Virus record (IMG/VR): IMGVR_UViG_3300023181_000026 | Location: 1 to 64,000 of that record | Source: a virus | Length of the DNA: 64,000 nucleotides | Reading direction: 5' to 3' (one strand) | Part shown: positions 1 through 64,000 of the stretch, piece after piece | Numbering within the stretch: the first letter of the stretch is position 1 | How the letters are laid out: each line of letters opens with the position of its first letter | Notes under the pieces: generated by a model | What the model was told of the DNA's origin: nothing | Seen by the model: the letters and a program-made list of their open reading frames with translations, nothing else | Database searches by the model: none | Made by a program: the position numbers and the translations under genes

Positions 1-4
1 AGAT

Positions 5-157
5 ATGTCGGATATAAGATATTATTTATTCACAAGAAAAGACATTGCGCAAAAAAGATTAGAAACAAAGGATAAAGCTTTACAGAAAGAAATAGACACT
101 ACAATAGAATATATGAATAGTAGATTAAAAGAAATTATATTTTATGACGAGGTTTAA
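5..157 (+). CDS. Small hypothetical protein (50 aa)
   Basis: An ATG four bases into the window opens a 50-codon frame ending in TAA. The product is highly charged (Lys/Arg/Glu) and looks like one long helix ending YDEV. No family is recognised. It is the first of a plus-strand array whose promoter lies outside the window. Confidence 0.55.
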   Translation: MSDIRYYLFTRKDIAQKRLETKDKALQKEIDTTIEYMNSRLKEIIFYDEV

Positions 158-206
158 ATACCCCTATAAAAGCCAACTTTAATTAAATGCACTAAAAACA
201 TCAATT

Positions 207-719
207 ATGACATATAAAGATACAGGAATGTTTAATATGCCTCATAGACGTGGATGCGATACCGTTAAGTTAGTGTTCTCCGCATATGAAATTACTAAGA
301 AGCCTATAAAGTATTGGGCTAACATAGGAACCGTCAATAAAAAAGGATCTTTCTACAAAATAATATCCTTAGTTAAAAAGATAACAGGAGATTTTACAGG
401 AAATGGAATTACATATTTGGCTTACTATGGAGGGTCTAGGCTTCTATTTCCCTTTCAATTAAATTATCATGGAAATAGCTTTGAATTATGTGTTTATAAT
501 TGTTTTGGGGAAAACCCTATAGTTATAAGCAGGAAAATAAAAAGTGATAATGAAAGACTTACTAAAGAAGATGAGGAACAAATAAATGACTTTTTGCGTT
601 TACAGTACCATATTGTTTGGGATGGTTTTAATTTCATAAAAGAATATGTAAAGGAAGCTAAAAACTATACTGACGTAAGGCTAAGAATAAAGGAATTAAA
701 AGAAAAGATAAATTCATGA
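207..719 (+). CDS. Hypothetical early protein (170 aa)
   Basis: No family recognised. The first two thirds are mixed and aromatic-rich (YWANIGTV, YLAYYGG), suggesting a folded beta-containing domain. The last 60 residues are Lys/Glu-rich and probably helical. Its stop overlaps the next start as ATGA, so the two are probably translationally coupled. The 49-base gap upstream holds no clear promoter. Confidence 0.7.
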   Translation: MTYKDTGMFNMPHRRGCDTVKLVFSAYEITKKPIKYWANIGTVNKKGSFYKIISLVKKITGDFTGNGITYLAYYGGSRLLFPFQLNYHGNSFELCVYNCFGENPIVISRKIKSDNERLTKEDEEQINDFLRLQYHIVWDGFNFIKEYVKEAKNYTDVRLRIKELKEKINS

Positions 720-1048
720 AATACGGAGTAAGCATAAATAAAGAGTCTGCGGAAGGAACTTCGTTTAAAAAATGGGCGAATAAAATGTTAGAAGAATATA
801 AACTAACAGATGAATATAAAGAAGAACAAAAGATATTCCAAAGAGAGTTTATAGATTACCACATCTTAGGTAAGCCTTTATATTGGTTAGATGGTGAAGT
901 TGTAGATGATTTATTAAAGTGGCCAAAAACAGCTTTATTTACAGAAGAAATGACTTTAGAGCAGATTATAGAAAAGTGGAATCCTTCTGAAGATACGATA
1001 GCTAAAATAAAAAATATACAAGATGGAAAATCAATTTATAAGCCATAA
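716..1048 (+). CDS. Hypothetical early protein (110 aa)
   Basis: Acidic protein of unknown function, rich in Glu, Lys and Trp (KKWANKML, KPLYWLDGEVV). It is coupled to the previous gene by ATGA and overlaps the next gene by 26 bases, a tight packing seen throughout this early array. Confidence 0.68.
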   Translation: MKYGVSINKESAEGTSFKKWANKMLEEYKLTDEYKEEQKIFQREFIDYHILGKPLYWLDGEVVDDLLKWPKTALFTEEMTLEQIIEKWNPSEDTIAKIKNIQDGKSIYKP

Positions 1049-1259
1049 AGAAGCTTACGGGCTACATTATGAAAGAATCAAAGATTTCATAAATCATGAA
1101 ACAGGTTGGTGTAAAATAACTGAAGATACAACTCCAGGAATGTGTGGGCAGACAGCAGGAAGTTATTTAATAAATTCAAACATTTACGACAAAGGAAAAT
1201 ATATGGGCTGGTCTGAATGGATGCCTAAAGAGTTATATTACGAATTAAACAATATTTAG
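1023..1259 (+). CDS. Hypothetical early protein (78 aa)
   Basis: Small protein with two Cys residues in GWCKITEDTTPGMCGQTAG and an aromatic C-terminus (MGWSEWMPKELYY). No known family. It starts inside the previous gene; no in-frame ATG closer to that gene's stop gives a better start. Confidence 0.6.
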   Translation: MENQFISHKEAYGLHYERIKDFINHETGWCKITEDTTPGMCGQTAGSYLINSNIYDKGKYMGWSEWMPKELYYELNNI

Positions 1260-1263
1260 ACAG

Positions 1264-1374
1264 ATGGAAAATGAAATCATAAAAATACTTAAAGAGTATG
1301 GTTTAAGTGATTATCCAAATGCTCAACTCTGTGCTTTAGAGATTGCAGAATTAATTAATAACAATACAAAATGA
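1264..1374 (+). CDS. Mini-protein (36 aa)
   Basis: A 36-codon frame fits exactly between its neighbours: it starts four bases after the previous stop and its TGA overlaps the next ATG. The product is a helical acidic peptide (IIKILKEYGLSD, LEIAELINN). Function unknown; the perfect packing supports it as a real gene. Confidence 0.5.
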   Translation: MENEIIKILKEYGLSDYPNAQLCALEIAELINNNTK

Positions 1375-1505
1375 AAAAATATTTATACTTACACAAATTC
1401 TTTATAGAAGAATCAAAGAGTTACATGAAAGGTACAAATAAGATTGAGTATTATACTAAATTTCCTTTTGCTTACATTAAATTTATGTATTATTCTTTTA
1501 TATGA
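1371..1505 (+). CDS. Mini-protein (44 aa)
   Basis: An aromatic, basic 44-residue product (MKKYLYLHKFF, FAYIKFMYYSF). Start and stop each overlap the neighbour as ATGA, so it sits inside a coupled string leading into the NADAR gene. No family recognised; possibly membrane-associated because of its Phe/Tyr-rich end. Confidence 0.5.
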   Translation: MKKYLYLHKFFIEESKSYMKGTNKIEYYTKFPFAYIKFMYYSFI

Positions 1506-1954
1506 ATATACCTGAAGGAGAAGATGGAGTAACTCATATAAACATTTACAGTAAGGGTAAGACTTTTTTGGGTAGGTGGCTTACGAATTTCGCTCATACA
1601 GAATTTGAATATAAGGCTATAAAGTTTGCATCGTTAGAAGCTTTCTGGTATTGGAGTCTTTGTAACGATCCATCATTATGTAAATTATATGGACATCAAG
1701 CAAAAATCGCGGGAAAAGAAATATTAAAACAGAAAGGAATACCACAGTACTTTATAAATGAAGAACTAATAAAAGAAGCAATAGACATTAAACTGAAAAC
1801 TTATCCTGAAAAGATGAGAGAATTAGCTGAAAGTACTTTAAAATTTACGCACTATTACGAATATGGGGATAAAAGAGTTGAAGCGGGATATGAGTGGGTT
1901 ACAGAACATTTTGAATTGAGGCGAAAACAATTGAAAGAATATTATAATATATGA
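1502..1954 (+). CDS. NADAR-family protein (putative ADP-ribose-linked N-glycosidase)
   Basis: 150 residues resembling the short NADAR (YbiA/DUF1768) type: an N-terminal IYSKGKTFLGRWLTNFAHT segment (about residues 15-33), the ASLEAFWYW helix with the likely catalytic Glu (about 43-51), and a middle GHQAKIAGKEIL segment. NADAR enzymes cleave N-glycosidic bonds in riboflavin intermediates, and some remove ADP-ribose from guanine in DNA, undoing DarT-type toxins. In a phage this suggests counter-defence or NAD-related metabolism; substrate is inferred, not shown. It is coupled to both neighbours by ATGA overlaps. An A1S_2505-like protein and a Nudix hydrolase in the same array strengthen an ADP-ribose theme. 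Confidence 0.75.
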   Translation: MNIPEGEDGVTHINIYSKGKTFLGRWLTNFAHTEFEYKAIKFASLEAFWYWSLCNDPSLCKLYGHQAKIAGKEILKQKGIPQYFINEELIKEAIDIKLKTYPEKMRELAESTLKFTHYYEYGDKRVEAGYEWVTEHFELRRKQLKEYYNI

Positions 1955-2157
1955 AAAAATTTATAAAAAAGATTTTAGAGGAAAATGTACTACTAGAAAA
2001 GGATCAAGAAGTTTTTGACAAAGATGGTGAGTTAAAGATAATAAAGCTATATTATAATCCTCAGACTTATGATTGGACTCCTATTAAAGATTTTGCACTA
2101 AAAGGCTTGGTATTTAGCAACATCAGTCCAATTATCGAAGATGTATTAAAAACTTAA
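1951..2157 (+). CDS. Hypothetical protein (68 aa)
   Basis: Charged small protein (MKKFIKKILEENVLLEKDQEVF) coupled by ATGA to the NADAR gene. No domain recognised. Its placement suggests co-expression with NADAR but says nothing firm about function. Confidence 0.62.
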   Translation: MKKFIKKILEENVLLEKDQEVFDKDGELKIIKLYYNPQTYDWTPIKDFALKGLVFSNISPIIEDVLKT

Positions 2158-2166
2158 AGATAAAAT

Positions 2167-2343
2167 ATGAACAAAGGACTATGGGCACCATTAAAAAGAC
2201 CTCTTAAATTTCATTACATGACCTATAGAGATTTAATAGAATTTCATTTAAGATGGTGTAACTATGAACAAGATGACGAATTTTTTGTAGAATATTTACA
2301 TTATAAACTTTTAAAGAGGTGGGGAATTAATAAAGGAAATTAA
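2167..2343 (+). CDS. Hypothetical protein (58 aa)
   Basis: A 58-codon ATG frame fills the space between neighbours. The product is rich in aromatics and His (HYMTYRDLIEFHLRW, FVEYLHYKLL), probably helical. No family recognised. Confidence 0.55.
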   Translation: MNKGLWAPLKRPLKFHYMTYRDLIEFHLRWCNYEQDDEFFVEYLHYKLLKRWGINKGN

Positions 2344-2354
2344 ATATATAAAAC

Positions 2355-2534
2355 ATGCCGCCGAAAAAAATAATGATTGATGGGAAAGTAAAATGCACTA
2401 CCTGTAAAGATTTTAAGGTACCAGAAGAATTTTTCAAATGTAAAAATAAAACTTTTGGAATCGAATCTTCTTGTAAAGTATGCAATACCGCAAAAAAGAA
2501 AGCTAAAAATCCACCCAAAGAAGAGAAGAATTAA
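2355..2534 (+). CDS. Zinc-ribbon mini-protein, probable detached N-terminus of the HNH gene
   Basis: 59 residues with two Cys pairs, CTTCKDFKVPEEFFKCKN and SSCKVCNTAKK. This is the usual small zinc ribbon found at the N-terminus of phage HNH homing endonucleases (C-x2-C ... FY-x-N ... C-x2-C). It ends in PKEEKN and TAA, but the -1 frame opens at 2507 and continues directly into the NUMOD4-HNH protein, so the two probably were one protein now split by a frameshift. A free zinc-ribbon protein is the alternative. Confidence 0.6.
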   Translation: MPPKKIMIDGKVKCTTCKDFKVPEEFFKCKNKTFGIESSCKVCNTAKKKAKNPPKEEKN

Positions 2535-2656
2535 CTCAATTAGCTACAATAGAATATAAGAATATTATTGAAAACGATACTGATAGTGAAATTTGGAGAG
2601 ATATCCCTCATTATAATGGAAAGTATCAGGCTTCAAATTTAGGGAGGGTTAGATGT

Positions 2657-3499
2657 ATGCCGATGGTTTATACAACTAAAGGTAATAAGTTCTATAAAAC
2701 AAAATTTTACCACCCTGTTCAAGTAGATGTTAGGGGCTATAAACATATTCCTTTAACTGGATTTGACGGTGTCATAATTAACAGAGGTGTCCATAGATGG
2801 GTCATGTACGCATTTCATGGAGAATCAGAATTACAAGTAGATCACATAAATGGGATAAAAGACGATAACCGATTAGAAAACCTAAGGTATTGTACACCTA
2901 GGGAGAATAATCACTATGAAAAACAACTAAATGGTCACAAATACTCATCCCCTTTAGTTGGAGCTTATTGGCAAAAGACAGCTTGGAGTAGTTATATCTC
3001 AATAAATAAAATTGAGTATTATTTAGGGATGTATGATACCGATATAGAAGCTTCATCTAAATTCCATGAAGCTTTAAAAAATTGGGAAGAAAAGGGAGAA
3101 GTTCCTCAAAAATATATTAACCCTAATAGGACAAGTCAATATGAGGGCATCGATTTTCACGGAGCGAGTCAAAAATGGAGAGTTAGATTAAAAGATTCAG
3201 GACTATATATTGGTATTTTTAACACGGAACAAAGAGCTCTGAGAGTTTTAAACATTGTAAAATACCTTATAAGCAGAAATGTTGAGTTGAATAAAGACTT
3301 AATAAAAAAGATAAGAAGAAAATACGGAAAAGATAACAGGTTTAATAGGTTAATTTTAGATAAACAAACAGGTAAAATATTTTATGGATTAACAGAGGCT
3401 TCTGCATATACAGGGCTTCCCGTAACGACACTTTATAGTCAATTAGAAGGTGTTAGGTGTAAAAATAAATCAGGCTTAGAATATATAAACTATGATTAA
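2657..3499 (+). CDS. NUMOD4-HNH homing endonuclease with AP2-like repeats
   Basis: The core HNH motif is VDHINGIKDDNRLENL (about residues 61-76 from this ATG). Two AP2-like DNA-binding repeats follow (GAYWQKTAWSSY; GIDFHGASQKWRVRL with YIGIFNTEQRA), then a C-terminal NUMOD1-type segment (LDKQTGKIFYGLTEAS). The NUMOD4 motif (IWRDIPHYNGKYQASNLGRV) lies upstream of the ATG in the same frame, which is open from 2507 without an ATG. The native N-terminus is therefore longer or the gene is frameshifted from the zinc-ribbon frame ending at 2534. It sits just before the replicative helicase, a typical homing target. It overlaps the helicase start by 8 bases. Confidence 0.85.
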   Translation: MPMVYTTKGNKFYKTKFYHPVQVDVRGYKHIPLTGFDGVIINRGVHRWVMYAFHGESELQVDHINGIKDDNRLENLRYCTPRENNHYEKQLNGHKYSSPLVGAYWQKTAWSSYISINKIEYYLGMYDTDIEASSKFHEALKNWEEKGEVPQKYINPNRTSQYEGIDFHGASQKWRVRLKDSGLYIGIFNTEQRALRVLNIVKYLISRNVELNKDLIKKIRRKYGKDNRFNRLILDKQTGKIFYGLTEASAYTGLPVTTLYSQLEGVRCKNKSGLEYINYD

Positions 3500-4613
3500 A
3501 AGTTCAAAAGAATCTACGAAAGAAAGTTTCAATAGAATAAAAGATGGGCAAACAGGTGCTTATAAACCTATTAAAACAAGATATGAGCACTTTAACACTC
3601 TATCTCACGGTGGTATAACGAAACAGAAAATATACTCTCTAGGAGCATTAAGTTCTTTTGGTAAAAGTCATATCTTAAGAAATATAGAAGAGGATATATT
3701 TAATGAACAATTAAATCCAAATTCCAAAGAAGAAGTTGTACTCTGTAAAGTGGACTGGGAGATGCAAAAAGAGGAAATGATTCTGGCAAGAGTACATTCT
3801 AAAACAGGGGTGGATTATTCAGAATTAATGTTTAGTACTCCTACCGAAGATGTCAAAAATGCATTTAATGAGGTCTATCTTGAATTGAATTCAGATCATA
3901 TTTATGAGACTTTTGACACATATAAGCCAGATAACTTTTATAATGATGTAAGAGAATTTACCGATCAACATCAAGATAAAAAACAGATAGTTCTGACAAT
4001 AGACAATATAAATTTAGTAGATACTGAAAATAGCGATGAGTCCACTGCCATAGCTAAACTTATTACCCACCTTATCCGACTGAAAAGAGAAGTTAAAAAT
4101 CTTAGTATAATAATATTATGTCAATTAAACAGGCAACTGAAAGAAAGAATTAATCCTAAAGAACATTTCCCAAGGACATCCGATTTCTACTTTTCCAGTA
4201 AAATAGAGCATGCATCAGATATTCAAATTGTAGTACATAACCCTTATTTGCTGGGGATTGATTCTTACGGTGCTGTTAATTATCAACGATACGAATATTT
4301 AAGTCAATATTTAGAGGAAAAGAACAAGTATGCTGTGTTCAGGACTAAAGGGCTTACCTTTTGGCATTATGTAAAAATAAGACTTAAGAACTCCCTTAAA
4401 GATTTTAGAGACCTATACATAGAAGAGGTTTTTGAAGTCGATAAAGATGATACTGAAATAAATAAAAATGTCTCAGCCGCTCCATCATTCCCCAACTTTA
4501 ATTCCACTAGCACAATTCCTGTATTTGAAGACACTCCTGTAAAAGTAACACCTTATAGTAATTTGAAGGATGCTTTTGATAGTCCTAATAAAGAAGATCA
4601 GGAGCCGTTTTGA
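3492..4613 (+). CDS. DnaB-type replicative helicase (SF4, RecA-fold ATPase)
   Basis: 373 residues, the length of a DnaB C-terminal motor without the N-terminal primase-binding domain. Walker A is GALSSFGKSH (Lys58, Ser59). Walker B is IVLTIDNINL near residues 166-175. The sensor-like strand LSIIILCQLNR (about 204-214) and the HASDIQIVVHNPY segment match the DnaB motifs that read the neighbouring nucleotide and DNA. It should unwind DNA at the phage fork with the family B polymerase and primase of this window. The C-terminal 50 residues are acidic and Pro/Ser-rich. A long intergenic region with a terminator follows. Confidence 0.88.
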   Translation: MIKSSKESTKESFNRIKDGQTGAYKPIKTRYEHFNTLSHGGITKQKIYSLGALSSFGKSHILRNIEEDIFNEQLNPNSKEEVVLCKVDWEMQKEEMILARVHSKTGVDYSELMFSTPTEDVKNAFNEVYLELNSDHIYETFDTYKPDNFYNDVREFTDQHQDKKQIVLTIDNINLVDTENSDESTAIAKLITHLIRLKREVKNLSIIILCQLNRQLKERINPKEHFPRTSDFYFSSKIEHASDIQIVVHNPYLLGIDSYGAVNYQRYEYLSQYLEEKNKYAVFRTKGLTFWHYVKIRLKNSLKDFRDLYIEEVFEVDKDDTEINKNVSAAPSFPNFNSTSTIPVFEDTPVKVTPYSNLKDAFDSPNKEDQEPF

Positions 4614-4831
4614 TAAAAAGCTCGTATATTATCTACTTTGATAGTTTTAAGATCTTTATGCCTAATATTTTATCTATTTTAAAGCATATTTTATTTAGCT
4701 TTTTAGTCGATTTTTAAATGAAATGTATAATATAATTAGCCGAAAAAGGATAGTCAGTAGTAGGCAAATAACAAACCAGTGACCCTAATCCCAAAGTTGT
4801 AATAATTAGAAAGCTGTTAGGTTATTTATTT
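4614..4831 (+). other. Non-coding leader/tail region with possible folded RNA
   Basis: The 330-base gap 4614-4943 is the longest without a gene in the window. Bases 4744-4831 are less AT-biased than the flanks. They can fold: 3' side TTAGG+TTATTT (4817-4827) is complementary to CCTAA (4784-4788) and AAATAA (4766-4771), leaving an asymmetric bulge. A TATAAT-like word occurs at about 4728. The terminator at 4832-4867 follows directly. It could be the 3' UTR of the helicase transcript or a small RNA; I cannot tell which. Confidence 0.35.
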
Positions 4832-4867
4832 CCCTTTGATTAATTAATTTTATTCAAGGGGATTTTT
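4832..4867 (+). terminator. Rho-independent terminator after the helicase
   Basis: Stem CCCTTTGA (4832-4839) pairs with TCAAGGGG (4854-4861) with one G-U pair, 14-base AT loop, followed by ATTTTTG. It ends the helicase transcript before a new promoter at 4890. Confidence 0.7.
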
Positions 4868-4889
4868 GTTAAAATATAGTTAATGGATA

Positions 4890-4919
4890 TTGTTTTTCAG
4901 TTTTTTATGCGGAAATTTG
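4890..4919 (+). promoter_or_regulatory. Bacteroidota-type promoter
   Basis: -33 TTG (4890-4892), 19-base spacer, then GAAATTTG (4912-4919), one mismatch to the Bacteroidota -7 consensus TAnnTTTG. It lies just after a terminator and 24 bases before an ATG, so it probably restarts transcription for the small genes from 4944 on. Confidence 0.5.
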
Positions 4920-4943
4920 CTTTAAACAAATAAAGTAAAGATC

Positions 4944-5087
4944 ATGAATACAATACATCTCATTGATGGAACATCGGTTTTAGATGTTGTTAAAATTACA
5001 TTTGGAGACCACGAAATAACAGTTCGCTCATTAACAAGCAGTGAAGATATAATAATTGAGTATGCAGATATTAATTTTATACAATAA
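4944..5087 (+). CDS. Mini-protein (47 aa)
   Basis: First gene after the terminator/promoter pair at 4832-4919. The 47-residue product alternates hydrophobic and polar residues (IHLIDGTSVLDVVKITF, HEITVRSL), suggesting a small beta protein. No family recognised. Confidence 0.55.
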   Translation: MNTIHLIDGTSVLDVVKITFGDHEITVRSLTSSEDIIIEYADINFIQ

Positions 5088-5090
5088 AAT

Positions 5091-5336
5091 ATGGGATTTA
5101 ATTATAAATGGACTTGTCCTCAAATTGATAGAGCTATAGATTATATAAGAGGGCAATTAGGTGAGAACATATATAGTATGATAGAAAATTATATAGAGGA
5201 GATTAGAGAGAGTAATTCTCATATAAGGGATGCCGCCAATAAACAAATAGATGATTTGGAAGATGAATATACAAGACAGATTGAAGCCCTCAAAGAAGAA
5301 ATACAAGACTTAATAGATAAATTAGAAAACCAATAA
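5091..5336 (+). CDS. Coiled-coil hypothetical protein (81 aa)
   Basis: From about residue 30 the sequence is a continuous acidic/basic heptad-like helix (IDDLEDEYTRQIEALKEEI), so it probably dimerises as a coiled coil. The N-terminus (FNYKWTCPQIDRAIDYIRGQ) looks like a separate small helical unit. Similar proteins are common in phages of Bacteroidota. Function unknown. Confidence 0.68.
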   Translation: MGFNYKWTCPQIDRAIDYIRGQLGENIYSMIENYIEEIRESNSHIRDAANKQIDDLEDEYTRQIEALKEEIQDLIDKLENQ

Positions 5337-5339
5337 ATT

Positions 5340-5543
5340 ATGGAATGGATAAGTATAAAAGATAAGTTGCCTGAATTTAGAGTTGAAGTTCTTTGCTTTA
5401 GTGATAGAGAGAATTATACAATATACAATGTAGACACTTTAAAGGAAATAACAACAGATGAGAGTGGTGTTATAGTAGAATTTTGGAACACATCCGACGT
5501 CAGCTATTGGATGCCATTACCCGAACGCCCAAAAAATAAATAA
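5340..5543 (+). CDS. DUF551-like protein (67 aa)
   Basis: Starts MEWISIKDKLPEF and ends VSYWMPLPERPKNK, the two hallmark segments of the DUF551 phage/bacterial family (W-I-S-V-x-D-x-L-P ... T-H-W-M-P-L-P). The biochemical role of this family is not known. It is part of the small-gene string driven from about 4890. Confidence 0.8.
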   Translation: MEWISIKDKLPEFRVEVLCFSDRENYTIYNVDTLKEITTDESGVIVEFWNTSDVSYWMPLPERPKNK

Positions 5544-5546
5544 ATT

Positions 5547-5642
5547 ATGACAGAAGTAGCACAAGCCTATTTGTTGGGTGTGATAGTAGGTATAATATTA
5601 TCTTGGATATTTAGAAATTTAATAAAACAAGGAAATGAATAA
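5547..5642 (+). CDS. Single-pass membrane mini-protein (31 aa)
   Basis: 31 residues with one transmembrane helix (AYLLGVIVGIILSWIF) and a basic C-terminus (RNLIKQ), so the C-terminal end should stay in the cytoplasm. It overlaps the next gene by 8 bases. Possible inner-membrane effector or superinfection factor, by analogy only. Confidence 0.55.
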   Translation: MTEVAQAYLLGVIVGIILSWIFRNLIKQGNE

Positions 5643-5892
5643 GTTACCAGAAAGCATAGAAGAAATGTTTGAAAATACGCCAGAAAATTATCGTTATTTT
5701 TCTTATGAAAGTATGGACAATTTTTGGTCAATGGACTGGTTTATAAAGAACTTTGAATTGCAAGATTTTGTGTATATTAATGACGGAACTCAGATAATTC
5801 TAGAACATCCCGATTATGAATTTAAACTACAAGTTGATGCGGGAGGTCTAGGGGATTTTTATTCTCACAGTTTTAATACACAAAAAATATGA
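5635..5892 (+). CDS. Hypothetical protein (85 aa)
   Basis: Acidic, aromatic-rich protein (NYRYFSYESMDNFWSMDWF). No family recognised. Coupled to the next gene by an ATGA overlap. Confidence 0.65.
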   Translation: MNKLPESIEEMFENTPENYRYFSYESMDNFWSMDWFIKNFELQDFVYINDGTQIILEHPDYEFKLQVDAGGLGDFYSHSFNTQKI

Positions 5893-6113
5893 AACATTTG
5901 GAAGTACGTGACATAATTCAAAGGGTATCAGTAAATATTCACACAGATAGAAAAGAAACTGTATTATATGAAAAAGTTATAGATAGAGTCACTAAGAGAT
6001 ATGCCTTTGCAGATAACTGGAAGTTTAAAAGAGAACCTTACATGGATGATTATGAAAGAATTGACAGTTATGATTCCCATTCTATCTTTTATAAATTAAA
6101 ATTAATAAAGTAA
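5889..6113 (+). CDS. Hypothetical protein (74 aa)
   Basis: Basic protein with predicted mixed structure (VRDIIQRVSVNIHTDRKETVLYEKVIDRV). No known domain. A 63-base gap with the GC-only word at 6124-6132 follows. Confidence 0.63.
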   Translation: MKHLEVRDIIQRVSVNIHTDRKETVLYEKVIDRVTKRYAFADNWKFKREPYMDDYERIDSYDSHSIFYKLKLIK

Positions 6114-6176
6114 TCTCAATAATCCCGCCCGCAAAAGATTTAAACGGAATATTCACTTCAGAATTATGGAAATAAA

Positions 6177-6452
6177 ATGGTAACAAAAGAAATTAAAGTA
6201 CAAATAAGTCTTTATGATTTTAAAGAAGAAGATATAGTGAGCTACGCTAAAAATGAGTTAGGAATGTTTTCAGATTTGACAGAACTTGAAACCTCAGATT
6301 TATTAGAAGAACTGTCTTTTAGAGGTATACAAAATTTTGATATTTATGACTCTAATATTCTTTATTCCGCCGCTCTAGGAAATATATTAGCTAATCTAGA
6401 AGATATTCCAGTTGAAGAGTTTCAGAATTTAATTAAGAAATATAATTTGTAA
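6177..6452 (+). CDS. Hypothetical acidic protein (91 aa)
   Basis: Strongly acidic protein (KEEDIVSYAKNELGMFSDLTELETSDLLEEL), mostly helical. No family recognised. Its acidity would suit a DNA-mimic or a protein-binding role, but nothing specific supports that. Confidence 0.65.
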   Translation: MVTKEIKVQISLYDFKEEDIVSYAKNELGMFSDLTELETSDLLEELSFRGIQNFDIYDSNILYSAALGNILANLEDIPVEEFQNLIKKYNL

Positions 6453-6466
6453 AAGAAAGGATTTTT

Positions 6467-6703
6467 ATGGAACAAACATTTAAAATTTACGGAGGCGAAG
6501 GAGAAGTTAAATATCAAACTTCAGAAGCTAATAATGAGCTTGTAGTGGAAGCTATAATAAAGTGGTGTGAGAAATATAATGTATGGGGAGCAGAAAAGAT
6601 TCATGGAAACGATGATTGTCTTATAGAAGCTCCTTCTCTAATATCCTATATAGTAGATAATATTTTAAAGTTTGAAACAGTTAATAATGAAGATGATTTT
6701 TAA
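6467..6703 (+). CDS. Hypothetical protein (78 aa)
   Basis: Acidic small protein (FKIYGGEGEVKYQTSEANNEL). Unusually for this phage, a purine-rich AAAGGA lies about 8 bases before the ATG and could act as a weak ribosome-binding site. No family recognised. Confidence 0.63.
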   Translation: MEQTFKIYGGEGEVKYQTSEANNELVVEAIIKWCEKYNVWGAEKIHGNDDCLIEAPSLISYIVDNILKFETVNNEDDF

Positions 6704-6705
6704 TT

Positions 6706-7401
6706 ATGACAGTAGAACAGTTTAAAAAAGAATATCCTCAGTACTCAAACCTACATGGCCAACAGCTTTGGGATAAAATGTATAAAGAATTACATTCTTC
6801 AGGATATAAGTTTACAAGTGATGGCATTAAAGATAATTTTCATCAGTTTACTTTAACTCAGCGTAAGGGAATGGAACCTCGAGGTGATTTCGAAGAGCCT
6901 ATGACAGGTTTAGAATCATTGCGGCGAGAAGAATACATAAGACAAGCTCAGGAAGATGACACTTATGGAGATTTATATGACACTAAAATAGAAATAGAGC
7001 ACGATGATTCTTTGCCAACGAGGCCTTTAAACACAAATAAACCAACTGAAAGCTATTCTTTTGTAATTTGGGATGGAAATAAAGATAAGTTTAAACCAGA
7101 AATGAAAAAATACGAAATTTGGATTGGATTTGTGTCAGCGTGGGGGCAAGGAGACCATGATTCAACATCACCTACAAAATTAGGAGAAGTAGAAGCAACT
7201 TCATTTAAAATAGCTTGTTGTATCTATGAACATCAAAGTGCAATAGACAGCTTAAAAGCAAGGATGGAAAGAGGTGATACATATATTGAAGATACATGGT
7301 TTGGTAAATGGGGGTATAATCCAGAAGATAATAGCACTTTCTATCTAGGTAAATACTATGAAACAGAAGAAGAGGCTTGGTCAACATTTAACAAAAAATA
7401 A
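6706..7401 (+). CDS. Hypothetical protein (231 aa)
   Basis: One of the larger unknowns of the early array. The N-terminal half is polar and charged. The second half is Trp-rich (YEIWIGFVSAWGQGDHD; DTWFGKWGYNPEDNSTFYLGKYYETEEEAW), suggesting a compact beta domain. No family recognised. The next gene starts two bases after its stop. Confidence 0.7.
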   Translation: MTVEQFKKEYPQYSNLHGQQLWDKMYKELHSSGYKFTSDGIKDNFHQFTLTQRKGMEPRGDFEEPMTGLESLRREEYIRQAQEDDTYGDLYDTKIEIEHDDSLPTRPLNTNKPTESYSFVIWDGNKDKFKPEMKKYEIWIGFVSAWGQGDHDSTSPTKLGEVEATSFKIACCIYEHQSAIDSLKARMERGDTYIEDTWFGKWGYNPEDNSTFYLGKYYETEEEAWSTFNKK

Positions 7402-7402
7402 A

Positions 7403-7642
7403 ATGACAAAATATTATAAAGAGGTATTAAGACCAAAAGGAGGAGAAATAGAAACTATGTACTGGAAAGTAGATGAAACTACAACTGTAAAATTATATAA
7501 CAGCTTATCAGAATTTGGATGGGAAGTATATAGAACTGATACGGAAGACTTTGATTGGGATGAAGTAAGTGAGATAACAGGAGATAAGTTTAAAATAGCT
7601 AATAAAGAAGTCTTAGACAGAATTAATAATTTTCGAGCATGA
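7403..7642 (+). CDS. Hypothetical protein (79 aa)
   Basis: The ATG at 7403, just after the previous stop, is preferred over one at 7358 that would overlap by 44 bases. The product (MTKYYKEVLRPKGGEI, VYRTDTEDFDWDEVSEITGDKF) is acidic and mixed. It is coupled to the next gene by an ATGA overlap. No family recognised. Confidence 0.65.
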   Translation: MTKYYKEVLRPKGGEIETMYWKVDETTTVKLYNSLSEFGWEVYRTDTEDFDWDEVSEITGDKFKIANKEVLDRINNFRA

Positions 7643-7971
7643 AAATAGAAAGAGAGATTAACGTAAAACAGACTAAAGAGCTAGATTTACCACAAGGAGA
7701 GTATTATTATAAAATAAGTGAGAATCAATCTCCTGACGATAATTATTTTCATTTATTTGTTAATGATCAAGATGAAAGTTTCAGTTGGATTAAGGTTTCT
7801 ATGAGCTATGCAGAAACTGTAATATCTAGGCGTGAGGAAGTGTTTGAACCACATTATCTTATAACTTATCATTTGTTTGGAGTTCCTGCGGCAAAAGGAG
7901 AAAATATAACTAAAGAAGAATTTCAATCAAAGCTTAAAGAAGCTATAACTTTAATAAATGGTGAACTTTAA
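7639..7971 (+). CDS. Hypothetical protein (110 aa)
   Basis: Charged protein with a beta-rich first half (ELDLPQGEYYYKISENQSPDD). The C-terminal LITYHLFGVPAAKGENITKEEF resembles the end of the next, 48-residue product (LIYYNLFGAPKTHKEVAES), hinting at a duplicated short motif. Stop and next start overlap as TAATG. Confidence 0.66.
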   Translation: MKIEREINVKQTKELDLPQGEYYYKISENQSPDDNYFHLFVNDQDESFSWIKVSMSYAETVISRREEVFEPHYLITYHLFGVPAAKGENITKEEFQSKLKEAITLINGEL

Positions 7972-8117
7972 TGGAATTAACAATAAAACAAATAATTTCT
8001 AAAGAGAATATAGAGGCTAGAAGAAAAGCTGAATTAATATATTACAATTTATTCGGCGCGCCAAAAACTCATAAAGAAGTGGCAGAAAGTTTCAATATAA
8101 TACATGACATTAAATGA
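7971..8117 (+). CDS. Mini-protein (48 aa)
   Basis: 48 residues, start overlapping the previous stop by one base. The C-terminal part (AELIYYNLFGAPKTHKEVAES) echoes the previous protein's C-terminus and could form a helix-turn-helix-like unit. A 9-base GC-only word (8054-8062) lies inside it. Function unknown. Confidence 0.5.
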   Translation: MELTIKQIISKENIEARRKAELIYYNLFGAPKTHKEVAESFNIIHDIK

Positions 8118-8124
8118 ATAATTT

Positions 8125-8427
8125 ATGGATAACTTAATAATCTTACACTTACAAGAGCACACTGTATCCATAAATGATAAACCTGTATTCAATCATATAT
8201 TCGAAGTTTTTGAAAATCTGGGAGACTTAAAAGCATTTAAGAAATCTTATATTCCGCCCCATAAAAGTGAATACAATAAACAAAAAGTTTATAAAGATGT
8301 TTTTAAACTAGGGAACTTTACTGTTGGAATTTCTATATGTAATGAAACAGAATGGAGATGGATAAGAGGATTGACAAATATAAAAGATTCTTTTGGTAAT
8401 TATGTTTATATAGATCAAGGGTATTAA
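8125..8427 (+). CDS. Hypothetical protein (100 aa)
   Basis: Protein of unknown function (NLIILHLQEHTVSINDKPVF, NETEWRWIRGLTNIKDSFG) beginning with a beta-like segment. It is the last intact gene before the DNA polymerase. The same frame continues open after its TAA for another 40 codons (see 8428-8547). Confidence 0.65.
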   Translation: MDNLIILHLQEHTVSINDKPVFNHIFEVFENLGDLKAFKKSYIPPHKSEYNKQKVYKDVFKLGNFTVGISICNETEWRWIRGLTNIKDSFGNYVYIDQGY

Positions 8428-8547
8428 AATGAAATATATAAATTAGCTTTTAATGTTGTACTATTATTAGCTTATATCGCGCGAAAAAAGAAAGCGTCAG
8501 CAAGCTATAAAAACAGAAAGAAAAAACAAGCTAAATCATTGATATGA
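8428..8547 (+). pseudogene. Remnant of a small membrane protein with no start codon
   Basis: An open stretch without ATG encodes a hydrophobic segment (LAFNVVLLLAYIA) followed by a very basic tail (RKKKASASYKNRKKKQ), the look of a one-pass membrane protein. The only nearby ATG (8429-8435 region) is in another frame and stops after five codons, so the start may have been lost by a one-base change. It contains the GC word at 8478 and one copy of the 31-bp inverted repeat. Confidence 0.35.
8486..8516 (+). repeat. 31-bp repeat, copy 1 (inverted copy at 24603)
   Basis: A perfect 31-base match, in reverse complement, to 24603-24633. The core reads GAAAGCGTCAGCAAGC followed by TATAAAAACAG. In both places the GC-only micro-motif lies a few bases to the same side (CGCGCG here, CGGCGG there). 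It sits 27 bases before the DNA polymerase start. Confidence 0.9.
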
Positions 8548-10634
8548 AAGCATTAGAAGAAACACATCAATCACCTATATTTATTACATATGATATAGAG
8601 ACTTTCTATTCGATCTTTTGTGTTGTATTCAAATATAAAGACAGATATAAAATATTTGAAATCAGTGAAAGAATAGACCAAGAAAAAGAATTAAAAGCTT
8701 TTCTCAGGGAGGCGATAGAAAAAGGATGGTTTCTTTGTGGATTTAATAACTGTAGATTTGATGGTCAAGTATTACAATGGATTTTGAATGGTAAAAATGG
8801 TTTATCTAAATTATCTGGCGTAGAAAAAGCAAAAGCTATAATGGAATTTGCATCTGGAGTAATTACTAAAATTAACAACAGAGAATTTCCACCTTATTCG
8901 GAAGATAAAATTCAGTTCAAACAACTAGATTTATTTCTTCAGAACCATTACAATAACGCCGCTCGTTTTTCGGGATTAAAATGGATTGAATATAGTATGA
9001 ATTTTGAGAAAATTCAAGATTTACCCTATAAATTTGATGAGTATTTAGAAAGTGATAAATTTGATGATGTAATAGATTATTGCAAAAACGATGTAAATGC
9101 AACAGAAACTTTCTTTTATAAATGTAAAGATTTATTACAACTACGATTTACTCAACAGTCGGAAAATCCACATTTATTATTACTGAATAAATCTGATAGT
9201 ACAATAGGTGAAATGCTATTTTTAGATATGATGGCTAATAAGTTGGCAGTAGATAAAAATATACTAAAGAAAAAGCAGACTCATCATAAATCCATAAAGT
9301 TAAAAGATGTTATTCTGCCTTATATAAAATTTGAAACGGCTGAGTTTAATAGCGTTTTAGAATTCTTCAAAGAGCAGGAAATAACTAGTACAAAAGATGT
9401 TTTCAAACACATGATGGTATATGATGGATTGGAATATTTCTATGGATTGGGTGGTCTACACGCTGCAAGAGGTAATTCTATAGTAAAATCAGATAATGAA
9501 AATATTGTATTGTCAATAGATTTTCAAAGTTTCTATCCTAATATTTCAATTAAGAATCGCTTTTATCCAAAACATTTATCGGAATCTTTCTGCGATCTTT
9601 ACGAAGAACTTTTTGAAAAAAGAAAATTAATACCTAAATCGAATCCTCAAAATACAGCAATTAAGCTACTTTTGAACGCAACATTTGGAAAAGGGGGTGA
9701 TATTTATAGCTTCCTTTACGATAAATTTTTTCAAATGTCTATTACTGTAAATGGTCAATTGATATTATCAATGTTATGTGAGCAATTATCACAGATAGAT
9801 GGTGTCAGAATGCATATGGTAAATACAGATGGGGCGGAGTTGATAGTACCAAGGAATAAAAAACGAGAGGTATACAACGTGTGTTTAGAAATTGAAAAAC
9901 TTACTCAGCTTACTTTAGAATACAGTGTGTATGATAAATTATTTACTAGAGACATTAATAATTATCTAGGAATTGATATAAAAGGTAAAATTAAAACAAA
10001 AGGTGCATTTGAAATAGACGTAGAATATCATAAGAACAGGTCTTCTCGTATCACTCAGATAGCTGTAAAGCGTTATTTTGTAGACGGAGTAGCTGTGGAA
10101 GATACTATAAAAAATCATCTCTCTGGAGCTCTATATGAAGGTATAGAAAATCAGGGTATATATGATTTTTGTATTGGTAAGAAGATTAAAAGTAATCAGA
10201 ATTATACTTTAGAAACAGAATCGGAAATTATTAAAAATATTGAAGATAAGGTTATCCGTTTTTATGTTTCCAATGATGGAGTATTCTTGTATAAGAATTA
10301 CAACGATGGAAGAAAAGAAGTTACTGTTGGTAATAATAAAGTAACAATGTTTATGGATTATTATGAAAGTGAAGATTACCATATAAATTATGATTATTAT
10401 ATAGAACAAGCGAATAGAATTATTTTTGAAGTTGACGGTACTAATGATAGATTGGCAGTAGAGGCAAAAGAAAAGCGAGAAAAAGAAAAACTACAGAAAG
10501 AGGAAGAGAATTATTTAAAATATTGTATAAATAAAATCCCGACGCAGCTTCAGTATGATCAATACTGGAGATCGCATTGTGAAGATAAATACGGTAAGCC
10601 ACAAGAAATAAAACCAAGTAAAGCAAAAGTATAA
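8544..10634 (+). CDS. DNA polymerase, family B, with 3'-5' exonuclease
   Basis: 696 residues with a full motif set. Exonuclease: ITYDIETF (Asp17, Glu19), FNNCRFDG (Asn69, Asp73) and YCKNDVNATE (about 178-187). Polymerase: motif A LSIDFQSFYPN (about 322-332), motif B IKLLLNATFGK (about 371-381), motif C NTDGAEL (about 427-433). It copies phage DNA with proofreading. Some crAss-like phages carry this compact PolB in place of a family A enzyme. The C-terminal 60 residues are Lys/Glu-rich and charged. Its ATG overlaps the preceding remnant; a promoter and small-RNA-like unit follow 17 bases downstream. Confidence 0.93.
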   Translation: MKALEETHQSPIFITYDIETFYSIFCVVFKYKDRYKIFEISERIDQEKELKAFLREAIEKGWFLCGFNNCRFDGQVLQWILNGKNGLSKLSGVEKAKAIMEFASGVITKINNREFPPYSEDKIQFKQLDLFLQNHYNNAARFSGLKWIEYSMNFEKIQDLPYKFDEYLESDKFDDVIDYCKNDVNATETFFYKCKDLLQLRFTQQSENPHLLLLNKSDSTIGEMLFLDMMANKLAVDKNILKKKQTHHKSIKLKDVILPYIKFETAEFNSVLEFFKEQEITSTKDVFKHMMVYDGLEYFYGLGGLHAARGNSIVKSDNENIVLSIDFQSFYPNISIKNRFYPKHLSESFCDLYEELFEKRKLIPKSNPQNTAIKLLLNATFGKGGDIYSFLYDKFFQMSITVNGQLILSMLCEQLSQIDGVRMHMVNTDGAELIVPRNKKREVYNVCLEIEKLTQLTLEYSVYDKLFTRDINNYLGIDIKGKIKTKGAFEIDVEYHKNRSSRITQIAVKRYFVDGVAVEDTIKNHLSGALYEGIENQGIYDFCIGKKIKSNQNYTLETESEIIKNIEDKVIRFYVSNDGVFLYKNYNDGRKEVTVGNNKVTMFMDYYESEDYHINYDYYIEQANRIIFEVDGTNDRLAVEAKEKREKEKLQKEEENYLKYCINKIPTQLQYDQYWRSHCEDKYGKPQEIKPSKAKV

Positions 10635-10650
10635 TAAATTCTATTATTTA

Positions 10651-10682
10651 TTTGTGAATGTCGATTATAATTCATAAGTTTG
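10651..10682 (+). promoter_or_regulatory. Bacteroidota-type promoter for a small RNA or leader
   Basis: -33 TTTG (10651-10654), 20-base spacer, -7 TAAGTTTG (10675-10682), an exact fit to TAnnTTTG. Transcription should begin near 10687-10690, just ahead of the structured RNA. Confidence 0.65.
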
Positions 10683-10687
10683 CTGGG

Positions 10688-10795
10688 TAGTTGAAAGGTC
10701 AAGCTCAGTTACAATGAAAAATATATTTAAATATCGGAACTGTCCGTCTATAGATCTTGCTTGACCCAAGTGATATAGACGGCTTTTCTGTTTTT
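10688..10795 (+). ncRNA. Putative structured small RNA (about 105 nt) with pseudoknot
   Basis: The transcript expected from the promoter at 10651-10682 contains four pairings. GGTCAAGC (10697-10704) is perfectly complementary to GCTTGACC (10759-10766). CAGTT (10706-10710) pairs with AACTG (10738-10742). ATATTTAAATAT in between is self-complementary. CCGTCTATA (10744-10752) pairs with TATAGACGG (10774-10782) and is followed by a T-rich tract. Because GCTTGACC lies in the loop of the last hairpin, the first pairing would form a pseudoknot. No long reading frame is present. It is either a free small RNA ending at the terminator or an attenuated leader of the GIY-YIG gene. Confidence 0.55.
10744..10795 (+). 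terminator. Strong rho-independent terminator
   Basis: Perfect 9-bp stem CCGTCTATA/TATAGACGG with a 21-base loop, followed by CTTTTCTGTTTTT. It ends the putative small RNA 14 bases before the GIY-YIG gene. Confidence 0.85.
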
Positions 10796-10808
10796 ACAAG
10801 CCATAGAC

Positions 10809-11672
10809 ATGCAAAACTTTAACACAGAAAAATTAAAAACACAAATTGGAGTTTATGAAATTAGGAATATTATAAATAATAAAGTTTACATAGGTTCCAC
10901 CATTATGTCATTTCATAGAAGATGGGATCATCATCGGTCTTTATTAAGAGCAAATACTCATAAAAATGTCCATCTCCAAAGAGCTTGGAATAAACATGGT
11001 GAAGAGAACTTTATTTTCAACGTACTAGAAATAGTTGCTGAGTGCTGTACATTAGATGTGGAACAAACTTATTTGGATACAATTTCTGAAAAATATAATA
11101 TAAATCCTCTTGCTTCTGGAACTCCAAACATGTCACAAGAGACTATTGATAAAAGAGCAGCCAGTTTTAAAATAACAACTTCTATTTCATTAAATTACTT
11201 GAAAAAAGTTAGAAGTGGAGAAATCAATATTGAAGATGTCCCTGATAAATATTTAAAGTTAGTTAGATATAGATTAGAATCGGTGCCTTGGAACAAAGGT
11301 CTAACTTTAGAAGATACAGATTACTCATATCTTAGGGTGCCGAAAACAACAACAGATAAATTAAAACAGGCACATAAAAATACATCTATAAGGCATAGAG
11401 AATCCGCTCCTGAAATATTTGTATACAATAAAGAAGGTTCGTTTTTAGGTAGTTGGAATTGTTCTCAGGATTTAGCAGATTGGTCTAAAACAGATGAAAA
11501 TAATCTGCCTATAGTTTCGAGATTTAAAGGTGATATGAGAATGGGAATTCCAGTTAAACATTTACTAGCATCTGGTATAAATAAATCTGCAAATACAGGA
11601 GAACCTTACAAAGGAATTTACTTTTCTTATACTCCTCTCTCTGTTAAATCTTTCTTAAAGACAGTGGATTAG
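10809..11672 (+). CDS. GIY-YIG homing endonuclease
   Basis: 287 residues. The GIY-YIG core is IGVYEIRN (Gly14-Tyr16) and KVYIGS (Tyr27-Gly29), with Arg37/Arg38, the RAWNKHGEENF helix start and the metal-binding Glu85 in VEQTYL. After it come NUMOD3-like (PWNKGLTLEDTDYSYLR) and NUMOD1-like (IFVYNKEGSFLGSWNCSQDLA) DNA-binding segments. The enzyme should nick or cut a specific site in intron- or gene-free relatives and copy itself by homing. It stands directly after the polymerase, a usual homing position, and behind a terminator, so it may be poorly expressed from upstream. Confidence 0.88.
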   Translation: MQNFNTEKLKTQIGVYEIRNIINNKVYIGSTIMSFHRRWDHHRSLLRANTHKNVHLQRAWNKHGEENFIFNVLEIVAECCTLDVEQTYLDTISEKYNINPLASGTPNMSQETIDKRAASFKITTSISLNYLKKVRSGEINIEDVPDKYLKLVRYRLESVPWNKGLTLEDTDYSYLRVPKTTTDKLKQAHKNTSIRHRESAPEIFVYNKEGSFLGSWNCSQDLADWSKTDENNLPIVSRFKGDMRMGIPVKHLLASGINKSANTGEPYKGIYFSYTPLSVKSFLKTVD

Positions 11673-11687
11673 TTTGTAATTATTCTG

Positions 11688-11695
11688 TATCTTTG
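11688..11695 (+). promoter_or_regulatory. Possible promoter -7 element
   Basis: TATCTTTG fits the Bacteroidota -7 consensus TAnnTTTG in the 102-base gap after the GIY-YIG gene. No TTG lies at the expected -33 distance, so the call is weak. It would serve the array from 11775 on. Confidence 0.35.
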
Positions 11696-11774
11696 TTAAT
11701 ATCAGTTCTTTAGAGACTTGTTATTTCTTTTTACGCGGCGATTTTAAAAACAAAACAATTAATAAAATATAGGT

Positions 11775-11966
11775 ATGAACAGATATATAATAACAAAACT
11801 TAAAAAAGACAGGACTGAAAGGTTTATTTTAGCATTAGATTTAAAAACATGGTTGCCATTATCTAAAAGTAAAAATGCAGCTTTCCTAAATATCAATGAA
11901 GCTCTTGATGTTATAAAGAAGTTAAATCCAGACGAAAATTATTATTATTTAAAAACTAACATATGA
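11775..11966 (+). CDS. Hypothetical protein (63 aa)
   Basis: Basic protein (MNRYIITKLKKDRTERFILALDL). No family recognised. It heads a new run of small genes after the GIY-YIG gene and is coupled to the next by ATGA. Confidence 0.6.
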   Translation: MNRYIITKLKKDRTERFILALDLKTWLPLSKSKNAAFLNINEALDVIKKLNPDENYYYLKTNI

Positions 11967-12250
11967 ACGATTCGACACTAATTACAAAAGAAATATTACA
12001 AGAATACGGTTTTATCTGTGAAAGAGAAAGAAATACAGAAACAGAATTAGACGGAATATGGTATAATTGTTTTAATCTGTGTGAGGATTTTTATGATGGG
12101 GATTTTAATTTCGCCGTGTATGTCAGAGGATCAGGTTGCATGAAAAATGGGTATTCTATAAAAACAGTTGGGAGATTGAAAGAGTTATACAAAGGAATTA
12201 CGGGTAAAAACTTAGAGAAAGCTGTTATTGAAGTACCTAATAAATTATAG
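11963..12250 (+). CDS. Hypothetical protein (95 aa)
   Basis: Soluble, with YGFICERERNTETELDGIWYN and a C-terminal GRLKELYKGITGKNLE helix. Proteins of this look are frequent in Bacteroidota phages and mobile elements but have no assigned role. ATGA overlap with the previous gene. Confidence 0.65.
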   Translation: MNDSTLITKEILQEYGFICERERNTETELDGIWYNCFNLCEDFYDGDFNFAVYVRGSGCMKNGYSIKTVGRLKELYKGITGKNLEKAVIEVPNKL

Positions 12251-12252
12251 TA

Positions 12253-12435
12253 ATGAATTACACATCAGTAAGAAACGAAAATGGGAGTTATTCTCTAATA
12301 AAAGACGGAGACTTCTATTATGATTTAGGTAGAGAATTTAGCTACCCATCTATAACTAAATTCCTCAAAATATTGAATGAAATAAAGGATGTTAAATTAC
12401 CTATAGTAGGAGAAATATATGAAGAAGAGATTTGA
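12253..12435 (+). CDS. Hypothetical protein (60 aa)
   Basis: Small protein (TSVRNENGSYSLIKDGDFYYD) with a beta-hairpin-like first half. No family recognised. Overlaps the DUF4177-like gene by 17 bases. Confidence 0.6.
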   Translation: MNYTSVRNENGSYSLIKDGDFYYDLGREFSYPSITKFLKILNEIKDVKLPIVGEIYEEEI

Positions 12436-12589
12436 ATATGTGAGCCGTTATTTTCGAGGTAATATTATGGATTTGGATGGTTATTTAAATGAATTAGGAA
12501 GGGATCAATGGGAATTAATATCATCTTTGAATATTGTTGAAGATAAAATAAACTTTTACCTTATTTTTAAACGGGAAATAAATATATGA
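12419..12589 (+). CDS. DUF4177-like protein (56 aa)
   Basis: 56 residues matching the pattern of DUF4177 mini-proteins: an N-terminal FEYVSRYF strand, LDGYLNELGRDQWELIS (the L-N-x-x-G-x-x-G-W-E-L signature, with Asp for the second Gly), then FYLIFKRE. The family is found in bacteria and phages and has no known function. It lies in a chain of overlapping genes. Confidence 0.65.
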   Translation: MKKRFEYVSRYFRGNIMDLDGYLNELGRDQWELISSLNIVEDKINFYLIFKREINI

Positions 12590-12738
12590 TACAGAATAGA
12601 ATATACCAAGTAAAAGGAACAAATAAATATTGGGTTTATATTCACGAATTATTTGGGTTTTATACTTTAGATGGCGCACCATGTTGGTGGGAAGGAAATA
12701 TAGAATTTATTGATACTGGCGTGAATTATGGAAAATAA
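12586..12738 (+). CDS. Mini-protein (50 aa)
   Basis: 50 residues with many aromatics (KYWVYIHELFGFYTL, CWWEG). ATGA overlap with the DUF4177-like gene and an 11-base overlap with the next gene support it as real. No family recognised. Confidence 0.52.
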   Translation: MIQNRIYQVKGTNKYWVYIHELFGFYTLDGAPCWWEGNIEFIDTGVNYGK

Positions 12739-12946
12739 ATTAAAATACATTATAAAAGATTATGAACAAATAGATTTTATACATGAATTATTATCGTATG
12801 AAGATGTAGGAGAGGAAACTATAAAGCTTTATAATGGGGGTTTATATTTAGGGAATATATTTGTACAGACAGAAATAGACGGCAGAGAATTTATATGGCT
12901 TAATCAAAGAGTTGAATGGCTAGATCATATAACAAAACAATTATAG
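12728..12946 (+). CDS. Hypothetical protein (72 aa)
   Basis: Acidic protein (KDYEQIDFIHELLSYEDVGEE; RVEWLDHITKQL at the end). No family recognised. Confidence 0.6.
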   Translation: MENKLKYIIKDYEQIDFIHELLSYEDVGEETIKLYNGGLYLGNIFVQTEIDGREFIWLNQRVEWLDHITKQL

Positions 12947-13131
12947 TGAAAAATATAAATGTACGTCCTAATTTTTCAATTTATAGTGATATTGAAATAG
13001 GAGATGAGTATATAATAGTTTCGTACGATGATTTTACAAATGAAATTATGAATGTCGGCTTTACTTATTGCAGTTTTCGGGAAATTTGGAAAAAACATAA
13101 AAGTGTAATAGGGAGATGGAAAATAAAATGA
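12916..13131 (+). CDS. Hypothetical protein (71 aa)
   Basis: Beta-rich small protein (NFSIYSDIEIGDEYIIVSYDDF, FREIWKKHKSVIGRWKIK). The ATG at 12916 overlaps the previous gene by 31 bases. A GTG at 12946 or an ATG at 12958-12960, which abut or follow that gene's stop, could be the true start. No family recognised. Confidence 0.55.
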   Translation: MARSYNKTIIVKNINVRPNFSIYSDIEIGDEYIIVSYDDFTNEIMNVGFTYCSFREIWKKHKSVIGRWKIK

Positions 13132-13328
13132 AAAAATCAATAGAGGATATATTTCCTATAGGTCAAAAAGTTTTCTTTCATAGTGGGAATTTTACAGGTT
13201 ATGAAGGAGTTGTTAAAAGTGTAGACTACCAAGATCCAGAAGCAATATTTGGTTTTATTATAAATGTTGAGCTGGAAAATGGGAGAATAGTTAAAGTAGA
13301 AAAATCAGAACATATCACTAAATTATGA
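13128..13328 (+). CDS. Hypothetical protein (66 aa)
   Basis: The ATG at 13128 forms an ATGA overlap with the previous stop and is preferred to the one 12 bases upstream. The product has a KOW/SH3-like feel (PIGQKVFFHSGNFTGYEGVV; GFIINVELENGRIVKV), that is, small beta-barrel strands around a Gly-rich turn. Function unknown. Confidence 0.6.
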   Translation: MKKSIEDIFPIGQKVFFHSGNFTGYEGVVKSVDYQDPEAIFGFIINVELENGRIVKVEKSEHITKL

Positions 13329-13669
13329 GCAACAAATTAGATATTACAAAGGGAGAGTGGAAAAGCCACCAACAGAATAGCGGCGATATGTATATATCAA
13401 GTGAAGATTGGTTTAACTTTATTAAAGTATCATTTGTTCACGATGCAAATACAGAAAATCATAGAGAGCAGTGTTTAAATAATTCAAAGCTTATTTGTGA
13501 TGCAGGAAACACTTATAACCAAACACCATTATTACCTTCTGAGTTGCTTAGGCAGAGGAATGAGTTAATTGAGGTTTTAAACCATTTAGGTAGTTGCCTT
13601 TCAGGAACTATATATTATAAATTAAGTGAACTATGTTATGAAACGCTAACACAAATCGAAAATGAGTAA
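13325..13669 (+). CDS. Conserved phage-type hypothetical protein (114 aa)
   Basis: Contains the order seen in many phage proteins of this type: ITKGEWKSHQ near the N-terminus, NSKLICDAGNTYNQT in the middle and LPSELLRQRNELIEVLNHL as a C-terminal helix. The family has no established function. ATGA overlap upstream and 8-base overlap downstream. Confidence 0.7.
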   Translation: MSNKLDITKGEWKSHQQNSGDMYISSEDWFNFIKVSFVHDANTENHREQCLNNSKLICDAGNTYNQTPLLPSELLRQRNELIEVLNHLGSCLSGTIYYKLSELCYETLTQIENE

Positions 13670-14153
13670 ACTAACATTAGAGCACATTGCTCCATATTTA
13701 CCGTATGGGCTAAAGGTACACACTGGATTTGATATAAGAACTATGGTTGATGAAATTACTTCAGTTAATCAAGTTAATAATAGCCTACTTATTCAATTTG
13801 TAACTTCTAAACAATGTAAACCTATTTTAAGAAAAATGGATTTGGCTAAGACTATAACAATAGATGAGAAAGAGGTTACGCCAATTTTAGAACTTGCTAA
13901 CATTTGTTCTGGTTCATATGACTGGACTTTATTTTGTGGAAAAGCTGTAAGAGGAAGAGATGTAATATCTAAAGAGATTTTTAATTATGAAAATGGAGAC
14001 TTTTATTTTTATGATAAAATAGAACAATACCATGTTAATAACCAACTCGCTTTATTCAAATGGCTATACGCAAATAAATTCGATGTGGAAGGACTTATTG
14101 ACTCTGGTCTTGCTGTTGACGTGGAAACATTAGAAACTAATCCTTATGAATAA
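13662..14153 (+). CDS. Conserved hypothetical protein (163 aa)
   Basis: Starts LTLEHIAPYLPYGLKVH, a segment often seen in Bacteroidota phage/prophage proteins with a similar middle (RKMDLAKTI, PILELANICSG). The C-terminal part ends with LFKWLYANKFDVEGLIDSGLA. Function unknown; it is possibly a small regulator, but no DNA-binding motif is clear. Confidence 0.72.
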   Translation: MSKLTLEHIAPYLPYGLKVHTGFDIRTMVDEITSVNQVNNSLLIQFVTSKQCKPILRKMDLAKTITIDEKEVTPILELANICSGSYDWTLFCGKAVRGRDVISKEIFNYENGDFYFYDKIEQYHVNNQLALFKWLYANKFDVEGLIDSGLAVDVETLETNPYE

Positions 14154-14223
14154 AAATATCTCTTAAAATAAATTATCTCTACAAGAATTACTTTGTTTTT
14201 TACCAGAGTGGAAACTATTTAAT

Positions 14224-14379
14224 ATGTATGGTTTGGAACACATATATAACGATACTTATTATATTGAAAAGATTTATGATTATTTTATAATAGGGTATGA
14301 CCCCGGAGATAGGGTTTTTAAAATGATAGGTAGAGTGAATACTTTAACAGAATTATTATCAATAATAGAAAAATTATAA
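14224..14379 (+). CDS. Mini-protein (51 aa), possibly N-terminally truncated
   Basis: 51 residues (EHIYNDTYYIEKIYDYFIIGYD, VFKMIGRVNTLTELLSIIEK). The frame is open upstream from 14167 and reads SLQELLCFLPEWKLFNMYG without an ATG. This resembles the start of the previous gene's family (LTLEHIAPYLPYGLK), so the true N-terminus may have been lost. Confidence 0.45.
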   Translation: MYGLEHIYNDTYYIEKIYDYFIIGYDPGDRVFKMIGRVNTLTELLSIIEKL

Positions 14380-14382
14380 AAA

Positions 14383-14646
14383 ATGGAATTAAGAAGCGAA
14401 CAAAAATTTAACGGAGAATTCAGAGTGCATGTTATACCTTATGAGGAAGAAGTGGTATCGGAATGTATATCTGTCTTTAATAGGGATACTGTAGATTATA
14501 CAGTTGAAGGAGATTTTAAGAAGAGTTTATTCACTGTTTTAAGAGATGTAGCTGATTTTGAACGTATTTCCTTAGCTGAATTGCTGTGTTCTTATTTATC
14601 CGCCGAGGAAAAAGAAGACTTGTTAGATGAATTAAATGTTATTTAG
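14383..14646 (+). CDS. Hypothetical protein (87 aa)
   Basis: Acidic protein (RSEQKFNGEFRVHVIPYEEEV; FERISLAELLCSYLSAEEKEDL). The C-terminal half is helical. No family recognised. Confidence 0.64.
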   Translation: MELRSEQKFNGEFRVHVIPYEEEVVSECISVFNRDTVDYTVEGDFKKSLFTVLRDVADFERISLAELLCSYLSAEEKEDLLDELNVI

Positions 14647-14649
14647 ATT

Positions 14650-14802
14650 ATGGAAAAAGCAATTGAAATAGTACAGAGTAAATTAAGCCAAGTAGAATAT
14701 AATCTGTCTTTAACATTAGCAGATTCTGATTTTTATAAAACTATGTTTGCGAGAAAATTAGTATTAACGGATATCCTTAGAGATTTAAAGAAGGAGTTAT
14801 GA
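14650..14802 (+). CDS. Mini-protein (50 aa)
   Basis: A 50-codon helical product (KAIEIVQSKLSQVEYNLSLTL; LVLTDILRDLKKEL) that starts three bases after the previous stop and overlaps the next ATG. No family recognised. Confidence 0.5.
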   Translation: MEKAIEIVQSKLSQVEYNLSLTLADSDFYKTMFARKLVLTDILRDLKKEL

Positions 14803-15122
14803 TGATTTACATAACTAAGAAATACTGCGACTTTACAGAAAAATATAAACCTCATAAAGTTTGGGAGGTTGATTGCGCAGATGTAGAAAATGAGTATAAA
14901 TTATTTATGGTAAGTAGAGCTTATGAGTTAGGTCTTATTATTAGTATGAAACATTTAATTGTTGCAAATTATCCAGACCACCATGCCCATATGTTTAAAT
15001 CTGAATATATTGCCGCCGAAAAGAAATGGAATAAGATTTTAAAACAGTGGAATATAGATAGGTTTATTGCAGATATATTAAAAGGTAAGAAATTAGAATT
15101 TAAAGAGATTAATAGGATATGA
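14799..15122 (+). CDS. Hypothetical protein (107 aa)
   Basis: Protein with His-rich segment (NYPDHHAHMFKSEYIAAEKKW) that might bind metal, followed by a Trp/Lys helix. No family recognised. Two ATGs in tandem (14799 and 14802) can start it. ATGA overlap with the next gene. Confidence 0.65.
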   Translation: MMIYITKKYCDFTEKYKPHKVWEVDCADVENEYKLFMVSRAYELGLIISMKHLIVANYPDHHAHMFKSEYIAAEKKWNKILKQWNIDRFIADILKGKKLEFKEINRI

Positions 15123-15316
15123 AAACAATTAGAGAAGTCTTAGAAGAAAGTATATGGGATTCAGGAGATGATTATATACTAAAAACTGATGAAGAGATTA
15201 TTGATATCATATCTGATTTTGGAAATGGTTTATGCGAATTTCACACTTTAGATATAAATAGACTTGTAGTTGAGAACCAAAGAATGAAAAAATTACTAAA
15301 TATAAAAGATATATAA
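15119..15316 (+). CDS. Hypothetical protein (65 aa)
   Basis: Acidic, helical small protein (TIREVLEESIWDSGDDYIL; LVVENQRMKKLLNIKDI). The C-terminal helix could be a coiled coil. No family recognised. Its stop touches the next ATG. Confidence 0.6.
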   Translation: MKTIREVLEESIWDSGDDYILKTDEEIIDIISDFGNGLCEFHTLDINRLVVENQRMKKLLNIKDI

Positions 15317-15546
15317 TGAGACCACAAGAAAAAGCTAATTATTTAGTTGACATATTCGCAGATATGGAGTCTACAGAAGTAGAATGCGGCAGTTATTGTC
15401 AAGGCGGTACAGTAAACAGGAAGAAATTAGGAATTGAAGCAGCTTTAATATGTGCAGAAGAGATACAAAATATAAAAAGTGTTGAAAAGGATATTGATCT
15501 TTATGATTATTGGGAAGAGGTTAAACTAGAATTGCAAAAGTTATAG
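15316..15546 (+). CDS. Hypothetical protein (76 aa)
   Basis: Contains VECGSYCQGGTVNRKKLGIE, a Cys-containing turn, then helices (AALICAEEIQNI, YDYWEEVKLELQKL). Similar small proteins with an AxxxA-Cys helix are common in Bacteroidota phages. Function unknown. Confidence 0.63.
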   Translation: MRPQEKANYLVDIFADMESTEVECGSYCQGGTVNRKKLGIEAALICAEEIQNIKSVEKDIDLYDYWEEVKLELQKL

Positions 15547-15547
15547 A

Positions 15548-15814
15548 ATGCGTATAAAATTGTGGCTGGAGCGTAAGTATCCTAAAGATTGTTCTAGATT
15601 GAGAGAGTTATTTACAGATGAACAGTTAGACTATTATTTGAAAATTAAAGAAGGAGATTTTGGTAATTTAGAATCTTTCGGTTTGTCTTTTTTGCGGCGA
15701 AAAAGGCGACTTAACAGATTTGAATATTTACTAAGAACAGGTGAAGTAATATTACTTAGTAAAGATAAAAATATTAACAATAGATTAACAGTAACTGATG
15801 AATTTAAATTGTAG
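15548..15814 (+). CDS. Hypothetical basic protein (88 aa)
   Basis: Basic product; the middle reads FLRRKRRLNRF, encoded by consecutive rare CGG/CGA codons that form one of the GC-only words (15694-15699) inside T- and A-runs. The basic patch could bind nucleic acid. No family recognised. Confidence 0.6.
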   Translation: MRIKLWLERKYPKDCSRLRELFTDEQLDYYLKIKEGDFGNLESFGLSFLRRKRRLNRFEYLLRTGEVILLSKDKNINNRLTVTDEFKL

Positions 15815-15838
15815 ATTTGTCTTAGTAAAACATACTGT

Positions 15839-16147
15839 ATGAAAGACCAAGATAAAATAGATATTCTAACTAAAGGTTTATATAATATATTATTACAAGA
15901 AGATGTCAAATGTAAAAATATAGCTAATGAGGCTTTAAATAAAATTCAAGTAAAGAAAGTCTTAAGTAATAAATATGAAATTAACAAAATCTACATTACT
16001 AAATTACAAACAGGATGGGAGTTTCTACTAAAAGAGATAGTGTATAAAAATAATAAATCTAATATAGACCATTTTAAAGGTATTTGGATAGGTAGAGAAC
16101 ATTTAGGCATTTGTCCTTTAGGTGCTGATAGATTAATAAATGAATAA
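15839..16147 (+). CDS. Hypothetical protein (102 aa)
   Basis: Lys-rich protein (IDILTKGLYNILLQEDVKCKN; KIYITKLQTGWEFLLKEIV). No family recognised. Overlaps the zinc-ribbon gene by 8 bases. Confidence 0.62.
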   Translation: MKDQDKIDILTKGLYNILLQEDVKCKNIANEALNKIQVKKVLSNKYEINKIYITKLQTGWEFLLKEIVYKNNKSNIDHFKGIWIGREHLGICPLGADRLINE

Positions 16148-16340
16148 AGACATGAACAAAATAAAACAAAGAAGAGATGTTGGGGCAATATGTCCTAAGT
16201 GTAAAAGCCCAGACTATAAATATAATGATAGAGCCAATTCAGAATTCACTGATGATGGTAAGCATCAATTTGAATGTAATTCATGTGGTAAGACTTGGCA
16301 ATATGGTAAGTCAGAATCTGTTTACACAAAATTTATTTAA
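16140..16340 (+). CDS. Zinc-ribbon protein (66 aa)
   Basis: Two C-x2-C knuckles, ICPKCKSPDYKY (about residues 18-29) and FECNSCGKTWQY (about 44-55), about 26 residues apart. This is the TFIIS/transposase-type zinc ribbon, which usually binds nucleic acid or RNA polymerase. The ATG at 16152 is an alternative start. Could modulate transcription, but that is inference. Confidence 0.72.
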   Translation: MNKDMNKIKQRRDVGAICPKCKSPDYKYNDRANSEFTDDGKHQFECNSCGKTWQYGKSESVYTKFI

Positions 16341-16343
16341 TTT

Positions 16344-16781
16344 ATGATAAAAGAATATGTTTTAGGTTTTTGTTTTACGCGCGATAAAAAGAAGGTGGTT
16401 TTAATAAGTAAACTTCGCCCTGCGTGGCAAAATGGATCTCTGAATGGAATTGGCGGCAAGGTAGAAACTTATGATAACTCTCCTTTAGATGCTATGATAA
16501 GAGAATTTAAAGAAGAAACTGGAGTTGAGACTTTAATAGCAGATTGGGATTATTTTACTAAGATGATTTTCCCTAATGATATTATGGGCGGTGTGGCTGT
16601 AGTGCATTGTTATAGAATGTTTTCTAATTTGGCGTGGCAATGTAAAACAACTGAAGAGGAGGAGATTATCTTGGTAGATATTAATGAGTTAGATAAATTT
16701 GATAAAATTAGTAATCTTAATTTTCTTATTCCTTTAGCTTTAGATGAAAATGTAACTTTGGCTGAAATTGAAATAAAATAA
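16344..16781 (+). CDS. Nudix hydrolase
   Basis: 145 residues. The Nudix box runs from Gly38 to Val61: GGKVETYDNSPLDAMIREFK then EETG. The catalytic R-E-x2-E-E-x-G part is intact (Arg53, Glu54, Glu57, Glu58). The early part is one residue longer than the usual 23 and lacks the first Glu. The N-terminal strand and LNGIGG turn fit the fold. Nudix enzymes cut nucleoside diphosphate-X compounds such as ADP-ribose, NADH or oxidised dNTPs. The substrate cannot be read from the sequence. The NADAR and A1S_2505-like genes make an ADP-ribose link worth considering. Confidence 0.88.
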   Translation: MIKEYVLGFCFTRDKKKVVLISKLRPAWQNGSLNGIGGKVETYDNSPLDAMIREFKEETGVETLIADWDYFTKMIFPNDIMGGVAVVHCYRMFSNLAWQCKTTEEEEIILVDINELDKFDKISNLNFLIPLALDENVTLAEIEIK

Positions 16782-16783
16782 TT

Positions 16784-17002
16784 ATGGAAAATCAAATATT
16801 AGAAATAGATAGTTTACAAGTTAATATAGAAATTTTTGAAAAATTATTTATTCAACATACAGGGTTAACAACGGAAGATTTTAAAATAAATTCTGCAAGA
16901 AATCAAAGAACAAGCATATGTGGTTACTATGAACTACATAAAGTTAATGATTTTAGATTAAGGGAATATAGGCAAGGTGTAAAAATGCTTTTAAAAGTAT
17001 AA
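16784..17002 (+). CDS. Hypothetical protein (72 aa)
   Basis: Small protein (ENQILEIDSLQVNIEIFEKLF; CGYYELHKVNDFRLREYRQG) directly after the Nudix gene. No family recognised. Confidence 0.62.
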   Translation: MENQILEIDSLQVNIEIFEKLFIQHTGLTTEDFKINSARNQRTSICGYYELHKVNDFRLREYRQGVKMLLKV

Positions 17003-17008
17003 TTTATT

Positions 17009-17446
17009 ATGAGTGGTAGACCAAAACAAGAAATATATCTGTATGATTCAGATGGTAAATATCTGAGAAAGTTTGAGAGTTCCAGCGAGTTTTGTAGAAC
17101 TTTTCAGTTTGATGATAACCTTTTTTCGCGCCTTGATGGTGTATTTGAATTTGAAGACCTCAGAGTAGCTGCAACTTATAGAATCGGCAGAGAAGGTATA
17201 GAAGCTTGGAGAAGATACAAGAAAAGCGTTTATACAAAGAAATATGTAGGTAGAAAGATTGCTGAGACTGTACTCAATAATAATAAAATCGGTAATCCTT
17301 TAGAACTTATTAATCTAGACGGTGAAGTTATTGCAACATTTAAAAACTTCTATTTCGCCAAAAAACTTTTGAAAATGACAGACAGTTCTGTTCCAAATAC
17401 TAAGAACTTTAATGAAGACGGATTAAAATTTAGATATGTTAATTAG
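17009..17446 (+). CDS. NUMOD1-type DNA-binding protein lacking a nuclease domain
   Basis: 145 residues. QEIYLYDSDGKYLRKFESS (about 7-25) matches the NUMOD1 strand-turn-strand seen at the C-terminus of homing endonucleases. A second related unit, PLELINLDGEVIATFKN, lies near residue 97. The basic middle RRYKKSVYTKKYVGRK probably contacts DNA. No HNH or GIY-YIG core is present. It may be a leftover of a homing gene or a domesticated DNA-binding protein. Its end overlaps the next gene by 11 bases. Confidence 0.6.
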   Translation: MSGRPKQEIYLYDSDGKYLRKFESSSEFCRTFQFDDNLFSRLDGVFEFEDLRVAATYRIGREGIEAWRRYKKSVYTKKYVGRKIAETVLNNNKIGNPLELINLDGEVIATFKNFYFAKKLLKMTDSSVPNTKNFNEDGLKFRYVN

Positions 17447-17642
17447 TGTAGATAATTGGAGTTTAAAATGGGAGCAAGATGGTAAGGTTTATTATATTGC
17501 TATACCTCCCGCCGCAAAGAATGAAAATAGAATTGATATAATAAGTCAACAACAGTTTGATAAGATGTCTAACTATCATTTAGATGTAGATTGTATAGTA
17601 ATAGAAATAAAAGACGGAAAAATTAAAAATATAATTTATTAA
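17436..17642 (+). CDS. Hypothetical protein (68 aa)
   Basis: Small beta-rich protein (NWSLKWEQDGKVYYIAIPPAA) just before the primase. No family recognised. An 8-base GC word (17508-17515) encodes the Pro-Ala-Ala turn. Confidence 0.6.
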   Translation: MLISVDNWSLKWEQDGKVYYIAIPPAAKNENRIDIISQQQFDKMSNYHLDVDCIVIEIKDGKIKNIIY

Positions 17643-17643
17643 G

Positions 17644-18549
17644 ATGCACTACAATCAAATAAAATTCCCTTATTATCAAAATGGTATAAAAACTATAAAA
17701 CCGTCAGGGCTTATTTCTTTAGAACAGTTTATGAATTCTGTAAGGAAACCAAGGGCTGAGATGCAGGAAGCTTTTAAATTAATTGAGAAAGCATCTAAAG
17801 AAGGTAATAAAGCCGAGAAAGATAGATTAAAGACTGAGAAATTATTCTTCACTACCCCTTCTGTTATAGTTGATCCTATAAGAAATTACGATTCGATAAG
17901 GCAATTTCTACCCTTTGTTGTTGCGGAATACGATAATGTTGAATATGCGGAAGATCTAAGAGATTATATATTTGATAAATTCCCTAGTTGTATATTTGCT
18001 TTTACCTCTCCTAGTAAATCAGGTGCAAAATTTCTGTTTCATGTAGAACCTCCGACCAGTATAAATCATTATAAGGAATTGTTTTTTGGTTTGGCGGCAG
18101 ATTTAGATAAGTTTAAAGGACTAGATATGTCTAATGAAAGATGTACACAACCATTATTCAATAGTTGGGATGAGAATGCTAAATATAGAGACAATGCGAT
18201 ACCATCTACTAAGAGAGGCTTTAAAACTAATGCTTTCGATGCAGATAAAGAAATAGATTTTGATATGCCACAAGAAGTAGATGCAAAAATCGAAATAAAA
18301 GTGGTAGATTCTATAAAGTTTCTTATTGATAGGATTTTAGAATCAGCTCATCCTCAACTTTTAGGCTGCTCATTTTTGATTGGCGGCTGGGCAGCAGCAA
18401 ATTATATTCATCAGGATTTGGCGTTCGATACAATGATTGAAGCTATAGAAAATAATGACTATATGAGTAAAAATGTGAATGGTTATAAATTAACCGCGAA
18501 ACAAATGTTCGCAAAAGGATTAAATTTTCCAACAGAGTATAAATCATGA
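17644..18549 (+). CDS. DNA primase of the BT4734/VirE-N type
   Basis: 301 residues with the archaeo-eukaryotic-like primase layout of the BT4734 N-terminal (VirE-N) family. An acidic strand FVVAEYDNVE (about residues 90-99) replaces the usual D-x-D. Then come FTSPSKSGAKFLFHVE (about 121-136), the HYKELFFGLAADL helix, and NERCTQPLFNSWDENA (about 166-181), equivalent to the sR-x-C-x-x-S-x-D motif. A C-terminal helical region (GCSFLIGGWAAANYI) resembles PriCT. It should make primers for the helicase and PolB of this window. The first acidic motif is unusual and activity needs proof. Confidence 0.75.
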   Translation: MHYNQIKFPYYQNGIKTIKPSGLISLEQFMNSVRKPRAEMQEAFKLIEKASKEGNKAEKDRLKTEKLFFTTPSVIVDPIRNYDSIRQFLPFVVAEYDNVEYAEDLRDYIFDKFPSCIFAFTSPSKSGAKFLFHVEPPTSINHYKELFFGLAADLDKFKGLDMSNERCTQPLFNSWDENAKYRDNAIPSTKRGFKTNAFDADKEIDFDMPQEVDAKIEIKVVDSIKFLIDRILESAHPQLLGCSFLIGGWAAANYIHQDLAFDTMIEAIENNDYMSKNVNGYKLTAKQMFAKGLNFPTEYKS

Positions 18550-18671
18550 CAACAGAAGAAAAATTAATTTCGATGCTTCAACCTAAAGACTATGTTTCCA
18601 AGGTAAAAAGTTATTGTAATAAATGTGAATATATAATTAATAAAACTAATAAGGAAAATGAAAACATATAA
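18546..18671 (+). CDS. Mini-protein (41 aa)
   Basis: 41 residues, starting as an ATGA overlap with the primase stop and overlapping the next start by 14 bases. It contains SYCNKCEYII, a C-x2-C that could be half of a metal site. Function unknown. Confidence 0.45.
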   Translation: MTTEEKLISMLQPKDYVSKVKSYCNKCEYIINKTNKENENI

Positions 18672-19083
18672 AGGATTAATCACAGAACTGCCAAAAAACG
18701 GTATTTTCGTATTTGGATCAAATACACAAGGGAGACATTCTCTCGGAGCTGCAAAAACAGCAAGAGATAAGTTTGGGGCTCAGTACGCTAACCCTATGGG
18801 CAGACAAGGACAATCTTATGCTATAATAACTAAAGACCTTACTAAGAATATGCATCCTTCTATACCTAGAAGTTTTATAGAGAATCAGATTAGTGGGCTT
18901 TACAACTATGCTTTAAAGAATCCTGACTTAGATTTTTATGTAGCTTATAGTGGTGTTGGTAAGAATTTGAATGCTTATTCTAATCAAGAAATGGCGGATA
19001 TGTTCTCTCATATTCCAATAGTTGAAAATATAGTTTTTGAAGTTGAATTTAGTAAATTATTAAATAATGAATTATCCAGATAA
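18658..19083 (+). CDS. A1S_2505-like phage protein (possible ADP-ribose-related)
   Basis: 141 residues. The N-terminus KNGIFVFGSNTQGRHSLGAA (about 13-32) then TARDKFGAQYANPMGRQGQS and YAIITKD are the signature of the phage non-structural family named after Acinetobacter A1S_2505. The Gly-rich loops after a beta-strand, and the later VAYSGVGKNLNAYSNQEMA, resemble macro-domain-like ADP-ribose-binding folds. The link to ADP-ribose is my inference. It sits near the primase and in the same array as NADAR and Nudix genes. Confidence 0.72.
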   Translation: MKTYKGLITELPKNGIFVFGSNTQGRHSLGAAKTARDKFGAQYANPMGRQGQSYAIITKDLTKNMHPSIPRSFIENQISGLYNYALKNPDLDFYVAYSGVGKNLNAYSNQEMADMFSHIPIVENIVFEVEFSKLLNNELSR

Positions 19084-19348
19084 AATATATTTAAATACAG
19101 GATATGAAGCCGATAGTGTGGATTTTCATGAACTGTTTGAAGTCACTTGGTCTGAAAATAAAGTTCACAGTAATGATATAGCTTATATTTCTAAGGATTC
19201 TCTTCTGTCTTTTTTATGCTCGCGAATAAAAGAAATAGAACACGAAAAATCTACTATAAATACGAATACAATGGCAGGAGGAAACAAAATCAATCGTCTT
19301 AGAGGTATTCAAAAAGAACTTAAACAAATAATAGAAACTTTTAAATAA
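19067..19348 (+). CDS. Hypothetical protein (93 aa)
   Basis: Starts NYPDKIYLNTGYEADSVDF and reads VHSNDIAYISKDSLLSFL, a pattern (x-W-x-E-x-K-x-x-x-x-D-I-x-Y-I) common in small Bacteroidota phage proteins. The C-terminal half is a basic helix. Function unknown. Overlaps the previous gene by 17 bases. Confidence 0.66.
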   Translation: MNYPDKIYLNTGYEADSVDFHELFEVTWSENKVHSNDIAYISKDSLLSFLCSRIKEIEHEKSTINTNTMAGGNKINRLRGIQKELKQIIETFK

Positions 19349-19354
19349 AATTTT

Positions 19355-19729
19355 ATGGCACAAATAAAAGCAGGAGATAAAGTTAAATTTTTAGCTATAT
19401 CTTGGGACGAGCCTCATTGGGAATTTGACCACCCCACAGTTGTATTAAAACCTTTAATAAGATATTCACCTAATGGGGAAGGGTGTGAAGGATTAATAGA
19501 AGAATTAGCTATTGATATATGCGTAGAAGATGTAGAGGATGAGGATATTTCAGAAGAATTTGATTGGAGAAAATGGAAATTATCAACTTTAAATAAAGTA
19601 GCCAAAGAAAGGTTAGAAGGAAAAGACACATGGAAGTCTAAGATTATAGAAGTTGTAAAACAGACTTTAGAATTCTATGAAGGTGAAGATGGTTTAGAGT
19701 TTAGTGTGATAGAAACTGTAACTGTTTAA
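19355..19729 (+). CDS. Hypothetical acidic protein (124 aa)
   Basis: Very acidic centre (VEDVEDEDISEEFDWRKW). The start (QIKAGDKVKFLAISWDEPHW) suggests a small beta-barrel. No family recognised. Confidence 0.66.
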   Translation: MAQIKAGDKVKFLAISWDEPHWEFDHPTVVLKPLIRYSPNGEGCEGLIEELAIDICVEDVEDEDISEEFDWRKWKLSTLNKVAKERLEGKDTWKSKIIEVVKQTLEFYEGEDGLEFSVIETVTV

Positions 19730-19734
19730 AAACT

Positions 19735-19923
19735 ATGGAACATCACAAATATGGAATATTTTTAATTGAACTAAAAAAAGATGGAGAAGTCATAGGAATA
19801 TATGAAAGTATGTCTACTATGGAATTTATTACAGAATTTGAAACATTACAAGAATGTAGAGAGTTTCAATCTGAATACTCTAATATTTATAGCTTGAAAA
19901 CTATTATAATACCTGTTTACTAA
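19735..19923 (+). CDS. Hypothetical protein (62 aa)
   Basis: Small protein (KYGIFLIELKKDGEVIGIYE; TLQECREFQSEYSNIY) with a beta-hairpin then a helix. No family recognised. Confidence 0.6.
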   Translation: MEHHKYGIFLIELKKDGEVIGIYESMSTMEFITEFETLQECREFQSEYSNIYSLKTIIIPVY

Positions 19924-19925
19924 AA

Positions 19926-20159
19926 ATGAACGACACTTTAATTATATGCATTACCTTAGTAATTTTATCAGTTTTGTTTATTATCTTTCATTTTATTTCG
20001 CGGCAAATAAATAATCCTTATACAGAGGAAATTATAGGTGAAAGACATGAGCACATTTATAGCCAATTAAACCCTAACAGGCAGGTATTAATTTATACTA
20101 TAAGACGATCATATAAAAACGGTAAAATAAAAGTATATACATCTACAATAGAGCATTAA
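19926..20159 (+). CDS. Single-pass membrane protein (77 aa)
   Basis: Residues 4-23 (TLIICITLVILSVLFIIFHF) form a transmembrane helix, followed by a soluble basic tail. An N-terminal anchor like this would place the tail in the cytoplasm. Function unknown; possibly a membrane-acting early protein. Confidence 0.64.
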   Translation: MNDTLIICITLVILSVLFIIFHFISRQINNPYTEEIIGERHEHIYSQLNPNRQVLIYTIRRSYKNGKIKVYTSTIEH

Positions 20160-20163
20160 TAAT

Positions 20164-20421
20164 ATGGAAATTAAATCAATAACTTACGGATCTACTTGTT
20201 TCGGTAATTTAATGCGAGTTAACGGAGTTGATTATGAAGATATGTCTGAACAGGAACAGATTGATATAATAATGCTTGCGACAAAAGAAGATTATGGTAG
20301 AAGTACTTTATTTATGGAGGCTTTAAAGATATTGTCTTCCGAATATGATGGCGAGTATTCAACACACTATTGTAGTCAATGCGGAACAACAGAAAATATA
20401 ATGAAAGTAAATTTAGAATAG
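20164..20421 (+). CDS. Hypothetical protein with Cys pair (85 aa)
   Basis: EIKSITYGSTCFGNLMRVNG at the start and HYCSQCGTTENIMKV at the end; the C-x2-C could be half of a zinc site. A helical acidic middle lies between. Its stop directly abuts the next start. Confidence 0.62.
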   Translation: MEIKSITYGSTCFGNLMRVNGVDYEDMSEQEQIDIIMLATKEDYGRSTLFMEALKILSSEYDGEYSTHYCSQCGTTENIMKVNLE

Positions 20422-20892
20422 ATGATAACAGAAGATTCAAAAATATTAGCGGAATATTTAGATTGGAAATATATTCCTTTTAATGATTTGCAAAATTATC
20501 CTAAAGCAGGTTGGTGGAAAAAGTCAAAATCTTTAAATAAAAGAAGTTATTTTGTCAATGAGGGATATGCAGAGTATATAGTTAGAAAGCATTCAGAACT
20601 TAGATTCTATAATTCTTATGATTGGTTATTCAAAGTGATTAAAAAGCTTGAAAGTGAAGAGTTAGAAGATTATATGTACTCTTGGGAAGATGAAAGAGGA
20701 ATGAACTATAATTTTAATGGTATAAGGGTAGATAGAATGGGAGATTGGGATGTTTCTATACATCTAGAATTAGATCCTGCTATAGTAATTGGAGAGGCTA
20801 GACTTATTAAAGATGATAAAGAACAATTGTTTTCAGTTCTTGTTGCGGCGGTTAAAAAAGTGAATGAAATTAAAACAGAAAGTAGATTATGA
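20422..20892 (+). CDS. Hypothetical protein (156 aa)
   Basis: The start ILAEYLDWKYIPFNDLQ and the segment GWWKKSKS, then ELRFYNSYDWLFKVIKKLES, follow a pattern repeatedly found in Bacteroidota phage proteins of unknown role. Ends with a helical segment. ATGA overlap with the next gene. Confidence 0.68.
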   Translation: MITEDSKILAEYLDWKYIPFNDLQNYPKAGWWKKSKSLNKRSYFVNEGYAEYIVRKHSELRFYNSYDWLFKVIKKLESEELEDYMYSWEDERGMNYNFNGIRVDRMGDWDVSIHLELDPAIVIGEARLIKDDKEQLFSVLVAAVKKVNEIKTESRL

Positions 20893-21047
20893 AATCATTT
20901 AAGTTAATAAAAGAATATCCAGGATGTAGTGAATTAGGAAGAATAGTCCACTTATTTGGAGATGTTTACAGGGAATCTAAAACTATTGGTGGATTTTTTG
21001 TGAAGAGTGATATAGAAACTTACCCTGAATTTTGGGAACAATTATAA
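20889..21047 (+). CDS. Mini-protein (52 aa)
   Basis: 52 residues: KEYPGCSELGRIV ... IETYPEFWEQL. The YPG-x-x-x-LG and YPEFWE pieces are a short motif often seen in phage proteins and their C-termini. Start overlaps the previous stop as ATGA. Function unknown. Confidence 0.58.
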   Translation: MKSFKLIKEYPGCSELGRIVHLFGDVYRESKTIGGFFVKSDIETYPEFWEQL

Positions 21048-21056
21048 AAATAAATT

Positions 21057-21230
21057 ATGGAGGCACTAAAAGATTGGTCAGATTATCCTATAGGAACAAA
21101 AGCTCCTGCGATAATGGGAGGGTATTGGATTAAAAGAGTAAATGGCTGGCAATGGAATGAAACAGGTGGCACTTTTCCCAGACCTGGAGCTGATAATTCA
21201 GGAACAGTTATTTTACCACTTAATAAATAA
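21057..21230 (+). CDS. Mini-protein (57 aa)
   Basis: 57 residues (DWSDYPIGTKAPAIMGGYWI; GWQWNETGGTFPRPGADNSG), Trp/Gly-rich and probably a small beta fold. No family recognised. Confidence 0.57.
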   Translation: MEALKDWSDYPIGTKAPAIMGGYWIKRVNGWQWNETGGTFPRPGADNSGTVILPLNK

Positions 21231-21233
21231 GTA

Positions 21234-21536
21234 ATGACTTTAGAAGAAAAACTTATAGATCTCGGATTTATAAGGCGGGATAGTAAAATATTAGACAGTT
21301 ATATCCTAGACATTTCATATACACCGACCGAAATAAAAGAATTAAGCATAAGCACAGAATTAGGAAATCAATATGTTTATATAAGACAAGGTGATAAGGG
21401 TAAGGCTCATTGGGAAGTAGACTTAGTTTGCATTTATAATTCTGATTATATGGGAAATCTTACAGTAGAGTACATAGAAAAATTAGTTGAAGTAATTAAA
21501 CCAAAAATAAAGGAAAGCTTGAGATATGACAAATAA
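21234..21536 (+). CDS. Hypothetical protein (100 aa)
   Basis: Protein (TLEEKLIDLGFIRRDSKIL; GNLTVEYIEKLVEVIKPKI) with alternating strands and a final helix. No family recognised. Overlaps the next gene by 11 bases. Confidence 0.64.
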   Translation: MTLEEKLIDLGFIRRDSKILDSYILDISYTPTEIKELSISTELGNQYVYIRQGDKGKAHWEVDLVCIYNSDYMGNLTVEYIEKLVEVIKPKIKESLRYDK

Positions 21537-21645
21537 AACTCTAAAATCAATTATAATTGAAGAACTTGTGGCAAGTGAGTATCAGGATAATTATTCTTAT
21601 GAAGACATTGCAAATAGTATAATTTGGAAAATTCGCGCAAAATAA
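21526..21645 (+). CDS. Mini-protein (39 aa)
   Basis: 39 residues (TNKTLKSIIIEELVASEYQD; IANSIIWKIRAK), helical and basic at the end. The fit between neighbours supports it as a gene. Function unknown. Confidence 0.45.
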   Translation: MTNKTLKSIIIEELVASEYQDNYSYEDIANSIIWKIRAK

Positions 21646-21656
21646 AATAAATAAGA

Positions 21657-21914
21657 ATGGCAAGAGAAGCAGTACACACATTAAGACTAACATGGATTCC
21701 TGAAAAAGGAAGTGTATGTCATATATCTAATTTTAAAAATAATCTTATAGTTGGTGAGGGGTTTGGTGCAACATTTTTAGACATTGCTGCTGATGGAAAA
21801 GACATAGTCTTTAGATTTTGTAAGGAAATAGCCGAGGAAGATATAAAAATGCGGCGGAAAAAAGAACTGACAGATCAAATAAATAAGCTACAAGAAGAAC
21901 TTAACTCACTATAA
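21657..21914 (+). CDS. Hypothetical protein (85 aa)
   Basis: Beta-rich first half (VHTLRLTWIPEKGSVCHISN) and a basic C-terminal coiled-coil-like helix (MRRKKELTDQINKLQEEL). The MRRK codons form a GC-only word at 21851. No family recognised. Its stop lies four bases before the metallophosphoesterase gene. Confidence 0.63.
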   Translation: MAREAVHTLRLTWIPEKGSVCHISNFKNNLIVGEGFGATFLDIAADGKDIVFRFCKEIAEEDIKMRRKKELTDQINKLQEELNSL

Positions 21915-21918
21915 AACA

Positions 21919-23508
21919 ATGACATATAAAGAACTATCTCCAGAACAAATAGAATATATAAGACATATTTATTATTCAGAAAGGAGTCATAAAGAAAAAA
22001 CAGATCTTCTAGGAGAAAAGTTTGGAATAGCTGAACGCACTGTAAGAAAATGGTGGGAGTATATGGATTTGAATAAAATATCATCCGATCTCCCTCTACA
22101 ACTGCAAAAAGCACAAAACAGAAATCTACATAAAGATACTAAAGTTGTTTTAGTTACTACAGCGCAAAATAAAACTTCAATAAATAGAGATTTCTTAAAC
22201 AATTTAAAAGCTTATCAGTCCTATATTGAAACTGTATTAGGTAAGAAAACAGAACTAATCATCATCCCGTCTCGTTACAGAAATCCCTCTTCTAACATAG
22301 AAACTGAGGCTACTAAAGCTCAGGATTGGTGGGAGGATGAAATAGAAGATTATTTATTTTATGGCAAGGTTGATTTCGGAGATGTTTTGATTTCAGCGGA
22401 CAGTAGAATAAGCCCAACAGCTAAGGAGCCAATCCTAGGGTATGAAATACTGGCAGATAATAAGCATTTGGTTTTAGGGCACAGTAAGACGCATTTTAAA
22501 ACTCTTCCTAGATTTAGAGGAGAAGATTTGAGAACTATAGCAACTACAGGGTATCTAACCACAAAAAACTACTCTCAGAGTAAGAGTGGAGAAATTGGTA
22601 GTAATAACCATTGTTATGGATTTGTTGTCCTAGAAAAAATTGATGAAAAACGTTGCTATATACCTAGAAATGTAAAAGTAAAAAAAGACGGAAGTTTTAC
22701 AGATCTTATACATTCAGTTGATAAAAAAGTATCTGTAATATCAGAATCTTTAGGTTTTATATGGGGCGACATACATACTAGAGTTGTAAATAGGGATTTT
22801 GTAAATGTAACTAAAGAGTTGCTTAAAAAATTAAAGCCTAAAAAGAACATTTTGCACGATATTTTTGATGGAAGTACTATAAACCCCCACGAGAGTAAAG
22901 ACATGTTCATACAGCGTCTAAAAATAGTACAGAACAAACATCTATTAGAGGATGAAGTTAATGAATGCTTAGACTTCATAGAAGAAATTAAAGGTTGCTG
23001 TGGAGAAGTTTATATTTCAGAGTCAAACCATGATGTATTTTTACCAAGGCACATTAATGGAGAAAACTGGAAACGAGACTTACATAATAGCCCTGCATAT
23101 TTGAAATATGCTCTAATTCAACAAACAGTTGACTTAACCCAATATGGAGACATACTAGGTTACCTTATACATCAACGATTTGGAGAAGACGTTACATATT
23201 TAAAAATGGGAGATTCTATGTATCTTGCTGATTATCAGGTGGCTAGCCATGGAGATTATTCTTCAAACGGCAGTCGAGGCGGCACAAGAGGATTTAGTAG
23301 ATTGAATTTAAAACTGATACATGGACACAGCCATTCTCCGATGTTGCATAATAACGTCTCATGTGTCGGAGTAACGTGTAACATACATCAGTTTTATAAT
23401 AGAAAAGGATTATCTTCATGGGCATATGGTCACTCTGTTGTACATAGCAATGGTAAAAATCAGTTACTAGTATTTACTGACGATTATAAACTATCAGGAT
23501 TAATTTAA
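21919..23508 (+). CDS. HTH-linked calcineurin-like metallophosphoesterase (T5 A1-like)
   Basis: 529 residues. An N-terminal helix-turn-helix (about 20-50: KEKTDLLGEKFGIAERTVRK) is followed by a metallophosphoesterase: GDIH (about 282), HDIFDGS (about 313), SESNHD (about 366-371), ASHGDY (about 442-447) and HGHSH (about 467-471). These are the metal ligands of the calcineurin-like fold. Phage T5 A1, a pre-early protein needed for host DNA degradation, has a similar domain. The likely role is a nuclease acting on host or phage DNA, perhaps targeted by the HTH. Phosphatase action is the alternative. The second motif lacks a classic G-D-x2-D. Confidence 0.75.
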   Translation: MTYKELSPEQIEYIRHIYYSERSHKEKTDLLGEKFGIAERTVRKWWEYMDLNKISSDLPLQLQKAQNRNLHKDTKVVLVTTAQNKTSINRDFLNNLKAYQSYIETVLGKKTELIIIPSRYRNPSSNIETEATKAQDWWEDEIEDYLFYGKVDFGDVLISADSRISPTAKEPILGYEILADNKHLVLGHSKTHFKTLPRFRGEDLRTIATTGYLTTKNYSQSKSGEIGSNNHCYGFVVLEKIDEKRCYIPRNVKVKKDGSFTDLIHSVDKKVSVISESLGFIWGDIHTRVVNRDFVNVTKELLKKLKPKKNILHDIFDGSTINPHESKDMFIQRLKIVQNKHLLEDEVNECLDFIEEIKGCCGEVYISESNHDVFLPRHINGENWKRDLHNSPAYLKYALIQQTVDLTQYGDILGYLIHQRFGEDVTYLKMGDSMYLADYQVASHGDYSSNGSRGGTRGFSRLNLKLIHGHSHSPMLHNNVSCVGVTCNIHQFYNRKGLSSWAYGHSVVHSNGKNQLLVFTDDYKLSGLI

Positions 23509-23510
23509 AA

Positions 23511-24128
23511 ATGGAAAGAATAGTACAAGATTTCACATTAGCTCCTTTGTTGTATATAAACGACGAGGGAGTTGAATGTGTAGAAAGATGGCTTCCTGTA
23601 AAAGGATTTGAAGATTATTATGAAGTAAGTGATTTAGGAAGATTTAAAGCCTTAGATAGAGTTATTACGCGCCATAATGGAGTAAAGGAATCAAAACCGT
23701 CCAGAATATTAAAAAACTTATATTATAGTAACGGGTACTGTCAATTAATGTTTTATGTGGATAAAGTTAGAAGTACTTTTATAGCACATAGGGTTGTGGC
23801 GGAACACTTTATTCCTAACCCTCATAATTTACCTATAGTTAATCATAAAGATTTGTCTAGGGATAATAATAAAGTTTCTAACCTAGAATGGATGAATCAC
23901 TCTCAAAATGCATTGCACGCTGTTAAGGGCGGAAAGAAACTAGGAGGTGCGTTACACGGAACAAACAATAAAAACGCAAAGGTCAATGATGATATTGTAA
24001 GAGAGATTAGAGCAAGCAAGGTAAAAGGGGTACACAATAAAGAACTTTTCAATAAATATTGCCACTTAATATCTAAAAGTACTTTCAGTAATATAGCTAA
24101 TGGTCAGGGATGGAGTCATGTAAAATAA
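23511..24128 (+). CDS. NUMOD4-HNH homing endonuclease
   Basis: 205 residues. NUMOD4 motif WLPVKGFEDYYEVSDLGRFK (about 26-45), HNH_3 core IVNHKDLSRDN then KVSNLEWM (about 118-138), and a C-terminal helix-turn-helix segment (IVREIRASKVKGVHNKEL). It should make a site-specific cut for homing. It begins two bases after the metallophosphoesterase stop, so it may have inserted between two genes of one operon. Confidence 0.88.
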   Translation: MERIVQDFTLAPLLYINDEGVECVERWLPVKGFEDYYEVSDLGRFKALDRVITRHNGVKESKPSRILKNLYYSNGYCQLMFYVDKVRSTFIAHRVVAEHFIPNPHNLPIVNHKDLSRDNNKVSNLEWMNHSQNALHAVKGGKKLGGALHGTNNKNAKVNDDIVREIRASKVKGVHNKELFNKYCHLISKSTFSNIANGQGWSHVK

Positions 24129-24133
24129 ACATT

Positions 24134-24502
24134 ATGTCAAAAACAACAAAAATAAATAAAGATGCTATTGTCTCTGTAAGACATTGGAAAACTAAAAAGT
24201 CTGATATAAGATGGGTAGATTTACCTGTAGAAACTATATTTTTTGGTTTAATAAGAACTAAGAAACCCCGTTCAGGATATTTTAAAAAGTCAGCTTTTAG
24301 TAGAGAGTTTGATGTATTTTTAACTGAGAAACAATTAGAAGAGTATAATGTGTATTTATATAAAGGGGAACTTTACACTAAACCTGAAATATGTATTGCT
24401 ATGTCTAATAAAGAAGTTTTTAGAAAAGTCTTTGAAAGTGATGGAGAATGTGAAGAATGGCTATCTACTAATCTTGAAGGTGTAAACTTGATTGAAATGT
24501 AG
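24134..24502 (+). CDS. Hypothetical protein (122 aa)
   Basis: The ATG at 24134, five bases after the HNH stop, is preferred to 24110, which lies inside the HNH gene. The protein (SVRHWKTKKSDIRWVDLPVE; RTKKPRSGYFKKSAFSREF) is basic at first and acidic at the end (SDGECEEWL). No family recognised. A terminator follows 24 bases later. Confidence 0.65.
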   Translation: MSKTTKINKDAIVSVRHWKTKKSDIRWVDLPVETIFFGLIRTKKPRSGYFKKSAFSREFDVFLTEKQLEEYNVYLYKGELYTKPEICIAMSNKEVFRKVFESDGECEEWLSTNLEGVNLIEM

Positions 24503-24525
24503 CTTTGTTAAATTTTAGTTAATAG

Positions 24526-24560
24526 ATGCCTCCTTAGTTGTGGGGCATTTTTATTTTTCT
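24526..24560 (+). terminator. Rho-independent terminator
   Basis: Stem ATGCCTC (24526-24532) pairs with GGGGCAT (24542-24548) with one G-U pair, then TTTTTATTTTTC. It closes the transcript carrying the metallophosphoesterase and HNH genes. Confidence 0.72.
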
Positions 24561-24602
24561 TTACTTTGTATCTGTGGAAGAGAATTTTTCAGTTTTGGCT
24601 TC

Positions 24603-24633
24603 CTGTTTTTATAGCTTGCTGACGCTTTCTTTT
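24603..24633 (-). repeat. 31-bp repeat, copy 2 (inverted relative to 8486)
   Basis: Reverse complement of 8486-8516, 31/31 bases. It lies in the 106-base non-coding stretch between the terminator and the next gene, directly beside CCGCCG (24634-24639). No promoter motif is clear here, so the repeat and GC word are the only features of this gap. Confidence 0.9.
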
Positions 24634-24665
24634 CCGCCGAAATTTAACAAAATTATTTTAAAAAT

Positions 24666-24902
24666 ATGTATAAACAACAAATATCATCTAGATCTCATGA
24701 AAAGGAATACTCTATAGATTTATTTATAGACTTTCTAAATAAAGAAAAGCAGAAAGGTGCAACACATTTTGAAGTCAAGTGGAGTGGAGACCCTGTTTGG
24801 TCTTTTCAATGGTTGAATACTTTTAGGATTAAGAGTAAAGATGAAGTTAAAGAAATTGAGATACAAAGACTGCAAAAAGAAATAGATAAATTAAAGAAAT
24901 AA
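24666..24902 (+). CDS. Hypothetical protein (78 aa)
   Basis: Soluble, ending in a basic coiled-coil-like helix (EIQRLQKEIDKLKK). The middle reads GATHFEVKWSGDPVWSF, a pattern found in other small phage proteins. Function unknown. Confidence 0.63.
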   Translation: MYKQQISSRSHEKEYSIDLFIDFLNKEKQKGATHFEVKWSGDPVWSFQWLNTFRIKSKDEVKEIEIQRLQKEIDKLKK

Positions 24903-25056
24903 TGTACTATTTAAAACTTATTTTTATTCTTTTGGGCTTTTTGGTTCCGCCGCATTAAGTCTTGGTTTTTCATGGACTAATAGTTTTAAGAAGAATTTTA
25001 TCTGTCTTATTATATGTACAGTGTTTTTAGTAATCTTATGTAAATTTTTAAATTAA
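24902..25056 (+). pseudogene. Frameshifted small membrane protein
   Basis: The ATG at 24902 gives MYYLKLIFILLGFLVPPH and stops after 17 codons at 24955. The -1 frame continues from about 24934 as GSAALSLGFSWTN ... CLIICTVFLVILCKFLN to a stop at 25054. Joined, the two make a two-helix membrane protein of about 50 residues. A slip in the T-runs at 24921-24933 would restore it. Either a mutation, a sequencing error or a recoding event. Confidence 0.4.
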
Positions 25057-25259
25057 TGAATAAAATTAAATCTGTAAACTTATTATGGCTTTCAGTCGGT
25101 GTTATTTTTTATTTAGCACTTTCTTTTGTTTTCAGTTCTTTTTCTCCCGCCGATTTTCCTTTAGCTCCAAAGGCGTTCTTTACCTTTGTTTGGATTTTTG
25201 TATCTACTGTGGCTACAGCGATGATTTTAAATAATAAAAGAGATTATGACGGAGAATAG
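25056..25259 (+). CDS. Two-helix membrane protein (67 aa)
   Basis: Two transmembrane helices, LLWLSVGVIFYLALSFVF (about 9-26) and FFTFVWIFVSTVATAMIL (about 41-58), with a short acidic C-terminus. Function unknown; inner-membrane location expected. Overlaps the next gene by 14 bases. Confidence 0.66.
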   Translation: MNKIKSVNLLWLSVGVIFYLALSFVFSSFSPADFPLAPKAFFTFVWIFVSTVATAMILNNKRDYDGE

Positions 25260-25548
25260 AATAGTATTTATAGAAGATGCTCATGAGTATAATTACTTAA
25301 GAGAATATAACGACAATGAAGGTACTATAACGCATAGTTTAGTATACCCTATATCTTCTGAGTGGAGTGAGCATTTAAAAGGTACTGTAGCTTTATCTAT
25401 AGTTGAGAATACAGGAGATTTGTCTTTTACTTTTTGTTCGCGGCCAAATAAAAGAATAACTTACTCAGATGCGGAAGAACTTATGTTATTATTAAGGCTA
25501 GCTTTAGAAAAACGGGAAATAAAAATAGGAACATTAGAAGAATTATGA
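25246..25548 (+). CDS. Hypothetical protein (100 aa)
   Basis: Acidic protein (RIVFIEDAHEYNYLREYND; YSDAEELMLLLRLALEKRE). No family recognised. Coupled to the next gene by ATGA. Confidence 0.63.
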   Translation: MTENRIVFIEDAHEYNYLREYNDNEGTITHSLVYPISSEWSEHLKGTVALSIVENTGDLSFTFCSRPNKRITYSDAEELMLLLRLALEKREIKIGTLEEL

Positions 25549-25733
25549 TAAGAATAACAACTGCAAATGGATTAAAGCAAAAACCTAAAGATTTTGATTT
25601 TGCTATATTCCCTAATATTATATTTAGTCAACCTCCAGAATCGGTAGGAGTAATAGATCGCTCATGTAGTTTCGCTATAGCTTTTGAATGGGGTTATTGG
25701 GCATTAATATTTTGGTTCATAAAAACTAAATAA
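25545..25733 (+). CDS. Hypothetical protein, possible membrane anchor (62 aa)
   Basis: The C-terminal FAIAFEWGYWALIFWFIK is hydrophobic and Trp-rich, either a membrane anchor or a buried core. No family recognised. Confidence 0.57.
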   Translation: MIRITTANGLKQKPKDFDFAIFPNIIFSQPPESVGVIDRSCSFAIAFEWGYWALIFWFIKTK

Positions 25734-25734
25734 T

Positions 25735-25962
25735 ATGAAAAAATTAGACAATCTATTAGACGTAATAATAGACAGAATTAAAAGAAATCTAGACTTTGAA
25801 GACGCTTTAGGATTTGATAGGAATATAGATGAGATATTAGCAAACTATAAAGACTCTCGTGCTATAAATGAAGGGGTTTTATTTTTATATGATAATCCAC
25901 AAATAGAATATAAAGATGTATTATTATCTTGCGGAAATAAATTAACAATAAGCTTATCATGA
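25735..25962 (+). CDS. Hypothetical protein (75 aa)
   Basis: Charged, helical protein (KKLDNLLDVIIDRIKRNLDF; DNPQIEYKDVLLSCG). No family recognised. ATGA overlap with the next gene. Confidence 0.6.
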   Translation: MKKLDNLLDVIIDRIKRNLDFEDALGFDRNIDEILANYKDSRAINEGVLFLYDNPQIEYKDVLLSCGNKLTISLS

Positions 25963-26156
25963 AATTAACAGAAGAAAATAAAAGGAGAATTGACCACTAT
26001 TTTGATAACAATTCTATACTACAAAGAAGTTTAGAACTTAATAGGAAATTTGTAGATGATATATCAACAGCAGAATTAAATGGTTTAATGAAACCCTTTG
26101 ACGAATATGATATGGCTTCATTTAAGGCTACAGGAGAAAGAGTTAAGATTATCTAA
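25959..26156 (+). CDS. Hypothetical protein (65 aa), last plus-strand gene
   Basis: Helical acidic/basic protein (KLTEENKRRIDHYFDNNSIL). It ends the plus-strand array at the convergent junction. No family recognised. Confidence 0.6.
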   Translation: MKLTEENKRRIDHYFDNNSILQRSLELNRKFVDDISTAELNGLMKPFDEYDMASFKATGERVKII

Positions 26157-26361
26157 AGGCAAACTAAGAGAGGTAGAGTAGAAGTGTCTTACAATCTAAT
26201 CCTGCTTCAGGATTTTGGGTTAATGAAAATGAGTTAGAATAAAGAATTCCCCTTAGATTTCTCTTTGGGGATTTTGCTTTTTGTAATTTCTAAACTCTGT
26301 TGCAGTTCTAAATAGGCTCTTTTATAAGATTGTGCTTCTTTTGTATATCGCTTGCCGTCAT
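26157..26361. other. Convergent non-coding junction with hairpins
   Basis: Between the converging early arrays lie a perfect 7-bp hairpin with a 3-base loop (AATCCTG 26198-26204 / CAGGATT 26208-26214), enclosed by TCTAA/TTAGA (26195-26199 / 26234-26238), and the terminator at 26245. No reading frame of note is seen. The folded part resembles in position the 4744-4867 region: a small structured stretch directly before a C4/G4-stem terminator. Confidence 0.5.
26245..26282 (+). terminator. Terminator of the plus-strand early array
   Basis: Stem TCCCC (26248-26252) / GGGGA (26267-26271), a 14-base loop, then TTTTGCTTTTTG. It stops plus-strand transcription before the minus-strand genes. Confidence 0.6.
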
Positions 26362-26556
26362 CTATTTTATTTGATGTTTATTCATTACACTTTTTAGATC
26401 TTCTACTGTTATAAACTTACCTTGAGTTATCAGTATATCATTCTCTGTTATTATATAATTCTGTTGTATTAGATTGGCATGTAATTTTATTCTACCTTTT
26501 TGAAATATGTCTTTATCTTTTTTATCTCGGCGGACTTTTATATATTTCCACCCCAT
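26362..26556 (-). CDS. Hypothetical protein (64 aa)
   Basis: Last gene of the minus-strand early block. Basic first half (WKYIKVRRDKKDKDIFQKG). No family recognised. Confidence 0.6.
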   Translation of the reverse strand: MGWKYIKVRRDKKDKDIFQKGRIKLHANLIQQNYIITENDILITQGKFITVEDLKSVMNKHQIK

Positions 26557-26576
26557 ATACTCTAGTTATCTTGCTG

Positions 26577-26777
26577 TCATAATCTCAATTTAACCCATTT
26601 ATTGTCTACAAATTCTTCTATACTTTCCTGACAGGGTAGATAAGATAAAAATCTATCATTCCTATCTCTAACTGTAATTAGATATTCGGAATCTTCTACA
26701 TCAAAATGTAATCCTCCTTCAATCCACTCTGTGTAGTCTGATGTGTCTCCTAATATTAGACCTCTAAATTTTCTCAT
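26577..26777 (-). CDS. Hypothetical protein (66 aa)
   Basis: Beta-rich acidic protein (FRGLILGDTSDYTEWIEGGL; YLPCQESIEEFVDNKW). No family recognised. Overlaps the upstream gene by 14 bases. Confidence 0.6.
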   Translation of the reverse strand: MRKFRGLILGDTSDYTEWIEGGLHFDVEDSEYLITVRDRNDRFLSYLPCQESIEEFVDNKWVKLRL

Positions 26778-26997
26778 ATAGCTTATTCTGTATTTCTTTT
26801 AATATTTGTATTTTTGCCTCTAGTTTTAAAACTTCCTCTGGATTAATTCTTTTGGCGAGTTTTGTTCTTGTAGCATCACTTAGTTTGCTCCTGTAACTAT
26901 TCAATAAATCTAGAATTAGTTTTTTATCTTCTTTTAGGCGCGCGAAATAGCCTAGTCCATATTCAGAAAGGTTTTCTGTAGAAGGTTTTTTAATCAT
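26764..26997 (-). CDS. Hypothetical helical protein (77 aa)
   Basis: Lys/Leu-rich helical protein (RLKEDKKLILDLLNSYRSKL; LEAKIQILKEIQNKLYEKI), probably a coiled coil. No family recognised. Confidence 0.62.
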   Translation of the reverse strand: MIKKPSTENLSEYGLGYFARLKEDKKLILDLLNSYRSKLSDATRTKLAKRINPEEVLKLEAKIQILKEIQNKLYEKI

Positions 26998-27340
26998 TAT
27001 TTTCTAATTTCGTTTCTAAATATTGAAATGCTTTCTGGAACATAATAAATTCTGCTTCTTCTCTTGTTTCTAAGCCATGTTTAGACCAAATATGAGTCTT
27101 AGTCTCTTCTAAAGATTTATCATCTATTACAGGTACATATTTGAAGTGACGATCAGTTCTTACAGCGCATATTAATTGTTGCGCGTCGAAGAAATCATAT
27201 AAATATATTGAGTATAGTCTGAAATTAGAAGCGGGTGTATAAATGTCAACCTCTCCTACCTCAATTACATATTCTAAAAATAATTTCTTTGCTTTATTCG
27301 AACCTTCTAGTAAAGCGTATAAACTGTAGTTGTTTTTCAT
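26990..27340 (-). CDS. Hypothetical protein (116 aa)
   Basis: Mixed protein (YSIYLYDFFDAQQLICAVRT; GLETREEAEFIMFQKAFQYL). No family recognised. Abuts or overlaps both neighbours. Confidence 0.64.
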   Translation of the reverse strand: MKNNYSLYALLEGSNKAKKLFLEYVIEVGEVDIYTPASNFRLYSIYLYDFFDAQQLICAVRTDRHFKYVPVIDDKSLEETKTHIWSKHGLETREEAEFIMFQKAFQYLETKLENND

Positions 27341-27669
27341 TATTTCAGTAATCTTTTTAGTTCGTGATATTTCCTAGCATCTTCTTTTATCTTATCCCAT
27401 TTCATAGTTTTCTCTTTTATACGATTATCTGTATATGAAGTTATTGCCGTTTTCACTTTTTCTCTGTTCTCTTTATTCCTTTTGTCCGCGCCTAAAACAT
27501 CTAAAATATGTAAAACACAGCCATCTATGGTTTGAATATTTAAACGTTTTGGTAAAATCTTCGCTTCTCCTGAATCAATAAGTTGTTGCATGTTTTTTAT
27601 TTGATTGCACGCACATTGCGTTATATTTCTGTTACATCCTGCACAAGTTCCTATAATTATATCTTTCAT
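27340..27669 (-). CDS. Cys-rich hypothetical protein (109 aa)
   Basis: Starts with GTCAGCNRNITQCACNQIK: four Cys in a C-x2-C-x7-C-x-C array that probably binds zinc. A very similar array (CEVCDNYINTCICQF) begins the protein encoded at 27885-28118. The rest is Lys-rich and helical. Function unknown. Confidence 0.66.
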   Translation of the reverse strand: MKDIIIGTCAGCNRNITQCACNQIKNMQQLIDSGEAKILPKRLNIQTIDGCVLHILDVLGADKRNKENREKVKTAITSYTDNRIKEKTMKWDKIKEDARKYHELKRLLK

Positions 27670-27672
27670 ATT

Positions 27673-27888
27673 TTATTCTTCAAAAAATTCTAAGTCTGAC
27701 CAAATTCCCATATTCCTTTTAAGTAAATATGAGCATACTGAGCTCGTATCAAAGACAGAGTAATTAATTCCTCCTATAGCCTTATAAAAATAACCTTTAA
27801 ACTTTCTCCCATTTATAGACATATTTCTAGGATTTTCATTTATTAAAGATTCGGGTATCTCATTTATATCTTTTGTGTATATTTTCAT
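27673..27888 (-). CDS. Hypothetical protein (71 aa)
   Basis: Small protein (EIPESLINENPRNMSINGRK; FDTSSVCSYLLKRNMGIWSD). No family recognised. Coupled to the upstream gene by an ATGA overlap. Confidence 0.61.
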   Translation of the reverse strand: MKIYTKDINEIPESLINENPRNMSINGRKFKGYFYKAIGGINYSVFDTSSVCSYLLKRNMGIWSDLEFFEE

Positions 27889-28118
27889 TTCTTATTTAAA
27901 CTATTAAAATGATTTATAATATCTTCGGCTGTAATTTCAAAACCTTCAACACAATTCCTATTGTAAATATCTATTTCTAACTTTAGTATTTGTAACCTAT
28001 CTTTTAAGTCTTGATTAAGAATAATTTTTTCTTTTGGCAGGACATTAAATCTATTCCTAAACTGACAAATACAAGTGTTTATATAATTATCACACACTTC
28101 ACATTTTGCTGCTATCAT
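27885..28118 (-). CDS. Cys-rich hypothetical protein (77 aa)
   Basis: The N-terminal CEVCDNYINTCICQFRNRFN repeats the C-x2-C-x6/7-C-x-C spacing of the 109-residue protein two genes downstream, so both probably share a small zinc-binding head. The remainder is helical. Confidence 0.64.
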   Translation of the reverse strand: MIAAKCEVCDNYINTCICQFRNRFNVLPKEKIILNQDLKDRLQILKLEIDIYNRNCVEGFEITAEDIINHFNSLNKK

Positions 28119-28393
28119 TTTTTATAAACTACTATTTTAGGAAATACTCCCTTGGTTGTTATTTCTAATCTATCCTCTGTTTGGTATATATCACACCTTG
28201 ATTTTACAGTTCTGTTTTTGTAGGCTTCTTTTATTGCGGCACATAAATTATCAAACTTGTCATCACTATTCTCAATTACACTCAACAACTGATGGATAAT
28301 TAAGCTGTCTTTAAAAGTTGCCCAGCTATATGCCTTAAAATAATCTCTTTCTATTTCTTTACTCGGTTGTCCTATTTCGTAAGTTATTTTCAT
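28115..28393 (-). CDS. Hypothetical protein (92 aa)
   Basis: Protein (KAYSWATFKDSLIIHQLLSV; DNLCAAIKEAYKNRTVKSRC) with a helical centre and a final beta strand. ATGA overlaps on both sides. No family recognised. Confidence 0.63.
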   Translation of the reverse strand: MKITYEIGQPSKEIERDYFKAYSWATFKDSLIIHQLLSVIENSDDKFDNLCAAIKEAYKNRTVKSRCDIYQTEDRLEITTKGVFPKIVVYKK

Positions 28394-28590
28394 ACTAATT
28401 TATTCTCTCTTAAAAATTTATAATGATTTATAGCTATAATAAGTTCTTTCTCACATACTATAACCCCATCTGTTCCTTTTATATTTTCTGTAATTATCAG
28501 TTGTTTTATCCACTGTTGTAATTCTTCTATTGTTACTCCTTCATTTAGATATTCAAGACAGAGTTTTATTATTTGTTTGCGGCTTTTCAT
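28390..28590 (-). CDS. Hypothetical protein (66 aa)
   Basis: Helical small protein (IIKLCLEYLNEGVTIEELQQW; LIIAINHYKFLRENKLV). No family recognised. Coupled by ATGA to both neighbours. Confidence 0.6.
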   Translation of the reverse strand: MKSRKQIIKLCLEYLNEGVTIEELQQWIKQLIITENIKGTDGVIVCEKELIIAINHYKFLRENKLV

Positions 28591-28895
28591 AACAGCCCTT
28601 TCTTAAACTCAAATTCTAAAATCTGCATGAATCTGTAATGATCTCTAAACTCATACACAGCGTCATTAATCTCTTTTCTGCAAGCATCGTATTTTAATAG
28701 CTCTTCTATGCTAAAGCTGGGGGCTTTCTCTTTTAAATTATCTTTGAAATATTTATAACGGTTAATAAAAGAATTATAGTCTCTGCCATCATTACCTATG
28801 TCATAATAATTAACTTCTCCATTTTTAGTTTCTATATCTAGTAGATCCTCTATAGAACTGCACTGACTTAGTATGTTGTTTCCTATTTTATTCAT
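28587..28895 (-). CDS. Hypothetical protein (102 aa)
   Basis: Acidic first half (CSSIEDLLDIETKNGEVNYYD) and helical second half (EINDAVYEFRDHYRFMQIL). No family recognised. Confidence 0.62.
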   Translation of the reverse strand: MNKIGNNILSQCSSIEDLLDIETKNGEVNYYDIGNDGRDYNSFINRYKYFKDNLKEKAPSFSIEELLKYDACRKEINDAVYEFRDHYRFMQILEFEFKKGLL

Positions 28896-29010
28896 AAGTA
28901 TTACCTCCTGTTTTAATTAATAATCCATCTCTTTGCGCCATATTACAAATAAGTTTTCCGAATTTAGAAGTTGGAGTAACCTTTGCTTCATCATCTACAT
29001 ATAATCCCAT
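28888..29010 (-). CDS. Small protein, probably the detached end of the upstream gene (40 aa)
   Basis: An ATG frame reads MGLYVDDEAKVTPTSKFG ... LLIKTGGNTYE. It overlaps the end of the 47-residue frame (28991-29134) by 20 bases in the -1 frame, right after a run of seven T (minus strand). Joining the two gives a smooth protein of about 80 residues with an N-terminal membrane helix. It may be a frameshifted single gene. Confidence 0.5.
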   Translation of the reverse strand: MGLYVDDEAKVTPTSKFGKLICNMAQRDGLLIKTGGNTYE

Positions 29011-29134
29011 AGCCGAGAAAAAAAGAATGTACAGAATACAAAAGCTCTTCTTCGGTCATGTGCTGTATATCTATAAACCTTTTAACTCCTCTTAGTATAA
29101 GTGCTAATATGATTACTAAAGTGATTTCTACCAT
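28991..29134 (-). CDS. Small membrane-anchored protein, possibly frameshifted (47 aa)
   Basis: Starts MVEITLVIILALILRGVKRF, one transmembrane helix, then an acidic segment (HMTEEELLYSVHSFFLGYG). The frame stops at 28991 soon after a T7 run; the -1 frame continues into the 40-residue product. It overlaps the upstream gene's end by seven bases. Confidence 0.5.
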   Translation of the reverse strand: MVEITLVIILALILRGVKRFIDIQHMTEEELLYSVHSFFLGYGIICR

Positions 29135-29352
29135 AATTTAAAAATTTTACGAAATATAAATATTCCTAATAAAAAGAAAATTATTGCTGATAACATCACA
29201 ATCAGAACTACTTCCATAGTATGCTTCATGATATCTTTCTTATACAAATATTCTGAAATCCACTCGCAAAATATCGCCGATAAAACAATTCCCCATGAAA
29301 TGTATAATCCTAATAAGGAAATAACCATTGAAGTTTTTAGATTTAATTCCAT
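29128..29352 (-). CDS. Two-helix membrane protein (74 aa)
   Basis: Transmembrane helices at about 8-27 (MVISLLGLYISWGIVLSAIF) and 47-68 (VVLIVMLSAIIFFLLGIFIF). The connecting loop is charged. Function unknown. Confidence 0.66.
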   Translation of the reverse strand: MELNLKTSMVISLLGLYISWGIVLSAIFCEWISEYLYKKDIMKHTMEVVLIVMLSAIIFFLLGIFIFRKIFKLW

Positions 29353-29353
29353 T

Positions 29354-29662
29354 TTATAGTTTGTTTATAATTTTAATCCCGTCTAAATTTTTTATATATT
29401 TTACAGGGCTTGCTTTAAATAAATAAGTTAAAAATTTTAAAGCAGATGTAAATAATATATTATATCCTAACTCTTTTGACAGATAGAGTATTACATTTTC
29501 TGGTTTAGAGTAATTGTAAACTTTTATATTTTTTATGTGAGTATTATTTCCCGCAAATTCGGCGAAAGTGTCTACTGTTGAGTCTACAAAAAATAAAATA
29601 CCTTTACCATCTATGTATAAAGTACCATCTTCCTCTTTTTTAATAAAAATTTGTTTATTCAT
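29354..29662 (-). CDS. Hypothetical protein (102 aa)
   Basis: Protein with a beta-rich start (IFIKKEEDGTLYIDGKGILF) and a helical hydrophobic end (LGYNILFTSALKFLTYLFK). No family recognised. Confidence 0.62.
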   Translation of the reverse strand: MNKQIFIKKEEDGTLYIDGKGILFFVDSTVDTFAEFAGNNTHIKNIKVYNYSKPENVILYLSKELGYNILFTSALKFLTYLFKASPVKYIKNLDGIKIINKL

Positions 29663-29917
29663 TTACTGTTTTTGTTTTAATATTTCTGTTAAGGCATTTA
29701 ATTCGGCGATTTCGTAAGACAGGTATTTAGTAGATTCGTCCTTTTGTGTAGGTTTCCAAACTACTCCTTCCTTTGAAGTTACATAAACTCTATACCATTT
29801 TAATTCTTTTTCATAAACAGGAAATATGCATATGTGTAAATCATGTTTATCTCTATAATATTTTACCAAGTTTTCTTTCTTTGGCGGAAATAGTCTATTT
29901 TTTATATATTCTAGCAT
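29663..29917 (-). CDS. Hypothetical protein (84 aa)
   Basis: Protein (KYYRDKHDLHICIFPVYEKEL; STKYLSYEIAELNALTEIL) with a strand-rich core and final helix. No family recognised. Overlaps the upstream gene by seven bases. Confidence 0.62.
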   Translation of the reverse strand: MLEYIKNRLFPPKKENLVKYYRDKHDLHICIFPVYEKELKWYRVYVTSKEGVVWKPTQKDESTKYLSYEIAELNALTEILKQKQ

Positions 29918-30204
29918 GCCTTCTCTATTAAATATCCTGTTAATACTTTTTCTGGTTGTGTGAAATGGCTTATAGATATATCATTTCCATCTTCATAATA
30001 AACTGCTTCTAAATTAGGTGTTCTGTATTTTGGTTCTATAGATACTTTAATTCCTAAGCTAAGTAGAGTATTAGTATATCTTTTATAATCTATTTCTGCG
30101 CCGACATTAGAAGAACATCCTGCGACAAGAAAAACAGATTTTCCTAATTCCAAAGTAAGCTTTATAGCTTTACATTGTTCTAATGTTTTATTTAGTTGCC
30201 TCAT
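29911..30204 (-). CDS. Hypothetical protein (97 aa)
   Basis: KAIKLTLELGKSVFLVAGCS then a helical DYKRYTNTLLSLGIKVSIEP suggest an alpha/beta domain with a Gly-rich turn after a strand. No known family can be assigned. Overlaps the HNH gene by 17 bases. Confidence 0.62.
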   Translation of the reverse strand: MRQLNKTLEQCKAIKLTLELGKSVFLVAGCSSNVGAEIDYKRYTNTLLSLGIKVSIEPKYRTPNLEAVYYEDGNDISISHFTQPEKVLTGYLIEKAC

Positions 30205-30712
30205 TTTTAATTATTGGTATTAAAGTTTCTTTTATAAAATTTTCAGGAAGACACTTATTTCTCTTTTGTTGATTGCAGTTGTTACATAAAGTCATTAGAT
30301 TGTAATAAGTATTATCTTTACTTCTAGAATATGGATTTATGTGATCTACTGTAAGATTTTCTTCCGATTGACAAAGAACACATTTATTACCATCTCTTTC
30401 TTTAATTATTTGACGTTTTTGTTTGTTATTTAGTTTACCAGTTCTCTTTGAAGAATTTGTTTCCATAGAAGGTCTTACTTCATTGTACCATACATAATAA
30501 TTTCTATCTTGGTGGAGATATTTGAATATTTCCTCATACTCTTTAAAATAATTTTCCAACATTTTAAATACATAAACGTATTGCTCTTCTGTGGTAGACT
30601 CTTTTATGAGATAATAATTTAATTTCTCACCACACTTAAGCATACAGTCTTGTAAATAATCTGGTCTTCTTATTTCTCTATATTTATTTAGAATATATTC
30701 TTTTACTTTCAT
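30188..30712 (-). CDS. HNH endonuclease with zinc site
   Basis: 174 residues. The C-terminal HNH domain (about 95-158) has CVLCQSEENLTVDHINPYSR and NLMTLCNNCNQQKRN: the catalytic D-H, the N, and the C-x2-C ... C-x2-C zinc site are all present. The N-terminal 90 residues are helical and charged. It lacks NUMOD domains, unlike the plus-strand HNH genes, so it may be a non-homing nuclease. It heads the minus-strand early block behind a promoter at 30739-30767. Confidence 0.88.
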   Translation of the reverse strand: MKVKEYILNKYREIRRPDYLQDCMLKCGEKLNYYLIKESTTEEQYVYVFKMLENYFKEYEEIFKYLHQDRNYYVWYNEVRPSMETNSSKRTGKLNNKQKRQIIKERDGNKCVLCQSEENLTVDHINPYSRSKDNTYYNLMTLCNNCNQQKRNKCLPENFIKETLIPIIKNEATK

Positions 30713-30738
30713 TTGGTCTAGAATAAAAAACTTAAAAA

Positions 30739-30767
30739 CAAATATACAACTTCACTTCTTAAAACAA
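30739..30767 (-). promoter_or_regulatory. Promoter of the minus-strand early block
   Basis: On the minus strand, -33 TTG (30767-30765), 18-base spacer and -7 TATATTTG (30746-30739), an exact fit to TAnnTTTG. It lies 27 bases before the HNH start and just after the terminator of the late region. Confidence 0.7.
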
Positions 30768-30800
30768 TGTTAATAGACTGTTAAAATAGAATTTTATACA

Positions 30801-30822
30801 ATAAAAAAGAGCCCGAAGGCTC
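30801..30822 (-). terminator. Terminator ending the late gene region
   Basis: On the minus strand GAGCC-TTCG-GGCTC (30822-30809) with a stable UUCG tetraloop, followed by TTTTTTATTG. It lies six bases after the 115-residue gene's stop. Confidence 0.9.
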
Positions 30823-30827
30823 CTAGA

Positions 30828-31175
30828 TTAATCTGCTAATGTGACGGTTGGTTTATCTATCTTAGCTTCATTTAGTTTATCCTGATGTAGTGCTACACCA
30901 TTATGGACATTATCTTCATGTACTTTATTTAAAGCTAATGTAACACTCAGAGCTAGTAATGCATGGCTAGAAAGTACTGGCTTTGCTTTATTCTCAGGTG
31001 AGAACGTTGCTTCGAGAGTTTCTTTCTGTTCAAATCCTACAGTAGATTCTTTTTGTCCTATATACTGGACTAGAGTGCACAACTTTTCATAGAGATCACT
31101 GTCTATTGTTATAGCAGTTCCTTTTTGGTATCCGTATTCTGCATAATTTACTGTGTCGTCTTTAACTACTTTCAT
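30828..31175 (-). CDS. Hypothetical protein (115 aa) in its own transcription unit
   Basis: Starts KVVKDDTVNYAEYGYQKGTA and has a helical centre (VLSSHALLALSVTLALNKVH). The end is Asp/Lys-rich. No family recognised. A -7 element lies 27 bases upstream and a strong terminator six bases downstream, so it can be made separately from the giant genes. Strong separate expression of a small protein at the end of a late region suggests an abundant accessory virion or lysis-stage protein, which is inference. Confidence 0.75.
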   Translation of the reverse strand: MKVVKDDTVNYAEYGYQKGTAITIDSDLYEKLCTLVQYIGQKESTVGFEQKETLEATFSPENKAKPVLSSHALLALSVTLALNKVHEDNVHNGVALHQDKLNEAKIDKPTVTLAD

Positions 31176-31202
31176 TTTTTATTTATTTTGATTTATTTAA
31201 GG

Positions 31203-31210
31203 CAAATATA
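31203..31210 (-). promoter_or_regulatory. Promoter -7 element before the 115-aa gene
   Basis: TATATTTG on the minus strand in the 55-base gap after the 1927-residue gene; fits TAnnTTTG. No TTG at the proper -33 spacing, so it may be weak or activator-dependent. Confidence 0.45.
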
Positions 31211-31230
31211 GTTATAATAATTTTAAATTC

Positions 31231-34200
31231 CTAATTTTCTGGTTCAAAATATTCAAGAAATTCGTTAGTATTTTTTTCACTAGATAAATAATAAAGAGAC
31301 TCTGCATTAAATCCCCTATATGTATCTCTTGTTCCTCTTATATCCTGCATATTATAAATTTGCTTTAGTACAGTATTTTTCATCACTAATGAAGTCAATT
31401 TATTCGTCCCTTCGTATTTACCAGATTGAACTTCTTCAAAGAATCCCCCTTTATATAACTCTTTAAGCATCCCTATAGCAATTACAGGCTTATCAATCAC
31501 ATCCATAACTTGCCCTACAACTCCTGTGGCTGTTGATGCCTTAGTTTCAGAGGTTGTCCTCAATAATATGTAAGAAGCTAACGTATATAAATATGCGTCA
31601 TCCTCATCATCCCCCGCTAGTGTTAATGTAGTCACGGCTAACAGTGCAAGAAATAATCCAAACTCTGCCATAACTCTCTTCATATTTGTCTTACCCACAT
31701 CATCTAAAGATCCCCATTCAGTTTTTACTGCTGATATGAGGTTTGTAACTCCTCTATCATCAATCATTTTCTTAATTATATTATTTAGATATCTGAATCC
31801 CGTAATATAAGACCCCTCTACGTTTTCATTGCTTTGTAGGAGATTTTTTTTGCCTTGAAGTCTAGAATTTACTGCTAAAAATAAAAATGAACGCATTCCA
31901 GTTACGAACCTTAAAAGATAATCTCTACTTGCTAAAGACTTCTCTTCTGTCGTAGTTTGCCCATCTATAATAGCAGATGTTTGAGCTGCCTTTTGTAAAG
32001 TGTTTTGATATATTCTGTCTAGTTCTTCTTGTCCGTATTGGTCTACGATTGATCGTCTAAATTTTATAGGCTCTGTCCCTTCATTCTCTAAGATATTCCA
32101 AAGAGAATTATCTCTAAATTCATTCCACTTATTTTTTATTTCAGTTTTTGTAAGCCCTGAGTTCTCTGGTCTTAGTTTATATTGATTATAAGTCATAAAC
32201 CCTACACCCTCAACTGCTCTGATATCATCAAAAGTAGCTATGAATACTTTAGATTTAATAATCTGATCCGTAATTAAAAATCCCTCATAACCTAAATTGT
32301 TAAAAGCAACTGCAACCCTGCCTAGTCCTGAGTTTTGAAGTCTATTCCTGAAATCTATTACTCCTCCCGCTTCCAAAACTTTATATATTTTAGAGCTCCT
32401 GTTTATTTTTCCCGTTTCTTTTAGTAGGTTAGGTGCTTCTTTAAGGTCAAATTCCTTCTCAGCATATAAGTTAGAATCTGCCTGAATGAACTGTCCTAAT
32501 CGCGCCTCAATAAAGTTTCTATTTACTGAACCTGTTAAAAAGTTGGTTAGAGTTACAGGAACTGAGAATGCTAAGCTTGAATATTGTACAAAACGGTGAA
32601 TTACTAAGGCAAGCCTACTTACGTCAACTTTATATCTATTTAACAGGTTTATTTCTAATTTCTTAGATTGAGTTTTTCCATAGATATTAAAGTCTATAAA
32701 AGAATCTGCCATTTGTAAAGCATTTGAAGCATCTCCTGTTTTACCATTAGTGAATTTTTGTTCTTCTACCTGTTGTCTTAAAGCCATCACAGAGGCTAAA
32801 CTATTCTTTTTTTCTCTGTAAAGATTTGATTCATAGAGAAGTTCGGCGAAAGTCATTCCTAAACTTAAACTTACATCTCCTCTTTCTTCAAGGTCATAAA
32901 TATATTTCATTGGAATTATATTCTGAGAATCATTTTCATCTCTAACCCCATAATCTAAATCATCTACCCTGTTTAAAAATGTATCCTTATAGCTTCTTTT
33001 TATTGTTTCACCGATTCCAACTCTATAAGCATCTGATAACTTTTCAACTTTAGATTTAGATAATTGCGGTAATTTGTTTATATCTGTAATTATTCCGTAG
33101 TTAGCTGATACTTTCCTATTTGCTTCATGCATTAAAGTAAGCAACTGAAAATCTTCTAAATTTTGAGTTGGGTTACCTTGACCGTCGAAATTAAATCGGT
33201 TATAATAATTTTCATTTCTGTACTTACTCTGTTTTGGTTGATACTGACCACCTTCCCAATTTGCATCAAAATTTTCATTTCGTTCATTTTCTGTAGTATT
33301 TTCATTCCAAGTATAATTAGGAGTAATTTCTACATACTGAGTTACGGGATATTCTTCCTGTAAAGCTTGTCTATCGTTAACTAATCTACTAGGATTTATA
33401 TCTCCGTTATTCAAAGCTTTTACAAATTCGGAATAACCTTTTGGCGCAAATCTTTTATAATAAGAATACAATTTTGTTCTTCCATAAGCTATTTCAAGTT
33501 TTGCAGTATTTTTAAATTCGGGAGAGTTTAATCTGTCTACTACTTCATCATAAAATTCATCTTCTGAAAGTTCTTCACTTAAACCAAAATAAGATTGAAA
33601 GAATCTTGCATATTTAGGCTCTATATTATCTGTAGTGCCACTTTGTAAGTCTTCTATCTTGCGAATAAATTTAGTTACATTTACTTGGTCGTCAGAAGAT
33701 ATATTCTTATAAAGAAAGTCGGCTTCTTTTATAGTACCTATCTCAGACTGTTTAATACCTGAATCTAATAAATCATCAAAATAAGATTGATTAACTGTAT
33801 TCTCAGTCTCTACTTGTGCTTCCTGTACTTCTTCAACTCCGTTACGCCTTAATATCTGATTGGCTTGTTGAAAACCTTTCTGTATCTCTGTGTCTAATTC
33901 TTGTACTCTTTGTTTTGCGGCAAGGCTCATTACAGGTACATCTGTCTCTGCTGGATTTCCTAATTTCTGATATTTCCTTAAAATGTCTGAACGCTCATTT
34001 AAAGCATTTTCTAACTGAAAAGCTATTTCATCAACTACATACGAATCCTCTTCTGAAACTTCTGCGTCTCTTAACCTTCTTATAATTTTAGGCTCTTTTT
34101 TAGCGTCTGTATCTTCCGACTTATTACCTAAAGCGTCATAAAACTCCTTAGAAAACCTTATTCCACCATTAGTCTGAACCCATTTTAAAGCCTCCTTATT

Positions 34201-37014
34201 TCCACTGGCTTGTTCTATAGCTTGTAAAGTCTGAGTAAACTCCTCTCTCAGCTTAAATATCTTATCTTTATTTCTTTCTGCAAAGTTAGCATCTGCCTGA
34301 ATTAAATCCTGAGCAATCTGCCATGCTATAGTACCGTCTTCTTTTGGATTACCATTCTCATCAGTTAAAGCTTTTGCAAATTTTCTTTCTCTTGCTAGAG
34401 CTTCCAGTTCTATACGATCCGCATCTGACATTATGTCTTGCGGGCTGTATTTCTTAGTTATTCTATATCTTTGAGAAGATAGATTTCTTAGAAAGTTTTT
34501 TGTTTCTGTATTCATCCAAGCAGTATCACTTTCTCTCTGTTCATAGTAAGCTTCTGTAAAAGGTCTTTCTATATTTTCATTTTTCCATGCATTTACTTCT
34601 TGCTCATACTGTTGCCTTTGAGCTTCTGTTAATGTTGGAATTCTTTTTAATAATTCTTTTCCGCCCTCTACATTTAGGATAGATTTTAAAATATTTATCT
34701 GAGTATTTTGCAAATCTTGGAGAAATTGCCCCATATTGATTCCAGAAATAAGGCTACCTGTATGATTTCCATCACTATCAGTTTCTACTATATTTCTAAA
34801 CTTTCCTATATTATATCCATTATCTTCTATAAAATTTAATAAGCCTGTTACATCTGTTTGAGTTTCAATATTGGCTTTCGTTCTATTATCGGAGAATATC
34901 TTACCTAAAAGGTTTAAAAATATATTATTTGAAAGTCTTAATTGACCAAAAGTTCTTCCAAACCACGTTATATCTTTTGTTTCCTGAGTAATTTTTGTTC
35001 TTACTATGTCAGCATCGGCTTGGGACAATCCAGTTTTTGCAATTACAGCTTCTACTACACTATTAGCCCCTTCAGAATTAAGAAGTCTTTCATTTCCTTC
35101 TAATCTGTTTATATCTTCTATCTTCTGCCTTAAATCGGAAAGTATATCTTGTCTGTTAATCCCTTCAGAGTCTTTAATTACATTATTTTCTATAATAGAA
35201 ATCATATCCTGAATTGACGATTTCACGTCTGAAAAACTTGCTATAGCCGTAATAGTCTCTGCATTCAAGTATAATTTATTCTGATTAGGGTCTCCCTCCT
35301 GAAATCTTTTTAGAGCAGCTTCTACCTTTCTTACAGTTGTGTTTAAAGGCTCTCTTAATCCTGCGTTTAATTGCTGAATAGCTATCCAAGCTTCTGCATT
35401 ATTAAGCTGCTGAGTATTTTCTAGAAGTCCTTTAACACTTGATAAAGGTGCATCAATATTTGTACTTCTTTGCTTTTTTAAATTCGTATTAATCTTCTGT
35501 AAACTATTATAATAAGATTGGAGACGACTTGAAACTTTTTTATCAGCTAAAGAGTAAAATAAAAACTCACTTTTATCTAAAGTGCTTTCACTAAATACAT
35601 CATCAAAATTATTATTTAATACATTATTTGCTACAGCATCTGTAAATGCATCAAGTTCTTGTCGAATAGAGGGTGTAATAAGGGCTCTGAAACGAGAAAT
35701 TAAGTTATTCCATAGTTCTTGTAATAGATTTGTAAATCCTGCTTCTACGGGCGTATTTTGAGTTTCTACAAAATTCTCCTGAAACTTACGACCCAATATC
35801 TTTCCTAATATCTCTTTTCTTACAATTTCATCTAATTGTGCCCCTGAATAATTTTTAGAATAGATTTCTGTGTATCTTTGAGCGTCTTGTCTCCATTCAT
35901 TAGTTAAATGGACATTTGTTAGCATTCTATTCAAAGTTTCTACATCCTGAAAAGCTTCAATAGCAAAATGCGCCACCTCTTCTGATAGATTTTCTACTGT
36001 ATATTGACCATCTGCAAAAGCTACTACTCTATTTGATATGTCGGCTAAAGCTTCTGCTGTTGGCTCTACTCCGTTCTTTTCTGAATATCTTAGAATATAG
36101 TCATCTATAGAAGTTACATTTACTCCTATTTTACTTAGAAAAGATTTTAAACTATTCTTAAGTTGTTCTTCGGTTAAAGTCTGGATAGGTTCTGTAGTTA
36201 CTTTACCATCTCTAAATAAGCTGTTCTTCTCTCTGTAAATATTATAAGCTGATTCCACTACAGCGACTTTACCCATTCGAGATTCAAGGGTTGGCTGTTT
36301 GCCTGATTTTAAATCTTTTATGAATTGTTCCTTGTTTATAGTTCCGCCATCAAACTCTATAGTATTCAGATTGTTAGGATTTATTTTGATTGCACTATTC
36401 GCATATCTCAAAACATTATCGTTTCCAAATTGCTTTATAGCATCCTGATAAACTGCTTCTGAATTAAGTCTCACCAAACCTTCGGAATGACCTGCTCCTT
36501 GTAGTTGATATTGCCCGTCTAATAAAACTTTGCTTTCGTTTAGATTTCCAAGTCTTATTTGTTTATTTATAAACCCTTCAACAGTATCTGGATTGCTATT
36601 TGAGTTTATAGAAAATAAAGTCTGAAAAGCTTCTTCATTATTAAGATTTATAGTATTCTCTACTATAACTAAATCTGATTTAGAGTCTGGATTATATGAT
36701 ACTTCATTTGAAGTAAATACACCTGCTTGTATATCTCCTGTTTGTGTTGCATCTAGTGCTTCTTTATAGGATTGAAATAAATTCGCTGCGGGTGTTTTAT
36801 AGTATAGTGTGGGCTCTGCATTTTCATCTAATAAAGCAGGATGATTACTAAAAGTAAAATTAGGAGTAAAAATATTTTTATAAGAATCTAACGCTTGCTC
36901 TGTATTGATTAAAGCATTAGAAGCAATTGAATTAAATAATATAGAAGGTTGCCCATTTTCTGCCAGAACAGTTTCTATTTGATTTTGTGAATTTCTTACT
37001 ATTGAACAAGCCAT
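31231..37014 (-). CDS. Giant internal virion (cargo) protein (1927 aa)
   Basis: The N-terminus MACSIVRNSQNQIETVLAEN with GQPSILFNSI is a tag found on giant proteins of crAss-like and related gut phages; a variant begins the 747-residue protein next door. About residues 340-355 read LSEEVAHFAIEAF, an E-x2-H helix resembling but not matching a zincin. Long helical, Gln/Asn-rich stretches fill the middle. Near the C-terminus are hydrophobic segments (LFLALLAVTTLTLAG, about 1775) followed by DDEDDAYLYTLASYILLRTT, typical of this family. Probably packaged and ejected with DNA. I find no D-x-D-x-D RNA polymerase motif. Confidence 0.8.
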   Translation of the reverse strand: MACSIVRNSQNQIETVLAENGQPSILFNSIASNALINTEQALDSYKNIFTPNFTFSNHPALLDENAEPTLYYKTPAANLFQSYKEALDATQTGDIQAGVFTSNEVSYNPDSKSDLVIVENTINLNNEEAFQTLFSINSNSNPDTVEGFINKQIRLGNLNESKVLLDGQYQLQGAGHSEGLVRLNSEAVYQDAIKQFGNDNVLRYANSAIKINPNNLNTIEFDGGTINKEQFIKDLKSGKQPTLESRMGKVAVVESAYNIYREKNSLFRDGKVTTEPIQTLTEEQLKNSLKSFLSKIGVNVTSIDDYILRYSEKNGVEPTAEALADISNRVVAFADGQYTVENLSEEVAHFAIEAFQDVETLNRMLTNVHLTNEWRQDAQRYTEIYSKNYSGAQLDEIVRKEILGKILGRKFQENFVETQNTPVEAGFTNLLQELWNNLISRFRALITPSIRQELDAFTDAVANNVLNNNFDDVFSESTLDKSEFLFYSLADKKVSSRLQSYYNSLQKINTNLKKQRSTNIDAPLSSVKGLLENTQQLNNAEAWIAIQQLNAGLREPLNTTVRKVEAALKRFQEGDPNQNKLYLNAETITAIASFSDVKSSIQDMISIIENNVIKDSEGINRQDILSDLRQKIEDINRLEGNERLLNSEGANSVVEAVIAKTGLSQADADIVRTKITQETKDITWFGRTFGQLRLSNNIFLNLLGKIFSDNRTKANIETQTDVTGLLNFIEDNGYNIGKFRNIVETDSDGNHTGSLISGINMGQFLQDLQNTQINILKSILNVEGGKELLKRIPTLTEAQRQQYEQEVNAWKNENIERPFTEAYYEQRESDTAWMNTETKNFLRNLSSQRYRITKKYSPQDIMSDADRIELEALARERKFAKALTDENGNPKEDGTIAWQIAQDLIQADANFAERNKDKIFKLREEFTQTLQAIEQASGNKEALKWVQTNGGIRFSKEFYDALGNKSEDTDAKKEPKIIRRLRDAEVSEEDSYVVDEIAFQLENALNERSDILRKYQKLGNPAETDVPVMSLAAKQRVQELDTEIQKGFQQANQILRRNGVEEVQEAQVETENTVNQSYFDDLLDSGIKQSEIGTIKEADFLYKNISSDDQVNVTKFIRKIEDLQSGTTDNIEPKYARFFQSYFGLSEELSEDEFYDEVVDRLNSPEFKNTAKLEIAYGRTKLYSYYKRFAPKGYSEFVKALNNGDINPSRLVNDRQALQEEYPVTQYVEITPNYTWNENTTENERNENFDANWEGGQYQPKQSKYRNENYYNRFNFDGQGNPTQNLEDFQLLTLMHEANRKVSANYGIITDINKLPQLSKSKVEKLSDAYRVGIGETIKRSYKDTFLNRVDDLDYGVRDENDSQNIIPMKYIYDLEERGDVSLSLGMTFAELLYESNLYREKKNSLASVMALRQQVEEQKFTNGKTGDASNALQMADSFIDFNIYGKTQSKKLEINLLNRYKVDVSRLALVIHRFVQYSSLAFSVPVTLTNFLTGSVNRNFIEARLGQFIQADSNLYAEKEFDLKEAPNLLKETGKINRSSKIYKVLEAGGVIDFRNRLQNSGLGRVAVAFNNLGYEGFLITDQIIKSKVFIATFDDIRAVEGVGFMTYNQYKLRPENSGLTKTEIKNKWNEFRDNSLWNILENEGTEPIKFRRSIVDQYGQEELDRIYQNTLQKAAQTSAIIDGQTTTEEKSLASRDYLLRFVTGMRSFLFLAVNSRLQGKKNLLQSNENVEGSYITGFRYLNNIIKKMIDDRGVTNLISAVKTEWGSLDDVGKTNMKRVMAEFGLFLALLAVTTLTLAGDDEDDAYLYTLASYILLRTTSETKASTATGVVGQVMDVIDKPVIAIGMLKELYKGGFFEEVQSGKYEGTNKLTSLVMKNTVLKQIYNMQDIRGTRDTYRGFNAESLYYLSSEKNTNEFLEYFEPEN

Positions 37015-37015
37015 A

Positions 37016-37306
37016 TTACTTTGTATATCCTACATCTTGTATACCTGTAGGTCGGGTTAGTATTTTTATTTTGGTTTTCTCTTTTAAAATCTCTTTGTCT
37101 ATTTCTGACAAATCTAGATCGCATCTTTTGATTTTTATTTCATAGGTGGCGTATCCTGTAGTTTTTATTTGTTGCACTACCTTATAAGCAGATCCTGTTT
37201 TTGAAGTGTAGAATATCGTCCCCTCAGAAAAGGCATTACTTATGGTTAAATATCCATACATTGCCTTTATTTCTAAGCCCTTAATAATCTTAGCTTGTAC
37301 TAACAT
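37016..37306 (-). CDS. Hypothetical late protein (96 aa)
   Basis: Small protein between two giant genes, with KGLEIKAMYGYLTISNAFSE and KTKIKILTRPTGIQDVGY; beta-rich and basic. It overlaps the 747-residue gene by seven bases and ends one base before the next gene. Possibly a chaperone or a small virion subunit; not recognised. Confidence 0.68.
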   Translation of the reverse strand: MLVQAKIIKGLEIKAMYGYLTISNAFSEGTIFYTSKTGSAYKVVQQIKTTGYATYEIKIKRCDLDLSEIDKEILKEKTKIKILTRPTGIQDVGYTK

Positions 37307-39543
37307 TCTTTCTCCGAATTTATTTGTTCCAATTGTTTTTGAGTGTAAAGTCTTTCTATAGAAGATATATTTTCTAAAGTTTGAACTAATCCTTCAAATT
37401 GTTGAGGATTTACTGAAGTATTTATATTAACTTCTATATTATATTGACTAAACAAAGGATTATATATTTGAGGTAGCTTTTGATATATCGTTAAATTTTT
37501 ATAATTTCTTGCCTTTTCCCATACTTCTCCGTTTACATTAATATAATTATCTTCAAGATTCTGGGTTGCTAGATATTCTCCATCTTCTGAAAGTTCTATT
37601 TGTACAGTTTTTTGTGAGAGCTGTTCTGGGTTATTTAAATAGAATTCTCTAACTAATTTTTCTTCTATAGGTTGTTCTTGGGTTTCTGCCGTAGTAAATA
37701 AAGTGTTTAGTTCAAAATCTTTGCTTATAATTGCATAATCTCTCAACGGGTGACTTTCAGGTGTAAAAAGATTAATTTCCTGTTTCGAATAAGGGTCAGA
37801 GTCTTTTAAAACTATACCTCTCTCATTAAACTTAAAATGATTATAAACCTTACTGAAAAGTTCACTATCTTCTATTTTCTGTTGTAAATATTCTCTGGAA
37901 AAGTCTGAAATAAAATCCCCTGTTAAATACTCATAACTTCTATTTACAGAATTGATTTTATTAAGCTCAACTTGTAAATCCTTTTGAACTGTGGAGAAAT
38001 TTATAGCATGTCCAAAAGCTATTTTATATAAGGTTAAGTCTTCACTATATCCTTGTTGTTGGACATATCTTACAATATCTTCTCTTATAGATTCTCTATT
38101 ATTTATATCTACTGCCTTTCTAAATAAAAATTTATTATTAGAATAAGCTGAAGGAAAAAGAGCTTGTTTATCTATTATATTAGGATTAAACTGTACCAAA
38201 TCTGTTACATAATCATATAGCCCTTCCAAATCTTCTTGCCTATTCACTCTCTGATAGACTCCTTCATTATTTACTTTAACTAAAGAATTTTCATCGAATA
38301 ATTGCTGCTCTGATTTTATAGAATCAACTAAAACTAGACTTTTACCTCTATTCGAAGGATTCATTTTTATAGCAGTGTATTCGGGCTGTAAGTTTTGGTT
38401 GAATATAAGATTGTAATTATTAGAAAAATCTTCTATCATAGCTTGTTCTACAGTGCCGTATTGAGCATTATAAGCTAAATTAGCAACTGAGTTAAGATAA
38501 TTTTGAATATCTTCAAAAGAATAGCTTTGATTTGTTATTCCTACAGTATCTATGCCTAATTCAGATGATAAATCCTCTATTCTAAGTAATAAGTCTTCTA
38601 TCTCCACTCCATTATCTTCCCAGACTGTTCTTGGAGTACTTTGTAATAAGTCTATGGCGTTAAGTAAGTCTGTTGCACTTTCTCCTATTATTAAAGACTG
38701 TTCTGTAAATTTTCTTATATTATTTGGGTAACTATACTCAAGACCTCCAAATCCACTGTCTTCTAGAATTTGCATTCTTTCCATAGAAGAGTAAGTTTCA
38801 AATATTTTATTTGCAAACTCATCATTAGTGAAGTACTGATCTACTATAGCTTCATTGGCTCCATCTAATAGGTTTTCAAATTGTTCTCTATTTTTAATAC
38901 CACCAACTCTTTGCCTTAAATCTTTATCTATTAAAAAAGGATTAATTTGAGTAAATTTTCCTAGTCCTATGATGTTAGTAGTATCTTGTACGGAGAGTAA
39001 ATCAGGAGTCTCATATGTTGCCATATTTTGATTAATCTGTCTTAAATCGATTTCATTTAAAGATACTTCGGCAATTATTTTATCTGCTGTTTCTTTTATA
39101 TTTCTATGTAGTGAGCTATCTGCTAATAAAGCTTCTATTTCTGTTTCTGTGTATAATTCACTTTTTGTCAGTGTTGCCCTATTCACAGTAAATATACCTT
39201 GTGGGTATAAAGATGTGACTTTAGTGTACATCTCTTCTATTGAATTAAAAGGTATAGATAAAGTGTTATTTCTTAAATTATCAATGTCCTGTTTAGTTAA
39301 AGATTTATTCTGATTATTATTTCTTGATATAAAAGTCATCACTTCACTAAGAGTAGGATCTGTTGCTGTCACCCCATTAATATCTTGATACTGTTGAGTG
39401 TAGGGTACATAAGCTATTTCTAAAGCTTGTTGTTCATTGCCCACTACTTGTAAAGCTTGACTGTACAACTGTGATATTTCTCCTTGTGGATTCTCAACTC
39501 TCTCAATATTACCTTCACTATCTCTAATTATTCTACAAGCCAT
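37300..39543 (-). CDS. Large internal virion protein (747 aa)
   Basis: Starts MACRIIRDSEGNIERVENPQ, the same type of head as the 1927-residue protein (MAC-x-I-x-R-x-S ... I-x-x-V ... L-Y/F). The rest is acidic, Asn/Gln/Tyr-rich and largely helical, without a recognised enzyme motif. The shared head may mark proteins for packing in the capsid. It may be a partner of the 1927-residue protein. Its start abuts the 60-residue gene's stop. Confidence 0.75.
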   Translation of the reverse strand: MACRIIRDSEGNIERVENPQGEISQLYSQALQVVGNEQQALEIAYVPYTQQYQDINGVTATDPTLSEVMTFISRNNNQNKSLTKQDIDNLRNNTLSIPFNSIEEMYTKVTSLYPQGIFTVNRATLTKSELYTETEIEALLADSSLHRNIKETADKIIAEVSLNEIDLRQINQNMATYETPDLLSVQDTTNIIGLGKFTQINPFLIDKDLRQRVGGIKNREQFENLLDGANEAIVDQYFTNDEFANKIFETYSSMERMQILEDSGFGGLEYSYPNNIRKFTEQSLIIGESATDLLNAIDLLQSTPRTVWEDNGVEIEDLLLRIEDLSSELGIDTVGITNQSYSFEDIQNYLNSVANLAYNAQYGTVEQAMIEDFSNNYNLIFNQNLQPEYTAIKMNPSNRGKSLVLVDSIKSEQQLFDENSLVKVNNEGVYQRVNRQEDLEGLYDYVTDLVQFNPNIIDKQALFPSAYSNNKFLFRKAVDINNRESIREDIVRYVQQQGYSEDLTLYKIAFGHAINFSTVQKDLQVELNKINSVNRSYEYLTGDFISDFSREYLQQKIEDSELFSKVYNHFKFNERGIVLKDSDPYSKQEINLFTPESHPLRDYAIISKDFELNTLFTTAETQEQPIEEKLVREFYLNNPEQLSQKTVQIELSEDGEYLATQNLEDNYINVNGEVWEKARNYKNLTIYQKLPQIYNPLFSQYNIEVNINTSVNPQQFEGLVQTLENISSIERLYTQKQLEQINSEKEC

Positions 39544-39725
39544 TAATTGGGATTTTTTACTATATTATATAAAGTCTCTCTAAAGAAATCTTTCTCTCTT
39601 CTGAATTTTTCTTGTAATAATTCTTGATGCCTGTCCATTAGTTCACGAACCAGCAAAGTATAAGGTTTAGAAATATCCAACCCCCACATATCCATTATAG
39701 CCATTTGTCGATTTATTTCTTCCAT
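39543..39725 (-). CDS. Small late helical protein (60 aa)
   Basis: The start is placed at the ATG at 39725 because a full promoter sits just before it (39732-39761); a start at 39761 would lie inside that promoter. The product (MEEINRQMAIMDMWGLDISK; FRREKDFFRETLYNI) is helical and basic. First gene of the unit that continues into the 747- and 1927-residue proteins. Function unknown. Confidence 0.7.
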   Translation of the reverse strand: MEEINRQMAIMDMWGLDISKPYTLLVRELMDRHQELLQEKFRREKDFFRETLYNIVKNPN

Positions 39726-39731
39726 ACTCTG

Positions 39732-39761
39732 CAAAGTTAATAAAATTATTTTTATGCGCAA
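39732..39761 (-). promoter_or_regulatory. Late promoter with near-leaderless start
   Basis: Minus strand: -33 TTG (39761-39759), 19-base spacer, -7 TAACTTTG (39739-39732). Only six bases separate it from the ATG, so the mRNA would start at or within a few bases of the start codon. It overlaps the end of the 1633-residue gene. Confidence 0.75.
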
Positions 39762-42700
39762 GTATTATCTTGAATTTCTTTTTGAGCCATGTTTGTAGTC
39801 TCTTCCACTATCGTATTAGTTGGATTAGCTGTCTGTCCTATTATAACTCTCTCTTTTAATTTTAAAGCAAGTTTTGGACTATGAAAAGGCTTATCAGTGA
39901 TGTCAATATTTATTGATGCTTGCTGTTGTAATAATTGTTTTGCGGTTTCTATTGTGGACTCATTCACCCAATCTTCAAAATTATTATAAGAGCTTTGGGA
40001 TGATAGTTGATCTCTTATAGAGTCTAAATGGTCAGGGTCATTAAGATTAGTCTGCCCTGAAATATAATAAAATCCATTTTCCAGATTATTACTGTCTATA
40101 TTATTTTCAGAAAGGTATTGATTAAGTCCTTTTACTTTTTCATTTATAGGCAGGTCAGCATTTAATAAATTATCAAATTCTCCAACTTTATCTATTTCAA
40201 TCTCATTCATTGAAACTGGATAGGCTACTTTACTTCCATTATAATTAAAGACTACTATAGGAAATTTTCTACCTCTTGACATTCTCTTGACAAATGTAGT
40301 GTTTACCCCTTTTTCATTGACTTTTAGAGTTAACTTTTCATTTGATATATAACCTACATCAACTATCTTTTCTAAAGCTTTATTCGATATTGGTAGTAAT
40401 TCAGTTGCTAATATCCCTGTTGATTTATCTAAGATAAGATTGAAATTAGGTTTTCCAAAATAAGAACTATTCCTGTCTATTGGGACAGATATTTGAACAT
40501 CTATTAAATCATTCTCTAAATTTGATTCCAAAGCTCTTTGGGTAGCAATCTTTCTTATTTGTGACAACTCTAAATAATTCCCATCTTCAAATATTTCTCT
40601 AGGTACAGATTTTAAAACTCCTCCTACTTCTCCTTCCTCAGACATTACATAAATGGAAATATTATTTTGCAGCTCTTGCATTGAAATAGCTCCTGCTCGG
40701 AACTTCTGAATTAAATCTTTATTAAATTCATTTCTGTTAGAAACAAACAGAGAAGTTTCTGTGTCATCAGGTTTATTGGTAAAATCAGTGAATGTGAGTC
40801 CTGGCTCTAGTTCAAAATTAGAATTATTAATTTCCAAAGGAGTTACAGTAGCATTTCTGTTAAGCTCTATTAAAAGTGGTTGATAGTTAGTGCCTAAGTT
40901 TGTCGAAGGAATAGCTTTAAACCTTGTACTTTCATTTAGTATACTTATTCCCGCCGCATTTATTTCTAAACCTTTTGTTTGCCCAATTGTAACATTAATT
41001 TCTGTACCATCTTCAAACTGAATTATAAATCTGTCTCCAACATTATAATTTTCTCCTGTTAGTAATCCTGAAACTTGTTTTCTATTATTCCTCTTATTAG
41101 GTTTGTTGTTTAAAATGCCTACTAAATTATCTTTAGCTACAATATCAACTAGTCCTTGAAGATTAATACCTGTTATACTGTAAGTACCGTTCTCCAATAC
41201 TCTAAATTCGGATTTTTCCCAATATTGCGTTTTATTGGCAGTATCTCTTCTGCCGCCTGCCAGAGTAAGGGAAGCTTGTATTTCCTCAGTATTAGTGTTA
41301 TTTACAGGTAAAGACTCTGTTTGATTGTTGTTAACCTCGTCTAAGGTGGCAATTTGTTCTAAAATATCTGCCAAAACAACTCCGCCTTCAACTGTACCTA
41401 CCGCTCTGCCATAAGTATTAAGTCTATCTTTTAACTGGTTAAATCTTTGACTATCTTTTTCTCTCAGTCCATTAACACTTCTACGGTTTCTGTCATAAAG
41501 CTTTTTATACTCATCCATCTCCTGCTGAGACGGTCTTTTAAGTGGAGTTGATAGTTCCTCTACGTCCCTTCTGTTTTGTAATATATCATCTACTATAGAC
41601 TGAAGTCTTTCTCTTAAAGTTTGAGGAGTGTTTAAAGTTATGCCGCTATTTTGAAACAATTCTTCATCTCTTTGTTGTTCTAAAGCATTTAATTGCTGTA
41701 TATGCCTTTCTTGAATTTGTGCATATTCTTCAGAATTTTCTAAAAGTCCTTCTGTCTGAGTTAGTTCTATTTGTTGCTGAGATAGTAATTCTTCTCTTCT
41801 TGTGTTATAAGTTTCTTCTATTTCCGCTGTTAATTCTGTAGGAACTTGTTGTTCTATAGGTGGTAAACTGTCCCCCTCTTCAGCTAAGTTTATTTTGGCT
41901 TGTGGAGACTGAATCTCAGTGTTTGCATTATCAACGATAACTTTGAATTCATTATATTGATTTCTTAATTGTTGATAAATTTCTTGTTCCGCTTTTTGAT
42001 AGTCCGAAATATCCGCGCCTTTCTTTTTAAATTTATTAAGAATAGGTGAAAATATAGTTTTTATCTCGGCTTTTCTTAAAGCTGGATTTGATAATTTATT
42101 AAATGTTTCATTAGCGTTGACAAAAGCTTTTTGAGCTTTATCATATTGATCTATCATATAACCAACACCCTCGGCAGACGACTCTTGTCCATTTCTGCGC
42201 CACGCATCTAAAGTCTCAGACAAACTTCTAAGATTATTTGTAGCCTCTACTAATTTTTCAGCATTTACAGATTCGTCATCAAATATATTGGCAAACTCTT
42301 GATTTGCTATCCTTTTTGCCTTCCTTACTTGATTTATATCTTGAGCTATAGCCTCTAGCTCTGAGTTTATTTCATTTCTTCTTTTACTGTCTCTTTCTTC
42401 TGCTAAAAGTAATTCCTGCCTTCTATTTTCAAACGCTTGTAGTCTTGCATCACCTTGTTCTGTTCTCGGTCTGGAAGCTATTCTTATTAGTTCTTCATTT
42501 CGGCTATTTAAATCTCTATCAAGTATTTCTAATTGCCTAGTTAAGCTCTTAACTTCTTTGCTTTTATTAACTTCTTTTGCTTGTAAACTGTTTTCTAAAG
42601 AAAGTGCTGAGGCTGCTCCTTCATTACCTATTATGTCTGAAATACCTTTAGCGTAAGATCTTGCAAGTCTATCTGAATTTCTACCCATGTAAATATTTAA

Positions 42701-44653
42701 AGCTAAGACAGATTGAGCGTCTACATTAGGAATTATAGCTGTTGCTCCGTCAATATTTAGGGTTTGATTTTCAGGCATTAAGGCTTCTGCATACCTTTGA
42801 GCTTCTTTATAGTCTTTCAAAGCTGACGTATGAGCATCTAAAGCTTCCTGTTTTATTTGAGTAGCCTCTTCTACACTTACATTTAACTGTTCCGATAATT
42901 CATTAATATCTAATTCATTTATAGATGATATAAAGTTTTCAGATGAGTTATCTAAAAGCCCCATTTTATCATCTAATTGTAATTTAGAGAATACAGCTAG
43001 ATTCAATTCCTGATTTGCTATTACCCCATCTTGTATACTATTAGCTATTTTTCCTCTAGCTGCTTTTTGTACATTTGCAGTTTTAAACTTTTCTAGTAAG
43101 TTATAATTTGAGTTTGTAGTTTGCCAAGTGGCTATGTCGGACTGAGCATCTACAGCTTTTTGATAATCTCTTATTCCAAAACCGCTTTTAACATTCGATA
43201 GTCCTCCTATAAGTGAGCCAATAAGAACTTCTTCTAGTCCTTCTTTAGTTCCATAAGTTTGTGCTAAAGATTTTTGTAAAGCGTCCATAGTAGAAAAACT
43301 ATCCTGCACAGCATTTGCATCATACTTTGATTCTAAATACCTTTGTCCAAAATTACCTAAAACAGATTGTCCTCCCTCTTCTATTACACCTTCTCTAATT
43401 GGAGATTTTAAGACATTTAAACTTGTTCCTAGTATTCTCTGCACTCTTGTAGGATTTATTGCTCTATAAGTATCTACAACACCCTCTAAAACCCTTTCTG
43501 TACCTATGCCCAAAGTTCTATTAAACCCTCTTTGTAATCCTCTGGTAGACAAAAATGACCCTACTCCAAAGAGATTTCCAAACTGAGCAATATTTGATCC
43601 TCCCACTAAAGCTACATTCGCAGCAAATAAAGTATTTGAACTTACTGTTGCTTCATCTCTGAATCTTGCCATTTCTTCTCCTGAAGGTGTCCCTCCAAAA
43701 GTATTTGAATAATAATCTAAATAATTTTTTTCAGCTTCTTTAAGAAAATGTCTTGCTTCTACTCCTGCTTCATAACCTGCTGAAGTATATAAGAACCTTG
43801 CGTTGTTAAACGCTTTAAGAGCTCTACTTGTAGGAACAGTTCTTTGGTAGGCATTCATCATCGAAGTTATAGAATGAAGAACTTTATTTTCATTTCTTAT
43901 GGCCGAAGCCCCTCCTCTCAAAAGTGCTCTTGATCCTGCTGTAGCTAAAGATGTACCTCCTGTAGCTGCTGCCCATATTCCTTCTGAGATTAAAGTACCT
44001 GTTACAAAAGACATACCCCCTAAGACTTTATCAGCCCAAAAGTTAGTTGTAGCTAAATTTGAAATTAAAGAGTTATTTTTTTCTTGTTCTGAATAGTAGT
44101 TAGGTAAATCTATGTCTAACTTAGTATTTACGTCATCTATCCATTTAGCAAAATCATTATTGTATATTGCATTGAACGTTCCTGTACTTATCCCCTCTAA
44201 TAGTCCGTTAACTGTACCTACAGTAGCATCTAATACATTAACTCCTGTTTTGGTTACAAATTTACCTACGCCGTTCAAAAGTTTCTCTCCTGCTCCTTGT
44301 TGTAATGCTAATCTATTTTCATTATTAACTCCTGACATATAATTCTCAAATCGGGCTTTATAAGTACCGTCATTAAGCTGTACATAGGCTTGGTCAATAT
44401 TTCTATCCCAAACTTCTAAAGCTGGTTTTTTAGTTGTGGTTGTATCCCACATACTTCCAGAGTCTGTAGAGAGAAGAGATTTTGATAAATCAATCTTATT
44501 TGGATTATACTTTCTTTGAATATCTTGCGCCACTCTTAAAGACCCATCGCCTAAAGGTGAGGCAATAGTGGCAGGTTCCACAGGATTTGTATTGAACTGA
44601 GTAGGAAAGTCGAAAGCAGGTATTCCTGCATTTAAGTTTTGGATTTCGTCCAT
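39752..44653 (-). CDS. Giant internal virion (cargo) protein (1633 aa)
   Basis: The segment YNPNKIDLSKSLLS (about 49-62), YKARFENYMSGVNNENRLAL (about 98-117), then LPNYYSEQEKNNSLISNLAT with NFWADKVLGGMSFVTGTLIS, is characteristic of a giant virion protein family of crAss-like and other large Bacteroidota phages. Gly/Ala-rich hydrophobic helices (about 200-250) may insert in a membrane on ejection. A long coiled-coil centre (about 680-800) follows, and a beta-rich C-terminal third. It starts two bases after the 877-residue gene's stop and is read from that gene's promoter. Confidence 0.82.
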   Translation of the reverse strand: MDEIQNLNAGIPAFDFPTQFNTNPVEPATIASPLGDGSLRVAQDIQRKYNPNKIDLSKSLLSTDSGSMWDTTTTKKPALEVWDRNIDQAYVQLNDGTYKARFENYMSGVNNENRLALQQGAGEKLLNGVGKFVTKTGVNVLDATVGTVNGLLEGISTGTFNAIYNNDFAKWIDDVNTKLDIDLPNYYSEQEKNNSLISNLATTNFWADKVLGGMSFVTGTLISEGIWAAATGGTSLATAGSRALLRGGASAIRNENKVLHSITSMMNAYQRTVPTSRALKAFNNARFLYTSAGYEAGVEARHFLKEAEKNYLDYYSNTFGGTPSGEEMARFRDEATVSSNTLFAANVALVGGSNIAQFGNLFGVGSFLSTRGLQRGFNRTLGIGTERVLEGVVDTYRAINPTRVQRILGTSLNVLKSPIREGVIEEGGQSVLGNFGQRYLESKYDANAVQDSFSTMDALQKSLAQTYGTKEGLEEVLIGSLIGGLSNVKSGFGIRDYQKAVDAQSDIATWQTTNSNYNLLEKFKTANVQKAARGKIANSIQDGVIANQELNLAVFSKLQLDDKMGLLDNSSENFISSINELDINELSEQLNVSVEEATQIKQEALDAHTSALKDYKEAQRYAEALMPENQTLNIDGATAIIPNVDAQSVLALNIYMGRNSDRLARSYAKGISDIIGNEGAASALSLENSLQAKEVNKSKEVKSLTRQLEILDRDLNSRNEELIRIASRPRTEQGDARLQAFENRRQELLLAEERDSKRRNEINSELEAIAQDINQVRKAKRIANQEFANIFDDESVNAEKLVEATNNLRSLSETLDAWRRNGQESSAEGVGYMIDQYDKAQKAFVNANETFNKLSNPALRKAEIKTIFSPILNKFKKKGADISDYQKAEQEIYQQLRNQYNEFKVIVDNANTEIQSPQAKINLAEEGDSLPPIEQQVPTELTAEIEETYNTRREELLSQQQIELTQTEGLLENSEEYAQIQERHIQQLNALEQQRDEELFQNSGITLNTPQTLRERLQSIVDDILQNRRDVEELSTPLKRPSQQEMDEYKKLYDRNRRSVNGLREKDSQRFNQLKDRLNTYGRAVGTVEGGVVLADILEQIATLDEVNNNQTESLPVNNTNTEEIQASLTLAGGRRDTANKTQYWEKSEFRVLENGTYSITGINLQGLVDIVAKDNLVGILNNKPNKRNNRKQVSGLLTGENYNVGDRFIIQFEDGTEINVTIGQTKGLEINAAGISILNESTRFKAIPSTNLGTNYQPLLIELNRNATVTPLEINNSNFELEPGLTFTDFTNKPDDTETSLFVSNRNEFNKDLIQKFRAGAISMQELQNNISIYVMSEEGEVGGVLKSVPREIFEDGNYLELSQIRKIATQRALESNLENDLIDVQISVPIDRNSSYFGKPNFNLILDKSTGILATELLPISNKALEKIVDVGYISNEKLTLKVNEKGVNTTFVKRMSRGRKFPIVVFNYNGSKVAYPVSMNEIEIDKVGEFDNLLNADLPINEKVKGLNQYLSENNIDSNNLENGFYYISGQTNLNDPDHLDSIRDQLSSQSSYNNFEDWVNESTIETAKQLLQQQASINIDITDKPFHSPKLALKLKERVIIGQTANPTNTIVEETTNMAQKEIQDNTCA

Positions 44654-44655
44654 AT

Positions 44656-47289
44656 TTATTCTTGTAATGTGCTTAAAACATTATCTATTTGGTTTGGATT
44701 CTGTGACAAATACCTTAACATAGCATCGCTGGCAGTAATCTGAGGGAATTGTTTAACATATAAATTGACTTGTTCGTTGTTTTCTTCTGTTCCCCCATCA
44801 TTTCGGTAAAGTTGTGTTTTACCTACCCCATTAAGATTTACAGCTACTTTCCATCTTCCTTTTTCTACATCTGCTCTCACTTCAATCTTATCTCCATTGG
44901 CTTCCATAAGATCAACTAATTGATTTATCTTTTGCGGAGCCACTCTTCCCTGTAATGCTGTATTGAAAATTTGTTTTGTAGTGGAGGTATTCAAATAATT
45001 AACTGGGTTAACTCCTGAGGTTAGAGGTGTTCCTCCTGTTCTTTGTTGTATATATTGAGCAGAATTTGTTAATATATCTGAGGAAGTTTCATCTATATAC
45101 TCTATACCATTACTCTTAATAGTAGGTGTATCTGCGCTTAATGGACTTCTCCTTGCTGCCGCTAAATCTAATTTTCCTGCTATGTATCTATAAGCGTCTG
45201 AATCTGTTGAGATATCCACATATCTAGGAGCCCCTGCAAATATACCGCCTTCTTTTCTCCCCTCTGTTGCTTGAGTAACTCTTAGGCTTCCATCACTATT
45301 CTTATTAATAGTTATTGGATTTTTAGGGGTAAACACAAAACCTCCTGTATCTTGTGGTATCATACTCACAAAAGCTTCTCTTTCTTTTTCATTAGTTAGA
45401 TTAGCTGAGTATGTTCTATTAAATCCTGCATACCCCCTATTCTTAAGATTTTGTTGTATAGTTGCCTGAGTATCTTCATACGGACTTCTTACAGTAGTTA
45501 TTCCATTTCTGAAATCGAAATTTCTTCTTCTTCCTGTATTTATGTCAAAATTAATTAACCCTCTCTCTTCTTCTGATTCTCCTGCGAAATTAAATAGGTC
45601 GATATTTCTTGTTACAGTTGAATACTTTTGAAGTAAATCTGCGGCTCTTCTTTTAATTGCTATACTTGTGCCTGGACTTGCAAGGCTTTCAGGAGATATT
45701 TTATTGTTAGTAAGGAAAGTTCTAACATCTGGTTCATTTCTTAAAGAGTCTAATCCTCTATAATATTGGGATGCATTAGAGGCGAACGCTCCTGTTATTG
45801 CTTCATCTTTTGATTTCTGAATGTTGACAGCTATATTATCTTTTTCAGTTCTTAGGTTTTCTATTGTTCCTGCCTCTTGTGGGTTAGACTGTTTAAATAT
45901 TTTATTGAATGCGAGATAATTTGCATTGGATTCCGTTTGACCTTGTTGTTTGTATTTAGCTTTTTCTGCATCAAATAATTGTCTTTGATCATCATTAGCT
46001 TGTCTATAAACTGCCGTTACAGTTTGATTAAGTCCTTGGGCTAAAGTATTGTACTCATTTGTTGCATCTGCTACAGGGTCTATTTCCTGAGCTATTGCCC
46101 CTACTGCTGGATTAACTGCTATTCCTAAAGTGGGGTCTGGATTAAGTTCAGATTGCATTTTAGCAATTTCAAGTTGTGTCTTAACCATTCCTAATTCGGA
46201 CTCTCTTTGCTGTCTTGCTTCTCTACTATAGTCTAGCTCTAGATTTTTTTGCGCATAGAAGGCTGTATCTGTTTCATATTCTACACTCTCTCTCGCACCC
46301 GCTATCTGAGAGAAATTATTCATCCATCTATTGGTTTCTATAAATCCTCCTAAAGAAGCAGTATCATTAACATTTATTTGAGTTATCTCCGAATTGAAAG
46401 ATTCTTTTTGATTCAATAAAGCTTGTTTTTGTCTGGAATACATTGCTCTTTGTTTTTTAGAAAGACCCGAAGTGCCTTCTCCTATAGTTGCTGTTTGTAT
46501 TCCTCTGTCTAAGGCATTATTCCTATCTGTAACATAGGTGTCAAATACTGTTTGAGCTGTGGTTAATCCACCTTGTCCTTGATATTGCCCCCACCCATCT
46601 ATTTGAAGTTGTTGTTTTACTTCTGTAGGTACTAAATTAGGTAAATAAGCTTGTATTTCTTCTGAAGTAAGTCCTTTTATACTTCTACGTTGTATTCTTC
46701 TGTTTCCTTGTGCGTCTGTTACAGGCACTTCTATTACTTGGTCTCCTTTAGTTTCCTTAAGATCTTTTACAATAGCTAACATAGCTTTGTTTTTATCAAC
46801 ATATGGTGTGTAAACTCCTCCTTGATATCCAACACCTGCATTTGGATTTGAAAGCCATTGTTGAGCTCCTCTTAAAGCAAATGCCTCATTTAAAGGATTA
46901 TACTTATCAATCTCTTTTGTTCTGAAGTAGTCTATATTTGATTGCAGCTTTCTGAAGTTTTGGGTTGATGCTGCTGCTGTAATAACTTTATCGTCTATAG
47001 CTCTTTTGATATTACCCTGAATAAGCCCTGTAATATTTTGAGAAGAGTAGTCGGCACCTTCTAAAGAATTTATTTGATTAACCATATTAGTTAGATTATT
47101 AGCTAAATGTTCTTTATCAACATCTTTAGCCAAGTCTATCTGTGCGTACTGGTCTATTTGATTTTGTAATTTCTCTACGTTTTGATTTATTGCTCCTTGT
47201 TTAAATTCTAAAGCCTTAGAGACTAACTCAAAATTATAAGTCGGTAAGGGGTTTTGGTAGGTTAATGGAGTACTCAGATAATTTGCCAT
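44656..47289 (-). CDS. Internal virion (cargo) protein (877 aa)
   Basis: The start is set at MANYLSTPLTYQNPLP (ATG at 47289), 30 bases after the promoter; the TTG at 47322 that extends the frame lies within that promoter. The pattern QNVEKLQNQIDQYAQIDLAK, DVDKEHLANNLTNMVNQINS, GADYSSQNITGLIQG (about 25-90) is the usual head of a gut-phage internal virion family. Later parts are Gln/Arg-rich helices (QQRESELGMVKTQLEIAKMQ) and a beta-rich C-terminus. Probably packaged with the other cargo proteins and ejected. No catalytic motif recognised. Confidence 0.82.
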   Translation of the reverse strand: MANYLSTPLTYQNPLPTYNFELVSKALEFKQGAINQNVEKLQNQIDQYAQIDLAKDVDKEHLANNLTNMVNQINSLEGADYSSQNITGLIQGNIKRAIDDKVITAAASTQNFRKLQSNIDYFRTKEIDKYNPLNEAFALRGAQQWLSNPNAGVGYQGGVYTPYVDKNKAMLAIVKDLKETKGDQVIEVPVTDAQGNRRIQRRSIKGLTSEEIQAYLPNLVPTEVKQQLQIDGWGQYQGQGGLTTAQTVFDTYVTDRNNALDRGIQTATIGEGTSGLSKKQRAMYSRQKQALLNQKESFNSEITQINVNDTASLGGFIETNRWMNNFSQIAGARESVEYETDTAFYAQKNLELDYSREARQQRESELGMVKTQLEIAKMQSELNPDPTLGIAVNPAVGAIAQEIDPVADATNEYNTLAQGLNQTVTAVYRQANDDQRQLFDAEKAKYKQQGQTESNANYLAFNKIFKQSNPQEAGTIENLRTEKDNIAVNIQKSKDEAITGAFASNASQYYRGLDSLRNEPDVRTFLTNNKISPESLASPGTSIAIKRRAADLLQKYSTVTRNIDLFNFAGESEEERGLINFDINTGRRRNFDFRNGITTVRSPYEDTQATIQQNLKNRGYAGFNRTYSANLTNEKEREAFVSMIPQDTGGFVFTPKNPITINKNSDGSLRVTQATEGRKEGGIFAGAPRYVDISTDSDAYRYIAGKLDLAAARRSPLSADTPTIKSNGIEYIDETSSDILTNSAQYIQQRTGGTPLTSGVNPVNYLNTSTTKQIFNTALQGRVAPQKINQLVDLMEANGDKIEVRADVEKGRWKVAVNLNGVGKTQLYRNDGGTEENNEQVNLYVKQFPQITASDAMLRYLSQNPNQIDNVLSTLQE

Positions 47290-47319
47290 AGTTGTAATAA
47301 AAGATAAAACCTTCTCATA

Positions 47320-47350
47320 CAAAAGTACAAAAAGGTTTTAAGTAATTAAA
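47320..47350 (-). promoter_or_regulatory. Late promoter for the cargo genes
   Basis: Minus strand: -33 TTTA (47350-47347), 19-base spacer, -7 TACTTTTG (47327-47320), matching TAnnTTTG. The same TACTTTTGTAT core recurs at 60757. Complementary AAAACCTT and AAGGTTTT arms flank the -7 element, so the promoter region can form a cruciform. The 115-base gap holds nothing else clear. Confidence 0.7.
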
Positions 47351-47437
47351 ATAGTTAAGAATAGGTATTAATTAAGGTAACTATATAAATATTATTTTAA
47401 TATGCCAAATAAAAAGCGTCTAAATTTTAAAATTTAA

Positions 47438-50400
47438 CTATCTTTTAGCATCTGCTTTTCCTCTCGCTTGAGCATAAGACTTGTTATATGTACTTGCTTG
47501 AGTCGGAGCTACAGTGTTTGGTATTATTCCGTTTTGAACAAGTAACTGTGGGGTTACCCCATTAAGTACTACCTGACCATTTGAATCCAAAGTTACATTT
47601 TGAAATAGGCTTGATAGCGTTCTAGCCTGATTGTTTTGTTGAGTATTTAAAGCATTCACTTGATTATTATATTGATACCAATTATTTAAGCTTTGCTCTT
47701 GATTATTCAAGGCTTGAAATGCTCGTTGTTCGTACAAATCTCTTTCTTGATTATCTATAATACCATATTGATTGAACAATTGTGTATTCATATTTGAAGT
47801 CCTTGCTAATTCTTGTTGATTTTGAACATTTGTTTGTCCTATAACTTGCCCTACATTATCCTGAACAGAGGCTGATATTTGAGTTAAAGCTGCTGCTCTT
47901 TGTGCAGGAGAAAGCCCATTTAGTTGATTAACTGCGGCTGTTTCTTGATTGTATAAAGCTTGAACTTGTGACTCATATCCTAATAAAGTTGCTTCATAAT
48001 TTCTATATTGTGCATCGGGCATTCTATTAGGTTGAAGGGGACTTGGAGCAGGAAGTGTCTGATCTATTAAGTCCAAACCTGCAAATTGATTAGTTGGTGT
48101 TCTAGGGATGTTTATTTGTGTATTATTAGCTTCTTCAGTTGTCTGATTTTGTCCTATGGCTGTAGTTGGCACCGCGCCTAAATAAAAATCACCTTTCAAA
48201 TTATTACTTTCTACATATTTTTTATAAAGTTCTGGATTCTGAGCTCTTAATTGACTTGAAGTGTTTATACCTTGCTGTCTTAATCTTTGTAGCTCGTCTT
48301 GAGGGATTATATCCACAGAGAAGTTAGGTCTTGACAAAGTAAAGTTACCAGCTTTAGAGTCATACCCCCTTATAGTATCTCCTTCTACAAACATTTGATT
48401 TCTCACTTGTGAAGATAAATTTTGATATTCAGGAGAAGTTTCTCCATATAATTGAGCGTAGTTACTCAAAATATTTGCATAATTATCATTAACTGCTCTT
48501 TGATAGTCCGCCCAAGTTTTTCCTTCCCGAAGTTGTCCGTTAGAATCAAATATTTGAGCATAAATTTCAGGATGTAAATTTTGTATTTCAGCTACTCTTT
48601 CTCCATAATTAGCTGAACTCACATTTCCGTAGAGTCCTGGAGTAGTTTGAGGCTGGTTACCATACTCAGGAAGTCCGTATTGACTTGGGATTATACCTCC
48701 ATCGGCATATTCTTTTAAGGAAGTTATAATTTCACTGGCTTGTTCCTCTGTAAGATTATGTTTCTTAGCTAAATCTTTTAGTTGATTTCCTGTGTATGTA
48801 CCTCCATTTTCAAATTGAAGCTCTGTAGTATTCCCTTTAAGCTCCTCTTGTTTTTGGAAAAGTTCGTCTGTAAAAGATGCTAATTGTTCATTAAGAGGGT
48901 CTTTAGCTAATTCTGTCTCTTGTATTTGAGTTGCTAAATATTGCTCATTTATAGCATTGGTTTGCTGATCTTCAAGCCCTGTTTTATCTTCTAGTTTTTT
49001 AAATAGCCCTTCTTGTTCTTTGTCTAATTTATTAAGTCCTATTTTATTTTTGTATTTATCTATAGCATCAGCAAAAGTATTATTTGCTTTAACTTCTATA
49101 CCAAACTGTCTTTTTATCTCTCTTGCGTTTTTTCCTCCCAGTTTAAGATTATCTGAAATAACTTTACTTCCCTGTTCTAATGCTAAATCCACTCCTCCTT
49201 GTTTGTGAGAGTCTCCTATAACTTGTTGAACATTACCTTGTGGAGATTGCACGTACTCTCCTCCTTCAACTTCTGCTGTAGGTCTTCCCTGAGATTGATT
49301 TTCTCCGATATAGCTGCCTGTTAAATATTGTTCTTGTGGGATAACTCCCCCATCTTCCATGAATACGTAATCTTCCCCTTCTTTTAAATTATTATAACTA
49401 TCATTCCATACAGCATATCTTCCTGAGTTTTGCCTATTTATTCCTAAAGTGGCAGGATCTTTCAAAAATATCATTTGAACATCTTTATTCCATTCGGGAT
49501 TGTTTCTGCGCTCATCTGTTGAAGTTATATTACCTTGTGCTCTTGCTATATTCTGAAATCTGTCTGTGCCAAATGTTTGAAAATCTGAACTTGGGTATTG
49601 ATTTATTATATTAGATTGAGGTATACCCGAAGATTGTATTAAAGGTTGAGATATTAAATTAGTTGCTGTAACAGGTGGGGTTGTGTCTAAAACAACCCTT
49701 TGATTAGGTTTGGCATATACATTTACAGATTGTCTATCTATTCCAAAATAAGCCCCTATTGGTTTGACTCTTTGATCATTGGAAAAAACTCCAGAAATAT
49801 ATTCCCCTTTTCCTGTGGTGTTTATATACCTCTTAGCGTTTATTACATCTTTGGCTGTACTATTATATGCATTTAAGCTGTCTTGGTAGGCTCTATATCT
49901 TGGGTCGTTTCTGTCCGTCACTGTTATAACTGGGGGATCTATTTCTCCTCCATTTTCGAAAGAACTTAAAGGTACAAAGTCTTGTTGATTTTGACGGTTG
50001 AAATAATTTGTCATAGAATCATTCTGAACATTTTGATAAGCTGCTCCTTGTAAACCTGTTCTTAAAAGAGATGCTAAGGTTGCTCCACCTGCGGCTATTC
50101 CTCTAACAGTATTTGCATTTCTACTTTGTTGACTAGCGTAAGGATTGTTATTATTAAATGCTATAGACTGACCTAACTTAAAAGTTGAGGTTTCTGTACT
50201 CACTGGAGCAAAGGCTCTGCTAAATGCATTTAAGTAGCTCAGAGTATTATTATTGTTTGATTGCTGAGGATTAAACAAACTTGCATCAAAATTAACAACT
50301 TGTCCTGTTTGTGCATCACTATACATACCTGCGTTTTCAGGTATTTGAGACATGCTATTTTGTAAAGGATCCTGTTGTGGAGAATAAGAAAAGTCCTCAG

Positions 50401-50554
50401 AATTATTCCATTGATTTTGTTCAGGTGCTCGCCAAACTTGTTGAGTGAAAGGTTGCATCTGGTTATTAGGTAGAGTCGTATTAGTATTTATATTAAAAGG
50501 CTGATTTTGTTGCTGTTGCCACTGATATAGCATTTGAAGAAATTGTTCATTCAT
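47438..50554 (-). CDS. Cargo/internal virion protein with repeated ENGG-type motifs (1038 aa)
   Basis: The N-terminal 100 residues are Gln/Asn-rich (YQWQQQQNQPFNINTN). About residues 425-480 hold AEVEGGEYVQSPQGNVQQVI, DSHKQGGVDLALEQGSKVIS and DNLKLGGKNAREIKRQFG. This order (EGGE-x-VQ ... SH-x-x-GGV ... SD-x-LK) marks a large structural protein family of crAss-like and flavobacterial phages. Four aromatic-acidic-GG motifs recur: FENGGEIDPP (about 198), FMEDGGVIP (about 396), FENGGTYTG (about 580), YADGGIIPS (about 616). They may be linkers or cleavage sites. Its start follows the metallopeptidase stop by two bases. Confidence 0.8.
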   Translation of the reverse strand: MNEQFLQMLYQWQQQQNQPFNINTNTTLPNNQMQPFTQQVWRAPEQNQWNNSEDFSYSPQQDPLQNSMSQIPENAGMYSDAQTGQVVNFDASLFNPQQSNNNNTLSYLNAFSRAFAPVSTETSTFKLGQSIAFNNNNPYASQQSRNANTVRGIAAGGATLASLLRTGLQGAAYQNVQNDSMTNYFNRQNQQDFVPLSSFENGGEIDPPVITVTDRNDPRYRAYQDSLNAYNSTAKDVINAKRYINTTGKGEYISGVFSNDQRVKPIGAYFGIDRQSVNVYAKPNQRVVLDTTPPVTATNLISQPLIQSSGIPQSNIINQYPSSDFQTFGTDRFQNIARAQGNITSTDERRNNPEWNKDVQMIFLKDPATLGINRQNSGRYAVWNDSYNNLKEGEDYVFMEDGGVIPQEQYLTGSYIGENQSQGRPTAEVEGGEYVQSPQGNVQQVIGDSHKQGGVDLALEQGSKVISDNLKLGGKNAREIKRQFGIEVKANNTFADAIDKYKNKIGLNKLDKEQEGLFKKLEDKTGLEDQQTNAINEQYLATQIQETELAKDPLNEQLASFTDELFQKQEELKGNTTELQFENGGTYTGNQLKDLAKKHNLTEEQASEIITSLKEYADGGIIPSQYGLPEYGNQPQTTPGLYGNVSSANYGERVAEIQNLHPEIYAQIFDSNGQLREGKTWADYQRAVNDNYANILSNYAQLYGETSPEYQNLSSQVRNQMFVEGDTIRGYDSKAGNFTLSRPNFSVDIIPQDELQRLRQQGINTSSQLRAQNPELYKKYVESNNLKGDFYLGAVPTTAIGQNQTTEEANNTQINIPRTPTNQFAGLDLIDQTLPAPSPLQPNRMPDAQYRNYEATLLGYESQVQALYNQETAAVNQLNGLSPAQRAAALTQISASVQDNVGQVIGQTNVQNQQELARTSNMNTQLFNQYGIIDNQERDLYEQRAFQALNNQEQSLNNWYQYNNQVNALNTQQNNQARTLSSLFQNVTLDSNGQVVLNGVTPQLLVQNGIIPNTVAPTQASTYNKSYAQARGKADAKR
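49935..49961 (-). repeat. 27-bp direct repeat, copy 1 (in the 1038-aa gene)
   Basis: 27 bases identical to 51137-51163, same strand and same reading frame, both encoding FENGGEIDP. The flanking DNA is unrelated, so the repeat is a short shared cassette. Confidence 0.85.
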
Positions 50555-50556
50555 TT

Positions 50557-51309
50557 TTAAGTGTAGTTAATGTTTACTGGTAAACTTGTGTAAACCATTT
50601 TATTTAATATTTGTTCTAGTCCTCTATCATCAAATAATTCTATTAATTCGTCAATTTGAGGCTCTTTTCCATTATACTTCTCTAAATAGTTTTCAATATC
50701 TTCAGGTGTTACTTTCTGATTAGGCTTAAATCCTGCATCTCTTCTTAAAACTTGAAGACGTGAATGTACTTCATCGGGGTTGCTTAAGTAATTATAACTT
50801 TTTTGATAGTTTTCGGGTAAAAATTCTTTCTTTATGATATTATCCCTGACTACTTTGGAGTGTATTTTATTTATGTCTTCATTAAAATTCTGCAACTTGT
50901 GATTTGCTTCATGTAAATATATGTTAGGAGTGTCATTAATCATTAGTATCTCTCCTGTGTTTTTGTTATATCCTCCTCTTGCTCTTGGATTACCCGATAT
51001 ATCTTTCACCATAACAGGATCAGGCAGATTATTGGCAATTTTTACTATATTTTCTCTATCTATGTCATATTTGTCATTAACTTGCCTATTGACATACCAA
51101 TTTCTTAACCATTCTTTTTCCGCTTTATACTTCGGTGGATCTATTTCTCCTCCATTTTCGAAATTAGGTAATAGCTCATTTATAAAATTGTACTTATTGA
51201 TTTTTTCTTTAAGAGATTGAACAATTAAATCATCGCTGTAATCTATTTCTTTGTCTTTTATCTGATTTGCCATAAAAGGCTTTCCATTTTTAAAATCTTT
51301 ATATCTCAC
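50557..51309 (-). CDS. Zinc metallopeptidase (HExxH, zincin-like)
   Basis: About 250 residues. NIYLHEANHKLQNF carries His133-Glu134-x-x-His137, the zinc-binding and catalytic motif of gluzincin/metzincin-type peptidases. A strand with GEILMIND precedes it, as is usual. The third ligand may be in HSRLQVLRRDA or a downstream Glu. FENGGEIDPP (about 49-58) copies a motif of the downstream 1038-residue protein, which it may cleave during virion maturation or ejection. It starts with GTG five bases after a promoter; an ATG at codon 13 (MANQIKDKEI) is an alternative start. Confidence 0.75.
   Translation of the reverse strand: MRYKDFKNGKPFMANQIKDKEIDYSDDLIVQSLKEKINKYNFINELLPNFENGGEIDPPKYKAEKEWLRNWYVNRQVNDKYDIDRENIVKIANNLPDPVMVKDISGNPRARGGYNKNTGEILMINDTPNIYLHEANHKLQNFNEDINKIHSKVVRDNIIKKEFLPENYQKSYNYLSNPDEVHSRLQVLRRDAGFKPNQKVTPEDIENYLEKYNGKEPQIDELIELFDDRGLEQILNKMVYTSLPVNINYT
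51137..51163 (-). repeat. 27-bp direct repeat, copy 2 (in the metallopeptidase gene)
   Basis: See 49935-49961. The two copies lie 1.2 kb apart in neighbouring genes and could recombine to delete most of the metallopeptidase C-terminus and the start of the 1038-residue gene, fusing the two frames. Confidence 0.85.
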
Positions 51310-51314
51310 GTTTA

Positions 51315-51344
51315 CAAATTTAATGATTTGTTATATAGCCTCAA
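51315..51344 (-). promoter_or_regulatory. Late promoter for the metallopeptidase
   Basis: Minus strand: -33 TTG (51344-51342) within TTTTTTGA, 19-base spacer, -7 TAAATTTG (51322-51315). The GTG start is five bases further, again near-leaderless. It lies in the 53-base gap after the muzzle gene. Confidence 0.75.
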
Positions 51345-51362
51345 AAAAGTTAATAGTGTGTG

Positions 51363-54300
51363 TTATGGATATAACCTTTCATTATTTTTAGTAAATTTCA
51401 TTACAGATTTTATTTGAGTATTTCCAGTTTTGTAGAACCTAACTAAAAACCAATTTCCTTTCATTCGTTCTGGTAGAGGTGATTTGTAGGTTATGTTTTC
51501 TATATTGACTTCTTTTTCTACGTCTACGTTATCTTTTAACCAGTTTACTATATTATTATTCTCAGAGTTTACTCTGTTATAAATATAATTTACATTGAAT
51601 ATATCATCATACTTTGTTACTAATATTTCTTGATTGTCGATATTAGTTTTTGGGTACTGTAGTTTCTGGTAAATGTTGTTTTTCTCTTCTTCTACAAGTT
51701 TTAATACTCCTGAGTTATTTGTCGCATTGTAAACAACCATAGAAGTAAATCCTATTTTTGGCAGAGGTGCACTGTCATACTCATTGTGATATCTTTCAGA
51801 ATCTAAAATGAATTGGACATTCTCTAAAGTTTTTTTATCAAGACTAGGTTTTGTAGGTAATTCTATTGTCCAATCAAACGCATCTCCATAGAAAACTCTA
51901 TATGACCTATTGGTTAATAGGTGTGACCAGATACCTTTATTGTCCCCATAATTTAACCCTGATTGAAAATAATCCTGATGTGCCACATAATAGTTAGGCT
52001 TAAAGCTATAGTAGCTTATCCATGATTCTGTCAGAGGTGAATACGCCATAGTCCAAGAAGCTTCCTCGAAATATTCTGTATCTGATAAGTCAACTGGAGT
52101 AAGTATGTCCTGCTGACTAGGCTCTACAGATATCGTACAAGTGCACAGTCCATTTTGAATACCACAATCTCCTATGCAAGGGAAAGGCGTAGTGCTCTCT
52201 ACACAATTACATGTTAATTCTCCATTGTCATTTTCTAAATAACAAGGTTGCTCACATTGTTCACACTTAGGCGCATTCTGAACTGAAAGTATAATATTAT
52301 TTATGTTAGGGTTTGTAAAAGCTACAGGAAAACCATTAACATCTGTCAAAGCTATATAAGGTATTGAATTTCCTGAGTAGCCTGTAAAGTTACCTCCTAT
52401 TAAAATTTCACCTTCTTGGTCAGTATCAAAATCAAATATTGTCCTGTCTACAATTGAACTTCCTCCTGTTATTACTTTATTGTTATTGAAAGAACTGTCT
52501 AAACTTCCGTCTGGGTTAAGCCTTACTATTCCTACGGCTGGTTGACCTTTGTAAGTTTCAAATCTTCCTGCTGCTAGTATCTTATCTCCTTGCATCTGAA
52601 CTCTATACAAGAAGAAATTAAATTCATCTTGTCCTGGGTAACCAAATCCTTCTCCAACATTAAAAGTTGTATCTAATTCTCCATTAGGAAAAAGCCTGAC
52701 TATCTTTTTAGATACTATGCCATTATACTGAACATTTCTATTTCCTATTATGTATCTCCCCTGAGAATCCACTTCTATTGATTCGCATCTTTGAGAGCCA
52801 TTAACCGTAGCTGCAAATCTAGTTCCTCCTCCAAAAGACGGATCGATCTGCCCATTAGGTAATAGCTTAAATAAACCTTTAGTGGGCTGTCCATTATATA
52901 GAGCATTTACAGTAGCTACTAATATTTTTTCATTCTCCACTATCCTTATGTCATAAGCTCCTTGAGATGAAAATCCCACTGTAGAGTCAAATGTAGCATC
53001 ATAATCTCCATTAGACGTTAACCTAACTATACCGTTTGCTGTATTTCCATTATACGAAGTGAATTGTCCTCCTACCATAATCCTACCGTCTTCATAAATA
53101 TCTATAGCATTTACAGACATTGAAGATATTGTATTTGAAAAACCTAATCCTATATCAAAAGTATTATCTATAGTTCCGTTGTAATTTATTCTAAACAGTC
53201 CATTTATAGTGTTTCCAGCTACTGTAGTGAAGTTACCTCCTATTAAGATTCTTCCTAGGCTATCTCTTTTAAAAGTGAGTATGCTGCCATTATTAACTGC
53301 GGGTGTTGCTACTTCTGAGTTAAACAATCTTTGATTTGGTGAAGTAAATACACCTCCTGCAAAATAACCCAAACTAGGTGGGCACGGTGCTATAGGTGTT
53401 GAATTTATTCTTTGGCAAACATTTAAGGCAGCGTTAAAAATATAACCTTCGGGACACACTTGAGTGGTTATTTCTTTCTCACACATTTGAGAAGTAGGGT
53501 TATAAATATAGCCTTCAGGACAAGTTATGATAGGTTCCGCTCCACATAAAGTTTCATTTTTAACATATCCTAACTCTTCATCATATTGTATGCAAGGTGT
53601 GGGAATATAGTCTTTTTTAGTTAAGAATACTCTTTTATACTTAGAATCCCAAACCATTGCCAAGCCAATTCCATTGCTTGCATTGTCTATTTCCGAATTT
53701 GGAATAGATTTTAACATTTTAAATGGAAGTTGTTCTTTAAACCATCTTGTTTTACCTTCTGTTATATCTTTTAATTGTTCTCCATTTTGATCTAGTTGAA
53801 ATACCTGCCCTCTCTTAGCGTCTGCCCAAAAATGACCGAATTCACTGCTTACCATTGATACATGTTGTGTACCTGAATACCCTAATCCTGTTCTTTTAAA
53901 TTCTATAGGTCTCTTAGCAAATATACCTCCCGTTCCTAACTCAACTGTTTCGGGGGTAATTCTTTCCGCTAAAACATCAATTGAATTATATCTTAACATT
54001 CCATTTTCAAACCTACCTATAATTTGAGCTGATTCTATATCTGCTAAATCTACTAAGCGTCCTAATTCTGCTTTGAAATTATAAAAATCTAAAGGTCTGT
54101 ATCCCAGCCAAGGTTCAAATCTATCAATATCTGAATTGTCAGGGAGTGACCAAAATGTATTATTGGGTTGATAGGTTATTTTTCTGAAATAATCTGTATC
54201 ATAATCTACGGGTAGGCTTCTGTTACCTATTTGAGTTGTTTTTTTAGAATATATAAAATTATAGAAAAATGTGTTATCTTGTCTTATGGGTACATTTTTT

Positions 54301-57300
54301 TCTTGTGTCCAGTTTATAAAATCTTCTGTATTAGGGTAGAAGTTATTTTCTTGCCCTTCTCTTGCATATCTATAATTATTATTTATCTCTGACTCTACTA
54401 GAAAATAAGGTATTCCATAATAAGCTGTATAAAACTTAGAAGGGTTTTTTACATATGTTTTATTAGATCCTGTTAAACAATCAAAATTATAATCTGTATT
54501 TATATTTGGAAACAATGCTGCACCTATCCCTCCTCCATCTCTTGTAGCATAAAAATCAGCATAAAATCTGGGTACACCTACATTAGCTTCTATACTATAA
54601 TTAAATGGGGTTCTGTCAGCTAATCCTATAGCTGTTGTTTTAAATATAGGGTGTTTTATCTTTTTGGCAAACCTACTTATGAAAATATCTCCGCCAAATA
54701 TTTGAGGGAATGATTTAGGAGAAGTTAAGTCTCCTGTGTATCCTGTATTTATCCACTTTACATCATTTATTCCGCCATATTGATCTACTATGTAATTCTT
54801 TATAGAAAAATAAGCACTTGCTATCTGTCTCTCTAAAGTTGAGGATACGTTTACATTTTCACAGCCGACTGATTCAGAGGCAATAGTTCTACTATTATCA
54901 AACTGAGAAAAATAAGAAGGATAAATTACAGGATAGTCTTCCCCTGTTGAAATAAACACTGATGATTCTCTATCTCTATTATTTATCTTTACAGTTTCAC
55001 CTGTTGTTTCTTCTGTAAATTGGTAATTAGCTGGTTTTAAATACTTACTTGTTTTTATTGCCCGCATACTTTGACCTACCACTGTATTAGCAATAGCGTA
55101 GTTATACTTTCCAACAGATGTAAGATAAGACGCAAAGTTTTTAGGTTGTCCTAGACCATCTATAATGTCAAGCCATTGCTTTCTATATTGCCCCACAGTT
55201 AGAAATCCATTTAAAGCTGTAGCTGCTCCAAAAGCTACTGCTGCTAGAGTAGATGCACCTGCGGCATTATTTGTTCCTCCTCCTGTTGCTGTTCCTCCTA
55301 TTACTATTACAAACTGATTACCTGCTGCTAAAATAAAATCAGATACTTTCAGAGCTGTTTCTAAAGCGACTTCTGCTAGGGCTAAAGTTGTAGCTAAAGT
55401 GTAAGCATCATCTCCTAACACAACCTCTTTAACATGGTCTTCTACGTTTACAAAATTTCCTTGCATATGCCCAAATTGATAAGCTTCTATTTTAAGCTCT
55501 GTTGGTAAAGTAGGTTTTGTAAAACTTGTCTCTGGAGAATGAAAAGTATAGTTATTATTAGAGGTTCCCTGATTAGGATGTTGAATAAAAGAATTCCTAT
55601 TTATATCCGTATAAAGAAGTATATTCTCATGGTTATCATTATAAGGGAAATTAGGAAATAGCACAGGAGATGGATTAGTGGCTCCTGGTTCTGTATAAGA
55701 GAACATGTCATTAGCCAATCCCTTTGCTATAATAGACTTATTTAAAGTTCTATCACCTGCTTTTATTTTATAGCCTACAACCAAGTCTCTTTGCTGTTGT
55801 GTCATTAATCCGCTATCTACAGCAACATTTAAAAAATACTGTATAAGCTCTTCATCTAAACTTACACCTATAGGGTATATAATAGAATCCGAAAACGGGG
55901 TTAATTGTTCTGTACTCATAAAAGGGGATACAGAAAAATCAGGAAATTTATAATGTCTTATAGGTTGACATACAAAATTTGCACTTAATTGTCCATCACT
56001 TATATAATATTCTCTAAATTCATTTCTGTATTGCACAGGAATTTCACTCTCATTTATTATAAGAGAATTAGAGTTATATAGTTGTGGATTATCAGGATAT
56101 GTTCTACTGGATTCTGTATAACCAAATTTTCCGTATTTATAAGGAAGTGGGTCACAATTGTTATTTATAGGCACTCTATATTCACATGTTGCTATAAAAT
56201 CTTCTCTCTTAGAAAACACTGCATTTGTAATTTCTACTGTTTTTGACGCACAGTTATAGTTTCTAGCTGTAACAGAAAAACAACCACAAGGAGGTGATAT
56301 AATATATCTAGTACCCTCTACGGTCACTTTAGTTTTTAAAGGGCTGTCAATGGCTATATAGGCTGTTCCTGACGGGTAGTCTGCTTTATCTAATTCCACT
56401 ATCATACCCATAGCTAAATTTACTACGCCACTTTGAATATATGCGGTATCCGAACAAGAATTAAAAGTTGTGAATCTAACTCCATCGTTACTTGAAATAT
56501 CATCATTGGCATCACACTCTGATTTCCCAGTTACTTCGAATGCCATTTTATCTTGATCTCCAAAAAGTACTTTATACCACAATGATCTAGTATGTATAAA
56601 TGAAGTAAAGTCGCCTGATGCTAGAGACGTTTTATTTGTTTGAAGTTCTGCTACTGTTAATGCACCATCATACTGAAGAAATATTGAAGGATTTGGTAAG
56701 CCTTCTACGTAAGTTGTAGTAAGAGCATATTGACATAATGTATTAGAAGTAGTATCATTTCTCTTATAAACTTGTTCTCCAACAGGCATGTAAGCTTCTT
56801 CAAAAGCAGTGTCATTTTCATAGCCATCTTCATTTGTACCTGCTTTGTACATGTTACATAGGCTAGGTGGAGGGGTTGGCTCTAAAGAGCTTGTTTCCTC
56901 ATATTCTACTTCTATAAGTTCTGCTTCTACTGAATCTAAATATACCTCCGTAGACCCATCAATAAGAGTAGGTGTTCCACAATTTTCTTCAAATAATGCC
57001 TCTACATCACAATTTTGTCCAGAATATGTATCTGAAAGTATAGTACATAATTCTGAATTGTAAAGTATGCTTTGGCTATTACATATTTCATCTCTATTAT
57101 TTGCTATGTAATTAAAAAAATTGGTATAAGTGAAATCACACGGTAGAGTTAAAGTTAAGTTAGATAAATTTTCAACGGATTCAACTACACAACTTCTTTT
57201 TGTTTCTCTTTCTACAGTATTGTAATTATCTAGTTCTTCTGAGCCCCAAAATCCTAAGTCTTGCGCAGTGTTATAATATTGAAATCTTTTGGTTCTGTCT

Positions 57301-58697
57301 GCATCTGAGCAATTACTGCCGTAAGTATTTATAGATTGCGTATCTGTGTTATTTACTTCTTCTAGTTCAAAGCTGGTAGGCGGCCTATTTATAAGAGGAA
57401 AATCTGCGGATGTACCTCCATTACTGTAAAGAAGTTGTATTGAAAAAGGGTATACTTCGTCTCTTAAATAAGATTTATAAATAGAACTATTAACTCCATC
57501 TTTATATAAATCCTCTTTTGCTTCAACTGTAATCCATCTTAAAAATCCACCTAAAAGATTAGCACATGGTTGGAAATTTATCTCTTCCTGTTCTTTTGTT
57601 CCGTGCCAATAAAGTAAACCATTTGAAGATGTTAAGCCATCTGCTCTATCATATACTTTTTTGTATATTGAAAGTTTCTGTAGGCTTATAGCTCTTAGGT
57701 TATTAAGACTAGTGATTATAATTTCATTATCTGAGGTAGGCCTTACCTCACCTTCATAGTAGTTAACCCCACTAATACCTCCAGAATATATTATAGCTAT
57801 TTTATAATAAGGATAATCCCTATCTAGATTTTCTATATTTAATTTTATACCAAAATTAGTCTCATATTCAAGTTCAGGTTGTGAAATTATAGTATTATTT
57901 TCGTCAAATATAGCTATAGGATTCGTATTATTATAATAAGAACTTAATTCATTTCCATTTATATCTGAATAAGCTATTAGTACTTCATATTCTCCTGCTT
58001 TTAATCTTCCGCCTTGTTGAATAGAAGTTGGTATAACTATAGGTTGATTAAAGTCCTTTGACACTTTTAACTTTTCGCAATCTAAGCAAGTTGGAGTAGT
58101 ATTATCTTCTCCACAAGAATCTAAACCTGTTACTTTGTATTGGTCTAGTTCATCAACTTGTAAATAACGCATTGTATTTCTCCCATCAGTCCACCATAAT
58201 GTGGTTCCACTAAATTCATACTTTACGATTATTTTTCTTATCGGATATTGTGTGGAAAAGTTTAAACAAAGATTGCAGCTATCATTAAGTAGTGTTGTGT
58301 AAGTACAAGTTGGAGTCTGCACTTGCCCTTCTAATGGTTCAGCTAATAAATTCTTAATATTGCAATTACATTCAGATTCTATATCATCGGCATTGATAAC
58401 ATTATTTATATTATCAATATATCCTATCTCAGAAACTTTTGTAAGAGGGTTAGTTAGAAAAAAATAAGTTCTATTGGAATTAACTTCATATTTTTCTCCT
58501 ATAATAACAAATCCCTGCGGAAAATTGTTACAAAGAATATTTGAAGGTTCGTCCTGTAATAAAAACGTATCTCCCACATCAGAAGCTATATTACTGTTGA
58601 GGGAGAAAGTATATTCTGTCTCAGTTAAATCTATTGGAGACTTGTCAGTGTTCATACCTTTTCTTGGTGAAGAGATACTAATATTTTTTTCAGGCAT
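51363..58697 (-). CDS. Giant tail muzzle/stabilisation protein with a beta-propeller insert (2444 aa)
   Basis: The N-terminus (ISISSPRKGMNTDKSPIDLT; YTFSLNSNIASDVGDTFLLQ; PSNILCNNFPQGFVIIGEKY) is the hallmark of the crAss-like 'stabilisation' protein, the tail muzzle that closes the tail tip. The family is usually well below 2000 residues, so this one is very long. Extra modules are visible. At about 1740-1775 there are two CPEGYI-[YF]-N repeats with Cys pairs. At about 1790-2110 come at least six delta-60-type beta-propeller repeats (IL-[IV]-GGNFT-x-x-x-G ... RIN-x-[DN]G-x-[ID]-[DS]). A Cys-rich stretch (CEQCEQPCYLENDNG) lies at about 2125-2170. The added domains may be exposed and host-binding. 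Confidence 0.85.
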   Translation of the reverse strand: MPEKNISISSPRKGMNTDKSPIDLTETEYTFSLNSNIASDVGDTFLLQDEPSNILCNNFPQGFVIIGEKYEVNSNRTYFFLTNPLTKVSEIGYIDNINNVINADDIESECNCNIKNLLAEPLEGQVQTPTCTYTTLLNDSCNLCLNFSTQYPIRKIIVKYEFSGTTLWWTDGRNTMRYLQVDELDQYKVTGLDSCGEDNTTPTCLDCEKLKVSKDFNQPIVIPTSIQQGGRLKAGEYEVLIAYSDINGNELSSYYNNTNPIAIFDENNTIISQPELEYETNFGIKLNIENLDRDYPYYKIAIIYSGGISGVNYYEGEVRPTSDNEIIITSLNNLRAISLQKLSIYKKVYDRADGLTSSNGLLYWHGTKEQEEINFQPCANLLGGFLRWITVEAKEDLYKDGVNSSIYKSYLRDEVYPFSIQLLYSNGGTSADFPLINRPPTSFELEEVNNTDTQSINTYGSNCSDADRTKRFQYYNTAQDLGFWGSEELDNYNTVERETKRSCVVESVENLSNLTLTLPCDFTYTNFFNYIANNRDEICNSQSILYNSELCTILSDTYSGQNCDVEALFEENCGTPTLIDGSTEVYLDSVEAELIEVEYEETSSLEPTPPPSLCNMYKAGTNEDGYENDTAFEEAYMPVGEQVYKRNDTTSNTLCQYALTTTYVEGLPNPSIFLQYDGALTVAELQTNKTSLASGDFTSFIHTRSLWYKVLFGDQDKMAFEVTGKSECDANDDISSNDGVRFTTFNSCSDTAYIQSGVVNLAMGMIVELDKADYPSGTAYIAIDSPLKTKVTVEGTRYIISPPCGCFSVTARNYNCASKTVEITNAVFSKREDFIATCEYRVPINNNCDPLPYKYGKFGYTESSRTYPDNPQLYNSNSLIINESEIPVQYRNEFREYYISDGQLSANFVCQPIRHYKFPDFSVSPFMSTEQLTPFSDSIIYPIGVSLDEELIQYFLNVAVDSGLMTQQQRDLVVGYKIKAGDRTLNKSIIAKGLANDMFSYTEPGATNPSPVLFPNFPYNDNHENILLYTDINRNSFIQHPNQGTSNNNYTFHSPETSFTKPTLPTELKIEAYQFGHMQGNFVNVEDHVKEVVLGDDAYTLATTLALAEVALETALKVSDFILAAGNQFVIVIGGTATGGGTNNAAGASTLAAVAFGAATALNGFLTVGQYRKQWLDIIDGLGQPKNFASYLTSVGKYNYAIANTVVGQSMRAIKTSKYLKPANYQFTEETTGETVKINNRDRESSVFISTGEDYPVIYPSYFSQFDNSRTIASESVGCENVNVSSTLERQIASAYFSIKNYIVDQYGGINDVKWINTGYTGDLTSPKSFPQIFGGDIFISRFAKKIKHPIFKTTAIGLADRTPFNYSIEANVGVPRFYADFYATRDGGGIGAALFPNINTDYNFDCLTGSNKTYVKNPSKFYTAYYGIPYFLVESEINNNYRYAREGQENNFYPNTEDFINWTQEKNVPIRQDNTFFYNFIYSKKTTQIGNRSLPVDYDTDYFRKITYQPNNTFWSLPDNSDIDRFEPWLGYRPLDFYNFKAELGRLVDLADIESAQIIGRFENGMLRYNSIDVLAERITPETVELGTGGIFAKRPIEFKRTGLGYSGTQHVSMVSSEFGHFWADAKRGQVFQLDQNGEQLKDITEGKTRWFKEQLPFKMLKSIPNSEIDNASNGIGLAMVWDSKYKRVFLTKKDYIPTPCIQYDEELGYVKNETLCGAEPIITCPEGYIYNPTSQMCEKEITTQVCPEGYIFNAALNVCQRINSTPIAPCPPSLGYFAGGVFTSPNQRLFNSEVATPAVNNGSILTFKRDSLGRILIGGNFTTVAGNTINGLFRINYNGTIDNTFDIGLGFSNTISSMSVNAIDIYEDGRIMVGGQFTSYNGNTANGIVRLTSNGDYDATFDSTVGFSSQGAYDIRIVENEKILVATVNALYNGQPTKGLFKLLPNGQIDPSFGGGTRFAATVNGSQRCESIEVDSQGRYIIGNRNVQYNGIVSKKIVRLFPNGELDTTFNVGEGFGYPGQDEFNFFLYRVQMQGDKILAAGRFETYKGQPAVGIVRLNPDGSLDSSFNNNKVITGGSSIVDRTIFDFDTDQEGEILIGGNFTGYSGNSIPYIALTDVNGFPVAFTNPNINNIILSVQNAPKCEQCEQPCYLENDNGELTCNCVESTTPFPCIGDCGIQNGLCTCTISVEPSQQDILTPVDLSDTEYFEEASWTMAYSPLTESWISYYSFKPNYYVAHQDYFQSGLNYGDNKGIWSHLLTNRSYRVFYGDAFDWTIELPTKPSLDKKTLENVQFILDSERYHNEYDSAPLPKIGFTSMVVYNATNNSGVLKLVEEEKNNIYQKLQYPKTNIDNQEILVTKYDDIFNVNYIYNRVNSENNNIVNWLKDNVDVEKEVNIENITYKSPLPERMKGNWFLVRFYKTGNTQIKSVMKFTKNNERLYP

Positions 58698-59560
58698 TAT
58701 AGCATAGGTATTTCAAAGACTCTTGTTCTTCTCTTGTTAAGTCTCTCTATATTTTTGAATCCTCCTAAAGTAAGAGTAGAGGCTTTTATATCAGTTAAAG
58801 CTAAAGAAAATTCGGCGTTTTCCTGATTTAAAGTATATTGGATTTTGTTTTGTAAATTTTCATCATCACCATTAAGCCACGCGTCTTCTAATATCTTTCT
58901 TTTAACATGATAGGTTAAGTATGTCTCTAATCTTTCTTGTGGGCTTTCTGGTATGTATAGCTTACCTTCTTCATCCGTTTCGAATCCATAATATCTTATG
59001 AATATTTCGCCATCTGGAAAATTTTGAGAGGTATGAAGGATATTACCTTGTATACTTATTTCATAAGGACTTTCAGCATAGATGTTTTTACAATTTCTTG
59101 TATAACTGTCTTTTGAAGTATGTCGTTTTAGTTTTAATATTGTGGGGTTTTTATAATGTAGATTTACAGTTCTGTCACTATAATATATTTTTTCAACTAT
59201 TGTTTTTTCAGAATACTCTTTTTCACAATCTGCGCAAACATTCCAACTATCTATTTTTTCAACTCTTTCTTTCCAAAATAAAGCTTTCTGTAGAACATCG
59301 GTGGACAAATCTGTATGTATATGTGATTTATCTACTTTTATTGCTAAATCTAAGCTGTCAAAATTTCTTGGTAGCCACGCTCTTCCATTCTCTACTGTAA
59401 TAAGTGTTTCTTGTTTGGTAGTTATTAGATTTCCAAATCTTCTCAAAGCTTTATAAACCCAATCTGTTATAGAGGTATCATCTATAAGAGCTGCTGTATC
59501 GTATTGTTTAAAACTACTCTTTATCTCTGCTATAAAGCTGTCTATATGGATTGATTTCAT
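58697..59560 (-). CDS. Tail tubular/ring connector protein (287 aa)
   Basis: Layout like the crAss-like tail tubular (gp11-type) adaptor: an N-terminal helical bundle with SFKQYDTAALIDDTSITDWV (about 15-34) and ALRRFGNLI; a mid beta region (VENGRAWLPRNFDSLDLAIK); then YYGFETDEEGKLYIPESPQE and the final helices LETYLTYHVKRKILEDAWLN. It should link the portal to the tail as a dodecameric ring. It overlaps the 165-residue gene by four bases and ends at the muzzle start. Confidence 0.78.
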   Translation of the reverse strand: MKSIHIDSFIAEIKSSFKQYDTAALIDDTSITDWVYKALRRFGNLITTKQETLITVENGRAWLPRNFDSLDLAIKVDKSHIHTDLSTDVLQKALFWKERVEKIDSWNVCADCEKEYSEKTIVEKIYYSDRTVNLHYKNPTILKLKRHTSKDSYTRNCKNIYAESPYEISIQGNILHTSQNFPDGEIFIRYYGFETDEEGKLYIPESPQERLETYLTYHVKRKILEDAWLNGDDENLQNKIQYTLNQENAEFSLALTDIKASTLTLGGFKNIERLNKRRTRVFEIPML

Positions 59561-60054
59561 TTGTAAATATTTTTGACTTCTTTATAGTATAGCTTTTTAC
59601 CTCTTCTATTCAATCTAAAATCTTCTGTTATAGGTCTGTAAAAGCTTCTATCCATGTACCAGCCTTTTAATTTATTTTGTGCAAAAATATCAGTAAACAT
59701 AAAAGGATAGAAATTATAATACTCTGTTTCATGGAAGGGTCTTATTATGTTATCGGGAGTTCTTATGATTTCATTAAACCTTCTAAACATTGGCATATAA
59801 AAAGCAAAATAACCTATTCCCTCTAAGACCACTCCTCCATCTCTTTCTATTAATAACTTTCCCGCAACTTCAAATATCTTATTAACTGCTTCCTGAATTT
59901 CAGGTACAGTTTTTATTATATGTAGTTTTGTTTTCCTTTTTATCCAAGCTTTATAAGAATTATTAAAAGCAGTATTATTGAAATTTTTAGGTGTTACTAA
60001 TTTTCTGCAAGTAGGTTTTATATCTTCTACTTTACTTTTTACTTTATAAATCAT
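59557..60054 (-). CDS. Ring/connector protein, possibly IHF-like fold (165 aa)
   Basis: Basic N-terminus. The core TVPEIQEAVNKIFEVAGKLL then ERDGGVVLEGIGYFAFYMPM resembles the helix pair and beta-arm junction of HU/IHF proteins (V-x-L-x-G-x-G-x-F). Genes annotated as IHF-like sit in the tail-ring cluster of crAss-like phages and were shown there to be ring proteins. I infer the same here. ATGA overlaps couple it to both neighbours. Confidence 0.6.
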   Translation of the reverse strand: MIYKVKSKVEDIKPTCRKLVTPKNFNNTAFNNSYKAWIKRKTKLHIIKTVPEIQEAVNKIFEVAGKLLIERDGGVVLEGIGYFAFYMPMFRRFNEIIRTPDNIIRPFHETEYYNFYPFMFTDIFAQNKLKGWYMDRSFYRPITEDFRLNRRGKKLYYKEVKNIYK

Positions 60055-60752
60055 TGAATAGTAGCAGATTTTTGATTTGAATCTTTATTTGGGTTTTCAT
60101 CTGTAGGTATAGTAATTACCGTTCCTGCTAACTCTTGTATTACCTCTCTCACTGCATATTCGGCAAGTTTATCACTATTTACTAATGGATAATCCCAATA
60201 ACTTTTACAGCACTCTTCTTTTGAACAAGTTGATATGTCTTTTATCTTCTCAACTTCTAAAGTTAGCAAGTCTACATTTATTGCATAAACTTCATGATCA
60301 GGAATATATAACTTATTACCTCTTCTATAGTATTTAAGAGGACTAAGATGAGCATATCTTCTTTTTGAATTTAATATATAATCTCTTGTGGACATTGGAG
60401 TGAAAAGCTGTTGTCCATCTATAGAGGTTACATTTAATATATTATTGAAGAATTTTGAATCAACTGTTGATGGTAATTCTTCTTTTGTCACCATTAAAGT
60501 TTTACAGGTTCTGAATTCAACTATGTCGCATTTCACAGATTCAATCTTTTCTAATTCTAAACATGGAATGTGACTGAACAGCTCATTCTCCCTATAAAGT
60601 GAGTTGCGCTCCCCTAATTTTTGAGATAATAGAAATTTAACTTTATCTTCTAAAATTCCAAGTATAGCTCTTCTACTATAATAAGAGTCTTTATTTAAAA
60701 ACTTTAATTCATTGCTAACTCTTGAAACTTCTCTGGCTCTAGTATTCTCCAT
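60051..60752 (-). CDS. crAss-like head-tail structural protein (233 aa)
   Basis: Contains the sequence order of a conserved crAss-like structural protein: SNELKFLNKDSYYSRRAILG (about 12-31), FLLSQKLGERNSLYRENELF, CLELEKIESVKCDIVEFRTC (about 69-88), KTLMVTKEELPS, VTSIDGQQLF, then LYIPDHEVYAINVDLLTLEV and CSKEECCKSYWDYPL. It is a probable ring or gatekeeper protein between portal and tail. It heads a new transcript: the -7 element of a promoter lies only four bases before the ATG. Confidence 0.8.
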   Translation of the reverse strand: MENTRAREVSRVSNELKFLNKDSYYSRRAILGILEDKVKFLLSQKLGERNSLYRENELFSHIPCLELEKIESVKCDIVEFRTCKTLMVTKEELPSTVDSKFFNNILNVTSIDGQQLFTPMSTRDYILNSKRRYAHLSPLKYYRRGNKLYIPDHEVYAINVDLLTLEVEKIKDISTCSKEECCKSYWDYPLVNSDKLAEYAVREVIQELAGTVITIPTDENPNKDSNQKSATIQ

Positions 60753-60756
60753 GATA

Positions 60757-60787
60757 CAAAAGTATGTATTATAATATTATTTATCAA
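60757..60787 (-). promoter_or_regulatory. Late promoter for the connector/muzzle genes, near-leaderless
   Basis: Minus strand: -33 TTG (60787-60785) in TTTTTGA, 20-base spacer, -7 TACTTTTG (60764-60757), four bases (TATC) before the ATG. The mRNA probably begins at the start codon. Confidence 0.75.
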
Positions 60788-60809
60788 AAAGTTAAGAATG
60801 GATATTATT

Positions 60810-60837
60810 AAAAAAGGCGGAAGATTGCTCAACCGCC
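60810..60837 (-). terminator. Terminator of the tail-fibre transcript
   Basis: Minus strand stem GGCGG (60837-60833) / CCGCC (60820-60816) followed by TTTTTTAATA. A second, weaker stem AAGGG/CCCTT followed by ATTTTTC overlaps the end of the 476-residue gene. Confidence 0.85.
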
Positions 60838-60870
60838 AATTCAAAGAAAAATAAGGGAAACCAAAAACCC

Positions 60871-62301
60871 TTAAGTTGCTGCTGGTATAAATACTAGAGT
60901 ACCCATAGAAGCTGTTATTTCATTGCTGGCTGCACTTGTACCTAAAAGCGATATAGTCATATTATTATTAAAATTCACTCCTGCACTATAAGTAGCTACA
61001 TAGACATTTGATTGAGCTCCTGCATTAAAGGTCATCATAATTTTTGCAAATACTTGATCTGTTCTTATGATTTGACCGCTTATAGCAAAGCTACCATTAT
61101 TTGAAGTACTAAAAGTAAAACTACTACTTCCAAATTGTACTCCTATCTGTTTGGTTACTCCTGGTGATTGTATTGAACCTGCAAATTTAAATTCCATTTT
61201 ATCACCGTTAGTTATAGCTGTTAAAGCTGGTATAACCATCTGATAAAGTGTAGTCTGAGTAGAGCCGCTATTTGAAGCATCTATAAAATTTTCTTGAAGT
61301 GCTCTTGCACCTCCTCCGCTTGCTGCTGCTGTTACTCTTCCTTTACTGTCAACTGTAATATTAGCACTTATATAACTTCCTGCTGTAACCGCTGTATTTG
61401 ATAAGGTAGTGGCGTTTCCTACAGAAGTTATGTCTCCTGTTAGATTAGGAATTGTTGTAACTGTTGCAGAATTTCCTGTAGTGTCTTGATTTAAGGTGGG
61501 AAAATCAGTTAAACTCGCTGCACTTCCTGTCGGGGTAAGATAATCTGTCCCTGCAATAGCTGCTGTTAAATCTCCTGACCCATTGGCTTTTAAGATGCTA
61601 TTTATAACTGAACTCTGCCTTATTATTCCATTTACATCTAAAGGTCTTATAGGTTGATTAACACCTATTCCTATATTTCCTGTCCTGTGTATACTAACTG
61701 TTTTATTACCTCCTGCATCTGTATTTGAGTTTGACAAGAAGAATGGTGTCGTAGAAGGAGAAATATATGTTACATAAGCTGTTCCATTCCAAACCCAAAG
61801 AGAGTTATTAACTACACTGGTATAAACTATATCGTCATCTTGAGGAGTATTTGGAGTAAACACCGTTCCTCCTGTGTTAGGGTTGGCAGTGTTGAAAGTT
61901 ACTATTGTCTGATTAGTCTCTGTAAATATTCTTTGTGCTAGCCAATCTTCGTCAACAGTAAAACCTAAACTTGTAGAAGTGCTGGAGACATTTATAGAAT
62001 CAGTGTCTACTAAGCTCTTAATCTGTTTTTGTCCTATATTATTGTCTCCCGCATAAATAATTTCTCCTGCTCCTACATTTACAAGGCTAGAAGAACTTCC
62101 CCCTGAACCTGACTGATTTTTTAATTCGCATACTACATCGTCAATAGCTTCCAAAGTTTGAGTTAAAGGTGTATTTGAATTTACAGAGATACAATTTAAA
62201 TCTATTCCGTCATAAACTATATTATCAGTGCTTACATCTCTGAAACAGTTAGATTTCTTTTTACAAGAACATTCTATTGGTTGGTTACATTTATTACACA
62301 T
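60871..62301 (-). CDS. Tail fibre/receptor-binding protein (476 aa)
   Basis: A Cys-rich head (CNKCNQPIECSCKKKSNC) is followed by STDNIVYDGIDLNCISVNSN with LTQTLEAIDDVVCEL (about 20-60), the adaptor motif of crAss-like tail fibres. Then come GNIGIGVNQPIRPLDVNG (about 205-222) and SASLTDFPTLNQDTTGNSAT-type fibre repeats (about 255-290). A beta-rich C-terminal domain (about 330-476) is likely the host-binding head. It is last in the tail transcript, just before a terminator. Confidence 0.82.
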   Translation of the reverse strand: MCNKCNQPIECSCKKKSNCFRDVSTDNIVYDGIDLNCISVNSNTPLTQTLEAIDDVVCELKNQSGSGGSSSSLVNVGAGEIIYAGDNNIGQKQIKSLVDTDSINVSSTSTSLGFTVDEDWLAQRIFTETNQTIVTFNTANPNTGGTVFTPNTPQDDDIVYTSVVNNSLWVWNGTAYVTYISPSTTPFFLSNSNTDAGGNKTVSIHRTGNIGIGVNQPIRPLDVNGIIRQSSVINSILKANGSGDLTAAIAGTDYLTPTGSAASLTDFPTLNQDTTGNSATVTTIPNLTGDITSVGNATTLSNTAVTAGSYISANITVDSKGRVTAAASGGGARALQENFIDASNSGSTQTTLYQMVIPALTAITNGDKMEFKFAGSIQSPGVTKQIGVQFGSSSFTFSTSNNGSFAISGQIIRTDQVFAKIMMTFNAGAQSNVYVATYSAGVNFNNNMTISLLGTSAASNEITASMGTLVFIPAAT

Positions 62302-62303
62302 AA

Positions 62304-62858
62304 TTAAGATGTTTCGTTAAATAAATCCCCTGTTGCTGAATATGTTGTAGTCGTCACTCTTCTTATATTTACTCTCCCCCAAGTTTGAATAGCATCATTA
62401 GTATCTGTATTAACAGTTGGTACTACAAATAAAGGGGCTGTATCATACTCTTGTTCTATTTTAATTGTTTCCGCCATTTCTCCATTTACAAATAAATTAC
62501 ATTCAAAATTAGAAGGTAAGGCAGAGTTTATAGCAATTCTTGGAACATTTACAGCAGAGTTAATTATTATATTCTTTCTATTATCAATGGTTTGTAAATT
62601 ATAAGTCCCATCAATATCTAAAGTCTTATCTGTGAATGCTTGTCCTGCTGCTTCTAAAGCTATTATTCTACTATTTTTATTTATTAAATCTAAAGTAATC
62701 GCTGAGTTAACTTCAGTTTGTGTAGATTCTGCTGACAAAGATAGGTATACTATAGCCGTAGGAGTTGATATGCAGTCTGTAGAAAAGTACATTCCATCAC
62801 AAGGATCAGGAGTGTTATTTACTACTACGTTGGTGTTTTTTGGGCAGTCTATGGGCAT
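62304..62858 (-). CDS. Tail fibre-associated protein (184 aa)
   Basis: Starts with a Cys/Pro-rich head (IDCPKNTNVVVNNTPDPC). ESTQTEVNSAITLDLINKNS then RIIALEAAGQAF (about 44-75) is a short coiled segment common in tail proteins of Bacteroidota phages. The C-terminal half is beta-rich. Probably a fibre adaptor or small fibre subunit. Its start overlaps the upstream gene by ten bases. Confidence 0.68.
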   Translation of the reverse strand: MPIDCPKNTNVVVNNTPDPCDGMYFSTDCISTPTAIVYLSLSAESTQTEVNSAITLDLINKNSRIIALEAAGQAFTDKTLDIDGTYNLQTIDNRKNIIINSAVNVPRIAINSALPSNFECNLFVNGEMAETIKIEQEYDTAPLFVVPTVNTDTNDAIQTWGRVNIRRVTTTTYSATGDLFNETS

Positions 62859-63205
62859 TGATTCTCTTGTAATTGTTGAACTTGTGATTCTAAAATTGAT
62901 ACTCTTTCAGTTAGAGCTTCTATAGTAGTTTGCTGAGTGCAAATAAATGTCTGTATATTTTCCAGAGCTGTATTTACTTTTATTTCGCCCGAAGCGTAAG
63001 TTATACATCCGTCTCTTAAATTTTCTAAATCAGAATCTTCTTTTATTTCTTCTATTAAGGAATAAATATCTTCTGTTATCTCTTGCATATCTAAGCAATC
63101 ATCTTCTGATAGACTTGATATTTCTGGTATTGTTCCTTGGTATTCTACACATGTTGCGTAGTTTTTAGAACAAGTATTTTTTGGTTTAAATTTACCTACG
63201 CACAT
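62849..63205 (-). CDS. Tail fibre adaptor with coiled coil (118 aa)
   Basis: A Cys-containing head (CVGKFKPKNTCSKNYATCVE) and an acidic linker (SLSEDDCLDMQEITEDIYSL) lead into ENIQTFICTQQTTIEALTER and VSILESQVQQLQENQ, a coiled coil suited to trimerisation. This matches small adaptor proteins of crAss-like tail-fibre operons. A hairpin (63232-63257) lies 27 bases before its start. Confidence 0.66.
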   Translation of the reverse strand: MCVGKFKPKNTCSKNYATCVEYQGTIPEISSLSEDDCLDMQEITEDIYSLIEEIKEDSDLENLRDGCITYASGEIKVNTALENIQTFICTQQTTIEALTERVSILESQVQQLQENQCP

Positions 63206-63231
63206 CTTTTCTTTTTTATTATTTTTAATTT

Positions 63232-63257
63232 AAGGAGGGCATATTTCAACCCTCCTT
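63232..63257. other. 8-bp perfect hairpin between tail genes
   Basis: AAGGAGGG (63232-63239) pairs with CCCTCCTT (63250-63257) across a 10-base loop. The T-run lies on the plus strand (TTTTTAT), while the genes run on the minus strand, where the hairpin is followed by an A-rich stretch. It may partly terminate, be a processing site or block antisense transcription. Confidence 0.6.
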
Positions 63258-63275
63258 TTTATAAATATTTGATTA

Positions 63276-63512
63276 TTAAGCTTTTGGCTTCCTGGGTTTT
63301 GGTTTTGGTATACCAACTTCTAAAATAGCCTCCTGAGTAAAAGGTGTCCAATCTACCTCTTCAAAGTCAAGTGGATCAAGTTTGGTTATAGCATCATCTA
63401 AATTAGCAAGCCATTCTCCTGCTGGATTTTTCTTGATATCATAATCAAAATCTTTGTCTTGTAGTAAAGAACACGCTGTGTCTTCTGAAATTTTTGCAAC
63501 TCTTTCTGCCAT
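63276..63512 (-). CDS. Hypothetical late protein (78 aa)
   Basis: Acidic protein (ERVAKISEDTACSLLQDKDF; WLANLDDAITKLDPLDFEEV) with a basic, Pro/Lys-rich tail (GIPKPKPRKPKA). Lies between fibre genes, so perhaps a fibre chaperone or small virion protein. No family recognised. Confidence 0.66.
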   Translation of the reverse strand: MAERVAKISEDTACSLLQDKDFDYDIKKNPAGEWLANLDDAITKLDPLDFEEVDWTPFTQEAILEVGIPKPKPRKPKA

Positions 63513-63538
63513 TTTTTATTTATTTGTGATTTAAATTA

Positions 63539-64000
63539 TTAGTATTGTATTTCTTGTCCAACTGTAAATGCTGCACTTCCAGCACCACTAGTAACAGCCC
63601 TTAGTCTAACATACCATCCTGCTTGTACTTCCCCTTGAACATTGTTGGTAGAAGTTTTATTAAGAGCTACTGCAACTGCTACGGCATCTGAAAATCCTGC
63701 TTGACTTATACTTGTCCAAGTTGAGTTATTAGGACTAACTTCTAGGTATACCATTGAACTTCCTGACGATAAAAGTAATGTAAGAGCTATAGTGTGAGTT
63801 ATTGTATAACTAACTCTAGTATTTCTAGTAGTTGATATCTGCACTCCTGCTGCATTAATAGTTTTTACAGCAGTATTGTTAAAACTAGGCGAACTTACTG
63901 TATAATTAGGAATATTTATGTTTCCTGTACTATTGTCATAAGTTGCCGCTCCTGAAGTGCCTGTAGTTGTTAAACTTATAGCTGCTCTAACTCCTGCTTG
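63539..64000 (-). CDS. Tail fibre protein, C-terminal part (window-truncated)
   Basis: The frame is open to the window edge, so the true start lies beyond 64000; a GTG at 63844 is only internal. The visible 153 residues begin AGVRAAISLTTTGTSGAATY, DNSTGNINIPNYTVSSPSFN, then a beta-rich Thr/Ser/Ala domain. This 'RAAISLTTTGTSGAATYDN' stretch is a common tail in fibres of Bacteroidota phages. The C-terminal domain resembles small trimeric jelly-roll-like folds and probably binds receptor or neighbouring fibre subunits. Confidence 0.75.
   Translation of the reverse strand, partial: QAGVRAAISLTTTGTSGAATYDNSTGNINIPNYTVSSPSFNNTAVKTINAAGVQISTTRNTRVSYTITHTIALTLLLSSGSSMVYLEVSPNNSTWTSISQAGFSDAVAVAVALNKTSTNNVQGEVQAGWYVRLRAVTSGAGSAAFTVGQEIQY

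Follow-up and report, generated by a model that had tools for sequence, protein, structure and literature searches.

A kissing-loop leader RNA in front of phage homing endonuclease genes, a probable RNA brake of a new kind

The window analysed here, a stretch of 64,000 nucleotides of viral DNA, is one part of a virus record of 131.6 kb. A DNA polymerase gene (8544-10634) is the upstream neighbour of the interval 10651-10795, which is followed by the gene of a GIY-YIG homing endonuclease, and no long plus-strand open reading frame was found in the gap between the two genes (10634 to 10809). A preliminary description of this DNA had proposed that a promoter, a compact fold and a terminator form one unit at 10651-10795, and the unit is present in the sequence as claimed. 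Its features, with their flanking gene, are as follows.

10651-10682, plus strand: Bacteroidota-type promoter TTTG-N20-TAAGTTTG, from the sequence and listed among promoter-like sites (boxes read as TTTG at 10651-10654, N20, and TAAGTTTG at 10675-10682)
10688-10711, plus strand: 5' hairpin, on comparative grounds (TAGTTGA at 10688-10694, loop AAGGTCAAGC at 10695-10704, TCAGTTA at 10705-10711)
10697-10703, plus strand: GGTCAAG, kissing strand of the 5' loop, perfectly complementary to the apical loop of the terminator
10712-10743, plus strand: A/U-rich linker of 32 nt, from the sequence (13-44 nt among copies)
10744-10782, plus strand: terminator hairpin, from the sequence and fold prediction
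10744-10752 and 10774-10782, plus strand: terminator outer stem, CCGTCTATA with TATAGACGG
10756-10759 and 10767-10770, plus strand: terminator inner stem, CTTG with CAAG
10760-10766, plus strand: terminator apical loop CTTGACC, the whole loop complementary to GGTCAAG
10784-10795, plus strand: U-rich termination tract TTTTCTGTTTTT, from the sequence
10796-10808, plus strand: read-through leader beginning ACAAGCC, resembling TTTATAAGCC of the related loci L002 and L003
10809-11672, plus strand: GIY-YIG homing endonuclease gene, 287 aa (Pfam GIY-YIG, 7.8e-8; PHROG homing endonuclease)

The 9-bp terminator stem that had been claimed lies at 10744-10752 and 10774-10782, and the claimed complementarity between an upstream strand and the terminator loop is exact: GGTCAAGC (10697-10704) is the reverse complement of GCTTGACC (10759-10766), now narrowed to the kissing loops GGTCAAG and CTTGACC. 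Since the upstream strand resides within the loop of the 5' hairpin, the contact is a loop-loop contact, and what had been called a pseudoknot is, as judged from the sequence, an intramolecular kissing-loop complex that leaves the terminator stem intact. Opening of the terminator by the upstream strand, which had also been suggested, was not supported, as the strand pairs with the apical loop of 6-8 nt and not with the stem, and is thus compatible with the terminator hairpin. Of a further proposed pairing, CAGTT (10706-10710) with AACTG, both segments are present, but CAGTT sits in the 3' arm of the proposed 5' hairpin and the pairing was not seen in relatives. A leader peptide from a short open reading frame within the RNA (ATG at 10714, 16 codons) was rejected, being absent from the other copies.

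The predicted folding energy of the interval is -30.0 kcal/mol, whereas shuffled sequences average -21.3 (z = -2.6). The energy model by itself favours different pairings for the 5' part, and the 5' stem proposed for the window copy derives mainly from comparison with other copies, in which the kissing strand likewise lies within a 5' hairpin loop. Given the terminator, dinucleotide shuffling of the upstream part yields p = 0.008 for the loop complementarity. The pair is the best strand/terminator match of its own genome, yet taken alone it is genome-wide within chance; it is its position after the promoter, together with its recurrence, that makes it clearly non-random.

Close homologues of the polymerase are found at L002, L003 (genome G001), L133 (G002) and L134 (G003), with L137 more distant; a second polymerase scan returned the same five loci and nothing further, and a polymerase scan of genome contigs returned none. 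L002 and L003, which were picked for polymerase homology and not for structure, have a gap between the polymerase and the next gene that contains the same anatomy in unrelated letters. The kissing strand starts 16 nt (L002) and 15 nt (L003) after the TAnnTTTG box, as against 15 nt in the window, and the shuffle-test p values are 0.0115 and 0.007. The kissing pairs are ATACGAG/CTCGTAT in L002 and TGGCGG/CCGCCA in L003, so that the compensatory change anticipated for GGTCAAGC and GCTTGACC was found in the two same-locus relatives with a leader, as wholly different yet complementary pairs. The homing families behind the three leaders differ (GIY-YIG; GIY-YIG with NUMOD3; T5orf172). G002 and G003 have no such RNA at this site: there the polymerase gene runs at its end straight into an overlapping LAGLIDADG or GIY-YIG gene. 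The more distant polymerase relatives L184-L186 have neither the RNA nor a homing gene downstream.

Two further observations concern this locus. The site right after the polymerase gene (window 10635-11672) is a hot spot for homing genes, with GIY-YIG, T5orf172 and LAGLIDADG occupants in five phages (the window, L002, L003, L133 and L134). The stretch that follows the terminator (TTTTCT...TTTAYAAGCC) is alike in the three polymerase-linked copies despite their differing homing genes (window 10784-10802; L002 ~7986-8005; L003 ~8210-8232).

Further copies were sought in four genomes, G000, which is the window's own record, and G001-G003, by a first scan that asked for a promoter, a kissing strand and a terminator and a stricter second scan that adds the 5' hairpin, and in viral loci from elsewhere; one sample of 126 unrelated viral loci yielded L125 and L051, and another of 120, selected for a promoter, yielded L216 and L265, the latter with CATATTTG as its promoter box. 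Together with the reading of leaders, the scans give 13 copies in total, and in 11 of them the promoter box lies 11-20 nt ahead of the kissing strand, which is located at +16 or +17 in four (G001 79k, G002 132k, G002 122k and G003 51k). In G000 120.9k and G002 54k, the fold is present with a distant or unrecognised promoter, and two copies have a weak 5' hairpin of 3 bp. The 5' loop and the apical loop are complementary over 6-8 nt and covary between copies: each apical loop matches only its own partner, over 6-7 nt, and those of unrelated copies over at most 4 nt. Six positions distinguish G002 132k from its near-identical orthologue G003 51k, of which two form a compensatory inner-stem pair (GGCG/CGTC to GGCA/TGCC), two are one-sided changes that keep the pair and two are unpaired, none being disruptive; coming from two sequences only, this covariation is supportive of the fold and not decisive.

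Leaders at G000 117776 and G001 59k were tested as copies and rejected, as the fold does not fit. The region G000 ~117776-117900, outside the window, consists of a promoter, a non-coding, structured-looking stretch and a strong terminator, and another such region is found at ~98265. Promoter-led non-coding stretches of ~150-230 nt lie just upstream of tRNA-like sequences at G003 126216 (minus strand) and G001 30239, and are perhaps another phage RNA. Window 11690-11775 and many leaders of G001-G003 carry a promoter, a U-rich stretch and TTTTTNCGCG or TTTTTCCGCG before the start codon, without a terminator.

A strict criterion (score, promoter, two hairpins, kissing contact and a nearby ATG) gave nine matches in ~3 Mb of phage DNA, five in the four genomes plus L002 and two and two in the other sets, and none in 917 kb of bacterial loci, in 204 kb of sequence from Crassvirales and Flavobacterium phage FpV4, or in any of the ten order-2 Markov replicates made of each set. 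An earlier version of the test, in which no 5' hairpin was demanded, counted 6 and 2 matches, against 0 and 1 in six replicates. The scan rules were written only after the first copies were known, which makes the two further samples the fairer test, and the CATATTTG box joined the promoter rule after L265 was known. A genome-wide scan for strand and terminator without promoter or hairpin rules did no better than chance, and the argument therefore rests on the added rules and on recurrence. Some bacterial loci scored highly but had no promoter, among them L371, which precedes a recombinase-like open reading frame; these were judged chance or unrelated.

The RNA's own sequence, searched in phages and as an exact pattern in viral contigs, returned nothing; the tail pattern TTTTCTN(0-6)TTTAYAAGCC gave nearly only chance matches, and a tighter version gave L002 plus three chance matches. 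BLAST of the leaders of L216, L265, L125 and L051 in phages returned coding parts only or nothing. Rfam 15 at the gathering score matched nothing in the window and eight copy loci except one tRNA, and weak-threshold searches with the window copy and L216 gave chance-level matches only. No copies were found in Crassvirales phages and Flavobacterium phage FpV4, or in parts of two cultured Tenacibaculum and Flavobacterium phages and one faecal phage scaffold. Membership of the crAss-like phages, which had been presumed for the source virus, was not established, its PHROG matches being to virion-protein and replication functions only.

A homing endonuclease gene lies directly behind the RNA in eight of the 13 copies and belongs to one of at least five families: GIY-YIG (two), T5orf172 or phrog_681 endonuclease (two), phrog_953 HNH, endonuclease VII, and NUMOD4-HNH (two; L125 by Pfam, L265 by its sequence only). 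Endonucleases are estimated at a few percent of the genes in the four genomes, where family searches gave ~15-20 matches. G001 carries two paralogous homing genes of 33% identity with one RNA copy each. In L265, the RNA and its homing gene are flanked upstream by a displaced remnant of the downstream gene, 13 codons long, and downstream by the restored start of that gene, and the RNA is therefore part of the inserted unit; this cassette, on the reverse strand at about 4600-5330, splits the start of the downstream gene, which we read, from position and sequence, as a terminase small subunit. The linkage, like the anatomy, the covariation and the recurrence, is there in the sequences themselves.

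Neither partner of this association is invariable. The copies G003 51k, G002 54k, L051, L216 (followed by a Lin1244_N protein) and G000 121k lack an endonuclease, so the device is not exclusive to homing genes. Several homing genes in copy-bearing genomes likewise have no RNA; in the four genomes such genes lie mostly close behind another gene or a plain promoter, and the homing genes of crAss-like phages are without the RNA. Two further HNH_3 genes of the window, at ~2657-2911 and 23511-23912, have no comparable leader according to the structural scan, which gave one weak match before the second of them.

In the gene-linked copies, the start codon follows the terminator stem by 9-26 nt (26 nt in the window), and the space between them is free of promoters. 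The anatomy is that of an attenuator: a promoter, a terminator upstream of a coding sequence, and no promoter between. With no room for a promoter, these genes can be reached only by read-through, whether of the terminator or of upstream transcripts, which favours the attenuator reading. The preliminary description had left a free RNA and an attenuator side by side; the unit is real, and start-codon distance and cassette linkage favour an attenuating leader. We therefore put at roughly 0.5, or slightly above, the probability that the interval encodes a ~100-nt leader RNA acting as a transcription attenuator for homing cassettes, its output being a short stable RNA and rare read-through.

For transcript start, termination and the effect of the loop contact, we infer the following course. 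RNA polymerase would start near 10688, and the 5' hairpin would fold; as the terminator hairpin emerges, its apical loop would kiss the 5' loop, and this loop-loop clamp may favour completion of the A/U-rich, interrupted terminator stem, so that most transcripts would end as a compact RNA of ~105 nt. Only occasional read-through would then generate endonuclease mRNA. A mobile cassette that encodes a DNA-cutting enzyme would be well served by a promoter that is self-sufficient yet quiet. The clamp might be constitutive, or might be opened by a signal such as a ribosome, a phage protein or a trans RNA.

In the foremost alternative, appreciably less probable, the unit encodes a free small RNA of the phage that acts in trans. 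The terminator would form its end, and the kissing loops would hide a seed or protect the ends; homing genes would collect behind it since insertion after a terminator does no harm. The endonuclease-free copies keep this explanation alive: G003 51k retains the RNA with no homing gene directly behind and a next gene that has its own promoter-like sequence, where the orthologous G002 copy has a homing gene, and G002 54k has no near gene. Against it stand the start codons only 9-26 nt behind the terminator stem, the position of the L265 RNA inside an inserted cassette, and the loops of the copies, which share no common sequence and therefore no common target.

An RNA that antagonises the downstream protein, in the manner of AbiF or type III toxin–antitoxin systems, would be abundant and terminated and would restrain a nuclease made by read-through; this reading is unlikely. 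The order of parts is that of RCd22 and abiF in C. difficile, where the RNA is abundant, transcription mostly stops short of the gene and the protein is countered by the RNA (PMC12373285). The same system is a precedent for the attenuator reading: premature termination there controls the downstream gene with measured read-through, and deletion of RCd22 raises abiF expression 17-fold (PMC12373285). Like RCd22 (RF03085) and the type III toxin–antitoxin RNAs (ToxI), the phage unit runs from a promoter through a structured RNA of ~100-130 nt and an intrinsic terminator to a read-through gene. In contrast, RCd22 contains a conserved pair of abiF motifs and has a single protein family as its binding partner, whereas the phage RNA is unconserved in sequence, includes the terminator in a loop-loop contact and precedes unrelated nuclease families and even non-nucleases. 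No loop or stem sequence is common to the copies, no match to RF03085 or the AbiF-family RNA was found, and the protein downstream in the window is a GIY-YIG enzyme. Finally, a plain promoter and a plain terminator with coincidental loop complementarity, a reading that the modest single-copy statistics might invite, is very improbable in view of the recurrence of covarying loops in orthologues, paralogues and unrelated phages against none in Markov controls.

The attenuating leader also has parallels among known ways of restraining homing genes. Phage T4 keeps such genes in check with terminators, hairpins and late promoters; mobE and segF are limited by terminators, of which that of mobE stops ~30% of transcripts (PMC2988022). 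As in T4-type regulation (the hairpins of I-TevI, segB and Aeh1 mobE that hide the ribosome-binding site), RNA structure near the 5' end of the gene would restrain expression. The mobE and segF terminators, however, lie within the coding region, and a 5' hairpin or kissing loop is undescribed there; the phage leader, unlike them, has its own promoter. Sequestration of the ribosome-binding site does not fit the copies, in which the terminator stem ends 9-26 nt ahead of the ATG.

HEARO, the omega RNA of IscB, is a non-coding RNA beside an HNH-type gene. The phage RNA differs in accompanying several nuclease families, no Rfam match was obtained, and the window's protein matches GIY-YIG. In riboswitches and ANTAR-type attenuators, formation of a leader terminator is tied to tertiary or paired-hairpin structure; these have conserved ligand- or protein-binding residues, whereas in the phage RNA only complementarity is conserved. 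Leaders of the attenuator type are thus already known, and in the literature that could be searched no description was found of the kissing architecture or of its link to homing cassettes. The RNA is probably a brake of a new kind on homing genes, to judge from its sequence features, and the chances are about even that it represents a widespread class of phage RNA, defined by architecture, that serves as a private governor for several homing families and is also used by other genes.

How a free-standing homing endonuclease can bring a private promoter without harm to the phage is understood mainly from T4. If the attenuator reading is correct, a portable, nuclease-independent RNA brake would explain how a cassette can land behind new genes, and a terminator would be coupled to a tertiary contact between two loops, the letters of which can drift freely. 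Such a class of RNA would have been missed by homology-based discovery, and the architecture search could be run on any phage collection.
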